In this document: positions 1-64,000 of the stretch, piece after piece
Layout of the letters: every line of letters begins with the position of its first letter
Position numbering within the stretch: position 1 is the first letter of the stretch
Assembly: GCF_035083965.1 (NCBI RefSeq)
Contig: NC_089738.1
Coordinates: forward strand, 13,170,734-13,234,733
Source: Branchiostoma lanceolatum
Taxonomy: Eukaryota > Chordata > Leptocardii > Amphioxiformes > Branchiostomatidae
DNA: 64,000 bases
Reading direction: 5' to 3'
Notes under the pieces: model-generated
The model's database searches: none
What the model saw: the letters and a program-made list of their open reading frames with translations, nothing else
Told to the model about the DNA's origin: nothing
Program-made: the position numbers and the translations under genes

Positions 1-2846
1 GTTTTAGGACAGAGCGTTCCAACCTTGGTGAGAGGACGCCGGGATCTCCTGCTATATTTTCCCGGTAAGTCGCTCTTATACAAATCATCAATATTTGCGT
101 AAAGGAAATGTTTCCAACAGATCCTGTGGGGTGTAGATAATCGGAAATGTTTTCTTGTGGTTTTGATAATTGTGTAACGTTGATGGACCACACAGTTGTG
201 CCTGGGGGCGGTGGAAACCAGGAGGGATTATATCATCGATCGTGACCTAGTTTTTCTCGACCTGATCTAAACCTGGCCTGGTAGTAGTCTCCAACCAGAC
301 CCAATGGATTGCAAAGACCGTATTTTAATTCAACTGGAAGAAGGAGCTTGTAATTCAACCTATAGATCTGCTTGGAGATTAGCCTGGTAGTACTGTCTCT
401 CGAAGTCCTAGGTCTCTCCAATGAGGTTATTAGATAGAATATGTATATAGAACCTCATTGGTCTCTCCTAGGGCTATAGGGTGGGTTTCCTCGCCACTGG
501 AACCCTCTATCCCCGCATAATTATTTTGTGGTCCCTGGAAACAGTCTGGATTCCAGGTATAAATTTCCTTGGTATAACGTTCTTTATTTGAATACATTTC
601 TAACCACAATGTGTCTTCTTTATCAATTCCATAAAGTGCATACTAGTCAGTTCCCTTGCTTAGACAAGTCTTGTAATTCTGTAGCCTGACTGGACTTTCT
701 CTGGCTGACTGGAGCTTCTCTGGCTAGTTTATATGATTTTAAGTCACCAAGAGGTAAATACCTAGAAAAACAATTGACTCGTAACTGAACCAAGCGTACG
801 CCAGCACCAACAGACCATGTCTAGCGATATAATGTTAATAGACGCTAAACAAGGACAACAACAACGGTTTAGGCGCCGGTGTAGATCTGCTTGGAGATTA
901 TCAGTCTTGTGGCTTTCTCTCCATGCCTAGGTCAGTGTCGCCTGCTGTCATCAGGCCCAATCCAAGCCTACGCCAAGGCCCTCCAGCACCAGCACCTGTT
1001 ACCTGATGACCATCAGCAGGCAGTGGTGGCCAGGATGCAGGGTCTTTACAACAGACTCAAGGACTACCAACCTCCAGATCCTGAAAAAACACAAGGTGAT
1101 GAACACATTCTGTATAGATTTGTGCTGAAGGTGTTAGCTTTTGATTCATTTTGCATCCCTCCAATCAAAGAGCTTTAATACAGGTCCCTTGGTATCAAAG
1201 CTCCTCGCTACGTTTGATATATTTTAAGAAATTTGATAAGCTTTAAGAAGATCAACTTACTCTCTTATCTACATGTTTGTCTTTTCTACACAGATGAAAC
1301 AAGTGAAAGAGAAAAAGATACCACCAAGGAATCAGGAGAAGTCAGCGCTGAGTCTAGCGAGCCCCCTCCCCTGTTCAAACCACCGCCAGGCCTCTATCTC
1401 CATGGAGAAGTGGGCTGTGGTAAAACAGCTCTGCTCGACCTCTTCTACAACTCCGCACCCACTGAAGCCAAGAAACGTGTCCACTTCCAGTCCTTCATGC
1501 TGCACTTGTACTCAGAGATCAACAGGTGGAGCCTCTGCACGGATGGGATGGAGCTGGACCAGGACGGCCCCGTCCAGACCATCGCTCGGCAGATCTTCGG
1601 CGACGCCTGGCTGATCTGCTTCGACGAGATGCAGTTCAGCGACTACGGGACGTCGGCGCTTCTGGAGGGCCTGTTTGCTCACATGGTCGCTGACGGTGCC
1701 GTCATCATTGCTACCTCCAACAGGGATCCCCACAGTCTAGGAGCCTCGTCATTCAGCCTGGAGAGCCAGACGAAGGATCGCCAGTCCAACCTCGGTAGAC
1801 TCCTCAGCGAGAGCTGTGAGATTGTACATATAGACTCAGAAAAGGATTATCGGCTGGTCCAGTCTGTGGGACAGCAGGCCTACTTTTCTCCCATATCCCC
1901 ACTGAATGAAGACCTGCTTGACCAGGTGTTTAAGGCGGCTGTTGGTACTGAGAACGTGACGCCATCAAGTGTGACGGTCTACGGGAGAAAGGTGGACATC
2001 CCCATTTCAACTCAGACAGGCGTGGCACGTTTCACATTCTCCGAACTCTGTCGCTCTCCTCTCGGACCAGCCGACTACCTCACAATCTGCAACAACTTCA
2101 GCACGATATTCATCGACCACATCCCGCAGATGACCATCTACCAGAAGAACGAAGCGCGTAGGTTCCTGAGCTTCATCGACGCCGCGTACGAAACGAGAAC
2201 CAAAATCTTCTGCACCGCTCAAGCTGAAGCAGAGAACCTGTTTCTCCTGATCCCGTCAGAGGGGGAAGGGAAGGAGGCTCAGGCCATGGAAATGGAGATG
2301 ATTGGAGAGATGGCGTTCGATATGAAGCTGAAGAAGGGGATGGATGCACGCCACATCCCCATCATATCTGGCCGCGACGAAATCTTCTCCTTCCGACGGG
2401 CAATCTCGCGACTGAAGGAAATGCAGAGCCGCAGCTACCAGGCCCGTCCACACAGCCCACAGGAGTTTGTGCCGTACATCGGGACTGACTCAGAACGCAC
2501 GCAGAGTGACAACCGCCGGCGGGAGATGTCCCAACTGAGGCGGCAACGGGAACTAGAAGCGAACCCAGTGGCAGACAAGGCAGTGCCTCTCACCCCCATG
2601 ATGAAGAATGACTGGGGTGACTGGGAACAGGAAGCAAGCTACACCACCTGGAGTAGAGATGTCATGAAGAAAGAACTGATGGACAAGAAAAGGAGGACCA
2701 TGAATGAAAGGGACCCCCCGAAGTTCACAGAGGAGCATTTCTGGGGGTTCGGTTGGTGGGAGAGAGTCATAAAGAAGAGACAAGAGAAGCTACTTAAGAA
2801 GGAGGGGGTAGTAGACACAGCCAGTGCGACTGAACCAAGGCAATAG
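1..2846 (+). CDS. AFG1L: AFG1-like mitochondrial AAA ATPase (5' partial)
   Basis: AFG1/LACE1 family ATPases sit on the inner mitochondrial membrane and help turn over respiratory-chain subunits (family knowledge). Exons read as <1-64, 931-1095 and 1294-2846. Both junctions keep phase (GGT then GAT rebuilt across the splice), and the true start lies before the window. The first exon is Arg-rich and presequence-like, but it rests on phase alone. Motifs seen: the AFG1 N-terminal block GPIQAYAKALQ, Walker A GEVGCGKT, Walker B CFDEMQ, the sensor-like ATSNRDP, and near the usual family end AISRLKEMQSRSY. Beyond that point the frame runs about 130 residues further, charged and rich in Trp (DWGDW, WGFGWWERV), which human AFG1L lacks as I recall it. 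The last exon, 1.55 kb, carries nearly all of the ATPase domain. A poly(A) signal follows at 3057. Confidence 0.88.
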
Positions 2847-3056
2847 TCTTTTCTCCAGTAGAACAACTTCATGTTGTGTATGCTGTGATAGGATTGGTTT
2901 AAAGTAGGCAAGGAAAGATTGGGGGTATGTGTTGAAACTGACATGACATAGTTTTTCAATTCTTCAAATTTTAATCCTATCATATCATGTAATTATAAAA
3001 CAAGAAGACATGCCGGAACAAATGCAACTGTGTTTTGTTTGCTTTCCTGTCCTTTC

Positions 3057-3062
3057 AATAAA
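3057..3062 (+). terminator. Poly(A) signal AATAAA of the AFG1L-like gene
   Basis: Canonical AATAAA about 210 bp after the stop codon, in AT-rich sequence. It is the nearest good cleavage signal for this gene. Confidence 0.6.
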
Positions 3063-4616
3063 TGTAGATAAAATTCCTCATAAAATGTTGTAAAGGTGTG
3101 TGAAGTATCTTGGGCTTGATGGGCTGAATATTTTGAAAACCATTTCCCAAAACAACTTGCGACCTACCTCTTGATGAACAACAATAAAAACAAGTACCAC
3201 TGAAATCTGCTCATTTTATTGTCATTACTTGCTAGCCTTGGGATTATTTGCTTGCATAAATTAGCATTATTTGCTGACATTCTTTGTTCAAGTTTGCTGG
3301 CTTACAATACACGCAGTCAAAACCTGACTGGTGAGGGCACCTGGCGTAAAAGTTGCCATGGATCAAAAGCGCTCCGTAGCGGCGAAATATATTACTGCAG
3401 TATTTCTATCTATCTATCGGCCATCGACGCGGCCGGGACTGCAGTATTAGGATTTAGGAGCAGAAGGGACAACATTATGGTGCAGTGCTGAAACGAAACG
3501 CAATCGGTGCATGTAAAAAGTAGCTAACAAAGAAAAGAAAAGGAACTAGCTTAAGAGTAAGTTTGCTGGCAGTTCAGGTATGATATCTTACGTTACGTTT
3601 TTCGGTCCGGATTGTGCCTCAGGTAGATTTATGAGTCAAATCAGATTCAGTGCAGGAACACAAACATATCACGTCACTAACGGCGGGAGTAACATGATAT
3701 TAAAGCACAAGGACATAATCCAACTCTAGTATCTCAAATAACCCGGTAAAGCTCCGTTTTTGGAGCAGCGTCAATGTGAACTTCGATCAAACATCAGTTC
3801 CGGTGGTCATATTATAATGTCATGTCAGTATAATATCATGAAGGTTCGTTCATCCTAGAAATCAACAGCGATAAGTTTCAAAATCGGAAGACCTCTGTTC
3901 TCATCAAAGTTTTGACAGATCAAAGTGAAACATTCCGTGACGTGTTTATAATAATCCGTTACGATGACTTTTCACCGTTACTGTCTCGTTCCTGTATGAT
4001 ACTCTGAAAGTAGAAAATGGTGCATGTTTTCTCATGAAGCCAGAAACCCAATACTACGGAGGCCTAAGCCTTTATTGATTGACATTAGCCTTCGTTTCCT
4101 TTCTATCCTTTTCTCATCTGCTACTGCTGTTCTATTTCTTTTGTCATGTATTTTCATAATAATCACTTCAACCATAGGATGAAGCAGAGACACGCTTCAA
4201 CCATGTGACAGCAATTTTTGCCAACGAGAGCGCCGACGACATTATTGATATTACCGACAGGTGTCGCTACTACAGATGTGGGCCGCCGTGTGACGTAATC
4301 GTCACAGCATCACATGACAGTCATGGCTCTCCGCTGTTCCAAGTATTGACCTAACACAATATATACTCGTATTTCTTTCATTAGAAACGCTTAAAATCGC
4401 CAATGAATACCAAATCATTTGGTTGAATATTGATTAGTTTAAGGATATTCCATTCTTATATTTAGTGAACCATCTATTCGTGAAAAAGGGAGTTTTTGCG
4501 CTTTTTAAAAGAAAATTTGTTAAGGGGAGGGAGGATGGAACAGCCACCCATCATCCTTTGCTCCAGACTAGCAGTACTCCTTGCCAGGTAGTGTCGTACA
4601 AGCGGGAAGTGAAAAC
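3063..4616. other. Intergenic region and LAMP promoter side
   Basis: No coding signal seen. Short frames here have no family motif and no splice support. The last few hundred bases must hold the promoter and 5' UTR of the LAMP gene that starts at 4617. I see no clear TATA box. Confidence 0.5.
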
Positions 4617-5673
4617 ATGAACTTCAAGACGATTTCCGTGCTTCTAGCCTTCATCGCGGCTGTGTGCGGTAAGGAAGACTCTTCTGTGTCTCTATGAGAA
4701 AGTTTCTTTACGAATCATTCAAGTATATACTTTGAATTGTGCATTTTTCACGACTAGTTACGTAGCACATTTTCACGTGACAAGGCGCGTTTCGTTCCAA
4801 GAAGGGGGAGGGTGTGTTTCAACATATGCAATTTTTTTTTCGACTCCAAAAAGTCGTCAGTTTTAGACCTTTGGAAGTGGAAAATGTGAATGCTTTGCGA
4901 TCATCTTATTCCATTTGTTGGATCTGTAGACTTGTTGACAATCCAAAATGGTGGCAAGGTTTACAATGTTGGTCTAGGTGTGGAGGCTAAAGCCCTTTGA
5001 ACTCTCTACATGTCACATGGTCTTGATGCAACTCTATATTAGCAAGGGACAGACCGTTATACATACGGGAGGGTGTACTTAACCCTGAAATGAGCAGCAA
5101 TGAACAAACCTTTGTAAATTGGTGTGATGTCATGTGATTCTTTAATCAGAAAGTTGTTGTTACATGACTTTTTGTAGAAGCGAAGGAAATCATATACACT
5201 TGTCTAGCAGTATTAACGACACACCTTACTTTATACAGGTGGTTCACCTACTTTTATACCTATTGCCTGAAAGTATATGGAGAACCAATGTGTCAGTGCT
5301 AACTAACCACAGACCACCGACCCTTCTTCAAAATGGGCTGAAGTGTCCACGTAGTGTCGTATTTGCAGTGAGAACAGATACTATTTTTGTAGGACGTGTT
5401 TTGGCAATGATCATGTTAACTGCTATGTAAACATTGGCAAGGAACATGTGGTCAAAGTACAGGGTGGCAAAGTCTGACTTTGTAGGGTTGACGCAGTACA
5501 TGGTCAGTGACTGTCTGTGACAGACAGGGTTTAGATAAGGACGGGATGTTTTTGTTCGACCTGGATTTGTTCAAACCAATTTCTGAAGTTGTGTAGCATT
5601 AGCTGTTGGATTAGACTAGAGGCCATGGGAACTACCATAGAAGCACACACACAAACACACACACACACACACA

Positions 5674-5712
<39 letters not shown>

Positions 5713-8700
5713 ACTCCTAAAGCAGATCTTGAGCACTGCATAAGCATGTTATAGATAATACAGATTTTCAGAAACATTTACTGAACTCGGTATCTCAAGG
5801 AAAGCTGTCTAAACCTAACGTTACACACAGAAAAGGTCTTTCATTGGGTTTGGCCCTGTTAGAGTTATTCTAGAGGATTCCTTCATGCCATGAACCAAGG
5901 TCCACATCTAACCTTTCCAGACCCCAGGACCTGGCCCCTGTCCAAACACTTGTAGTATTAGTCATGCTCATATGACTGTCAGATAATTGTAGCTCTTATG
6001 CAATGGTCAGCTAAAACTTAAGTAAAAGAGACATTACGACTAATAACGAATACCTACTGTGTGTTGCTGTGTCATGCCACATTTTCTGTATGGTGTATTT
6101 GTTTGAAAACACCTCAGATCCTTGTTTTACTTTAAGATACTTAATTACTTATTCACCTTTACTGCTTTAGTCCATTTGTCTTCTTCTTACACCAGCTGCC
6201 ATGATGGCATGAGCAAATATCATATTCATAGGTCCTGAAATGGTGTTTACTTTGTTCTTAAAAAGGAAATTTACTTGACTGTTGGGGCTAGCATTTCGAA
6301 ATACCCCATCCAACAGTAAAAAATGTAAACAACTTGCAATTTGGTAAAATAAAAGAATACAGAATCATTTATTACATGGAAAAAAGGGATAAAGTTGTCC
6401 AACTGCAATGCAGGTAGCATTGTCAGACTCTCAGTAGATTTGTCACCTGTCTAGCCATGTGAAAGTGTTGGGTGACCTAGAAATATGTTGGTTCTTTTAG
6501 CGATACACAGTCCCCATACATTAATGCCTTACTCCTGTTTCCTAAGTTCTGGATAAATGACATGTGGTCTGTTATACCTGTTGATCTGTTATGACTCTTG
6601 ATTATCATATCAGTATGATAACTTAATTGTGTGGTTGCCCATCATTTTGAGTTAAATGTAGATGTCTCGTTATATGTGTCAAGGTTTGTTGTTTGACATG
6701 TTGTAATATACTTTGTAGTTCTCCAGACTCAAACAACATCATAAAAATTATAATGAAACATTCAGAACATGTTTGAATTAAATGGCTTAATGTAAAAATG
6801 GTAGTCAATAACTGAATAACTAAATAAGTACACTTGGTCATGCGTGTTAGGATTGGCAACACACCAGTGGCTGAGCCATATTCATATTCATAGAGCACGG
6901 TGCCATATGCCAGACTATTAGAGTTACAACATGTATACCATACAGGTAAACATTCTAATAATTTCTATACAGGGAAGAAACCATATAGCAGTCAGTGCAT
7001 TCTGTTTTTAACTTTCAAATAGGAACTGGTAGTGGTAGTGAAGACTCAATTTTATTCCAACATTGTTTCTTTGATGCTAGCCTAAGTATCTCCAACATTG
7101 GTCCAATATTTGGATCTTGGCTGTATGTTATAATACTTAACGATTTTATTTTTAAAAAAATCCAAACTCCCTCCAGAGCGTGATGACATTTGACATTTTG
7201 GGTATATCACACATTTATACATGAACTATAGTGTATATGATGGCATGTGTTCTTTTTTTTTCTATAGCTCAAGCACCCACCAACCAGTATGAACTAAAGG
7301 ATGCCAGCAACAAGACATGCCTGAGAGCAGACATGGCTCTCTCCATCCAAGTCAACTACACCAAGACTAATGACGTAAGTGACAAGCTCATCTGATACAT
7401 ATATCATAAGTGATACTAATACCCTTACTAAACATGCTGGGATCCTTAAGTACATGTATGTAGAAATGTTATAATCACTCTGAGATATCAAAAGATACCA
7501 AAATGTTGCTACAACACTAGTCTTGTCCTAGTAGAACAGCAAATGCATTTAAGTTCGCATTGTTTTTATTTCGCGGTAGGGAGAAAATAGAGTGTTCGCG
7601 GTGGTTTCAAGTTCGTGTTTGAAACAATAATAGCACTACAGTCATAGATGGGCAAAAAGTTTTGCGGTGGTTTTAAGTCCGCACTGAAAGTTAACGGCGA
7701 AAAGAGACCTCTGCAGGTGCGTAACAGCCTCAGTATCAAGGATATCCTGGCTAGGGTTCTTCATATACATGTTAACTGAAACACTTCATGTCACAGGGGT
7801 CTGTGACGTTCGAATGGGAGTTGCCTGCACACAACCTGACCAACCCTGGTGTGGTCACCGTTGGAGGCAGTTGCGAGGTCAACGGCACTGCGCAGTTGAC
7901 TCTGTCCATCCCCCCCGCCAGCACGAGTGTCAGCATGACCTTCACCATGGAGGGCCAGGACACCTACCTGTCTGGTGTTGAACTGTCATACACCGAGGAT
8001 CCTGCCATCTTTGTCAACACCACAACCCCAAGTAAGGATTTCATCTATAGTTTCCCGGTTGATTACCTCTGTGAAAACAGAGGTTTTGTTTTCAGTCTGT
8101 TTGCTTTTCTTGGCGAGCGTTCCTGGGCTGAGTTGTACCCAGAGACCGGCAAGATGCGAAGGTTGAGCTGGCCTGCGTCTAAATTTCTTTGTCACGTTGG
8201 CAGGAAATGAATGTTGGAAGTGCCAGAGAGTGGAGCATGTAATGTGTGAAATGGAAATGGTGGTGTGATGTTTTTCAAGACAATATACAAAAACTGTAGA
8301 TATTCAATGGAGATGTATAAGATCTTTGATTTCTTTTCTGATTTGCTTTTATTGCATACGTTGCTCTACTTGCTCTGAACTTAAACTGGTAGGGTCCGGT
8401 CATTTATAGACTATTACTGGGGTCTTCAGATTTCAGTTGGATTTCTGTTAGTCTTTGTTACCCATGTTATTTTCCACATCTGTGTTCACCCCCAGGGCAC
8501 TTTGAAAACCACCTTGGTGGAGATATGTTTGGTAAGATAAAGAATAATGGAATAGATATATGATCTAACAGATGTGTGGTGTGTTGCAGAACAGTAGTGC
8601 AATAACCTCCAAGCAGAAGGCACATCAGGGCAAGCTGACTCAATTTTAGAGGAGCTGTTAGTAAGATCCTGTTCAGGGTAGCATGTCAAAGGTGAAGGCC

Positions 8701-11513
8701 CCTATCTTGTAAACACTTTTTGTCTCTAGACATAGTTTATGTCTCATGGGCCTTCACCTTTGACATATTACCCATAATGCACCCTGCTGTGCATGCACAG
8801 TTGGAACCATGAAGAGGCTTATTGTAGGTCTAACATTTTGGCTTCTTCCTTTGATGATAGAGTAACAGAAAACAGTTCCAGTACAGAAGTGGCAATTGAC
8901 AAAGACACTAAATGCATTTTGTTCTTCATTTTACAGATAATAATGTGACTGTGTCCAAAACTGAACTTGAGGTGTTTGAGGCACCGTCTGGGCAGTCCTA
9001 CAAGTGTAACAACCAGGGCAGCCTGGCTCTGGATGACGTTGGCGCCATGCTGAAACTGGCCAATGTGCAGGTCCAGGCCTTTGGCTTCAACGAAACATTC
9101 GGTGAAGGTAAGAAAAAAAAATATGGCCTCTGTCAGTCAATATTGACAAGAAAGAAAAATATTTGTATATGGCCTCTGTGGGTCAGTATTGGCAAGAAAA
9201 AAATAGTAATACATTGGAAACACAAATCTGCTCTGTCATGAATTGTGGAGGAGAGGTTACTGTAAAATTATTTAGAAAAACACCACAAACATATCAAGAT
9301 GTATTTACTTTTTTACTTGTAATTACTTGCTTTACCTTTACCTTACTTGTGACACTTCTCACTTTACAGTTACTGAATGTGCAGCTGATGCAACCACCCC
9401 GGCTCCCGGTAACACCACCACCCCTGCTTCCAACTCCACCACACCTGCCTCCAACACCACCACCCCTGCCGTTACCACGATGATGCCAACAACTCCGGTC
9501 CCACCCACCCCCGAGCCCCCTACCCAGAACAACTACACCCTGACCGGCGGAGATGGGAAAGTCTGTCTCATGGCTCTGATGGCTCTGCAGATTGAGGCAA
9601 ACTACACCAAGACTGACGGAAAGGTACGTACAGTTTGAAACATTCCTTCTCTACACATTCCTTTTGATACAAGATAAAAGAAGCATTATTTGTTAAGAAA
9701 AGAAAATGGAAGGACATTTTTGATTATTGTTAAGGCCATACCAATTTGATTAGTTGGTTCTTGGACATTTTTATGTCAGATTTTAGCAAAAGGTATTGTT
9801 TTCTTGGTGTATGTCTTTGTGTGTGTCTTCCCCCCTAAATCCACATGGGCACATTCAGAACCCAGACAGGAAGATAGGTCAAAGGTGCCAGAATAGAAGA
9901 TCAAAGGTTATCCCATTTCTGGTCTTCAAATTCCTGCTACATGCATGTGTGTTGTCTTATGGGATCCAGTGGGAAAGGTGCATTCAACATAATCAGCCAG
10001 AAATTAAAATTAATGGGACTGACAAAAATTCTGAATAGTTCATCTTTGATTTCTCGCTATAGACTGCAACGGCTAAGTGGAACGTCCCAGCCAACCCCGC
10101 TGTGTCGGGAACCTGCGGAAACAACACTTCAACCCTGGAGCTGAAATACGACGGCAACGACTCCACGGTCACGATCACCTTTACCAAGTCTGGCGCGTCC
10201 GGCCTGCTCCAGGACGACGGCAAGTTCATGGCCTCTGCAATCACCCTGGTCTACACGGAAACCTCAGCACGCTTCCCCGACACCAACAACACCGGAACTG
10301 GTAAGACTAACATTATTATGTTCCATATTCAATCTCTATTGACACAACAAAAGTACAGCAACTTTCGTAAGGTCTACTACATCTATACATACATACAAGC
10401 AAATAAGTGCATACAAATGAGTTGTATAACAAAACATGTTGGGAAATGTGTAAGATAGCAGATATGATTGTAAGAGAATAATTGACAAAGAGTTTAACAG
10501 ATTATAGTTGTACATTTTTAGTTTTGTTTCCTGGTCTAAACAGTCAAGTCTTTGATTTTATTTTCTAGTTGCACATGTTCATTGATTATTTCTTTTCTGT
10601 GCTCTGTATGTATTTTGGATTTGAAAATGTTATAAGAAGAAAATTTGAACAAAAATGGTGACAATGTTTTTGTAATAGTACCCAGATGGAAAAAAAAAGA
10701 ATGCTGTAAACCTTGAAATGTTCATGGTGTTTTATTATCATGACACCACAAATATTGTATCCATTATATTGCTATTTTTCTATAGAAATTTCAAAACACC
10801 ACGAATACCTCCTGTCCCCTCTTACTGCGAAATCAAGACCCCACGAAAGTAGTGAGCTTACAGTTCATATGTAGCAAATCTGTTAAATTTTTTTTTGTCA
10901 CGACAGTGCGCACCGTCGCCAACACCAACCTGACAGCGTTTGAAGGCTCCGTGGGCAGCTCCTACAAGTGTATGGCCGAGCAGGACGTGAGTCTGACTGG
11001 GGATGTGATGCTCATCGCCACAGATGTCCAGGTGCAGCCCTTCGGACTGTCTGACAACAACTTTGACACCGGTGAGTGTTCATCCTTCAGCTTGAAAGCT
11101 TATCTGTGTTGGTAGTAGGCGTGGGTACTACCAGTACAGAAAATTCAGGTCTATGTACGTCCAGGTCCAAAGGATCAGGTCCATGCAGGGCAAGACCTGA
11201 ACATGGACCTGATTATAGGGGTCAGTGCACTGCTTACTGTTTAATTCAAAAGCAACTTCAAAATGAACCTTGTCCCCCGTTCTAACCACGGTTCCGGTTT
11301 GATTCTGCTGCTAACACTATAAATTCTTGGAAAGTAGAAAAGATACTTATTTTTTGCTTTCGTCTTTCAGCTGAAGAATGCCCTGCTGATAACGAGATCA
11401 GCAACATCGTGCCTATTGCTGTGGGCTGCGCCCTGGCTGGCCTGGTCGTCATCGTACTAATAGCGTACCTGATCGGACGGCGCAAGAGTCACAAAGGATA
11501 CCAGCAGGTGTAA
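4617..11513 (+). CDS. LAMP1: Lysosome-associated membrane glycoprotein, two luminal LAMP domains (LAMP1/2 type)
   Basis: A heavily glycosylated type I protein of the lysosomal membrane. Exons: 4617-4668, 7268-7374, 7797-8031, 8937-9107, 9370-9623, 10063-10300, 10907-11071, 11371-11513, giving 454 residues with every junction in phase. A signal peptide (MNFKTISVLLAFIAAVCG) leads. Each LAMP domain uses three exons and keeps four Cys (contexts KTC, GSC, YKC, TEC; then KVC, GTC, YKC, EEC). A Thr/Pro/Ala hinge in the fifth exon separates the domains, as in vertebrate LAMP1/2. Many N-x-S/T sites are visible. The last exon has a single membrane span and a short tail RRKSHKGYQQV, matching the family's GY-x-x-hydrophobic lysosomal sorting signal at the extreme end. 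Intron 1 is 2.6 kb. Whether it is orthologous to LAMP1, LAMP2 or both cannot be decided here. Confidence 0.95.
5644..5716. repeat. (CA)n-(CT)n microsatellite
   Basis: Compound dinucleotide tract of CA then CT repeats inside intron 1 of the LAMP gene. Confidence 0.95.
7545..7715. repeat. Dispersed repeat with GCGGTGGTTTTAAGT cores
   Basis: Two phrases of the type GCGGTGGTTT-AAGTtCG stand in LAMP intron 2. The same phrase in both orientations recurs at 11625-11825, so this is a repeat family and not gene sequence. Probably a decayed non-autonomous DNA element. Confidence 0.5.
8684..8765. repeat. Short hairpin MITE-like element
   Basis: TGTCAAAGGTGAAGGCCC at the left end is answered by its reverse complement at the right end. 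This gives an 18 bp stem with a 46 bp loop, in LAMP intron 3. Confidence 0.7.
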
Positions 11514-11624
11514 CGGACACAACGATGTACAAATTCCTCTTAATTATTCCGATGTTGTGATGAAGTTTCTGGCACTGTCTCTTAACAACAGCAGCTTCTG
11601 CTGCGTATGTCCCGTGTGTAACCA

Positions 11625-11825
11625 TAAATGGGGAGATACTTGCGGTGGTTTTATTTTCCCGATTGTCTCTTCACCATGAACTTAAAACCACTGCGATCAT
11701 TTCCCCCTTTACAGTAAATTCTGTATGTCAGCTTCAACTACGAACTTAAAACCACCGTAAAAACTACGTTTTGTCCCTACTGCGAAGTGAAATCCTTGCA
11801 ACCATATCCCCTTTTACTGCTGTTG
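11625..11825. repeat. Dispersed repeat, inverted GGTGGTTTTA / TAAAACCACC cores
   Basis: Contains GCGGTGGTTTTA and, in the other orientation, AACTTAAAACCACTGCG and AACTTAAAACCACCG. Same family as 7545-7715. It lies in the 3' UTR or flank of the LAMP gene. Confidence 0.5.
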
Positions 11826-11985
11826 TTAAGGGTATGTTAAGCGTAGGGGCAAGAACTTTGAATATTCAGGTACAGCTTATCACTAATGTACCTTTTCAAA
11901 TATACTGTACACTGATTATACTATAGATGTACATTGCACAGTTTCTGTAAAAGGCACCCATGTAACCTTTGCTCGTGATCTACAT

Positions 11986-12068
11986 TATTAACCTTCTCCC
12001 TGCTGATGTAGCCTTTTGGCGCCAAATTTGAATCGGTTACAGGGTTAGGCAGCAGGGAGGTTGTTTAA
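11986..12068. repeat. Small inverted-repeat element
   Basis: TTAACCTTCTCCCTGCTG on the left pairs with CAGCAGGGAGGTTGTTTAA on the right around a 45 bp centre. A typical remnant of a miniature DNA element. Confidence 0.6.
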
Positions 12069-13719
12069 CCGCATGCTCCTGTTGTTTCGAGACAAACCTG
12101 TGCAATGCACCTATCTGTGCAAATCTCTTGAGGGTATGTGGGAATAGAGGGGGTCAGAGTAAGGGTCCCACATCCCAAACAAAGGTTTGCAGTGAAGCTG
12201 CATGATGAGAAGGGGGATGCCAGAGGACTGTAAATACCAAATGATAACTTTTCCTGGGCTTTTGATATTAAATGCTGCTACAGGAGCTAGAGGGGTGAAA
12301 AAAATTGATAATTGAAAAACTCAGCGTCAAGAAAAAAAGGCAATATTTGATCCACCAAAACTGGAGGCAAGTTCTCTTGTGTACAGTTTTTGATAATCGC
12401 TGCTGTCAGTTGTGCCCAAAAAAATATTAACGAAAAATCATTTTACTCACATAAAAACTAGGTTACAACTGAGTCAAAGTGTCTTATAAGTAGGACAAAA
12501 CAACTGACAGCTTAGAAGGTAAAAGTAAATAGAAGATTCTTGAAGATGTTATGAGATTCGCCTTGGTGAAAGTCAAAGTAATCCATGTGATTATGTACAA
12601 TAGGATAAAGGGATGGATTGGATATCTAGTTTGCTCAAGTTTGACAAGAAAATTTTGGCTTCTTTCTGAGAAAAAAAGGACGTCTAGGGTGAACTATTTT
12701 GATAGAATTGTGGTGTCTGTGTAAATGACATGATCTCCGCTTGTGCTGTTTCCAAATTGGGTATTGAAAAGGTTTAGTTGATAATGATAGTATCTTTGTA
12801 AAAGAGAGTGTTTCCAGCTAATAAAGAAATTTATCCAGATACGTGTTGAATTTATTACAGCATTTTGAAAATGCTAACAATGCAAGTTATCATAAGGATG
12901 TGAGGTCTAGAGATAGACTTAAATGTGATTGTAGTGATAAAACAATGACTTAAATGATGAACATGGTTAACTTTGTATTGTTAATTTATGAAATATGAAA
13001 AAAAAACATTGCAAGCAAAGCACATCATTACTGCAAGTTATTAGAAATTTGTAGCAGTCTGTTTCAAATTCTTACCATTTGATATTTTAGTTGTATATTT
13101 TATGCCAATCTTGAGTCTCATGATTTTGTCCTGTAATGTTCAATAGTTTGTGACAAAACCTAGTAGTAGTATTTCAGCCTATCCATAAACTGTAGTAAAG
13201 CATCTTGAATCATAGAAACTGTAAAACTTGGACAGTGAACCTGTAATATGTTTCGTTGTGTTTATTTTGTCAATTCATGGGGATAGTTTTAAGATGAATA
13301 TATATCAAAAGGGGTTAATATTAGCATTTCATGGATTTACATTTATGCAGCCATTGAATGATGTAATTATGCTTCTTGTGTGAAAAGGAACATTAAGATT
13401 AAGTCATAATGTACCAAAGCTTCAGTAGCTATTCAGCTTGACAGTTTACTACGTCTACATACTTGGTACTGCTTGACATTGTACCCACAAAATATTTCTG
13501 TTTCAATATAGTCTTGGGATGGTAATTGTTTCTGTTGCATCCTTTGCAGTGTGTACTAGCCTGTTTTTTTGCATATTAACTTGTAGCATGCTAAGGTTAG
13601 ATTTTTCTTTCTTTCAAGGATATATGAGATAAGTGATTAAGACAACAGAGAATGGTCTTACAGAGATATAACATGCTTGCATTGGGTATTTGCATTTGTG
13701 GCTCTTAGTCTTGGACCCC
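12069..13719. other. LAMP 3' flank, no gene seen
   Basis: AT-rich sequence without a supported exon. An AATAAA at 12820-12825 could end a long LAMP 3' UTR. Nothing else recognised. Confidence 0.4.
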
Positions 13720-13920
13720 GTTCATACTAGCCTCCGTTGCAGACTCCTTCCGGCTGTTTTCTTTTCAAGTTACAGTTTTACGATTACATTTTGTACTGTA
13801 ACTTGAAGAAGAAAACAGCTGGAAGGTGTCTGCAACGGAGGCTAGTTCATACCAGGATTTGCAAATTGGGATTCACCCAGGCCGGGGGATAGATCCTGAT
13901 TCGTGAATCCTAGTATGAAC
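13720..13920. repeat. Nested pair of MITE-like inverted repeats
   Basis: A 118 bp element (13727-13844) with ends CTAGCCTCCGTTGCAGAC and the reverse complement is flanked by TTCATA on both sides. It sits inside the end of an outer inverted repeat that opens with GTTCATAC and closes with GTATGAAC at 13913-13920. The TTCATA duplicates fit a 6 bp target duplication made when the inner element landed. Confidence 0.7.
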
Positions 13921-14240
13921 AGTCCGAATCCAGATTGACCCCGATCTGCCGATTCCGCTTCAGGAGGTGGCATCAGCAGATCAGGATTTATCGGGATTCA
14001 GACTTCATACAAAGTAAGTGATCCTTGCTGGCAGGGTAATGAATTTCAGTGGTAAAATGATAAATTAGCAGCAGCAAAAAAAAAGGAGGAAAACCAAAAA
14101 CAAAGGTCCTTCAGAACCTTAAAACAAAGCACCAACAACTCCCCTCCTTGATCCTTCATGGTCTGCCCCATGGCTAGCAAAACCCAGTCTATTTTGACTT
14201 GCTATGCAGAACCTTGCAGGCGGCATATACAATATACCCT

Positions 14241-14400
14241 GGAGAGGCCCTGCTAAACCACTTTGGTGGGAGTAGCCTCTTACCTGCTGTCAGCCAATCA
14301 GCTGTACCTAAAGAAAACATCTAGGCAATTCTCAGATTGGCTGATTGTTGGAGGCATTGCCCACTAAAGTGGAAACCTCAGCCCAGTTTAGCAGAGCCTC
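14241..14400. repeat. MITE, family A (GAGGCTCTGCTAAAC ends)
   Basis: Left end GAGGCCCTGCTAAACC and right end GTTTAGCAGAGCCTC are inverted copies. The middle carries CAGCCAATCA and its inverse ATTGGCTGAT. A relative lies at 24045-24236, and a half copy closes the right inverted arm at 41120-41196. The left arm of the large inverted duplication begins inside this element near 14326. Confidence 0.75.
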
Positions 14401-14768
14401 ACAGAAAGTCTACATGTGAGAACAGGCTATGTAATCTCATTGGTGGTTCTGTATAATGGGTATGAATAAACACCAGAAAAAGGAATGTTTGCTTCCTTAA
14501 CTTTTTCGAATATATTTAAGTGCATATTGCTTGTACAAAGTGCTTATATTCCACTTACCATGCTCAGATGTAACAGTCACTCATAAATCTTACACATCAC
14601 AACACACTCAGCAATGACAAAGTCCATTCTTTAACCAAGAGGTTCTGTTTATTGTAATTTTATGATTTTTTTGTATGTGAGGAAAACAATGAGCCTTGAC
14701 ACTATTTGAGCCAGGTTAAGACATAGTTATCCTCGTTTTGCTACAGAATCAGCACATAACCATATGTG

Positions 14769-14965
14769 CTCCCAAACTTTTTTCCATTTTCATACTATTT
14801 TTTATTTTTTTCCAAGCTAAATAGGTCATGTCAAAAACAGGACCCTTACTCAGTTTAGCTTTTTTTCCTATGTTCATCGTGCTCCCAAACTTTCTTTCAT
14901 TTTCATATTATTTTAATTTTTTTCCCAAGCTGAATAGGTCACGTCCAAAACATGACCCTTGCAGC
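14769..14965. repeat. Tandem duplication in the 3' flank of the left-arm gene
   Basis: Two neighbouring units of roughly 110 bp, each with GTGCTCCCAAACTTT..., CAAGCT-AATAGGTCA-GTC-AAAACA and a GACCCTT end. The right arm has the same pair at about 40565-40765, so the duplication predates the inverted duplication. Confidence 0.75.
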
Positions 14966-15392
14966 TTATTTTCTCCCATTTTCATTTATAGGCAAGTCTA
15001 GCCTAGAAATATATAAAAATATAAAGGCATGATCATACCCTTGCAGAGTAGCCCAGTTCTTTACAGTTTTCATGCCTTATCCATTGAAATCAGGCACCCC
15101 TCTATCCCATATTTGGGACGATCAACTTTCGTGAGCTTGCTACATAGCTAATTTTTTTTAAACAAACATTTTTACATACATTTTGGTCTTTACAGTTTCC
15201 CCACACACTGTATGGTTGATTTTACAGAAAGATACACTGGGAGGTATTAACAAATGATAAAACATAATACATTTACACTTACTAGTTACATGATCAGACA
15301 CACTGATGGACATGAATTTGAAACAAAAGGATTAGCACATTAACAGCATTTGCCGAATAATTTAGACAACCAGACAGTCTACCCTGACAGAT

Positions 15393-18300
15393 TTAGCAGC
15401 AGCAGCGGATCTTGTTGCAGATGTTGCGACCCTTGCGCATGATCCAGTGCTTTATTCTCTGCAGCTTGCTCTTCTTCTTGATATTCAGAGGCATCTCACC
15501 GACCAACTCCTTTACTGTTGTCTCTTCCTGCTGGTCATCCTGGTCAGTCAGCTGAAAGGGGAGGTGGGATATGTTGTGGTCAGTCTTATGGACAGGTGGG
15601 AATGTTTTTGTGTTCTAGTTTTGTTTCAAGCAACCTGTTCTTCCAAAGGTGGGGAAAACACAGTACAATATGTTACAATACAACAGGAGCAACGATTGAC
15701 CAACTGTGGTTCAAGCAATTTGTAAATTGTCTTTAATGAGTGTGTGAGAAGGAGTGTCTTTCCTTCTCTTCCTCATCTATGCTTGTTTACATAAGAAAAC
15801 ATATAAGAAGTAAGACACAGCAGAAACACCTGAAAGAAACAGATGTTTGGAAAAAGCTATGTCCCTGTCCTTACCTGAGACACAGCCGTGACAAACGAGG
15901 CCAGGCTGGTAGTGTCGCTGCCATCGTCCGCAGCAACAGATCTCGAGGTCCTCAGGTCCAGTCCATAGCAGAGGTTGTCCAGGTACACCTCGTCCTCCTC
16001 ATCGATGGTTCTAACCTCTGGGGCTGTGACCAACATGTTCTGGTCTGTGTTTGTTGACACGGCAGAAGCTCCATCCACAGCAACTGATCTAGCATCTGAG
16101 CTTTGGTCCGTGTTCTGGGACATACCTGAGATCCCGTCAACACTCTGGATCCCGTAGAGGCTGGACACGGCGCTTCGCAGCTCGGCGACCAGGCTCACAT
16201 CAGAGGTGTACGTTAGAGTGGATGACACCGTCTCGTCTATGCTTGCCCTACTCCTGAAGGAACACAAAATTCACAGTGTCAAAACAATCTGCTGTACAGA
16301 TGGAAAATTCATGGCTCTTTCCCTGAGGCATCGCCAAAAAATCCATCAGTGATCAGTTTGATTCTGTTCCTTCACAAACTTAAGAGTCATTACTGCTTAT
16401 TTCTACATGAACCTCTCACCTGCGTGAGGATACTTGGGCAGTTTCCAGGAGGTCGATGTACCCCTGTTTCTGCAGCTTGGCCATGGTCTTCTTCCTTCTC
16501 TTGTTGAATTTTTCTGACTTCTTGTGCGTTCGGCGCAACTCCTTCAGCGCGCCCCTGTCGTCATCAACACATAAAAACACTAGTAAAGGTCAAGAAAGAA
16601 AGATTACACACTTCATCCTGTGGCTTCATATAAGTTATCTGGAGAAATAAACATGTTTCTTCCTTTTTGCAATAACTTGCAAAGTACATTTGTCTTTCAT
16701 AGGTGTCTGTTAAACTAAGATCACAAATGCACATATCATGTCCAAGCAGCTAGCTGTTTACTCTAGGCACCTAGTTTTTACCAATGTGCAGGCTGTTTTC
16801 TTATGTTCAAAGATGCGTTGACTTCCCATGTTGATTTTGTGGTATGACAAGTTAATGACAGGTTTCAATGAGACATCCATGTACATCTAATGTACATCTA
16901 CATGCATGTACAGTTAATGTTATATCCATAGCTATCCTGGTACAATCTTGTCGGGATACCTGGAAAAAAAGAGTCCCTCAATGAAGAAATCAGCCGGCTC
17001 CTACTTACCTCCATTCCTTGTCAATGCGCTTGAATCCCTTTTTCTTCATGACGATGGAAGCCTTCATCTCCTTGGCCACATGTGCAAGCTGTAGCCTCAG
17101 CTCCTGCAATGAAAAAACAGAATGCAGGTCAACATTCATTCAGAACAAATGTTTGATTGATTGGTTGACAGATTGCTTGGTTGCTTTGTGGCCTGGTTTC
17201 AAATCTTGAATCATACAAATTACTTTTTAGAACACAATAGTAAATGGACAGTAGTTGTCTTCATCCACAAAAATGCACAACTGTACAGTAAAGATAGTTT
17301 ACCTCCAGCCTTTTCTCCGAAGACTGCACAGGAGAGTCTGCAACTGTGGGGAGGGATGGTCTAGTTTCCTCTGCTGTGGTTGGGTTCTCCATGTCAGTAC
17401 TGGCTACACTCTGGATGGAACGAGCGTCTGCGTCCAGAAATTCCTCTATATCATCTGACAGATCTTCGAGTCCGGGCTCTTCACTGACCTCAGTCTCCAT
17501 TGCTGAGATTCCATCAACACTCTGGATCCCGTAGAGGCTGGCCACGTCGCTTCGCAGCTTGATGACCAAGCTGTCAGAGGTGCAAGTTTCTGTCGATGAC
17601 ACTGTACTGTCTACGCTTGCCCTCCTCCTGAAGGAACACAACATTCACAGTGTCAAAACAATCTGCTATACAGATTCCAGGCTCTGCCCCTGAGGCATTG
17701 CCAAAACTCCATTAGTACTCAGTTCTGTTCCTTTTCAAACTCAAGAGTCATTACTGCTGATTTCTGCATGAACCTCTCACCTGTGTGAGGAGACTTGGGC
17801 CTGAGGGGCAGTTTCCATGAGGTTGATGTACCCCTGTTCCTGCAGGCTGGCCATGGTCTTCTTTATCCTCTTATGGGCCTTTTCAGCCTTCTTGTACGAG
17901 CGGCGCAACTCCTTCAGCCCGTCCCTGTCGTCATCAACACATAAAAACACTTTAATACCAACCATGGGGAATTTAAGCTCAAGAAAGAAAGGTAACACTT
18001 CATCCTGTAGCTTTACATAAGTATTCTAGAGAGATAATCACGTTTCTTCCTTTTTGCAATAATTTGCAAAGTACACTGTTTAGGAAATTTCACAGGTGTC
18101 TGTTATACTAAGATCACAAACGCACATATCATGTCTAGACTGCTGGCTGTCTACTCTAGGCACCTAGTTTTTACCAATGTGCAGTTTGATAACGATCATT
18201 TTTCGTATGTATGAAGTTCAAAGATGCGTTGACTTCCCAGGTTAAATTTGTGGTATGTCAAGTTAATGACAGGTTTCAATGAGACATACATGTCTAATGT

Positions 18301-19988
18301 GTCACAGCTATCATGGTACAATCTTGTCGGGATACTTGGGAAAAAAGAGCCCCTCAATAGAAAAATCATCAGGCTCCTACTTACTCCCATTTCTCATCAA
18401 CACGCTTGAACGCAACTTTCTTTGCGCTGATGGAAGCTCTCAACTCATTCGTCACCTGCTCTAGCTGTTGCTTCAACTCCTGTGACAAAAAATAAAATGC
18501 AGGTCAACGTTCACTCAGAACAAGCTTTTGATTGATTGGTTGACAGATTGTTTGGGTTCCTTGTGGCTTGGTTTCAAATCTTGAATCATACAAATTACTT
18601 TTTAGAACACAATAGTAATGGACAAGAAGATGTCTTCATGGAAAAATCAGTAGCAAAGATAGTTTACCTTGATTCTGTCCTCAGGTGACTTTGCAGGAGA
18701 TTCTGCAACTGTGGGGAGTGATGGTTTAGTTCCCTCTGCCGTGGTCAGCTTCTCCATGTCAGTACTGGCCACACTCTGGATGGAACGAGCGTCTGCGTCA
18801 ACAAACTCCTCATCTGACAGTTCCTCCAGTCCGGGCTCCTCACTGACCTCAGTCTCCTCCAGGACTGCTGTACCTTTTGACCCATCGTCTGTCACCTCAG
18901 CCTGTGAGAGGCAGGAAGTTGTTTCTGTTATGTTCTAGTTGATCTTTTTCATTATTATCAGTGCTTGAGTCTAATCCGAGTGCAACACAATGTGGTAAGT
19001 AAGTGATATCTATCATATTGTCTTCATAGTGTGAATGGTGCAGTGATTTGGGAACAGGTCCCTTTAGCAGTGTAAATCGTGTTCAGCATGAAGGACAGTC
19101 ATGTTTACCTGTGTGTGGATGGTGTTCAGCACCAAGGACGGGTGTGTTTACCTGTGTGTGGATGGTGTTCAGCACCAAGGACAGGTGTGTTTACCTGTGT
19201 GTGGATGGTGTTTAGGACCAGGGACAAGTGTGTTTACCTGTGTGTGGATGGTATTCAGCAACAGGGACAGGTGTGTTTACATGTGTGTGGATTGTGTTCA
19301 GCACCAAGGACAGGTATGTGTCCCTATGTGGGGATAGTGTTCAGCACCAAGTCCCCTCTATTCTAAATCAATTCACAGTAACGTTATACACAATGAGAAA
19401 GAAAAACAAATTATGCCATGACCAACCTTCCCCTTTCCCTCTCCCTTATCTCCACCACTGAGCAGGTCCAAGCTGTGAACAATCGGCACCCTCTTCATGA
19501 AGTCCTGTATGATAAACACAGGTGAGAACAGTACTGAGAACAGGTCAAGAAAGGTATTGGTCATATAACAGTTAGCTAGTATGTAACATTAGGTTGAATG
19601 TTTTTCTTACCTCCTTGTAGATATCATAGTAATGTTATACAGTATGAATGAATGACTGCGAATAAAGTGATGTCATCTTGACTTCTTGTTTCTCTGTTCT
19701 GTACTAAAAGTGTCCTTAGTATTGACTTCTTTTCTGTTCTGTACTAAAAGTGTCCTATTGACTCGTCTCTGTTCCGTACTAAAGGTGTCCCATTGACTTC
19801 TTGTTTCTCTGTTCTGTACTAAAGCGTCCTATTGACTTCTTCTCTGCCTGTTCCGTACTAGACGTTTCCCTGCTCACCTTGAAACCTCCGAACCAGGGCT
19901 CGCTGCTCACCGCGGGTCTTCCCTGGTCCGCCTCGGCCGAACCGTCCGGCCGGCCCGCCGACACTGCTTTCCTCGTGAAGCTTTCCAT
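15393..19988 (-). CDS. Unrecognised coiled-coil, acidic-repeat protein with C-terminal Cys-Cys-Cys (left copy)
   Basis: Family not recognised. Ten exons in transcript order: 19988-19878, 19504-19427, 18901-18668, 18479-18385, 17924-17781, 17627-17303, 17103-17009, 16554-16420, 16253-15875, 15551-15393. All junctions keep phase, giving 584 residues. The protein has no signal peptide or membrane span, so it is probably cytosolic. Three block types alternate: acidic Ser-rich stretches (EEPGLEDLSDD, DADARSIQSVASTDME), a helical 95 nt exon (KQQLEQVTNELRAS), and a Lys/Arg-rich exon (LRRSYKKAEKAHKRIKKTM). The series occurs twice, so exons 3-6 and 6-9 look like an internal duplication. The end is strongly basic and stops in KIRCCC, compatible with prenylation or palmitoylation at a membrane (inference). 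The mirror copy is at 34798-39997. Both look intact and start with facing promoters. Confidence 0.85.
19079..19351. repeat. 43 bp minisatellite, about 6 units (left arm)
   Basis: Unit holds GTGTTCAGCACCAAGGACAG then GTGTGTTTACCTGTGTGTGG. It lies in intron 2 of the left-arm gene. The right arm has the same array, inverted, with about 15 units at 35392-36052. Because 43 is not a multiple of three, reading through the array gives Cys/Val-rich open frames that are artefacts. Confidence 0.95.
19676..19866. repeat. Tandem repeat in intron 1 of the left-arm gene
   Basis: About five units of 35-40 bp built from ATTGACTTCT, CTCTGTTCTGTACTAAA and GTGTCC. The right arm counterpart is 34917-35067. Confidence 0.85.
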
Positions 19989-20419
19989 CTTTCTTCCTTC
20001 TGGGCAGGTATAGACATATTACTGCTACTATTTATAGCACATAATGTCCTTGGTTATAGATATTCGAACATGTTCCTGGAGTTTTTATCCCCCATGCAGT
20101 CCCCAGTCCCACCTCACGCAGTCGTTCACTGTCTCTCCTGCAACAAGTCTGTTTTGCATCAACTCAGCGCTACTCTCCATATTACACATGTTGCTCCTTC
20201 ATTCCTCCCCTGTTTAACGTCTGTTGTAGTATCCTTTGATCATTCATCCAAACTTGCACAAATGTTTAAAATCGCGATGAAAAATCTCATCGTTCGGCAG
20301 GATTTGTTGAAGCCATCTTCTTACTTAGCTATTATGCGCACGCGCACGAGGTGGCTCTTCATCAAACTTCCCAACATGCCCCGCGGCAACTTTTCGCATT
20401 TCTAAAAACTATGAAATTA

Positions 20420-20427
20420 TGACGTCA
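20420..20427. promoter_or_regulatory. CRE-type site TGACGTCA, left-arm promoter
   Basis: A perfect palindromic cAMP-response element about 430 bp upstream of the left-arm start codon. It is kept at about the same distance in the right arm (34388-34395). An 8 bp match alone is weak evidence; its conservation in both arms could simply reflect recent duplication. Confidence 0.35.
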
Positions 20428-21576
20428 CATTACCTACGTCACTCTTAACTACAGCGACGTGAACCCAGGCTCTAGTACAATCTGACCCCACTAGCTACAT
20501 ATACATCCACGATACGAGTATCCACATGATAGTTTACTCCAGTAAAACTATCAGAATGCTAACTCTGTCTTAGAAAATAGCAGTTCTCAGGGAAAACAAC
20601 TTTTACGTATCCCAAACTTGTTGTGAACTTACTGTAACTTTGTTGGAAAAACCATAAACTCAAGGATCCTTAAGTACTTACCGTATTATCTCCAATAGTC
20701 GATGAAAGTTTAGCCAAGTTCTAAACCTCGTCTTCGTAAAATCTCGAGTTGACTCTCACTGGATAAGTTCCCTAACCAATAACGATGACTTACGTCACGT
20801 CGTTTTAAGAGAATGTGCGGTGAGAAGCAAAAAAATAACGAAACTTGTGGAGCACACAAGAGTGCGTCAGAGTCTCACGACTTCAAGTGCTGAGATGGCC
20901 GGTTCTATTGTGCGTCAATCTACGCATGCGCTGTTCGACCCGCTGTTTTGCGAGGTTCGCGGCTGTTCTATGACGACATAAACGTTTATGGGGAAAAGTA
21001 CAAAAAACTCGAGGCGGCAATTTCTTAAATCCTTGTTGTTCTAATATTTTTGTTCTCAAAATTCTACATACATCAATCCATAGAATTTAATTAATGTGAT
21101 ATAGAATCTCCATCAATCTTTTAGCACTGCTCTTATCATATGTATCTGTATGTGTAACAGACGTCCATGGACATACGTTAAACAACATAGCAAGTGTAAG
21201 AAAATAAAGATTTTTCCACCATACAAGTTACCCAAAAATATACACGTTTAGAAACTAAATCGGTTGAAGACATTCTTGTTATTTTTCTACCGCATGATTT
21301 CATCTAACAACAATGATACAAACCTAGAACAATTACACAGACCGGGAAGGATCCCTTGTAACCTTGATGGTAAGCAAATCCCCATTACATAGCTTTAAAA
21401 TTGCCAACATTTCCATCATATACAATAAAGCGGCATAAAGACTACCTTGTATGGACTGACCTTCATGTTTTAAATGTCATCTGGCGGTTAGAGTATGTAG
21501 TGCAGGCCAAACAGGTGATTGTAGCCAAAGTTTCGGCAAACTTCGTCCGCAGGTAACCCTGATACGGAAGTGAAAC

Positions 21577-24500
21577 ATGGCGTGGCTAGTCTGTCTTACC
21601 ATCCTGGCCTTATCGTCCTTTGTACATGTGAACAGTGAGTAGTAGAAAGTTAGACATGTGTCTATTATTCAATGAGAATGTCACTTACGTGGATGGATAA
21701 CGTTATAATGGAAATGGCGGCCTGGCGGGTGCTATAAAGTGACCAAAGTTCATTCATCGACAACATCACATGAATGTCTGCAAACAGAAGTGTGTGTAAC
21801 AGGTGTCTATGGGGGAGGGGGAGGTGTTATACAGACTTTAGTAACGCTTACTTAGGAAGTCCATGTATACCGTAATGTTTCGTCAGGTAGATATGGAGAA
21901 AACCAACTCGTCGGACTTCCTCGTCAGAAGATTCTGGCCAGTCTCCGTGGTCTAAAATGATCATTGATAGACCGATATTTGTGAAGGTACATAACGTTAG
22001 AGAATTCAGTATTTACAAGGGCCAACGAAACGCCAGATCCAGTAGATAGTCTTGTTCTTGTATATTATGGGCTATGTAAAGTATGGATGGGCATATGTCG
22101 TCAAAGGTATAACCTTTTTGTTAAAGGTAATCATTTATGACATGAGTCGAAGATATAGGCAGACAAGGACAAGAAGACTTTTACTGATTTTCTTCTAAAC
22201 CTTCCAGGCCAGGAGCGGGGCCCACCTCCGTCCCCTGTCGGCCATTTTGCAGTATCTGACGGTCAGAACAACACCTGTCTCCTCATGACCGTCGGGATGA
22301 CATTTCACGTGCCGTATGTGAAGAACGACACCAAGAACACTAAGGTTCGCCTCCTTTATACTCACACTGCGTGTAGCTGTCTTCATACCTACTGTACGGA
22401 TTCGTGAGTGATAAGAATTGAGAGTCATACATGTTCTTATTAAGTACCTTTGCTGTTCCGTACCTCTGTCATAGTTAAGCTATTTAAGGACGAAAAGAGC
22501 AGCAAAAAGAAAACTATGAAAGTTTAGCAGAAATATATATAAGCAGTATATAATTACAGGGTTCATGATCAAAATGTGTTTTTTCAATTCCATCTTCCAG
22601 GCAGTTGCCAGTTATCCCCTACCAACTGACGCTGACGTCACGGGTTCATGTAAGGACACCACTGCGTCTATCACATTATCCTGGGGGAACGGCTTCAACG
22701 TCACCGTCAAGTTCGAAAGTAACGCCACGGTGTTCTACGCCTCGGATATCGTCACCGGATACGCACTGAACCATGACGTATTTCCCGATTGCAAGGACGC
22801 TGGTGATTTTAATTTCATCTAATAGGCCTCTCAAAATTAGCTATGATTTTTACGTCCGTGGCTTCAATGCCTAAATGGTCAGTGTAGGGGCCATGGGTTC
22901 GATGCCTGACATTTCTAGCTAGGCGTTGTGCCCTCACTCCTCCTGGGTATATTAAAACGGGTACCTGGCTTCGGTTGGGGAGGTAAACATGTGCATGCGG
23001 AGGTAGGACAGGGATGTGCTCCGCCTTACAATACCGTGCACTACTAGTGGATACCAACCCACTGCCCCTACGGCCTCAAGGCTATGGGACTACATTTACC
23101 TACCCTTTTCCTCGATAAACTAAGGTGTTGGTTTCCCTCCAGTTGTGGAGGCAAAAGGCGGCGGAGGGAGAGAGATGGGCTCCGTCTTTCAATACACAGT
23201 GCACGTGCACATCCTGTACGGCCTCCAAAAAGCTATGGGACCTTCATGTTTTCCCTATTTCTATCTACCAGGAGAGACGAGACTTCAGAGCGGCCCTCCT
23301 CACGACATCCACGCCATGCCCGGCCGGTCCTACATGTGTGACGTCACCGTGAACGTGACCGTGGGAAATGTCTCCGTCTCGTTCTCACACCTACAGGTGC
23401 AGCCGTTTCAGGTCAAGGGTGGCAACTTCAGTAAAGGTGAGTTTCAGGACATTTCTCAGTGGAGTTCAGAGGTGGTAGAACTACTATAGGATCCTATAGT
23501 CGTTTGTCAGACATGACAGACATTCCAGGTCATAGGGTCAACAGAAGAGGCTACAAAGTCACGGGAGGTCTTGTTTTTGGTCTGTCTGCGTTTTCACAGT
23601 TGCATATTTTCCACGTGCTAGTCACGTTCCATGCAGAGTGACAGGAAGTTATCAATGGACAGTGTAGTGCCATACCTTATTTGAATTATCAATGAACTAC
23701 AATTAAACAAGACATACGAGAAAGTCTAAATGTTTCACGGAGGCATGAGATCTTCAAACTCTTGTTATGTATGTTTTACTCCTCATCCAGCGGAGGAGTG
23801 TGCAGCGGACATGTCCACCACACCCAGCGCCCACACTATTCCAGTGAAAACAACCGTGCACCCCACCCCAACCCCCTACCCCGTCCCCAAACCCACCCAG
23901 AACAACTACACCCTGACAGACAGCGGGGGTAAGGTGTGCTTCATGGCGCTCATGGCGGCTCAGATACAAGTCAACTACACCAGAACAACTGGCAAGGTAC
24001 ATTCTCCTACACAGAGCCTCGCCGCGGAGTTTAAAATATGCCTTGGAGAGGCTCTAATAAACCAGGCTGAGGTTTCCACTTTTGCAGGCCTGGGCTCTAA
24101 CCTGCTCTCAGATAATGAGATCTAGAAAATCGGATCTACCCAGAGAAAACATGTAGGCGATTCTATGATTGGCTGACAGCTTGTTATAGGCCACGCCCTG
24201 ACAAAAGGGGAAACCTCAGCCCGGTTTATGCTATGGTCACATTTGCACCGATGCCCGTAAAATCGTCAAAGAACGAGCCTAAACCATGCATCTATCCATT
24301 CTATATATTTTGTCTTTTAGCTTTGTACATGGTCTCATGTATATTGTCAATGTAAAAACCACTTGATCATGATAAACGCATATGAAGGAGAGAAATTAGC
24401 TGTAGTAATTATAAGATGCTTATTTGACATGAATTCAGGAATTGATACAGAAATGAATGGGGAAAAAAGCTACAAACTCGGCTATAACACTGTCGTTGAC

Positions 24501-27500
24501 GTCGTCCATGTCAGTTATATCACGGCCGGTTATACTGTTTAATTTTCGGGAAACTTGTTTGATTTCTTAAAACAGACTGGATTAGCCGTTTGGGACGTAC
24601 CAAAGAACACAAAGGTAGCCGGGACATGTGGGAACGACACGGCGTCCCTGCAGCTGGTGTTCGACGGAGGCCTGACCAACCTCACCGTGGTCTTCGTCTC
24701 CACTAAAGGGTGGAACGACCTTGCGGACGTTGACACAGACATCGGCTTTAAGGCATCTGAGATGGTTCTTGAATATATGGAAACTGAGGCTCGCTTTCCC
24801 GACAGTGTTGACAATGGTAAGAACTTCAGTGAATGGACACGGCATTGTACATTCATTTTTGAGCTTAATTGAAATCAACGCTAGATATTGATATCATTGC
24901 TTATCTCCAAGCAGATGTAAGGACACGGCCAGTTTAAGCGTATTACGAGTTTCTTTGTGGTATTTTGTATGTCTTCTGAGTAGTGCATCCTTCTAACGAC
25001 TTGCCACAAAAACACGTATAAAACACTGAGACAGAGCCGCATCCTACATCTGCTCAGAGGTCAATCATTGTAGGATCTAGAATACATAGCACCCCGACGA
25101 TAAATGCATTGTACCAACAACCACATTAGCATTGCCTCCGTGAAAACGGAGGTATTGTAATCACAATCAGTTGGTGTGTTTTTACAGTTGCAGCCTGCCA
25201 GAAGGTGGAAATGATGTAATAGGATACTTGGAGAGGTCGTTTGGGGTTTGTTTCAGAGCTGGTTGTCAGACTTAGTCATATACAACATTTTCTCCCGTCA
25301 AATATCTTAGGAACGAGCCACACCACTGAGAAGAAAAACCTGACGACTTTCCGGGGTTCGTCCGGAAAGTCGTACAAGTGTAACGCCCGGCAGTCGGTGG
25401 AACTGAACGATGACGTCACGCTGCTGTTTGAAGATGTCCAACTTCAGCCGTTTCAGGTGAAGGGCGGCCATTTTGACCCTGGTGAGTTTTTTGTCTGACT
25501 TGATATCACCAATTTCAATTATTGATCAATAGGTTAAGGTTGAATAGATGGTTAGTAGACATCTCAAGAAGAAACCTATACTAAGTCTCTCTCTATATAT
25601 GAATGATAGATTAAATGCAAAAAAATTGTAAGGATATAGTGCATGGTAACTTCAGGGAATGAAACTATCTTAGAGAGTTAGACAGTTTCTTAATATGTAC
25701 TGTCCTGTATCTACAATACAGAGATTTGCAACACTACGTTCTTTTATCCATTGTGAAATTCTGATATGGAAGACGATAGCCATGTATACTAGAAATACTA
25801 GTTGACAGAAATGTGTGAACGCCAGGTGTCGAACAATCGTAAAATAGATTTCGCTTTTCGCGAACCTGTAAGATTGTTATATCTTACTTCTCCCCCCCCC
25901 CCCACCCCCCAGTGGAAGAGTGTTCAGCAGATAAGCAGACCACCCCAGAGCCAGGCAACACCACCACACCCATGACTACCATGGCAACCGTTCCCCCGCC
26001 ACGCCCAGGTCATGACCCCAGCATGTTGAACTTCACGCTGACGGACGACAACGACAAGATCTGCTTCATGGCGGTCATGGGTTTGCAGATAGAGGTCAAC
26101 TACATTGCTCAGGACAGCAAGGTACATGCGTCGATAGATTAATCGATTACATTGTTTGTGAACTAGTTTTTGTATTCTCAAAGTTCGAATACATTACGTG
26201 AACTTCTTACATGTGTATACTTGAGAATTGTTACTTCCGGAAAGGAGGTTCACCTCCGAGCGGGGTACTGTTTTTGGTTGTGTTTGTGTATCGCACCGAT
26301 AACTCAAGATCCTTTTGATGGATTTGTATGAATTTTGGTTTATGTGTGTGGGTCCCGAGCAAACATGGCCGATTTTGGGGGCCTCGGTAGTATTTTCAGA
26401 ACAGCAGGCCGACGCCCCCGTCCTGAAAGTAGTGTGGTAAAGTCCATAGACAGCTGGTTTGCTCGACGATGTTAATTTCCTCGATTTGGGACACAGGGTT
26501 TTCTTGGGACATTTTGAGTATCAACCGTTCTAGCACATGATAAGGTTTTGGCTATGGCACAAGTTACGATATTGACAAAAACACGTTGAATGTTTTGCAC
26601 GGTTTAACAGAACACTACTGCCCGTTGGAATGTACCCAAGAACGTCAATGTCACCGGGAAGTGTTCCAACACTACAACTACCTTGACCTTGACATTTGAT
26701 GGTGGACTCACAGTCGTGATGATGACCTTCAAGAACCAGAGTGGGAAGGGCGGCTCGGTTAACAAGTTCATGGTTTCTGACATCGACTTTCGTTACATGA
26801 AGGACAAGTCTCACTTTCCCGATGCCCAACCTGCGGAACTCGGTAAGAAAGTACATGTAATCTCCAAGCAGATCTATCGGTGGCAAGGCAGTATCAAAAG
26901 TGCCGACGAGTATCCAAAGCCCTTTTGAATACTGGTTGGCCCTTTTGATACTGCCTTGCCACCGATAGATCTCCTGGGAGATAAGTAAACAGGTTAAAGT
27001 GACAGATTGTGTTAATTTTTTTACCTCCATGAAAATGGAGGTATTGTAAACAGTTGGTGTGTTTGTTTGTTTGTTTGTAACAACATTTATTCCGTGTGCG
27101 TGCATGCAGGTAAGAACGTTAGCGTCTCGCAACACAACCTGACGGTCTTCAAGGGGGAACTGGGTAGCTCCTACCTCTGCAAAGTGGGCAAAAACATCAC
27201 TCTGAACCAAAACGTCACTTTAAGAGCCATTAAAGTCCATGTGCAGCCATTTGGCCTGAAAAACAACAAGTTCAACGAAGGTTTGTATCAGTGGTCATTG
27301 TTCCTTGTTCCATTTGTCTTGCGTATGTTTCTTGTGTGTTGGTTGACCAGATATGCCTTAGACACATACAGAACGGTGTAATAAACCTGTCATCTTTATG
27401 ATATTGAGATGTTCAAACTAAGGAACTGTTGGAAACCCCGAATACACGAAAATCTCTATTTCAGCTGAAGTGTGTGAAGCGGATAATGACGTCACCACCC

Positions 27501-27604
27501 TCCGTCCAATCATCGTCGGCTGTGCGATCGCGGGGATAGACGTGTTGATGCTGATGTATTATGGGATAGGTCGGCGCATGCGGAGGAACAAAGACACTCG
27601 ATAA
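21577..27604 (+). CDS. Three-domain LAMP-like membrane protein without the Tyr sorting motif
   Basis: LAMP family paralogue of the 4617-11513 gene. Exons: 21577-21634, 22208-22344, 22601-22802, 23272-23436, 23791-23996, 24576-24816, 25311-25481, 25913-26121, 26611-26842, 27110-27280, 27465-27604, giving 643 residues. Intron phases repeat 1-0-1 through each domain exactly as in the first gene. After a signal peptide (MAWLVCLTILALSSFVHV) come three luminal domains, each with the four LAMP Cys (NTC/GSC/YMC/EEC; KVC/GTC/YKC/EEC; KIC/GKC/YLC/EVC). Domain 1 has one extra Cys (FPDCKD). Thr/Pro hinges precede domains 2 and 3. The final exon has a membrane span containing an Asp (AGIDVLMLMYYG) and a tail RRMRRNKDTR with no GY-x-x-hydrophobic signal. 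Lysosomal sorting is therefore doubtful; it may stay on the surface or pair with a partner. Confidence 0.9.
22990..23265. repeat. Diverged direct repeat in intron 3 of the three-domain LAMP
   Basis: Two stretches share GGGCTCCG-or-TGCTCCGCC, an ACAATAC-GTGCAC block, CTACGGCCTC and AAGCTATGGGAC in the same order, about 140 bp apart. Probably a tandemly copied dispersed repeat. Confidence 0.4.
24045..24236. repeat. MITE, family A
   Basis: GGAGAGGCTCTAATAAACC-GGCTGAGGTTTCCACTTTTG on the left pairs with AAAAGGGGAAACCTCAGCCCGG-TTTATG on the right. Relative of 14241-14400 and 41120-41196. It sits in intron 5 of the three-domain LAMP. Confidence 0.75.
24903..25060. repeat. MITE, family B (ATCTCCAAGCAGAT ends)
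   Basis: Left end ATCTCCAAGCAGATGTAAGG is answered on the right by CCTACATCTGCTCAGAG. In intron 6 of the three-domain LAMP. Fragments of the same end occur at 363-381, 881-900, 26860 and 53628-53645. Confidence 0.65.
25134..25186. repeat. Dispersed repeat start (CCTCCGTGAAAACGGAGG hairpin)
   Basis: A small hairpin CCTCCGTGAAAACGGAGG followed by TATTGT and CAGTTGGTGTGTTT. A second copy with the same order stands at 27024-27078 before the equivalent exon of the next LAMP domain. Confidence 0.5.
26240..26430. repeat. Probable fragment of a dispersed repeat
   Basis: Begins with GGAGGTTCACCTCCG and continues with a T/G-rich run and GATAACTCAAGATCC..TTGATGGATTTGTATGAATTTTGG. The style matches the hairpin-headed repeats at 25134 and 27024. 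No coding signal. Weak call. Confidence 0.3.
26860..26982. repeat. MITE, family B, complete with both ends
   Basis: ATCTATCGGTGGCAAGGCAG-TATCAAAAG on the left has an almost perfect inverse on the right, bounded by ATCTCC and GGAGAT. About 123 bp, in intron 9 of the three-domain LAMP, just after the exon 9 donor. Confidence 0.85.
27024..27078. repeat. Dispersed repeat start, second copy
   Basis: CCTCCATGAAAATGGAGG, TATTGT, CAGTTGGTGTG and a TTTG run, directly before exon 10 of the three-domain LAMP. Pairs with 25134-25186. Confidence 0.5.
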
Positions 27605-29269
27605 GAATGCGATTTTGCATGGTGTTATAACTAGAACTATAACATCTTCTCTCAAAAATGTGCTAATAATATTTAAGATCCAATTCTTTTCTTGATCACA
27701 TGCAAAAAATGGTCAGTATCGTTAGCTATCGAGTATCGAGTTTTGTACCCTATCATCATGGCCTAAGGATCCCTTAGTATCATTGTCTGAGACAAGCTGG
27801 GTGACTACTTGTAATATAATTTCCTATGAAATTTAAAAACAATTCCTATATGTGAATTAAAATTGACTATTATGCCATATCCTTTGAAATTTTCATTTTG
27901 TTCAAGTGCAATATGTATTACAAGTGGCAAGGCAATCTTTTTTGTTGCTATCGAATTTGTTCTTATCTTTTATCTAATCATTAGAAGCTTACTAGGTTCA
28001 AATCTTAGACTGCAACAACACGTTAATACTTTTTTCACAAGTAATTCGTTAATTGGTTAAATGTTGCCATCATATAACATAGACAGGCAGTAATCTGCAT
28101 GTGTTTGGCACTGTGTGTGACGATGAGGACCAGATTTTGATTGTATACCGACATGTATTGTAAATACATGTATAGGACAGTGCGGAAGAAAGTACCAACG
28201 TGTTAGAAATCGCACCAAATGTTGTACAAGTATGCCCCATACTACATAATCTGTTATAGAGTAGAAGACTCTTCAAACCAAGTAAGTTGTTAATATCTTA
28301 CACCATTGTTGCACAATGAAATTATTGTAAAAGTCGTTTTTGGTCGCTATTATTGGAACGTGAGAAAAAAAAACTTGGGTTGTACATTTCTGAAATAGCG
28401 GTGAATTGTCGTTATCATTAAAAATCATGAAAAAATTACATTCTGCCTCTTGTAGCTTACTGACTGACCATAAGACGGCTGCACCGTTACTACTGGCGAC
28501 TCAGGGTAATATTCAGACAGATGATGTGTACGTGCACGTACTTTGCAATCGGGAGGTTCTGACCCTTTTAACGTCAAGGTCTTGTGGCTTCTACGACTAC
28601 AGTCTAAGAGATTACAAACAACAACCAAGGCCATGTGTTTGAGCTGGCTGACTTCATCGGCCTGACTCAGGACATCAACCCGATTGTGCAGGCTGTCTGC
28701 AACGCTTGATATATGGCGACTCAGAGATATAATATATTGTTCTGTAGGGCTTGGACGCTTGGTTGTTGGGGCATTTAGCAAGAGATTCTTTGTTTTGCCG
28801 CTATTTACCATAATAATAAAAGTCTAGGAGCTGTATTTAAGAGTTATGCGTATACAAGACTTATGTAATCTCCGTTGATGAATTTTTGCATTGCATAACT
28901 TAAGAAAGCTCTATCGTGTGACGAAATAGTTACAGTCTTTTTTTTCATTTTAGCCAGAAATGTATACTTTCAGCGCCATTAACGTCAAAGCACACGAAAT
29001 CATGTGGTATTTGCGCCAGATATTTTTCAAATTTAAAGGACACGTTTATTTCTTACTGTTATAAGTTCAAATCTGACTTTTCCTTTGTGAACTACCTTTC
29101 GTCGATTCGAACTAAATCTTTGGTTGCTAACATAACTAAACTTGTTGATTACTGTGACTGTGCTGTCTGCAGTTTTGTTTGTTTGAAAACCTGAATAAAA
29201 AGACATAAGTAAACTTAGAATTAGCTCATATTATTTTATGATAGAAAAAGGTAGTTACAAAAATATACA
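27605..29269. other. 3' UTR or flank of the three-domain LAMP
   Basis: No supported exon. AATAAA at 28815-28820 is a possible poly(A) signal. The rest is AT-rich and featureless to my reading. Confidence 0.4.
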
Positions 29270-29540
29270 TGTACCATGGTACAAGCCACTCAAAGACGTT
29301 GCCCTATGTGTCAAGAACATGTTGAAGATGAAGTCCACTTTCTATTGACATGTCCCACTTAAATAAAAAAAACTACACAAGCTCATGAATATTATCACTA
29401 GTAAAAGCAACAATCTTATCCAAGACGAGTACAGGGACTTTTAATTTACTTATGCTATGTCCTGACTCCATTTCCATATATCTAACGTTACGGGCAATAC
29501 TGTTTGCTATTGAATGTTTTGCAATAAAAGCAGCGGCCAT
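29270..29540 (+). mobile_element. LINE remnant, 3' end of the reverse transcriptase ORF
   Basis: In frame from about 29275 the text reads QATQRRCPMCQEHVEDEVHF, then LLTCPT and a stop. C-x2-C followed by VEDExHFLxxCP is the Cys-rich motif that closes ORF2 in several non-LTR retrotransposon clades. Related decayed coding text (MNIITSKSNNLIQDEYRDF) follows in another frame. No reverse transcriptase core is present, so this is a 5'-truncated, decayed copy. Confidence 0.7.
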
Positions 29541-29642
29541 GGCAGGAGACGATGCCCCCAAAGATGCCTAAAGCTGTAAAAAAGACCGGTAGATTCCCAT
29601 GGCTTTGCTGTAGATGAACTGCATTGGTCTGAAAGTCCGTTA

Positions 29643-32228
29643 TCAAATGTTGTGATTGGCCAGTTGCGCAGCACGTCTCTGCGGCCTCATCAGGTCTATC
29701 TTCCGGAACAGTTCGTCAGGAGTCGGCCGCTTCGAAGGGTCGACTATCCAGCAGGACCTGATGATGCGGTACACCGACATCGGACAATTCTCCGGCTGTT
29801 GCAGACGAACCCCTTTCCTCAGCAGCTCCAACATTGTGCAGACGTCGGGGTGCTTCGGACCGCCAGCATAGCGCGGCTCCTCACCAAAGCTAGCGATCTC
29901 CCACAGCAGCACGCCGTACGACCACACGTCACTCTCACACGTGTACACCCCGTCCCGTAACGACTCCACGGCCATCCACTTCAGCGGCAACAGATCCTCC
30001 TCCCCGCCTTGGTTGGAGCGTTTGTACGCCGAAGACACGTAAACGTCACGCGACAGCCCGAAATCCGCGATCTTGGCCACCTTCCTGTCGCTGATGACGA
30101 CATTGCGAGCTGCGATGTCCCGGTGCACGATCTTCAGACGTGCCAGCTCCGATAACCCACTGGCAACGTCACAGGCAAACCCAAGGCGTTCTAACAGTTT
30201 ACTATTCCCCGTGGTCTTGCGTTGTTCACGCAGACTCCACAGGTACCGCCGCAGTTCTTCATTGCTCGCGTACTCTACCAAGATGTACTGAGGCTCAGAC
30301 ATAGTCACGACGCCATAAAGCCTCACCACATTCGGGTGTCCCTCTTTGTCCTCGTGGATCCTGGTGAGGATGGTCATTTCGCGGCGAAAGTCGCGGACAG
30401 CCGACGCTGTCATGCGGTCAGGCCGGATACTTTTAGCGGCGACCAAAACCTCGTAGCCTTCGGGCACGCGCAGTCTTCCCCGCACGACATGGCCGAACTC
30501 TCCCTCGCCGATCATGTTTTCGAAACGAATGTTCTCTTTTTCTACCTCCCATGATGAAAGAGTTTCTATGAAGGAAGTCATTTCCAAGTCCACAGTTGAG
30601 TGTTCTGGTGTTCTTTGACGGCGGCGAGCCACTCTCACCAGGATACCAGCCACGATACAACCGATTATAGCAATGCCAATGGTCGGGATAACGGACGCCA
30701 ACACTACAACAACGACTTCATTCTTGTGCATCTGGTCACACCTGTTTCCATGACGACCAGGAGGACACAGACAGCCCTCCCACCTGTCACACGTCCCTCC
30801 GTACTGACAGTCACACACTCGGCTGCAAACTTCTCCATAATAGTTAGGTCGGCATTCAGTAGCGTTCAGAATGAAAGTCGCTCTAAAGAGTTGACCATCT
30901 TCCGCCTGTACCATACAGCTGTATCTGCCGTTAGCTGATTCTAGGATCGGCTGAAAGCTGATGGAACTGTTCTGTACCGCCCCTTCTTCGATGACTTTTG
31001 TGTCGTTATATCCTTTTCCTGCTTGATAAGCCCACGTCATATTTGCTACCTGGATGTGTGGAGCCAGGCAGGTCAATGTCAAATTGGTAGCGATGTATTT
31101 TATAACTGAATCGCCAGGTGTCTCTACGATGACGACCTCAGGCCAGGGAATATCACATACCCGCCCCCTCCAGCCCGGACGGCACTCACAGGCACCGTTA
31201 TAGCCATGGCACCGAGCCCCGTTCTTACAAACACAACCCTTGTCACAGTACATACCGTACCAGCCCTCAGGACATCCTGTAATGTTGTACTCAAATGTCC
31301 ACTCAAACAGATTTATACCCCCAAGAAACGTGACATTAGCTCCACATCGTATCCAGTATGATGGTGTAGACCATATCTGATTGAACTCCACAGCAAAGAC
31401 ATAGCGGGCACTTTCCGTCATTTGGAACTGACCACTTCGTACCCACTGAGGTAAGTCGTCATCGAGAGAAATGTCCAACGCAGTTAACTTCCCTATATTC
31501 TTCCACTCTGCGTCGTGACATTTGAGTTCGACCCTACCTTCTCGAGTTCCTTGAAGTGCGGGGGGTATAAGAGCCTCGTCTGAATATAAGTTCGTTACTC
31601 TAACAACATATCTTAGGGAACAATCGTCTTTGAAGACGAAGTTAGCGGCGTAATGTCTCGGTAAAGGGTACTGAAGATAGTCGGCGAACGACCCAAATTC
31701 ATCTCCGTTAACTGACATGTAAAATCCGTCATCACTGCTGAGTACGGTGTGACTCCCACCAAGATCTCTGTGCGGAAGAACTGGCGTTTCGCACCGTTTG
31801 TTATAAAATGGCGGGTATCCCGGCACGTCCATGACTACGATGACGAGGGTCATTTCGAAAACGGCCTTGCTGCCGATGTTTCTCAGCTCCACCGTCAGGT
31901 TGTACCGCGGGTGTACCTGGTAGTCCAGCGGAGCCGCCACGATCACCGCCAAGTCCTCAGCACGAACCCCAAACCGTCCCGAATCGTCCCCCGTGGTGAT
32001 GTTTACTGACCAAAACGGCCCGTTGCTGTCTTCTGCAGAACTGATGTTGGCAGCAAGAAAATCTATTAGCCGCACCACTGTGCTGCCAAATGGCACATCC
32101 TCGGCTATTTTGACATTTTCATTTTCCCCCAAAACGAAAAGGTCGTCCTGGGTGGTAGACTGGAAGCCAGCCAGCAGTTCGGCAAGCAGAAGTACAGTAC
32201 AGGACGAAGCACGCATGCGCAGTGCCAT
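29643..32228 (-). CDS. Intronless receptor tyrosine kinase with cadherin-like, EGF-like and Ig-like ectodomain
   Basis: A single open frame of 861 residues. The start chosen is the ATG at 32228 (MALRMRASS), which opens a signal peptide; the frame is open slightly upstream but without ATG. Order seen: cadherin-like region (EDVPFGSTVVRL, APLDYQ, VIVVMDV), a unique region, an EGF-like Cys cluster (CPEGWYGMYC...CECRPGWRGRVC), an Ig-like domain (LTLTC...MTWAY...GRYSC), a second EGF-like cluster, a membrane span near 505-532, and a tyrosine kinase at 567-849. Kinase motifs are complete: GEGEFG, VAAK (Lys599), Glu617, HRDIAARN, DFG, and PLKWMAVESL, the tyrosine-kinase form of the APE segment. HRDIAARN marks it as a non-Src-type tyrosine kinase. 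EGF/Ig use resembles Tie receptors, but the cadherin-like part and order do not. Lack of introns suggests origin by retroposition. Confidence 0.9.
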   Translation of the reverse strand: MALRMRASSCTVLLLAELLAGFQSTTQDDLFVLGENENVKIAEDVPFGSTVVRLIDFLAANISSAEDSNGPFWSVNITTGDDSGRFGVRAEDLAVIVAAPLDYQVHPRYNLTVELRNIGSKAVFEMTLVIVVMDVPGYPPFYNKRCETPVLPHRDLGGSHTVLSSDDGFYMSVNGDEFGSFADYLQYPLPRHYAANFVFKDDCSLRYVVRVTNLYSDEALIPPALQGTREGRVELKCHDAEWKNIGKLTALDISLDDDLPQWVRSGQFQMTESARYVFAVEFNQIWSTPSYWIRCGANVTFLGGINLFEWTFEYNITGCPEGWYGMYCDKGCVCKNGARCHGYNGACECRPGWRGRVCDIPWPEVVIVETPGDSVIKYIATNLTLTCLAPHIQVANMTWAYQAGKGYNDTKVIEEGAVQNSSISFQPILESANGRYSCMVQAEDGQLFRATFILNATECRPNYYGEVCSRVCDCQYGGTCDRWEGCLCPPGRHGNRCDQMHKNEVVVVVLASVIPTIGIAIIGCIVAGILVRVARRRQRTPEHSTVDLEMTSFIETLSSWEVEKENIRFENMIGEGEFGHVVRGRLRVPEGYEVLVAAKSIRPDRMTASAVRDFRREMTILTRIHEDKEGHPNVVRLYGVVTMSEPQYILVEYASNEELRRYLWSLREQRKTTGNSKLLERLGFACDVASGLSELARLKIVHRDIAARNVVISDRKVAKIADFGLSRDVYVSSAYKRSNQGGEEDLLPLKWMAVESLRDGVYTCESDVWSYGVLLWEIASFGEEPRYAGGPKHPDVCTMLELLRKGVRLQQPENCPMSVYRIIRSCWIVDPSKRPTPDELFRKIDLMRPQRRAAQLANHNI

Positions 32229-33794
32229 CTTAGTTTCGTAGAGCAATGGCCCTCTGATGCCACCTTTTCTCTCCTTGTTTCCTGGTCAATTGTTTCATTT
32301 TCTTGTCAGCTACTGTTTTGAGAACGTCACTTCCGTTTTCTCTCCCTGTTTCCTGGTCAGTTCTTTCCCGGCTTTCTTGTCACGTACTCTTTTGTCGACG
32401 CACTATTTCTTCTTGGTGTTTCTCTTTCATCGGGGTCACCTCATCCTTAAGGGTGCTAGACAAAAAACAAAACAACAAAGTTACTTTAACGGCTCTGACG
32501 GCCAACAGAACGCAATGAATGTCAATCTGGGGCAAAAGGGCAGATTACTTTCAACGCGGAAGTTCAAGATTTTGCGGAAGCAAACCTCGGGCCCGAAATC
32601 GATTTTCACCCAAAACACATAGATTCTTACGCTTTTCCGCCATGATGGTATCCAATGTCATTTCGCAGTTGATTATGAGAAATGTGAACTCAGACTTAGA
32701 CCCTCACTTTTTCCCTTGCACTATCTGTGCTCTATCACCGGAATTATACTATAATGGACATTATACTATATGCACCTTTTCAAACCCTGTCTCTTCACAC
32801 GGACTTTAGTTTCCCCCCTTCCTTAATTCCTCAAAGATCTAGAATTGGTAGAGTGACTCAAGGAGGTTAATCATAGGGCTCGTTGAGTAAAGATATCCCC
32901 ACCTGTGAGACAAAATGGACGACAACATTGGAGATCACAGCTTGCAGTGGTGTTGACCTGTCCCGGAGTCACTTCCGTCTGAAATGTCTCCTAACCTCCC
33001 GGTTAAACCGAGGCAAACTAGCCATAGCGTTTCACCTCTGATATGAGAGGCCGCGTCTAAGGTCTACAAACCTTGCTTATGAGTGAAGCAGGCTGTTCCT
33101 GTGACCTTCGACGGTGCAAACATATCTACTCACTAAGCTAGCAGAGGTTGGAGGGGAAGATTGTGACCTTCTTACCATATGCCTCACCAACCCGCAGACG
33201 GAAAACGGGGCATGTGTTAGAATTTTAATCAAAAGGTCACAACGTTCCCGAACAATTGCAACCTCTGCTTGGGGAGGACCGCTTGCTTCCGGCCGGATAG
33301 TCAAATTGCCAAATGTCGGTCTTTTCTAGAACTTTGGGGGAAATGGTGAAAGACTCGCAAGGGGTTTGAAGTTTTAGGTTTAGTTGACTTTGTTGTCGAC
33401 AAGGCGACAATCTAAAATCAAGAAAGATAGCCATATATCTTTGAATATTATATCATTCTTGATTAAAAGACATTTCACAAATCAAACCACAGTGCATGTG
33501 TGCCTTTGAGGTTTTGAACTTCTCCATGTAGGGCTCATTGTCAAGAAATCTATTGATAGAAAAAGAAAAAAAAGACTGTTTCTGAACTTGTCTACTTGTC
33601 GGTATATGGTGACAAGATCTTTATTCGTTAACATTCGGGATGTTTGTTAACGTCTGCCCATATAGTCTGTCATATACTTTGGATGGTCAATGCTATGAGA
33701 TTGAGGGAGATTATGTATCACATCAAGGACCCTATAATGACGTCCGTGATCCCATTGAATGCTATGGATTAACGTTGGTAAAGTTTTAAGAACA
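32229..33794. other. Region between kinase start and right arm
   Basis: Holds the presumed promoter of the kinase gene on the minus strand. Several short frames exist with no motif or splice support. Nothing else recognised. Confidence 0.4.
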
Positions 33795-34387
33795 GAAAAT
33801 CTTTACAAAATTGCCACTTTGAACTTGTACTTTTCCTTTAACGTTTATGACGCCATAGAACAGCCGCATCCTCGGCTCGAACAGCGCATGCGTAGATTGA
33901 CGCACAATAGAACCGGCCATCTCAGAGCTTGTGATCCTGAGGAACTGACGCAATCTTGTGTGCTCCACAAGTTTCGTTATTTTTTGTCTGATTATCGCAT
34001 ATTCTCTGAATACGACGCAAGGTAAGTCACTGTTCTAGGTTAGAGAAGTTATCGCAATGAGAGTCAACTCGAGATTGTACACAGACAATGTTTAAAATTC
34101 CGCTTAACCATTTGGAGATTGTAACGTTTGGAGATTGTAACGTTAAGTACTTCAAGATTTATTATTTTTGTCGAACAAAGTTAGAGAGAGTTCACCAGGT
34201 TTGGAATACGTACGTTGAAGTTATTTTGCCGGATCGCGCGGAGAACTGCTATTAGTTATCGTAGAGTTAGCATTCTAATAGTTTTAAATGGGCTGAAATA
34301 CGTATAGAATCTTGTATCGTGGGCGTATACGTAGCTAGTGGGGTCAGATTGCACTAGGTCCTTTGTTTACAAATATGTAACAAAGAG

Positions 34388-34395
34388 TGACGTCA
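34388..34395. promoter_or_regulatory. CRE-type site TGACGTCA, right-arm promoter
   Basis: Counterpart of 20420-20427, 410 bp upstream of the right-arm start codon. Surrounding bases differ between arms while the 8-mer is identical. Confidence 0.35.
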
Positions 34396-34797
34396 TAATT
34401 TCATAGTTTTGGGGAAGGGAAGCTAAGTTGCCGCGAGGCATGTCGGGAGATTTCCTGAAGAACCACCTCGTGCGCATGCGTCGAATATGGCTTCAACAAA
34501 TCCTGCCGAACGATAAATTTTTCATCGCGATTGTAAACATTTTTGCAAGTTTTGAGGGATAATCAAAGGATACTACAACAGACGTTAACCAGGGGAGGAA
34601 TAAAGGAGCGACATGTGTAATATGGAGAGTAGCGCTGAGTTGATGCAAAACAGACTTGTTGAAGGAGAGACAGTGAACGACTGTGTGAGGTGGGACTGGG
34701 GACAGCATGGGGGAGGGGGGCGAGTTAACACTGGGCTAAAAACTGAACATCTAGAACCAGCAACAGTAATATTTATACCTGCCCAGAAAGAGGAAAG

Positions 34798-37700
34798 ATG
34801 GAAAAATTCACGAAGAAAGCACAGTCGGCGGGCCGGCCGGACGGTTCGGCCGAGGCGGGCCAGGGAAGACCCACCGTGAGCAGCGAGCCCTGGTTCGGAC
34901 TTAAGGTGAGCAGGGAACGTCTAGTACGGAACAGAGAAGAAGTCAATGGCACACTTTAGTACAGAACAGAGAAGAAGTCAATAGGACACTTTTAGTACAG
35001 AACAGGAAAGCAAGAAGTCAATAGAACACTTTAGTACAGAACAGAGAAATAAGAAGTAAGTCAATAGGACATCACTTTATTCGCAGTCATTCATTCATAC
35101 TGTATAACATTACTATGATATCTAAAAGGAGGTAAGAAAGACATTCAACCTAATGTTACATACTAGCTAACTTTTATATGACCAATACCTTTCATGACCT
35201 GTTCTCAGTACTGTTCTCACCTGTGTTTATCATACAGGACTTCATGAAGAGGGTGCCGATGGTTCACAGCTTGGACCTGCTCAGTGGTGGAGATAAGGGA
35301 GAGGGAAATGGGAAGGTTGGTCATGGCATAATTTGGTTTTCTTTATCATTGTGTATAACGTTACTGTGAATTGATTTAGAATAGAGGAGACTTGGTGCTG
35401 AACACTATCCCCACACAGGGACACATACCTGTCCTTGGTGCTGAACACAATCCACACACATGTAAACACACCTGTCCCTGTTGCTGAATACCATCCACAC
35501 ACAGGTAAACACACCTGTCCCTGGTCCTAAACACCATCCACACACAGGTAAACACACCTGTCCCTAGTGCTGAACACAATCCACACACAGGTAAACACAC
35601 CTGTCCTTGGTGCTGAACACCATCCACACACAGGTAAACACACCTGTCCCTAGTGCTGAACACAATCCACACACAGGTAAACACACCTGTCCTTGGTGCT
35701 GAACACCATCCACACACAGGTAAACACACCTGTCCCTAGTGCTGAACACCATCCACACACAGGTAAATACACCTGTCCTTAGTGCTGAACACCATCCACA
35801 CACAGGAAAACACATCCGTCCTTGGTGCTGAACAACATCCACACAAAGGTAAACACACCCATCCTTGGTGCTGAACACCATCCACACACATGTAAACACA
35901 CCCGTCCTTGGTGCTGAACACCATCCACACACAGGTAAACACACCCGTCCTTGGTGCTGAACACCATCCACACACAGGTAAACACACCCGTCCTTGGTGC
36001 TGAACACCATCCACACACAGGTAAACATGACTGTCCTTGATGCTGAACACGATTTACACTGCTAAAGGGACCTGTTCCCAAATCACTTTACCATTCACAC
36101 TATGAAGACAACATGATAGATGTCACATACTTACCACAGTGTGTTGCACTCGGATGAGACTCAAGCACTGATGATAATGAAAAAGATTAACTAAAACATG
36201 ACAAAAACAACTTCCTGCCTCTCACAGGCTGAGGTGACAGACGATGGGTCAAAAGGTACAGCAGTCCCGGAGGAGACTGAGGTCAGTGAGGAGCCCGGAC
36301 TGGAGGAACTGTCAGATGAGGAGTTTGTTGACGCAGACGCTCGTTCCATCCAGAGTGTGGCCAGTACTGACATGGAGAACCCGACCACAGCAGAGGGAAC
36401 TACACCATCACTCCCCACAGTTGCAGACTCTCCTGCAAAGTCACCTGAGGACAGAATCAAGGTTAACTATCTTTGCTACTGATTTTTCTATGAAGACAAT
36501 TTCTTGTCCATTACTATTGTGTTCTGAAAAGTAATTTGTCTGATTCCAAAATTTGAAACCTAGCCACAATGAACCATAACAATCTGTCAACCAATTACTC
36601 AAAAGCTTGTTCTGAGTGAACGTTGACCTGCATTTTATATTTTGTCACAGGAGTTGGAGCAACAGCTAGAGCAGGTGACGAAAGAGTTGAGAGATTCCAT
36701 CTGCTCGAAGAAAGTTGCGTTCAAGCGTGTTAATGAGAAATGGGAGTAAGTAGTAGCCTGATGATTTTTTTATAGAGGGACTGTTTTTTTACCAGGCATC
36801 CTGACAAGATTGTACCAGGATAGCTGTGACTAGAACATTAACTGTCTCACATTAGATGTACATATATGTCTCATTGAAACCTGGGGTCTTGTGGCGTAAC
36901 GGCAGGATTTTCGACTCAGAACCAAGGGGTTCCCGGTTCGAATCCCCTGCTGCCACTGATCTTGTGCCTTTGGGAAAAAAGGCACTTAACACTCCACCCA
37001 AGTGTAAACATCGGGTACATAATGTGTGTGGGTCACGACATCAGCAATAGCTGCCTGTGTCCCATGTGTATTGCACTGTTGCAATTCCAATAAATCCAAA
37101 TCCAAACCTGTCATTAACTTGACATACCACAAAATCAACCTGGGAAGTCAGCACATCTTTGAGCTTCATACATAAGAAAACTGATCATTATCAAAACTAG
37201 GTGCCTATAGAGTCAACAGCTAGCAGTTTAGACATGATATGTGCATTTGTGATCTTAGTATAACAGACACCTGTGAAATTCTTAGACAGTGTACTTTTCA
37301 AATTATTGCGAACAGGAAAAAAACATGTATATTTCTCTAGAATACTTACTATATGTAAAGCTACAGGATGAAATTTGTAGCCTTTCTTTCTTGAGCTTAA
37401 ATTCCCCATGGTTGGTAAGTGTTTTTATGTGTTGATGACGACAGGGACGGGCTGAAGGAGTTGCGCCACTCATACAAGAAGGCTGAAAAGGCCCACAAGA
37501 GGATAAAGAAGACCATGGCCAGCCTGCAGAAACAGGGGTACATCGACCTCATGGAAACTGCCCCTCAGGCCCAAGTATCCTCACGCAGGTGAGAAATTCA
37601 TGCAGAAATCAGCAGTAATGACTCTTAAGTTTGTAAAGGAACAGAACTGAGCACTGATGGATTTTTGGCAATGCCTCAGGGGCAGAGCCTGGAATCTGTA

Positions 37701-39997
37701 TAGCAGATTGTTTGACACTGTGAATGTTGTGTTTCTTCAGGAGGAGGGCAAGCGTAGACAGTACAGTGTCATCGACAGAAATGTGCACCTCTGACAGCCT
37801 GGTCATCAAGCTGCGAAGCGACGTGGCCAGCCTCTACGGGATCCAGAGTGTTGATGGAATCCCAGCAATGGAGACTGAGGTCAGTGAAGAGCCCGGACTC
37901 GAAGATCTGTCAGATGATACAGAGGAGTTTCTTGACGCAGACTCTCGTTCCTCAGCTGACGTAGATGAGTTTCTCGATGCAGACGCTCGTTCCGTCCGGA
38001 GTGTGGCCAGTACTGACATGGAGAACCGGACCACATCAGATGGAACTAGATTACCACTCCCCACAGTTGCAGACTCTCCTGTGCAGTCTTCGGAGGAAAG
38101 GCTGGAGGTAAACTATCTTTACTGTACAGTTGTGCATTTTTGTAGATGAAGATAACTACTGACCATTTACTATTGTGTTCTAAAAAGTAATTTGTATGAT
38201 GCAAGATTTGAAACCAGGCCACAAAGACCAAGCAATCTGTCAACCAATCAATCAAACATTTGTTCTGAATGAAGGTCGACCTGCATTCTGTTTTTCCATG
38301 GCAGGAGCTGAGGCTACAGCTTGCACATGTGGCCAAGGAGATGAAGGCTTCCATCGTCATGAAGAAAGAGGGATTCAAGCGCATTGACAAGGAATGGAGG
38401 TAAGTAGGAGCCAGCTGATTTCTTCATTGAGGGACTCTTTTTTTCCAGGTATCCCGACAAGATTGCACCAGGATAGCTGTGGATATAACATTAACTGTAC
38501 ATGTATGTAGATGTACATTAGATGTACAGTACATCGATGTCTCATTGAAACCTGTCATACCACAAAATCAACATGAGAAGTCAACGCATCTTTGAACATA
38601 AGAAAACTGGTCGTTATCAGACTGCACATTGGTAAAAACTAGGTGCCTAGAGTAAACAGCTAGCTGTTTGGACACCAATGAAAGACAGTGTACTTTGCAA
38701 ATTATTGCAAAAAGGAAGAAACATGTTTATTTCTCTAGATAACTTATATAAAGCCACAGGATGAAGTGTGTAATCTTTCTTTCTTGACCTTAACTTTCCC
38801 ATGGTTAACAAGTGTTTTTATGTGTTGATGACGACAGGGGCGCGCTGAAAGTGTTGCGCCGAACGCAAAAGAAGTCAGAAAAGTTCACCAAGAGAAGGAA
38901 GAAGACCATGGCCAAGCTGCAGAAACAGGGGTACATGGACCTCCTGGAAACTGCCCAAGTCTCCTCACGCAGGTGAGAGGTTCATGCAGAAATCAGCAGT
39001 AATGACTCTTCAGTTTGTGAAGGAACAGAATCAAACTGATCACTGATGGATTTTTTGGCGATGCCTCAGGGAAAGAGCCATGAATTTTCCATCTCTTCAG
39101 CAGATTGTTTTGACACTGTGAATTTTGTGTTCCTTCAGGAGGAGGGCAAGCATAGACGAGACGGTGTCATCCACTCTAACGTACACCTCTGATGTGAGCC
39201 TGGTCGTCGAGCTGCGAAGCGCCGTGTCCAGCCTCTACGGGATCCAGAGTGTTGACGGGATCTCAGCTATGTCCCGGAACACGGACCAAAGCTCAGATGC
39301 TAGATCCGTTGCTGTGGATGGAGCTTCTGCCGTGTCAACAAACACAGACCAGAACATGTTTGTCACAGCCCCAGAGGTTAGATCTATCGATTCTGAGGAC
39401 ATAGTGTACCTCGACAACCTCTGCTATGGACTGGACCTGAGGACCTCGAGATCTGTTGCCACGGACGATGGCAGCGACACCACCAGCCTGGCCTCGTTTG
39501 TCACTGCTGTGTCTCAGGTAAGGACAGGGACATAGCTTTTTCCAAACATCTGTTTCTTTCAGGTGTTTCTGCTGTGTCTTACTTCTTATATGTTTTCTTA
39601 TGTAAACAAACATAGATGAGGAAGAGAAGGAAAGACACTCATTCTCACACACTCATTAAAGACAATATACAAATTGCTTGAACCACAGTTGGTCAATCAT
39701 TGCTCCTGTTGTATTGTAACATTGCACTGTGTTTTCTCCACCTCTGGAAGAACAGGTTGCTTGAAACAAAACTAGAACACAAACCCATCCCACCTGTCCA
39801 TAGGACTGACCACAACATATTCCACCTCCCCTTTTCAGCTGGCTGACCAGGATGACCAGCAGGAAGAGACAACAGTAAAGGAGTTGGTCGGTGAGATGCC
39901 TCTGAATATCAAGAAGAAGAGCAAGCTGCAGAGGATAAAGCACTGGATCGTGCGCAAGGGTCGCAACATCTGCAACAAGATCCGCTGCTGCTGCTAA
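34798..39997 (+). CDS. Unrecognised coiled-coil, acidic-repeat protein with C-terminal Cys-Cys-Cys (right copy)
   Basis: Mirror copy of the 15393-19988 gene. Exons: 34798-34905, 35238-35315, 36228-36461, 36651-36745, 37445-37588, 37741-38107, 38305-38399, 38838-38972, 39139-39517, 39839-39997, giving 597 residues with all phases conserved. It differs from the left copy by scattered substitutions and by 14 extra residues in exon 6, where a block DADxRSxxxVDEFLDAD is repeated. Start context and exon 1 match the left copy (MEKFTKKAQSAGRPDG against MESFTRKAVSAGRPDG). The end KSKLQRIKHW...NKIRCCC is almost identical, so the polybasic-plus-Cys tail is under constraint or the copies are young. Intron 4 carries the SINE. 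No sign of decay is visible, so two active genes are likely. Confidence 0.85.
34917..35067. repeat. Tandem repeat in intron 1 of the right-arm gene
   Basis: About four units of TTTAGTACAGAACAGAGAAG, AAGTCAATA and GGACAC. Inverse of the left-arm array at 19676-19866. Confidence 0.85.
35392..36052. repeat. 43 bp minisatellite, about 15 units (right arm)
   Basis: Unit contains TGGTGCTGAACACCATCCA, CACACAGGTAAACACA and CCTGTCC. Length 661 bp against 273 bp in the left arm, a difference of almost exactly nine units. Intron 2 of the right-arm gene. Confidence 0.95.
36877..37110 (+). mobile_element. tRNA-derived SINE with perfect 7 bp target duplication
   Basis: Insert 36884-37103 flanked by AAACCTG at 36877-36883 and 37104-37110. 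The head has an A-box-like TGGCGTAACGG and a perfect B box GGTTCGAATCC within a tRNA-like stretch. The tail ends in AATAAATCCAAATCC. The left arm has the empty site, one AAACCTG reading straight on (near 18268), so the insertion postdates the inverted duplication or is lost without scar on the left. Confidence 0.9.
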
Positions 39998-40564
39998 ATC
40001 TGTCTGGTTGTTGTCTAAAGTATTCTGATTGTTGTTGATTGTTATGGGATGTTTAGAAATATTGGTACATGTTATAAGTGTGCACAGCTAGATACATGTA
40101 ATAGTATATTGACTGAAAGTTTTGTTATGTGGAACTAAAAACATAAAAGGAACAGGGTAGTGGCAGGAGACAGACAAATTGTAAAATGTGTACTGAGCCC
40201 TTTGTTCAAAAAAGAAATTATCAACTGTAAAACAAAGAAAGAAATGCAGTTAGCAAATGCTGTTAGTGTGCTAATACTTTTGTTTCAGTTTTCATCAACC
40301 ATCCTGTGTGTGGGTGAACTGCAAAGACCAAAATGTATGTAAAAATGTTTGTTTAAAAAAAAGAGCTATGTAGCAAGCTCACAAAAGTTGATTGTCCGAA
40401 ATATGGGATAGAGGGGTGCCTGATTGTAATGGAGAAGGTATTATGAAAAATGTAAAGAACTGGGCTACTCTGCAAGGTTATGATCATGCCTTGATATTTT
40501 TATATATTTGTAGGCTAGAATTGCCTATAAATGAAAATAGGAGAAAATAAGCTGTAAGGGTCAT

Positions 40565-40765
40565 GTTTTGGACGTGACCTATTCAGCTTGGGAAAAAAAT
40601 TAAAATAATATGAAAATGAAAGAAAGTTTGGGAGCACAATGAAAATAGAAAAAAAGCTAAACTGAGTAAGGGTCCTGTTTTTGACATGACCTATTTAGCT
40701 GGGAAAAAAATAAAAAATAGTATGAAAATGGAAAAAAGTTTGGGAGCACACATGGCTATGTGCTG
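40565..40765. repeat. Tandem duplication in the 3' flank of the right-arm gene
   Basis: Inverse of 14769-14965: two units with AAGGGTC-TGTTTT, GACCTATT-AGCT and AAAGTTTGGGAGCACA. Confidence 0.75.
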
Positions 40766-41119
40766 ATTCTGTAGCAAAACGAGGATAACAATGTCTAAAC
40801 CTGGCTCAAGTATTGTGTCAAGGCTCATTGTTTTCCTCACATACAAAAAAATCATAAAATTACAATAAACAGAACCTCTTGGTTAAGAAATGGACTTTGT
40901 CATTACTGAGTGTGTTGTGATGTGTAAGATTTATGAGTGACTGTTACATCTGAGCATGGTAAGTGGAATATAAGCACTTTGTACAAGCAATATGCACTTA
41001 GATATCATATTCAAAAAAGTTAAGGAAGCAAACATTCCCTTTTCTGGTGTTTATTCATACCCAATATACAGAACCACCAATGAGATTACATAGCCTGTTC
41101 TCACATGTAGACTTTCTGT

Positions 41120-41196
41120 GAGGCTCTGCTAAACGGCTGAGGTTTCCACTTAAGTGGGCAATGCCTCTAACAAACTGTCAGCCAATCAGAGAACTG
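41120..41196. repeat. Half MITE (family A) at the outer edge of the right arm
   Basis: GAGGCTCTGCTAAACGGCTG-AGGTTTCCACTT then TCAGCCAATCAGAGAACT matches the inverse of the right half of 14241-14400. It then changes abruptly to unrelated AT-rich sequence. The other half is missing. Confidence 0.75.
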
Positions 41197-42237
41197 TATA
41201 TTCTACCAAGTAAATAACATAAATCTATAATTATATAAAAACTTAATAAACATCATTTGACATAAAATTGCTCACAGTCCTGCCCATATATGTTACAACA
41301 CATAAGCCATATGCAAATCACTTATGTGCAAAAATAACCACCTATTTAAATATACATGTGGGACAAATATAACAAAATGTCAGCTATAAAAGTAACTATG
41401 TATAACTATGATACTATGTATGCTAATCCAAATTCTTGAGGACTATTCGTTCAAAACCTTCAGGAGGGATAAGTAAGGGACAATTTTTGACTCCTCCTTA
41501 CAGATGATTTTTCCTGACAATGACTTGTATTGCAACATCTCTATGACTGCTCCCTTCAAATAATCAGACTTGATATCAAGAGTGAAAAGTAAAAGAAAAA
41601 AGTGAAACTTTCACCAAGAGCAAGTTAATGTTAAAGAGTGGTTCTTGCATTTTGATGCTTTGTTAGTATGTTAGTAATACATGTATCTCGGAATTCGTTA
41701 CCTTTTTCATAAAATTCATTGCTACCAGAGGCAAGAAAGATCGGCTGTGAACAATTTGGTTTGTTCAAACTAATTCACACTAATGCCATTTGTTATTTGG
41801 ATAAAATTGTGATTCACTTGTATTTAACAGTCTCTATCAGTTATCACAGAAGGGCAAGAATGCAGCATTTGCAGGTAAACTTTGAGATGTTCAGGTATTT
41901 CTAATGTCTATGTCTACCTGCATCTAACCTGTATTGGTCCATGTAATGTGTATATATAAGTATATGTGGACATTTTCTTAATGTAGTAACTACTAATCGT
42001 TACCAAGTGTGAAATACCAGAATGATTGATGACAGCCACACCTAAAGAACCCACCACACTTATTAAAAAGAGTCTTTTGTGGTGTGAGTGGGCCAAACCT
42101 TACTGTCTCGTCCTACACAGCTAGCTTGTACTTACTGTACAAAACCAATGTATTATGCCCAAAGGCGGTTTACGGCATATGCAAAACAAAAAAAAACAAA
42201 ATTTCGAGCCCTGACTTGGATCCACGTGGTCCATACA
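41197..42237. other. Spacer between right arm and first CLYBL gene
   Basis: AT-rich, no supported gene. The 3' UTR of the minus-strand CLYBL gene ends somewhere here. A 16 bp phrase GTGTGGTGGGTTCTTT (inverse at 42039-42054) recurs at about 46750, hinting at a dispersed repeat. Confidence 0.4.
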
Positions 42238-45200
42238 TTACTCTTGAGATCCTGATGGTTCCACAGCCTCTGCTAACTGGACCACGTTCTGTGCCTGCAG
42301 CAAGGATGGCTTGTCAATCATTTTTCCCTCATACACAAACGCCCCCTGGAGAAAATAGATGGAAAAGCAGCATTAGTGCAAAGAGATGCAAACATCATAC
42401 AAATCTGAGGAATCTAAGGTTGTAAGTATGACTGTCTAATTATTTCTTTATCTGGAGAAACATGTCTGTATCTGGTAAAATATGGAACAGTTTGCTGGAA
42501 AGACAAAAGTTGTTATGAACTCCACATACATGTACTTTTGATGGGCTGAATGTACATTGGTTGTTCAAATATTACGCTGTGTACCTTCTCTGTTATGTAC
42601 CTGAAGGTACACTAGTAATGTGTATATACAGCATTCTTGACATTCGAGTGTCAGAAAAGAAAACCTTTGTGGTATTATACGTTTGCAATTTTCAAGGTAG
42701 CTACAGAATTTCACATTCAAGTTCTGAAGAGAGGTTTCGTAATTGGGTTTAAAAAAACACAATACATACCTTTCCCTCCTGTTGGTGCTGTTGAAATGCC
42801 TGAATGAGCCCACGTGCCCAGACTACCCTCTCAGGACTGGGGGAGAACGCCTGCTGGACAATGGGCACCTGGAGAGGGTGGATCACCTGTTTACCTGGGG
42901 GAATACAACAGATAATGATGGTTAACAACTGTACCATATACATTATGAACTTTTCTCAGTGTTGTCACTGTACTTAAATTAGTCATTCCTTCACTTACTA
43001 CCATTTACTGTTTACTACCACTGTCTCACTTGTTTTGAATCATCAAGCTTATATGTAAACGTCTTATTCATGTATTCTTTGTAATCATCTGATAATGGTG
43101 TCTTATATGCCCATATAGGCATGGCAACTTTGTCACAACACACAATAATCAACTTTCATTCATTTATCCAATAACATACCAATTTTGCATTTTGGTAAGA
43201 AATAACATTCCAAAGCTATAAGATAATGATGATAAAAGTTACCAGCCATGACCATGTACATACCTGTAAACCCCATCTTTGCTCCTTCCTCTGACTGTCT
43301 TCTCAGGCTCTCTGTATCTGCAGAGAAGAGTTTCAAAAATTGATTCAACAGAATTATCTTTTGAACTGTGTGGTCTTTGATAAATGATGAAAACCAGAGA
43401 CAACGATGTCTGACTTGAAAATGCCATCTTATGGTCTTACACATATGACCATTTCCCAGCCATCTTTGACCTACCTTTGAAGTCTATGGACACCAGGTCA
43501 ATGGCCTGAAGGCCAAAGGCCTTTGCTGTGACGACGACCTTCTGTCTGGCATACATCAGCTCCTTGGCATCACTAGTTCTGCTGGCACCTGGGTAACAAC
43601 ATGATAGAATGTTGCTTTTCTCAGCTTGCAATTATTTTTTTTCAGCATGTATTGTGGCTGTTACAATGCTTATAAATCTTTTTGATAACACATCTACTGT
43701 GGATTCAAAAAGTATTGCAATGAATATATGTGCTGAATCACTTTCCCAACAACAGAAGTGTAGCTTTTCCTGGTGCTGACTAACTGTCCCAATAACACAA
43801 GTGTAGCTGTCCCTGGTGCTGAATAACTGTCCCAATAACACAAGTGTAGCCGTCCCTGGTGCTGAAATACTGCCCCAATAACACAAGTGCAGCTGTCCTT
43901 GATACTGAATGACTGTCCCAAAAACTGTCCCACTAAAGTCCTCTTCAAAGAGACTTGCAATAGCCATCTACTTTATGAATAGTTTCAAATGGGTTTTCTA
44001 ATAGAAAATATTGTTCAAATAACAATGCCCACCTATATCTGCACAAAAGTCGTCTGACCCAAAGGTGACGGCAGCTAGTCTGAAGGGAGACATGTCCACC
44101 AGGTTCCCGGCTTCCTGTAGAATGGCCTGGAGGTTCATCAGGCCCCTCGCACTCTCCACCATGGTGATCAGGTTGAAGATGGGGTTAGCCTCTATCTCTG
44201 CCACCGCAGCGTTTAGGTTAGCAGCAAACTGTGGTGGAGCACATCAGACCATCTGGTAAAGATAGCTCCCAAAGAACTGCTATTGGCTCGACTACGAAAA
44301 CCTGTCCTACAAAGTTCGTAACATAGCATTAAAGGCTAATGTCACGGTTACATTGATCAGTTTTGTGCTTGAAATGGGAATGCCATTCTAGTACCTACCT
44401 AACATCCTGGAGAATTTTTCTTTCCTTGAAAACGTTGGTCCAATTTGGAGACTCTTGGGGTTAGAGGGACCAGCTGGTCTAATTTTAAGCTTTACCAGGT
44501 TGGTCAGAATTTGTTCAGTTCACCAGTGTTTTGGTGTAAGGACAGATCTGAGTTCTGGTTTGGTATTCACAGCGGAGATGGCGATAGCAGAAACTTGGGC
44601 CAAAGATAGGCTTTGTTGAGAAATTCCATCTGTTCTACAAGTTTGAAGATGGCAGCCCCTTATATGATCTGACCACCACACCTGTTAAAAGATGACATGT
44701 CACTCACCTGTTGAAGTTCCTCCACACTGTCCACCTTAGGCAGCATGATACCAGAGGGCAGGTTCTTGGCTTGTAGAATAGCCAACAGGTCCTGTTAGGA
44801 ACAAGTCATCAAAACATGGAGCTATACTTTGGGTACTTCAGGTGAAGAAATACACAGCGTGAGTTTCGTCACCACACGCAGTGTTGGCACGCGCGTGTAA
44901 AACTTCCCGTAGCGCGATGTTGGCACGCGCGTGTAAAACTTCCCGTAGCGCAATGGTGGCACGCACGTGTATAGCTTCTCGTAGCGCGATGTTGCAACGT
45001 GCGTGTAAAACTTCCCGTAGCGCGATGTTGGCACGTGCGTGTAAAACTTCTCGTAGCGCGATATTGGCACGCTGGGCGCCCGCACAAAGAACCGTTGAAA
45101 CGACCGCACAAAGAATGTGTGACATGTGCGTGTGTTCCTTCCCCTAGCACGATGTTGAAACGCCGAGCGCCCCCCCCCCCACCGATCTTAAAACGCCGGG

Positions 45201-47303
45201 TGTCTTGTGTTATTATCAATTCTTTTCGACAAATACAAGATCTAAGGACAGGTTTTCAACGCCCTAACCCTATGTTGGCACATGGGGCGCACGTACAAGG
45301 AATCCCTGGTAAAGTGCGGTTCAATTTATCAGACAAACGCATGAACCGTGCGAGCACAAAATCTACTCGGGGCAGTCGGCACCGCACACCAACACCAGGT
45401 AAAAACGTGAATTTCTTCAATTTACCGTGAAGAAACTCCCGCTGTGTATTTCTTCACATTTGGGTCAGTTTATATACCTGAAACATGATAGAGCAAAACC
45501 TGATACATCATTTTGTTAAATCTGATTACAAGTTGTTCAGGCATAGACGAAGAACAATTAAGAGGGTGCAAAATCTGCAGATCAAAGGTTAAATGGATTC
45601 TTTTCTCATGTCATCTATATTTTCATCTGTGAAAAATCTGTGTTACATAACAATTCTTCTTTTCAAACATTTCTTGGTGTAATTTGTTATGTCCATTGTC
45701 CCACAGCACCATAGGATTTGTCCATTCCTAACTGCCTACCATTACCATACAGAAGCTGTCTATAAACAATCAATGTCCATGGCTCACATCAAAAGCTTGT
45801 AAAAGGCATACCACTTCTCAAGTTTAGTTCAGGCCTTGAAAAATTAGCCTAGAAATAACTGAAAACTAGGCATGTAGAACTTACATCATCAGCCAGCTCA
45901 CTGTCCACTGAGTTGACTCTGACCACACACTCTGTCCTGCCGAAGTCTACCTCGTCTAACAGTCTTGTTATGGTAGCTCTGGCCTCGTCCTAGGAGGAGG
46001 AGGAAGAATACCATATTCAAATTGCTTGGATTAAGTAAGAAGCTTGAATTATTTGCAATTATTAGTAATAGAAGATATATTTTTGTAGAGTAAGATATGT
46101 TTTGCACATGAGCATTTTATATTGATCTCATATGCCTCATCACGCCAAAATATTACCTAGCACTAGTAGTAGTACCAGTCTGGAGTTTGGAGTTTCTAAA
46201 TTTGAAAGCAGAAAACAGCAATTTGACCAATAATGTCACTTGACCTAGGTGATTTGTTGATTTTCTTCTGAAGAAGAAGTTTCATGCTGAAAAACAGCAG
46301 TTATGCCTAACCAAAGGAAGTGAATTCAATGCCTTCTGACCCCCTGAAAGAGTTCTTTTGTACAACAAACTAGAAACAAGATCAAACCTTTTTGTTTGCT
46401 GCTACACCATCCTCACAGTCTAACACAGCACAGTCCACGTCCAGTGTGGGAATCTTGTGTATTTTCCTCTCATCGTTCCCAGGGATATACATGAGTGCCC
46501 GTCTGGGCCTGTAGAGGGGCTGCTCCTGTGCTGTACAGTAGGAACGCAGGCGGGATGATACTCTGGCTAAGGTGTTGGACAGCACCCTGAAATGAAAAAC
46601 AGTCAAATCTGTACTAGCAACCTGGTCATTGTGACAAACTCTGGATCCTGTCTTGTATTTCCTTTAGTGCCCATGATCTTAAGCTCGTTGAAAATCGCCC
46701 TGGCACGGTAAGGTTTGATCAGCTCACACCAGGAAGTACCCATCTCTTTTGTGGTGTGGTGGGTTCTTTTACATGCCCGAGATGTGGTTCTACTCAAACA
46801 CAACATGTCCTATCTGAGGAGACGTCCCTCACCCCTGTCAGGCCAAACTAAAATCTGACTGGCCTGACACTTGCAGGGTTAATGAAGATAATTTATTTTT
46901 CATGACATCATGACATCGTGTATCGGTAGCAACCTGTTATTTGAGATGTTCCAACGAAATCATTCCACATGAAAAGCGCCAATCCTCGGCTGCATTTGTG
47001 TCATATATATATATCATGTAGCTTCTCATAAGATACTATCAACTTCCTAGATACTGTCTTTCCACACAGATCTTAGCTATGAAACCCTAGGTTACGCCCC
47101 CCTCCCCATCCCTTTGGACGACGAATTCGTCCATCAACGCACTACGTCAGTGAGAGAACGAGCTACAGCAGATCGTATGGAGCAAGCCTAAGACATCCAC
47201 AACCTACAGGCAAATTTTCGTCCAAATCGGGCGAGTAATTACGATAAAACCTTAGAAATAACGATCTGACAGCTCACCGTCCAAATTTCCTGGGCGCCGC
47301 CAT
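42238..47303 (-). CDS. CLYBL: Citramalyl-CoA lyase, mitochondrial (CLYBL), copy A
   Basis: CLYBL splits citramalyl-CoA to acetyl-CoA and pyruvate in mitochondria, part of C5-dicarboxylate and itaconate clearance that protects vitamin B12 (family knowledge). Exons in transcript order: 47303-47278, 46586-46388, 45989-45885, 44791-44708, 44228-44033, 43588-43475, 43317-43264, 42894-42770, 42345-42238, giving 336 residues against 340 in human. A basic, Ser-rich presequence (MAAPRKFGRVLSNTLARVSS) leads. Family motifs: RPRRALMYIPGNDERKI, CAVLDCEDGVAANK, LPKVDSVEELQ, MVESARGLMNL and TFGSDDF (metal-binding Glu and Asp), ARQKVVVTAKAFGLQAID, GFTGKQVIHP, SPSPERVVWA. The last exon reads FVYEGKMIDKPSLLQAQN and keeps the Asp corresponding to human Asp320. 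Copy B has the same nine-exon plan. Confidence 0.95.
43742..43930. repeat. 43 bp minisatellite, about 4 units, in CLYBL-A intron 5
   Basis: Unit contains CTGTCCCAATAACACAAGTG and TAGCTGTCCCTGGTGCTGAA. The period and the phrase CTGTCC(C/T)TGGTGCTGAA are shared with the arrays at 19079 and 35392. Confidence 0.9.
44842..45457. repeat. Terminal-inverted-repeat element carrying a 36 bp minisatellite
   Basis: Ends GTGAAGAAATACACAGCG-GAGTTTC and the inverse GAAACTCCCGCTGTGTATTT-CTTCAC enclose about 616 bp. Positions 44883-45075 hold five to six units of ATGTTGGCACGCGCGTGTAA-AACTTCCCGTAGCGCG. The unit is GC/CpG-rich against AT-rich flanks. It lies in CLYBL-A intron 4 (between exons 4 and 5). Confidence 0.75.
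46625..46870. repeat. Possible dispersed repeat in CLYBL-A intron 1
   Basis: Shares GTGTGGTGGGTTCTTT with the inverse of 42039-42054. Otherwise non-coding. Weak call. Confidence 0.25.
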
Positions 47304-48668
47304 GTTTATTACCCAGCAACCTTTGCAATAACAACAACTTCACAAGTAAAGTCAAGTGTTGGAGTAACTCTTTTCGTTCATCTTTCCGTGAAATGTTTTT
47401 GATCTAGTTATCACAATGCCCAATTTAAAACCAAACATGGGGAAGTGGCAAACCTAAGCTCCCCGATTCCACACACAAACGGCACCGAACTGAACATAAT
47501 ATTCTTGGCCAAGGTAATTTAGCAGGGCAACAACGTAGCCTGTATTTACACAAGCTCTCGGCCGGAGGTTACTGACCCCCACTCTAGGGGGATGGCGGTT
47601 ACAGGACCGGCTGGCCACTAGGAGCGCGATTCGTCAGGCTAGGCAACAACGGACCGCTGAGTAGTCAGGCTTACCCCTGTGACCTTTGCTGTATGCATAT
47701 GACCCCGCTTTGTGACCAGTCCCGGTCGGACAGCAACTTTCAAGACGTTGTAACGTTTATTTAGACCAATGCCTTCCATCTTTTTAAGGACTTCTGTACT
47801 GTTCAGCCTTTGTTACGGTGAGATTTGACTCTTTGGTTCTGTTTACTGTAGCAAAATAGTCGGGTGCCTGCCATAATTTGTCAAAAGGACATTATATTTG
47901 TGTACACTGCATAGTTAATAAACAGCCTTGTGGTGAAACACGGACCCCTACTCTCATCGACAAACAGTTCTGAAAAAGCGCCCGAGCGGTGTGACTCTCC
48001 TCACATACGGGGATCGCCAGCTTACGTCCCATATTACGTCGCATGCCACCACATGACCCTAACTGCACTGAGCCCCTCCCCCTCCTGTCAGTCAGGCAAT
48101 GACATTCGTTGGACTTTGATCAAATTGGGCCTAGGAAAAAAAGTTGTGTTTTCGGTTACGGTCTTGAACAAATTATGGTTGGGAGGTAAGGAGTCTCTGT
48201 ACGTGATCCAACAAATAAAGTTTAACAAATGTAAAACTGATATGTATCAGGTTACTGTTATTTTCAACATCATATGCGGTAATGATACAGATATACGTTG
48301 TACAAGCACAAGTATATTGATAAACTGAACAAAGAATTACACATAAATGCCTATATCAACTAGTCAAAACCTTAATCTGTTAACAGAGCGTGAAATACAG
48401 GAAGTTTGAAAGACAAATTTGCAAGGCTACTTTGATTCTGTTTTTGAATTTTCATGACTAAGATCAAGAATTTATGTTTTTGCTAGGGTCGGTCGGGTAA
48501 TTACCGGAAACAAAAACTTTGTTTTCCTTGGCCTTGCTTCCGCCATTAACAGCGCCCATGTCTGAGAGGTCGGTCAAGTTTTAACAATCTCTGCAACTGC
48601 TGCTAAATCAGTACTTCAGTCAAAACACCGACCTTACCAGATTGATTTTAACACTTTGTTCTTCAACG
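47304..48668. other. Head-to-head promoter region of CLYBL-A and sulfotransferase
   Basis: Transcription starts of both neighbours should lie here. One isolated candidate exon at 47769-47817 (ATG, hydrophobic MPSIFLRTSVLFSLCY, donor GTGAGA) resembles a signal-peptide exon, but I find no partner exons. An open frame at 47930-48328 has no motif. Confidence 0.35.
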
Positions 48669-51602
48669 ATGTCAGCGTCCTCATACTACTTAAAATCCGG
48701 TCCGGACCTGCCATATACTGAATCTCGAGGCAGACAGTTTTTAAGTCTGGTGACCCAAGACAACCTAGAGGCTATGCAGAATTTTGAGCTCAGAGATGGC
48801 GACGTTGTGACCATTGGATACCCAAAGACCGGTAACATTTTCCTTTAATATTGCGACTTCAGCGAGTGCTTAACCGAGCTTGCATGGTCGTCACAAGACT
48901 TTTTATGTATTAGGTAAACATTATCTCTATATGTGATGCTAATTTGTGAATTAAAAAAATGTATCGTCATTTTGCTTGGATACAATCTTGTCGTAATGTT
49001 TTAATCAATAAACAAAGAACTGTATACGTATGTGATCATATACCGTCGATTTTGATTGGCAACACATACAATCTTAAGTGTTCATAGTGCTTGATTTGGA
49101 TGGCCTTGACAGGTCATGTTTTCGGCCTTGACAGGTCATGTTTTATCAATAAAACGAAAACCCTTTATGTATGTTGATTCAGCATTTTGTGATACTTGCT
49201 GGTCTCTGTTTGTATTGTGTGCTAAACTATGCAGTTTAACTGGGAAAAAAATTAATCATTTTTGTTATAAAAAACAAAGGTACCCATTGGATAAGGACTA
49301 TTGTGCGTCAAATCCTGCACGAAAAGAGAGAAAGGTGCGACGAAGACGTGGACTTTGTCCTGGAGCACACGTACCCAGGTAGACCGCCATGCCACGTGGA
49401 ACTGCAAGAGGTCGCTTCTCCAAGGCTGATGCACACGTTTCTTAGCAGAGATCTGGCGCCACCAGGACTAGCTCGTCCCAGTCAGAAGGTACATGTGGGT
49501 TTTTATTTTCATAAGGCACCAGTAAATGGATAATAAATAAATAAATGGAGCACCAGTACGTTTTGTCGCATTAGTATTGAAAGGCAAGCTACTAGGGAAC
49601 TGCATGTGTTAGTATAAACTATTCACATTTACTGCTTTCAGATCAAAGTGTTGGTTATGTTGAGAAACCCCAAAGACATTTGCATATCCTACTATCGCTG
49701 GTCTCAACACGTCAACTACTTAAAAACACCTCAATCCTGGGAGACGTTTCAAGGAGACTTCCTGTGTGGAAATGGTGAATCACATTCTCTTTGTTTCATT
49801 TACGTCCACAACAAAACCAATCGCATGCTATGGTCAATCTTGAACTAAATAGTCCTAACTAAAGTTCACCTTGTCACTAGATCGCTTACTGTATCAAATA
49901 CTCCGCTTAGACTTATACTTATACTAGTGTACAATCTAGTGATAACTCTATACGCTATTTCCGCACACGAAGTAAGGCGCTTACCGACAAGGTTTCGACT
50001 AGTCCTCTGTACCTTCTAAAGTTGATTTGTGCCGAAGCCTACCTCACTTGAGGTAGAACACAGTTTTTGGCCGTACTACATTTTGTACCTGCGTCACAGA
50101 ATACTGTGACAATTACTGTGTTCTGCGACCTTGACCATCCCTCAACAGGGACGGGGGCCGATACCGACTTCCGGTCACCTTTGACCCGTTGCTGACGTCA
50201 CACTTCCGCTTAGGTCAAGTGACGTAGGCTTCAGGTCAAATCAACTTGAGAAGGATCAGGGGACTGGTTGAAAGCTTGCTGGTAAACATTTACTTTGTGT
50301 ACGGAAAAAGCGTTTGAATTTATCACTATAGCCTCCCTCTCACTGGACCCACAGCACGCTGGCGGCGCCGCTGCGGCCGATCGAATTGACAAAGCACTCA
50401 ACGAATTTCATCGACAAAAAAACGAATCTTTGTAAGCTTTGTGTGTTTTGTTGTCTTTTTGGTCATACTTGTACGTTTTGAATGATATTCCCAATATAAA
50501 GTCAAGGGTAACACAAATCCAGTTTAGGACGCAGTAACGCCGCCAGCGTGCCGCGGGTCCAGTGAGAGGGGGGCTTAAGTCGATTACCGCCAGAGATGAA
50601 CCTTGATTCCAAAAAAAAGTAAACCTTCTTGTTCATACAAATAGTATACTATCTAGTTACTGTATCATTCGGACATCATGTTCCTCTACGCTGTTAGTTC
50701 AACGAGGGTCGTATTACGACCACGCCCTTGGCTGGTGGCAGATGAAGGACGACCGTCACTTTCTCTTCATCAAGTACGAGGACCTCAGGAAGGTAATTAC
50801 CACAAAAGAACTTTCGCTTTCGCTGTTTATTGAGTCGCGTTGAGTCGTTATTTCTTATATACTGCAATTGAAGTAAAGATCAAGCTATGAGTATGAGGAA
50901 TACTTTTTGGGATGCAATTTGAACAGAAAATGGGTCTGTTTGTTACGCACTTTTCGTACATCAAAACGTTGCTAAAGCGGGCACACTAGGCTGCGACCTG
51001 TTGGCGACTCTTTGCGAAGGACATTCCCCATTTTGACCGCGAACAAAGTTGTCGCAATAATTTGTTTCCAACAGGTCACAGTCCAGTGAGATACCCGCTT
51101 AACGTCAACGACCAACAGGGAACACTGCCCCCCAAATGGTTCAGCAAAACTATTTTTCTAACACGTTCGTATTGACTTTGCCGCAATCTAACGTCATACC
51201 TACTTGATGCTTTGTAGAGAATGTTTTCGTCGGTGAAGAAGATAGCAGTGTTCCTGAACAAGCCACTCAGTGACGCAGAAGCTGAGTTCGTGATCAAGTC
51301 TTGCAGTTTTGAGACGCCAATAGAGCCAGGGAAAAAACTCGCCAGGATAAAGAGAAAGGGTAATGGACAATATCAAAATCACTTGCGCTTGGCATTTTAT
51401 ATTATTATTATACAGATAGCTACCTTTCACTTCCCTGATAGAGTTGAACTTCGTAGTCTGAAGAGTGAGGTTGTTCTTTTATTGCCTTCCAGGAGTCGTA
51501 GGTGACTGGAAGAACAACTTCACCGAGCCACAGAGCGAGGCGTTCGACAAGCACTCCAAAGAAAAACTTAAAGGAAGTGGTCTTGAGTTTGAATATGAGT
51601 AG
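48669..51602 (+). CDS. Cytosolic sulfotransferase (SULT) with replaced catalytic residues
   Basis: SULTs move sulfate from PAPS to small phenols, steroids or amines (family knowledge). Exons: 48669-48831, 49280-49488, 49642-49774, 50698-50792, 51218-51359, 51493-51602, giving 283 residues with all junctions in phase, close to the usual 290-300. PAPS-binding motifs are intact: YPKTGTHW (5' phosphosulfate loop, Lys kept), LRNPKDICISYY (3' phosphate Arg and Ser), and RKGVVGDWKNNFT, the C-terminal signature, split by the last intron. YYDHALGWWQ and FIKYEDLRK also match. The catalytic segment normally SPRLIKTHLP reads SPRLMHTFLS: the catalytic His becomes Phe and the helper Lys becomes His. So it binds PAPS by prediction, but its catalysis is uncertain. 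It lies between the two CLYBL genes on the opposite strand. Confidence 0.92.
50330..50575. repeat. MITE with about 45 bp inverted ends (CTCACTGGACC core)
   Basis: AGCCTCCCTCTCACTGGACC and on to GCACGCTGGCGGCG at the left, inverse at the right ending GGTCCAGTGAGAGGGGGGCT. In intron 3 of the sulfotransferase gene. Confidence 0.85.
50976..51099. repeat. Small inverted-repeat element (AGCGGG ends)
   Basis: Left AGCGGGCACACTAGGCTGCG-ACCTGTTGG, right CCAACAGGTCACAGTCCAGT-GAGATACCCGCT, imperfect inverses. In intron 4 of the sulfotransferase gene. Right end shares TCCAGTGAGATAC with 52964-53192. Confidence 0.65.
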
Positions 51603-52792
51603 ACTGAAACATTGACATCAACAAGCAGCAAAGTTGAGACATTGAGCAAGAAATTGACATCTTTCCAGAAGATTCATTGTCCAAAGATATTCTGGGAGAC
51701 AATTGTTTTTTTAGAGTTATTATTTTATCTGTTGGTAATATATGATTATACATGTATTAAAAAAAGTATCAAACTAGGCCTTCATTTGCATAATTTATAC
51801 CCGTAGACGTTCTTCCTTATCAGATGCGTATGTCAAATGTTTGAGTAGTCCTACCATGGATATAATCAATTATTAAAACCAACACTAAATGTAGATTTGA
51901 GGACTACGTAATCAGTGGATTACACTAAGCTGGGTAGTACATCAAGCAATTATAGAAACTATCTCTACCCACAGTCTATACAGTGATTCTTATCTTTGAT
52001 ATGGCCATTTGTATCTTCTTATCTTTGATATGCTATACTGAACAAAGTTAACATCATTTGTATTTATAGGTTCTCAGGTTTTAAACAAATAATGCTTAGT
52101 TAAAATATTGAGTAAACCCTGGTACACACAGTTTCAGGGAGTGAATATACATGTATTAAGATGCAAGTTTTCCTCCTTGCTTTCTGTTGTCATCTTTGCT
52201 GCATCTTTCCTTTAAAATGTTCAAGAAACAAGGGAATAAATTGGTGTGGCCTCAAGGACATTACATTCACGATTCAGGGGGAAGAAATTGTTGGCAGAGA
52301 TTCACTTGACACATAAACTTGTTAAAAAACTCACATGTTGCAATGTTGCATGACTATATGAATATTTCATGACATACATTCTAAAGCAGTGAAGATTGGG
52401 CTATTTAGAGTCAATTGACAATTACCAAACAATCTTTTTTAGCAAGATGGTTGCCAGTGGTACAGCCGACTTCCGGGTTGGTGGAAAGAGCGGTCCAGTC
52501 CAGATGGCAGAAATGTGGTCCAGTAAAGTCAGAGGGTGGAAAAAACGGTCTGACCTTTTCTGTGCGTGGTTGTGCCCCCTAGCAGAAAGCGATAGAATTG
52601 CAAGCTGCCTGGTACCCCACTGATGTGTTCCTTTGTTTGTCATATCCCAACAAGAAGCACACTGATTAGTGATTAGCTCATAGTAACCCAGCTAAACACC
52701 ACTTGATAAAGAAACCACCACCATGGTTAGAATAGTCCTTTAAAGCCCGTTCATTGCTCAAACGAATAATTTTCCTTGGAGAGTTGCAAACT
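51603..52792. other. 3' flank between sulfotransferase and CLYBL-B, convergent
   Basis: 3' UTRs of the two convergent genes meet here. No exon seen. Confidence 0.4.
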
Positions 52793-52885
52793 TCACAGTT
52801 CTACAGATTCAGCCATCTGGAGTATGCTCTGTGCCTGAAGCAGCCCTGGCTTGTAGATCATTTTTCCTTTATATTCAAAAGAGCC
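52793..52885 (-). other. Alternative last exon of CLYBL-B with Asp to Tyr change
   Basis: Good acceptor (TTTTTTCAG) then GSFEYKGKMIYKPGLLQAQS, ILQMAESVEL and stop: 31 codons, phase 0, the same as the proximal last exon at 53220-53309. The family sequence at this place is MID(K/M)P; here it is MIYKP. Exon 8's donor at 53827 can reach either exon. Confidence 0.8.
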
Positions 52886-55800
52886 CTGAAAAAACGGAAA
52901 TAAAAGAGTACAGGAGGTTAAAGAAATCACCAGGGTTACAGGAGAGAAGTATTTGTTAAGTTGGTATCTCACTGGAACACACCAAATTGCACTAGGAAAT
53001 TGGGCCAACTTTCTGCCTATTTTCCCTTGCGGTCACACTGACATGTGACCCATTAGAAAATACATGACCTCTGCAACCAAAATGGCCACCTATGAAATGT
53101 CACATTCTTAGTACTTACATTTAAGATTTAGGCGACAAATTGGTGCCACTTTGCTACTGCCTTTCCCAATTTGGTGCAGTCCAGTGAGATACACTCTTGA
53201 GGCTTGATGACACGATGCTTCACTTTTCTACCGCCTCTGACTGAACCATATTCTGTGCCTGCAGCAAGATTGGCTTGTCAATCATTCTTCCCTCGTACAT
53301 AAACACTCCCTGGAGAAAATAAACAAAAAGCAATACAGACCTTAGGCATCTTTTAAGACATCATCAAATGCTTCATTACACATCTGGCTGCAACTGTCAA
53401 CAGATAAACCAAGCTTGCTGTTTAAGTATGAGATAGTGTACTGGAAAAACATAGTGAAGATTTGATCAATTGGTTCTTGTAATCGCCCGCTGCTATTTTT
53501 CCCAGATTGAAAAAGAAATTCACCACACCTCCCATTCAGGAATTCTTACTCACTACATCACTATGATACTCATGAAAAAAGACTATGAAAAGCCTCAAAA
53601 ACATGCTAAAGACACTGAGCCGGACCCTACATCTGCTTGGAGATAAATGACCCCAATCGCCTCCTGCTTGAAGACTACTGTAACAGCTAAGGGCAGTCAA
53701 AAATCTAGTGCACTTTCTTATTGTGTTAGTACAAAGTTTTTGGCCTGTAAAATGTTAATGCCGACACAGATTACCTTTTATGCCAACAATAATTATAACT
53801 GCTCTAAAACACAGTGTTCCCACATACCTTTCCCTCCTGTTGGTGTTGTTGAAATGCCTGAATGAGCCCACGTGCCCAGACTACCCTCTCAGGACTGGGG
53901 GAGAACGCCTGCTGGATAATGGGCACCTGGAGAGGGTGGATCGCTACTTTCCCTACAAGAACAACATTGCCATGGGTTATGCATGTAGCCTGCAGGTTAC
54001 TGTTATAGTTCCTGTGTGTCTCTTGCTATTTTCGGAGAGGACAGAAGAGACTTGGGACCTATGATAGGTTTGGATTCCAGGATTACACATTATTATACAT
54101 AATTGTACATGATTTTCATTTTCATAATTTTTTGGTGGCAGATGGCTTTCGATGTAAAGACGAAGTAGTGTAGGTTTGGTTCCCAAGAAATCCGGCAAAC
54201 AAGAGACAATGAGAGCTGACAAACAATATGAAAACAGCATACAATAGGGGCAAACACATAAGCCTGCTAAGAAGACTAGTGTACACTTTTGGGCAATACA
54301 ACATATTCATATTAATCTTAAAGTACATTTCTTTTATGAAACCTTTCTGGGCTTATCAAAAAGTCTCTCTTTAATACAGTGCATTTTTGCTATCATAATC
54401 CATCAACAGGTTTAAGTTGAAAGACAATCATGTAGTTGTCACATACCTGTAAAGCCAAACCTGGCTCCCTCCTTGGCCTGTCTTTTAAGACTCTCTGTAT
54501 CTGAGCAAATGTAGTAACGAAACAGGTACAAGTATTCATACAGCACTTACTTATGTGCTTCACAAATTTCCATATGCACTGGTACTGGGACAACAAAAGT
54601 GAAAAGTTGATAACTGCACAAATATAACATTTTGGAGTAACTTCACAGCTCTGAACTTCTATTTCCTTACAGTTGACTAAGCAATGCAGGAAACATCAAA
54701 TTCAAGGTAGTGGGGTGGGTGTGTTACTGCCAACACTCAAAAGGCAATGGCTACGGATTACGTTGAATTCGATCAGGCCTGCTTTGCTCAACACTAGATT
54801 CAGCTGTCAATTACAATTGAATGTACAGCTTACACTCTACTTTGAATCCGAGAGGTGATTCAACTGCAAGCAAATAGAAAATTTATGCATATACAAATGC
54901 ATGCCTCTTGTAGAGTACATTAGTTACCAAGGATTCTTACACAACTGTTATGCAATAAAATCTTTATCTGCCACCTACCTTTGAAGTCTACAGAGGCATA
55001 GTCGATGGCCTGCAGGCCAAAGGCCTTTGCTGCAAGGACAACATTCTGTCTGGCATACAGCAGCTCTGTGGCCTCACTGGTTCTACTGGCACCTGGGAAA
55101 CAAAGGCAGGAGGTCAAGATCTGATGTCATAGATCTAAAAATAACAAGTTAGACTTCGATGAAGTTTAGACATCCGAGTAATAAGATATGTCAAATAGTA
55201 GTTACTGGAGCAACTGCGTATGATTTTGGAAACGGTCAGATGTTTCAAGTAGCAAAAACCTGGTTAAAAACCTGCTGATCGACAAATCTTGCTCATTGTC
55301 ACTGACGAAAAGTAGCGAATGTTACTTAAAACGTCTGACCGTTTCCAAAATCATTATCCAGTTGCTTGAGTAACTGCTATCTGGCGTAACAAGTTAGACT
55401 CTTTTGGAAATCCCAGTTTTGTACTATTTTGAAGTGGCACCACTGGTCCAAGTTGCATATTACAATTATTTCTCAAATACCTCTAGCTTTGTATTGTTCA
55501 AGTGTTATCTTGTAGACCATTCAGCACCAAGGTCAGCATCCTTTACATTGAAAAGAATATTATCAAACCCAAAAACAACTTTTGTGTTCATAAATAAGTC
55601 ACTAGATACCAAAGACAGCAACCAAATGAACTCTTTCCCAAAACCCTTTGCAAGAAGAAGTCAATTTACCTTCTAACTGTTGCCGGTTCTCCCGAATTTA
55701 CCGCTTATGGTTGCTTACACTCCTGAACTTACCGTTAGCATTTTGCCTTGTTCCCTTGCAGATCCTTGTTTATGCCGGAGCTCCTTTGCTGCTCCTATAC

Positions 55801-58800
55801 TCCTGTAATTAACTAGGACGGCAAGCAGCTTAGCTGATTAAGAAAAAAGAACTACCAACCTATGTCTGCGGCAAAGTCTTCTGACCCAAACACCAAAGCA
55901 GCTAGTCTGAATGGCGACATGTCAGACAGGCTGACGATTTCCTGCAGAATCGGCTGGAGGTTCATCAGGCCTTTCGCACTCTCCAAGATGGCGAACAGGT
56001 CAAAGGTCGGGTTAGCCTCTATTTCAGCCACAGCAGTGTTTAAGTTAGCAGCAAACTGTAGAGGGAAAAAGATATGATATATCATTAAGTCAATAATGTT
56101 GGTGGCAGACTTAATTTCAAAGTAGGAGGGTAAAGGACTGCTTTTCCTAGCATTTTAAGTTCACGGTTGGAACAATTCCGTAATGTTAGCACAGTTGTAA
56201 GACGATTGAAAGGCACATTCGCAGTGTCATGAAGAGGTCGCCACAAAAACTGCAAAAATTAAACCACTGCAAACTTTTCAAGATTTACGGTACATAATGT
56301 ACATGGTATGACTAGATTACTTGCACATGTTTTCTCCATCATGATCAGTATTGTCAGTACTGTCCAGTATCTCTAATAAACTGAAAAGAATACATGTAAT
56401 CTGTGTGTTTTCAAGAAATATTGCATATCTAAAAATCCAACTCTTGCAATATAACCAACCTGTGAAGCTGGTGTGTTGCATCAAATAATGGTTATATCAG
56501 TCGAAAGTACATAATATAACACATGCTATACGTATACCTACAGTTTGCATTTCTTCAACACTCTCCACCTTTGGTAGCACAATAGCTGAGGGCAGGTTTT
56601 TTGCTTGTAGAATAGCCAACAGGTCCTATTAGGATGGACAAAAGGAAAGTCAAAACAGCATTATAGGGATTTTCATGCTAAGATATGTAAGAAGAAGAAT
56701 CTATGACTTCCTGTCAGCACAATAATGTAAATTTTTAAAAATTGGACAAACGTATTTACATGTATAGTATTAAAGGATCTATCTGTCATACAGAAATTTG
56801 TATCTATTATATGTGTCACTTTGAATAAGCTATATGACAATGATGCAAATGATCCGTCAATTCCTCTGTGATTTTATTCGGTGGTTATAGCAAACGACCA
56901 TGCCATTGACACCATATACACCTCATCATGTTAAGCGCCATGAGGAAATACCTGGCATGGTTCTCCTTTGGAAACCAGATGAGAATCGTAGGCGTGGTTG
57001 CCCTTCTTTGACACTTAAGAAGATGTGAGTCTTCAAGATGATGGACTCCACTCTGTCATGCTCGACAGGGACCTGTGGAGACATTTGTGTCGCCTCACAG
57101 AGAATGAACTGAACTGAAGTGTGTCATTAACTATATATCATCATTTTATGGTAGGAAATAAAGATACACTTACATCGTCTGCCAGTCCGCTGTCCACAGA
57201 GTTGATTCTCACAGCGCACTCTGTCCTGCCGAAGTCTACCTCGTCTAACATTCTCGTAACTGTTTTTCTAGCTTCATCCTGGTGAAAAGACACAGCGAAC
57301 TTTAATATAGACATTTCTGCAAGGAAGAGGAAAACAATAGTGGCCCACATTGGCAATAGCAGGGGAAAAAAGCAGAGAGCCCAAACATTTGTTGGATTCT
57401 GAACCTTTAGAGAAATATTTGTGCTGTGCTAACAAAAAACACTAAAAAAAACACTCAAGCATCATTCCCTGAAACAAAATTCCTAAACCAGTGGTTTATT
57501 TTGTGACCATTTTCAAGTTAGGCAAAAAACATCCACCCAACCAGTAGGCCATTATGTTCTGTTAGGCACACTGAGAGACAACACTATGAGCGTGTGATCC
57601 ACTAGTTAGGCAATTTTTCTCAAGGAGAACAGTGGGTCAGACAAGGGTCAGGCTACTAACCATTATTTTCTGCCTCTATGGCTATACTATATTGATACAG
57701 AAGTCAAATTTTCTCAGCAGAATTTTTCACTGGAAATTCGAAGCTACAAGAAGAAGACTTCAAAACATCAATATTTTTTTCCTAGACCTTTTTGCTGGGT
57801 GCTACAGCGTCTTCACAGTCTATAACAACACAGTCCGCGTCAAAAGTTGGAATCTTGCGAATTTTCCTCTCATCGTTCCCGGCTACAAACAGTAGCGCCC
57901 GTCGGGGCCTGAAGATGGAGGAATGTTGTCCTGGAGCACTACAGTAGGAACGCAGGGGGGTGGAGAGTCTCACTGATGTCTGGAACAGAACTCTGCAGTA
58001 GAACAACACAGCACATAGGATACTGGAATTCACTTTATCTTCACGGTAGCAAAATTTCAAGGAAAATTGACTTTTTCACTGAACTTTAACTTCATGGAAT
58101 GGACGTGTGAATGAATCATAAATGATCACAACTGGTTTTCCACAGTGATGATAAGTTCACGCGATACAGAGGTGACAGTGAGAAACAGTGAACATGAAAG
58201 AAACAAGAATTACAGAACATTATTCTGAATACAGTACGTCACAGTCAGACTTGTACCAGTGACCACCAATCACCACTTCTACAAAACCACCTTTTTGGTG
58301 GTCCCTTTGATGTTTTTTCCATCTGACACAAGCATTAAGAATCCTGCCTGTAGCAGGCCAACTGTCCGCAATAGACCAGATTTTCTTGGTCCCCTGAGTG
58401 CTCTTCTTGGGCAGGTTTGACTACATTATTTACATAATTCTAATAAGTCAGTGGTGTTTTGGGCTTGATGAACTAGTCTCCAAAAGCTGATGCTCGGTTC
58501 AGTGTTTTATGCATAATTTCTAAAGCATTTTCTATATATTTCCGATGGTTTGCGATTTCATCTCTTTGCCTCTTTCCTACTTTAGGAGCAAACACATGCT
58601 ATAAACACTGAGCTGAACCTACACATGTGCTCGGTAATTATGATAATAATGATAATGATGGAAGATGAGCTGATTTTCTTGGCCAAGCAAATTAAGTTAA
58701 ATCTCACCCTTTAACAGTACCTCAAAACGTTCTGAATGTGATTGTTCAATATATTAATTCAATGTGTTAATTTTGTGAAGTGGTTTCCTACGAAAATTCA

Positions 58801-59051
58801 CCCGTCAAATGATTATTTGTCCTTAAATTGCCTGTTATTGTGGTGAAACCGGTTTTTCATTCTCAAAATAAACAAAGCATAACAACAGAAAATCTTGCCT
58901 AAGATTGAAACAACGAACTGGCCCGCCTACTACAGACGTACATTATCAACTTGCAAATCGGTAAGAATAAAAAAATTGCTGTATCATCGCCTTTATTACA
59001 TTTGATAACCTTAAAACTCACTCACCGCACTAGTTTACTTCTGGATGCCAT
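52793..59051 (-). CDS. CLYBL: CLYBL paralogue, copy B, with two candidate last exons
   Basis: Second citramalyl-CoA lyase-like gene, same strand and same exon sizes as copy A: 59051-59026, 57992-57788, 57278-57174, 56625-56542, 56055-55860, 55092-54979, 54500-54447, 53952-53828, then either 53309-53220 (proximal, 30 codons) or 52885-52793 (distal, 31 codons). Start ATG opens MASRSKLVR; the presequence goes on RVLFQTSVRLSTPLRSYCSA. Motifs RPRRALLFVAGNDERKI, CVVIDCEDAVAPSK, LPKVESVEEMQ, ILESAKGLMNL, VFGSEDFAADIG, GFTG and IHPLQVP are kept. KQVIHP of copy A is KVAIHP here. The proximal last exon keeps MIDKP, the distal has MIYKP. With the proximal exon the product is 337 residues and should be an active mitochondrial enzyme. 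Use of the distal exon would change the active-site lid. Confidence 0.92.
52964..53192. repeat. MITE with GTATCTCACTGGA ends
   Basis: GTATCTCACTGGAACACACC-AAATTG on the left pairs with CAATTTGGTGCAGTCCAGTG-AGATAC on the right. It sits exactly between the two alternative last exons of CLYBL-B. Confidence 0.8.
53220..53309 (-). other. Proximal last exon of CLYBL-B (catalytic Asp kept)
   Basis: Acceptor TTCTCCAG then GVFMYEGRMIDKPILLQAQN, MVQSEAVEK and stop. Keeps the Asp of the CLYBL C-terminal motif. Confidence 0.85.
55195..55380. repeat. MITE with ATAGCAGTTACTCAAGCAAC-type ends
   Basis: Left ATAGTAGTTACTGGAGCAAC plus ATGATTTTGGAAACGGTCAG; right is the inverse, ending GTTGCTTGAGTAACTGCTAT. 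About 186 bp in CLYBL-B intron 5. Confidence 0.85.
56928..57115 (+). mobile_element. LINE remnant, C-terminal end of reverse transcriptase ORF
   Basis: Reads HVKRHEEIPGMVLLWKPDEN then RRRGCPSLTLKKM, and in another frame LQDDGLHSVMLDRDLWRHLC. GHVxR, RRRGxP and DRxxWR in this order are typical of the tail of CR1/L2-like or RTE-like LINE proteins. Decayed and truncated; no catalytic core present. In CLYBL-B intron 3. Confidence 0.65.
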
Positions 59052-59670
59052 TTTGTATTTCCCAGCAGCCTCTGCGCTAAGTAAACTTGTTCAGCAACTT
59101 TGGGACCGTTTCAAATTCTTCTTAGGGGGGGGGGGGAGTTCAAACAGGTTCTATGTAAATATTGCATCAAAATGGTTGTAACGTTTGTTGAAAATAATGT
59201 ATATATGTCTTAAACTTGTTAGATATCTGGCCATTGTATTCAAAAGCGCCATATTAATATTCCTGTAACGTTAGCCTTCCTTCAAAACAATCAGTGTTTT
59301 TGCTTTGAAAATAACCTCCCGACAGCATTTGCAGGCGAACTGGGGTACTGGTGCGTTCTTGGTCGATATTCTTTTTACATCTCTGTGTTGCTGTTGTTTT
59401 TTGTTTGTGATGTTTTTTAGTAAAATGTTTTCAACAAAACTAACTGCAGTATACATTGAATTGTTTAAAAGTGCTTCATCCTTGGGGCATGTTGGCCCTG
59501 GCCTAGGAGCTGGCCATGAATCTGAGGCCCGGGAAACAGTCTGCCGTCCAGGCTACCCTAGCCTGGGAACGATACCATCGGGAGCTCCCCGGTACCTCTA
59601 CGGTGCTGGGAGTGATGCCCACCCGTCCAGGCGGATTAACGCACACCGGTTGTTTTTTACGGGGCTGATT

Positions 59671-62260
59671 TACCAAAGACCAAAACGACAATGCTAGACA
59701 GCTTCCTCGACTCAATTCTTACCGGTCCGAGGCGAGATTCCAACCGGTCCGAGGCATGATTCCAACCAGTCCGAGGCATTTCCAACCGGTCCGCGATACA
59801 TTTCCTTACGTGCTGCGGTAGAATTCCAACCACTCCGCGCCCGTGAGAATTTCCTGCCCTACGCGCTGCACTGCGCTGCGTTCCTCGACAGAATTTCCTG
59901 CCCTACGCGCTGCCCTGCGCTGCGTTCCTCGACAGAATTTCCTGCCCTACGCGCTGCCCTGCGCTGCGCTCCTCGACAGAATTTCCTGCCCTACGCGCTG
60001 CCCTGCGCTGCGCTCCTCGACAGAATTTCCTGCCCTACGCGCTGCCCTGCGCTGCGTTCCTCGACAGAATTTCCTTTCGCGCTACGGCAGAATTCTAACC
60101 GTACCACGGCACAGCCCCCTGTCCCCCACGCTCATACAGTGGACGATCCCAGATGGGTCAAGGGTCACTCGTGTTGTGAATGTGAACAGCTAGTCAGGTC
60201 GTGTCGATGTTGAAAACTTTTTCAGTGCTTCGTTCTGACTATCACCATCTCTAAAAACACGTGCGTGCAAACTAAAAGGAAGGCCTGATTGTCAATATCA
60301 ACTAGACTCTACCAGTCTCCACGGGTCGCTGGGAAAATAGTAGAAATTAGCCAAATAGAGTCAAATGTTTTAAGGGAGTCGGCTACGGAGATAAGGTCAA
60401 ATTGGCAACCCAGGCACTTTCACCACAAAACAATGTTGTGTAATATGCACATTTAAATATTGGCCATAAAATTCATTGACAGAAACATACAAAAGATATT
60501 CTTGTTCAGTCCCAGCCATGAATAAAATCGAATGTTATGGAAGTGCTATCATGTCCAAACGGGATTATAGGACCAATCTGTTACCAGTAGTCTGTGTTGT
60601 CCATGTATGAACTTTCATCAAATAACTCGATCATGCGATATGCTGAAAGGACTAAAAAAAACGTGGCCAACTTGAACTTTCACCACCGTAGGATTGTCCT
60701 GCGAGACAGGTCCGTTTATTTCAGGTTAAGAATCTGAAATAACACAGAAACAAGATGCAAGCTATAGTCACTCGTGTTGAACGTGAACTGCGAAAATATA
60801 AACTTTCAAGGATAATGTCCTTCGCTAAAAGTATCGGGGACCTTTTTCATAACGGTAACATTACGATTACGTGTTTCATGGTACTCTACCATGGTGTTGA
60901 CGGGTCGACGTCGCCGTGTGTCATATGCATTTGCTGTTGCAACAACCGTGACAGCAATAAAACCGGCTTGGCTCTGTTTAAATTATGATATTAAAGTTCA
61001 AGAGACATCAAACCTGACACTGTCAGTACTGCAGACTATAGTATATAACGTTAACGTTATATCATATGAGTAGGCGGTGTACTTGACGGGATCGGTACGG
61101 AGGCATCCTTCTCTTCCTCAGCCAGCTCTCCTTTTATATAACGTTATACTATAGCTTGCATCTTGTTTCTGTGTTATTTCAGATTCTTAACCTGAAATAA
61201 ACGGACCTGTCTCGCAGGACAATCCTACGGTGGTGAAAGTTCAAGTTGGCCACGGTTTTTTTAGTCCTTTCAGCATATCGCATGATCGAGTTCTTTGATG
61301 AAAGTTCATACATGGACAACACAGACTACTGGTAACAGATTGGTCCTATAATCCCGTTTGGACATGATAGCACTTCCATAACATTCGATTTTATTCATGG
61401 CTGGGGCTATAACAGGGTTTTCCCGTGACTGCACAAGAATATCTTTTGTATGTTTCTGTCAATGAATTTTATGGCCAATATTTAAATGTGCATATTACAC
61501 AACATTGTTTTGTGGTGAAAGTGCCTGGGTTGCCAATTTGACCTTGTCTCCGTAGCCGACTCCCTTCAAACATTTGACTCTATTTGGCTAATTTCTACTA
61601 TTTTTCCAGCGACCCGTGGAGACTGGTAGAGTCTAGTTGATATTGACGGCTTCCTTTTAGTTTGCACGCACGTGTTTTAGAGATGGTGATAGTCAGAACG
61701 AAGCACTGAAAAAGTTTTCAACATCGACACGACCTGACTGGCTGTTCACATTCACAACACGAGTGACCCTTGACCCATCTGGGATCGTCCACTGTATGAG
61801 CGTGGGGGACAGGGGGCTGTGCCGTGGTACGATTAGAATTCTGCCGTAGCGCGAAAGGAAATTCTGTCGAGGAACGCAGTGCAGGGCAGCGCGTAGGGCA
61901 GGAAATTCTGTCGAGGAGCGCAGCGCAGGGCAGCGCGTAGGGCAGGAAATTCTGTCGAGGAGCGCAGCGCAGGGCAGCGCGTAGGGCAGGAAATTCTGTC
62001 GAGGAACGCAGCGCAGGGCAGCGCGTAGGGCAGGAAATTCTGTCGAGGAACGCAGCGCAGTGCAGCGCGTAGGGCAGGAAATTCTCACGGGCGCGGAGTG
62101 GTTGGAATTCTACCGCAGCACGTAAGGAAATGTATCGCGGACCGGTTGGAAATGCCTCGGACTGGTTGGAATCATGCCTCGGACCGGTTGGAATCTTGCC
62201 TCGGACCGGTAAGAATTGAGTCGAGGAAGCTGTCTAGCATTGTCGTTTTGGTCTTTCGTA
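59671..62260. mobile_element. Fold-back DNA element with 1.1 kb inverted arms
   Basis: Left arm 59671-60768 and right arm 61148-62260 are near-perfect inverse copies around a 379 bp centre. Outer ends read TACCAAAGACCAAAACGACA and its inverse. CTGATT flanks both sides (59665-59670 and 62261-62266), a likely 6 bp target duplication. Each arm holds short CCGGTCCGAGGCA repeats near the end and about five 44 bp CG-rich units (59848-60070 and 61858-62084). Long inverted arms with internal tandem repeats are the hallmark of fold-back or Galileo-like elements. No transposase is seen in the centre, so it is non-autonomous. Open frames across the 44 bp units are repeat artefacts. It lies just upstream of CLYBL-B. 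Confidence 0.88.
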
Positions 62261-62343
62261 CTGATTTCAATTAGTTCGCTTGTGGCAGCAAAAACTGGAA
62301 AGGACAGCTAAAAAAGACAGGTTGCCAGAAAGAGGCCTATGCT

Positions 62344-62651
62344 TAGCCTCTACCAGACTCCGCGGATCGCTGGGAAAATAGTAGAAATTGGCCTAATAGA
62401 GTGAATAGTATGCCAAGGGTAGTCAGCTATGCAGAGAAGTTCAATAGTGGGTCGCCTATTGAACGACAGCGGAGCTTGGGTAGCCCAGCGGACCTAGGGT
62501 AGCGGACGGAAGCTAAAAAGGCTGGCACTCAGGCTACTTGTCAAGAGCTGATCATGCGTTACAACAAGTAGAACATATGATGTTATGTTACCTGTCTATT
62601 TGGCCAATTTCTAATATTTTTCCAGCGACCTGTGGAGCCTGGTAGAGGCTA
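62344..62651. repeat. Short inverted-repeat relative of the fold-back element
   Basis: TAGCCTCTACCAGACTCCGC-GGATCGCTGGGAAAATAGTA on the left has its inverse on the right. The same phrase (CTCTACCAGTCTCCACGGG-TCGCTGGGAAAATAGTAG) lies inside both fold-back arms near 60310 and 61600. A 39-45 bp direct repeat containing TGTCAAGAGCTGATC and ACAACAAGTAGAACATATG occurs at 62537 (within it) and 62700 (just outside). Confidence 0.75.
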
Positions 62652-62739
62652 ATCGCTATCTGTACACGTACAAGAGCACGCTATTATAAATATGATGCCC
62701 TTGTCAAGAGCTGATCGTCACAACAAGTAGAACATATGC

Positions 62740-64000
62740 ACATCCCCGCCATATGGTGGCGCGTCCCTCCCCGGGGGTCGGGGGGACCTCTGCTCCGGGG
62801 ATCACCGTCACGCCGGGCTTGGGGACAGACCTCGCCCGCGGGGGTCCGTCCTGCTGACATCTTTATTGTCCTGTGCAATGATCGGACGACATCTTCTGCA
62901 AATAGCACACTTGTATCTCCTGACAGGAGATAGGGATATTTGTACAGTCGTTTCAGGATCTAATATGAATATAAATTGCTTTGCAAGTTAGAGTTCTTGA
63001 GTATTGTAGAATCTGACCGATCAAAATATTAAGCAAACTGTTTTTATAGCTACATCACGTTATTACACTGCGCAGGGATATTTACAGCGTTTGAATACGA
63101 CCATGCTGTGTCGTAAGAACTTCGGGTATATCTTTTGACGTTCTGCTGTGGTTGTGGAGTTTTCGGTAGGTTACCGAAAAGTACTAGGGGAGCTTGGCTG
63201 GCTTTTCGTTGTTAAAAAGACTACCAACGCTGGAAATGTGGAAAAAATACGTGAGTATGTTGAAAATTACTTGTAACTATCAATCTGAATGAAGGTTTTG
63301 AATTTAGAATATTTGCAGTTTTGGTACCAAAATTCTACAATACTTACTTTTGAAATCAAAAGATTGGTTTTCTCGGTCTGGGACTGAAATCAAACAGAAA
63401 CGTCACTGCCTTGGATAAATCCAGACTTTCTTTATACAGATACCAGTAGTAATTATCCCTCACCGTCCTAGGTACACACAAAGGCTGCAACTGCCAACGG
63501 GTCACAAAAAGGACTGCTTCTTGCAGGCCGATACATTGGTTGAATTTGATTGATTGGTTGATTGATTGATTGATTGGTCATGAACGAATGAATGCCATAC
63601 ATAAAAAAGATAAAGGTGATCTGTTCAATTATTTTGGAAAGTTGACATTTGTGAAGCTGTATACACAGATTTTGTAAAGCATCTGGATCCTCGTAGATTA
63701 GCCATTACATGGAGACTGCCGTCGTGCCGACTAAACCGTCCAGCTAGCTATATAGCCACCCAGCCGGGCTAAATTGAGCAGAAATAATTTACTGCTGTGA
63801 TCATCGAAAGCTCGGTAAAAGATCAATGTTGCAATCTAATCGCTATAACGGGGTTGTCATCTTTCAGGGGGTCGTGGTTTGCGATTGAGATGTTAACTAA
63901 CATTCACCCATGCCGCGAAGAAACATAATTGCAATCGATGAACTGGTCGTCAAAAATGCGTGCAAGATGGATTTGAACTGTTCCTCCGTTTAACGGCTCT
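62740..64000. other. Right end of window, no gene named
   Basis: 62740-62850 is short, GC-rich and CpG-rich inside AT-rich sequence; it may be part of a promoter, an exon or a repeat. A possible tiny first exon ATGTGGAAAAAATAC with donor GTGAGT lies at 63236-63250. Neither has further support. Confidence 0.3.

Follow-up and report, generated by a model that had tools for sequence, protein, structure and literature searches.

Can a CLYBL gene of the lancelet Branchiostoma lanceolatum end in either of two last exons, one of which replaces a catalytic Asp with Tyr? CLYBL ties the breakdown of itaconate to vitamin B12, and a literature search returned no paper on CLYBL in lancelets among the matches listed. 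An earlier note on this DNA had claimed that the gene CLYBL-B can swap its last exon in this way; we treat the words "can swap" as a prediction from sequence, and consider below the exons, the residue, the age and constraint of the second exon, and the splice signals on which such a choice would depend.

The minus strand of the window (the whole 64,000-nucleotide stretch analysed, positions 13,170,734 to 13,234,733 of NC_089738.1) carries a tandem pair of CLYBL genes, CLYBL-B at about 59050 to 52793 and CLYBL-A at about 47300 to 42238. Exons 2-9 of both were located by tblastn, and CLYBL-B likely also has a short exon 1, with its ATG at about 59050. The features that bear on the question are as follows, with a slash for the exon boundary.

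54446..57992, minus strand: exons 2-7 of CLYBL-B, encoding the barrel; exon edges approximate.
53828..53952, minus strand: exon 8 of CLYBL-B, with the donor AAG/gtatgt, which could join either last exon.
53220..53309, minus strand: proximal last exon of CLYBL-B, coding part and stop; GVFMYEGRMIDKPILLQAQNMVQSEAVEK, with the Asp lid (MIDKP).
52964..53192, no strand assigned: MITE-like hairpin element whose 26-nt terminal inverted repeats are 88% complementary; it lies past the proximal stop and ahead of the distal acceptor.
52793..52885, minus strand: distal last exon of CLYBL-B, coding part and stop; GSFEYKGKMIYKPGLLQAQSILQMAESVEL, with Tyr replacing the lid Asp (MIYKP).
42238..42345, minus strand: single last exon of CLYBL-A (MIDKP), the yardstick for both last exons of CLYBL-B.

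The HpcH/HpaI barrel (PF03328) was present in all three proteins tested from the CLYBL-A and CLYBL-B set, and human CLYBL was the best solved relative of each gene (E 1.3e-95 for CLYBL-B, 3.3e-106 for CLYBL-A). The barrel residues E46, D47, R78, E142 and D177 were invariant in an alignment of CLYBL-A, CLYBL-B, human CLYBL and three bacterial sequences. With their roles in handling metal and substrate taken from the accessible part of a study covering malyl-CoA lyases (PMC3832036), and the correspondence read off the alignment, the metal and substrate residues (the Glu-Asp pair, Arg, Glu and Asp) appear intact in CLYBL-B.

In exon 2 of CLYBL-B (within 57992-57788) a Pro shared by CLYBL-A and 80/80 relatives (the best 80 of 555) is replaced by Ala (PGN to AGN), so CLYBL-B may differ from CLYBL-A in the enzyme body too. 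Exon 8 of CLYBL-B (53952-53828) and that of CLYBL-A (near 42894-42770) are 94.7% identical across 133 bases by blastn, with a dS of 0.08 as against 0.48-1.19 in exons 2-7, suggesting that gene conversion confined to exon 8 has likely occurred.

The earlier note had described two homologous last exons in series, both in phase 0 and each with an acceptor and a stop, and both their coordinates and their homology are borne out. Exon 8 ends at 53828 with GAGGGAAAG/gtatgt; the proximal exon opens at 53309 behind the acceptor ttttctccag/GGAGTG and its stop ends at 53220, while the distal exon opens at 52885 behind ttttttcag/GGCTCT and its stop ends at 52793. Both exons follow exon 8 in phase 0 with an open frame and a TGA stop. 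When the proximal exon was searched against the whole window, it matched the distal exon at E=3e-6, and the last exon of CLYBL-A shares 65.5% amino-acid identity with the distal and 75.9% with the proximal exon, values that together exclude chance similarity of the two CLYBL-B exons. Adjacent, homologous and in the same phase, each with its own acceptor and stop, they have the arrangement of a tandem-duplicated alternative last exon. The matching phase is weak evidence, since phase 0 is what any copied CLYBL last exon would show. The contrast of MIDKP in the proximal and MIYKP in the distal exon is likewise confirmed in the sequence, and the column of the D-to-Y change is unambiguous, CLYBL-A carrying D. 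Both CLYBL-B exons stop at the same place, with TGAAG, whereas the CLYBL-A protein goes on for six codons more. We found no second last exon downstream of that of CLYBL-A (tblastn to E=10, window).

What the change from Asp to Tyr would mean depends on the identity of this residue. Of 15 solved relatives matched, five were aligned at this column, and all five have Asp; the human Asp lies 18 residues ahead of chain residue 315. We take the human protein to end two residues after chain residue 315, which places the lid acid at Asp320. Human CLYBL is given as 340 residues in the accessible part of a preprint (PMC12724605), which uses the trimeric protein as a scaffold and calls its D320A mutant catalytically inactive. 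In malyl-CoA lyases, as far as the available text of PMC3832036 describes them, a C-terminal lid shuts the active site of the neighbouring subunit in the trimer and carries an Asp (318/299) proposed to donate the proton; this Asp is conserved across the superfamily, with Glu in its place in a thioesterase cluster. A similar contact appears in the part of a report on Rv2498c that we drew on (PMC6689899), where the C-terminal domain touches the neighbouring CoA substrate. For the lancelet proteins, both the in-trans action of the lid and the part played by its Asp are thus taken from published work, in the portions available (PMC3832036, PMC12724605).

We investigated conservation of the lid in bacterial and archaeal relatives retrieved with a barrel-only pattern, which left the lid column itself unselected by omitting the last exon. 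Among the best 80 of 555 such relatives, the column held D in 45, E in 34 and S in one (acidic in 79/80), and Tyr in 0/80, all of these being prokaryotic genes. The lone S belongs to L051, whose long tail suggests a fused protein and makes its S in the lid column doubtful. A scan of genome contigs with a pattern drawn from the CLYBL-A protein alone gave 60 pattern matches and no relative, and 568 records from a tblastn of plasmids stand outside these counts. The distal product, having Tyr, lacks the acidic lid residue (Asp or Glu). It keeps five of the six conserved lid positions (G, G, M, P and A), defined as those conserved in at least 70% of the best 80 of 555 relatives or of their 45 Asp-type members, and only the Asp is changed. 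The suggestion of the earlier note that the changed residue is human Asp320, an active-site lid acid needed for catalysis, is therefore backed by the alignments, by conservation and by the D320A mutant as described in the available part of the preprint (PMC12724605).

The distal exon is old. Its dS was 1.22 from the CLYBL-A last exon and 2.12 from the proximal exon, compared with 0.43 between CLYBL-A and the proximal exon, all three being values from a gapped codon alignment with about 19 synonymous sites and large errors. Across exons 2-7, dS between CLYBL-A and CLYBL-B ranged from 0.48 to 1.19, or about 0.63 pooled (77.5 changes over 182.3 sites), so that, by these estimates, the distal exon is no less diverged at synonymous sites from either of the other last exons than the two genes are from each other. 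The proximal exon is without one codon that is common to CLYBL-A and the distal exon, indicating that the present proximal exon is not the source of the distal one. A recent copy of the proximal exon is ruled out by this gap together with the dS of 2.12. A sensitive blastn between the two gene regions aligned exons 2-9 with at most about 23 bases of flank, introns and UTRs being otherwise gone; one weak extra match of 29 bases was out of register (E 0.46). The distal exon aligned to the last exon of CLYBL-A from 21 bases upstream to a few bases short of the stop, and, as judged from this alignment, behaves as the other exons do. It may have arisen by duplication within the gene or may be part of an older third copy.

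The amino-acid sequence of the distal exon has changed much less than its synonymous sites, with dN of 0.21 from CLYBL-A and 0.27 from the proximal exon. In a codon model of the three sequences (29 aligned codons, the proximal gap codon being treated as missing data and codons beyond left out), omega was 0.23 on the distal branch and 0.39 in the background. Fixing the distal omega at 1 cost 3.74 log units (LRT 7.48), and 0/200 parametric bootstraps were as extreme. We also simulated the divergence between CLYBL-A and the distal exon, in 1500 runs for each neutral share: at most 10 amino-acid changes and no stop were obtained in 0.33% of runs when all of the divergence was neutral, in 6.7% when half was neutral and in 27% when a quarter was neutral. 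By these estimates the distal exon has therefore been constrained, under purifying selection, through much of its history. In a two-phase model with a neutral tail on the distal branch, neutrality over the last 50% cost 1.73 log units, over the last 60% 2.12 and over the whole branch 3.53, and neutrality over the last half falls inside the 95% limit. Constraint may have lasted up to the present, and a recent stretch of neutral drift, covering about half of the exon's history, is also compatible with the model.

The splice signals allow either exon to be used, and favour the proximal one. Scored with a matrix built from 9 of 15 acceptor sites (6 were dropped, their coordinates lying a base or two off the AG), the proximal acceptor reached 17.8 (top 0.10% of 4049 minus-strand AGs) and the distal acceptor 9.9 (top 0.62%), the distal score being helped by homologous acceptors in the training set. 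Both have 16/18 pyrimidines upstream of the AG. No AATAAA or ATTAAA was found from the proximal stop up to the distal exon, nor in the 793 bases past the distal stop; the nearest AATAAA of CLYBL-A is also far, at 1.18 kb past its stop. The hairpin element (229 bases, RNA fold -89 kcal/mol) takes up most of the 334 bases that lead from the proximal stop to the distal exon, and a 22-base match to the terminus of the element occurs at 51079-51100. Because of the acceptor scores, the lack of a poly(A) signal between the exons and the hairpin-filled gap, we favour a plain competition of acceptors before a shared 3' end, with the distal exon as the minor choice.

We consider it an even call whether the distal exon arose long ago by tandem duplication of the CLYBL last exon and has been retained for most of its history as an alternative last exon of CLYBL-B. 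It could instead be dead, either as a remnant of a third CLYBL copy, since lost, that lay between CLYBL-B and CLYBL-A and ended in this exon, or as a disused alternative exon. On this view it was constrained during its use and drifted afterwards, the D-to-Y change being part of the drift; we regard the explanation as a real possibility, though a doubtful one. CLYBL is already tandemly duplicated here, phase and acceptor would accompany any copy, and the high synonymous divergence from both other exons is as expected of an older third copy; a neutral last half of the branch also fits, a neutral share of one half giving the observed state in the fraction of simulations stated above. However, tblastn to E=10 across the window found no CLYBL exon beyond those of A and B, and blastn of the gene regions found no convincing flank similarity, so that neither other exons nor flanks of a third copy were seen nearby. 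Once the hairpin element is subtracted, the proximal stop and the distal exon are only 105 bases apart, and a third copy must therefore have lost exons 1-8 while keeping its last exon and acceptor. The retention of five of six conserved lid positions also speaks against a dead exon of either kind.

Two further explanations were weighed. The distal exon might be noncoding, as 3' UTR of proximal transcripts, included either by read-through or by splicing downstream of the stop; a donor such as the GTAAGT at 53118 would then give a decay-prone mRNA. Proximal transcripts may well contain the distal exon, there being no poly(A) signal ahead of it, and the GTAAGT at 53118 is the one such motif between the exons, but GTAAGT occurs 19 times on the minus strand of the window and this copy falls within the hairpin element and may be there by chance. 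Since noncoding use also leaves an omega below 1 unexplained, we hold this to be improbable. Alternatively, the Tyr might be a sequencing error or a rare allele, and the distal exon an ordinary second lid exon with Asp; a change from GAC to TAC needs one base and the evidence is a single sequence, but the window is without N and the surroundings of the codon are unremarkable, making this very improbable.

If CLYBL-B does use the distal exon as an alternative ending, the donor of exon 8 would join either acceptor, the better-scoring proximal one giving the normal enzyme and the distal one being chosen less often or under regulation. A protein ending in the distal exon would combine an intact CLYBL-B barrel with a C-terminal lid bearing Tyr for the family Asp. 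Because the lid acts in trans, a Tyr lid would strip the acid from the neighbour's site and not necessarily from its own, its own barrel still being servable by an Asp lid opposite. We infer for such mixed trimers that the number of active sites would equal the number of Asp lids and that activity would fall with the share of Tyr lids, the outcome being graded attenuation and not an all-or-none dominant negative. Tyr might also permit a different reaction, just as the thioesterase cluster is distinguished by Glu in the part of PMC3832036 consulted here. That splice choice sets the number of working sites per trimer, with Tyr lids either blanking neighbouring sites by their share or redirecting the lyase, is a tentative and rather unlikely proposal. 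Expression and usefulness of the distal exon are themselves predicted from the genomic letters, at about even odds; counting against its use, a dying exon could also lose a catalytic residue, and its acceptor scores below the proximal one.

Human CLYBL is not known to have a second last exon. The human citramalyl-CoA lyase (PDB 5VXC, 5VXO and 5VXS) is a trimer with the lid Asp320, in place of which the distal exon has Tyr. The malyl-CoA lyases and CitE-like enzymes place their lid on the neighbour's site with Asp 318/299, and Tyr is absent at this position both there, as described in the available part of PMC3832036, and in the best 80 of 555 relatives; the relatives compared are prokaryotic genes without splicing, unlike CLYBL-B. 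Switching between homologous exons at catalytic sites is itself already known: in the accessible part of a survey of homologous mutually exclusive exons, which allowed terminal exons, nine events affect catalytic sites (PMC7954323). Such swaps, as in fly CG42249 (PMC7954323, in the same part) and PKM1/PKM2, exchange variable residues, as the CLYBL-B pair would. Unlike them, the CLYBL-B case is predicted from sequence and concerns a terminal exon with a residue meant for the neighbouring subunit; a terminal exon bearing a lid that acts on that subunit is what would be special here, if true. Serial alternative exons of Drosophila Serpin 42Da likewise exchange a functional loop of one protein, according to the portion of PMC4006314 available, although there they retarget an inhibitor, whereas the distal exon of CLYBL-B would remove a catalytic acid. 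Should the Tyr-lid form be produced, CLYBL-B would offer a clean example from nature of a splice choice that takes away a single catalytic residue while the remainder of the fold stays as it is. Since the lid works in trans, the share of the isoform should then scale activity, and the pair would be an ancient one of terminal exons whose choice is traceable across lancelet species.

Repeats also occur elsewhere in the window. Upstream of CLYBL-B we identified a large palindrome (59671-62260), its arms forming three blocks of 98-99% complementarity, which contains 44-base tandem arrays at 59846-60075 and 61856-62085. Three tandem arrays with a period of 43 bases were found at 19079-19351, 35391-36050 and 43730-43925, the last of them in an intron of CLYBL-A.
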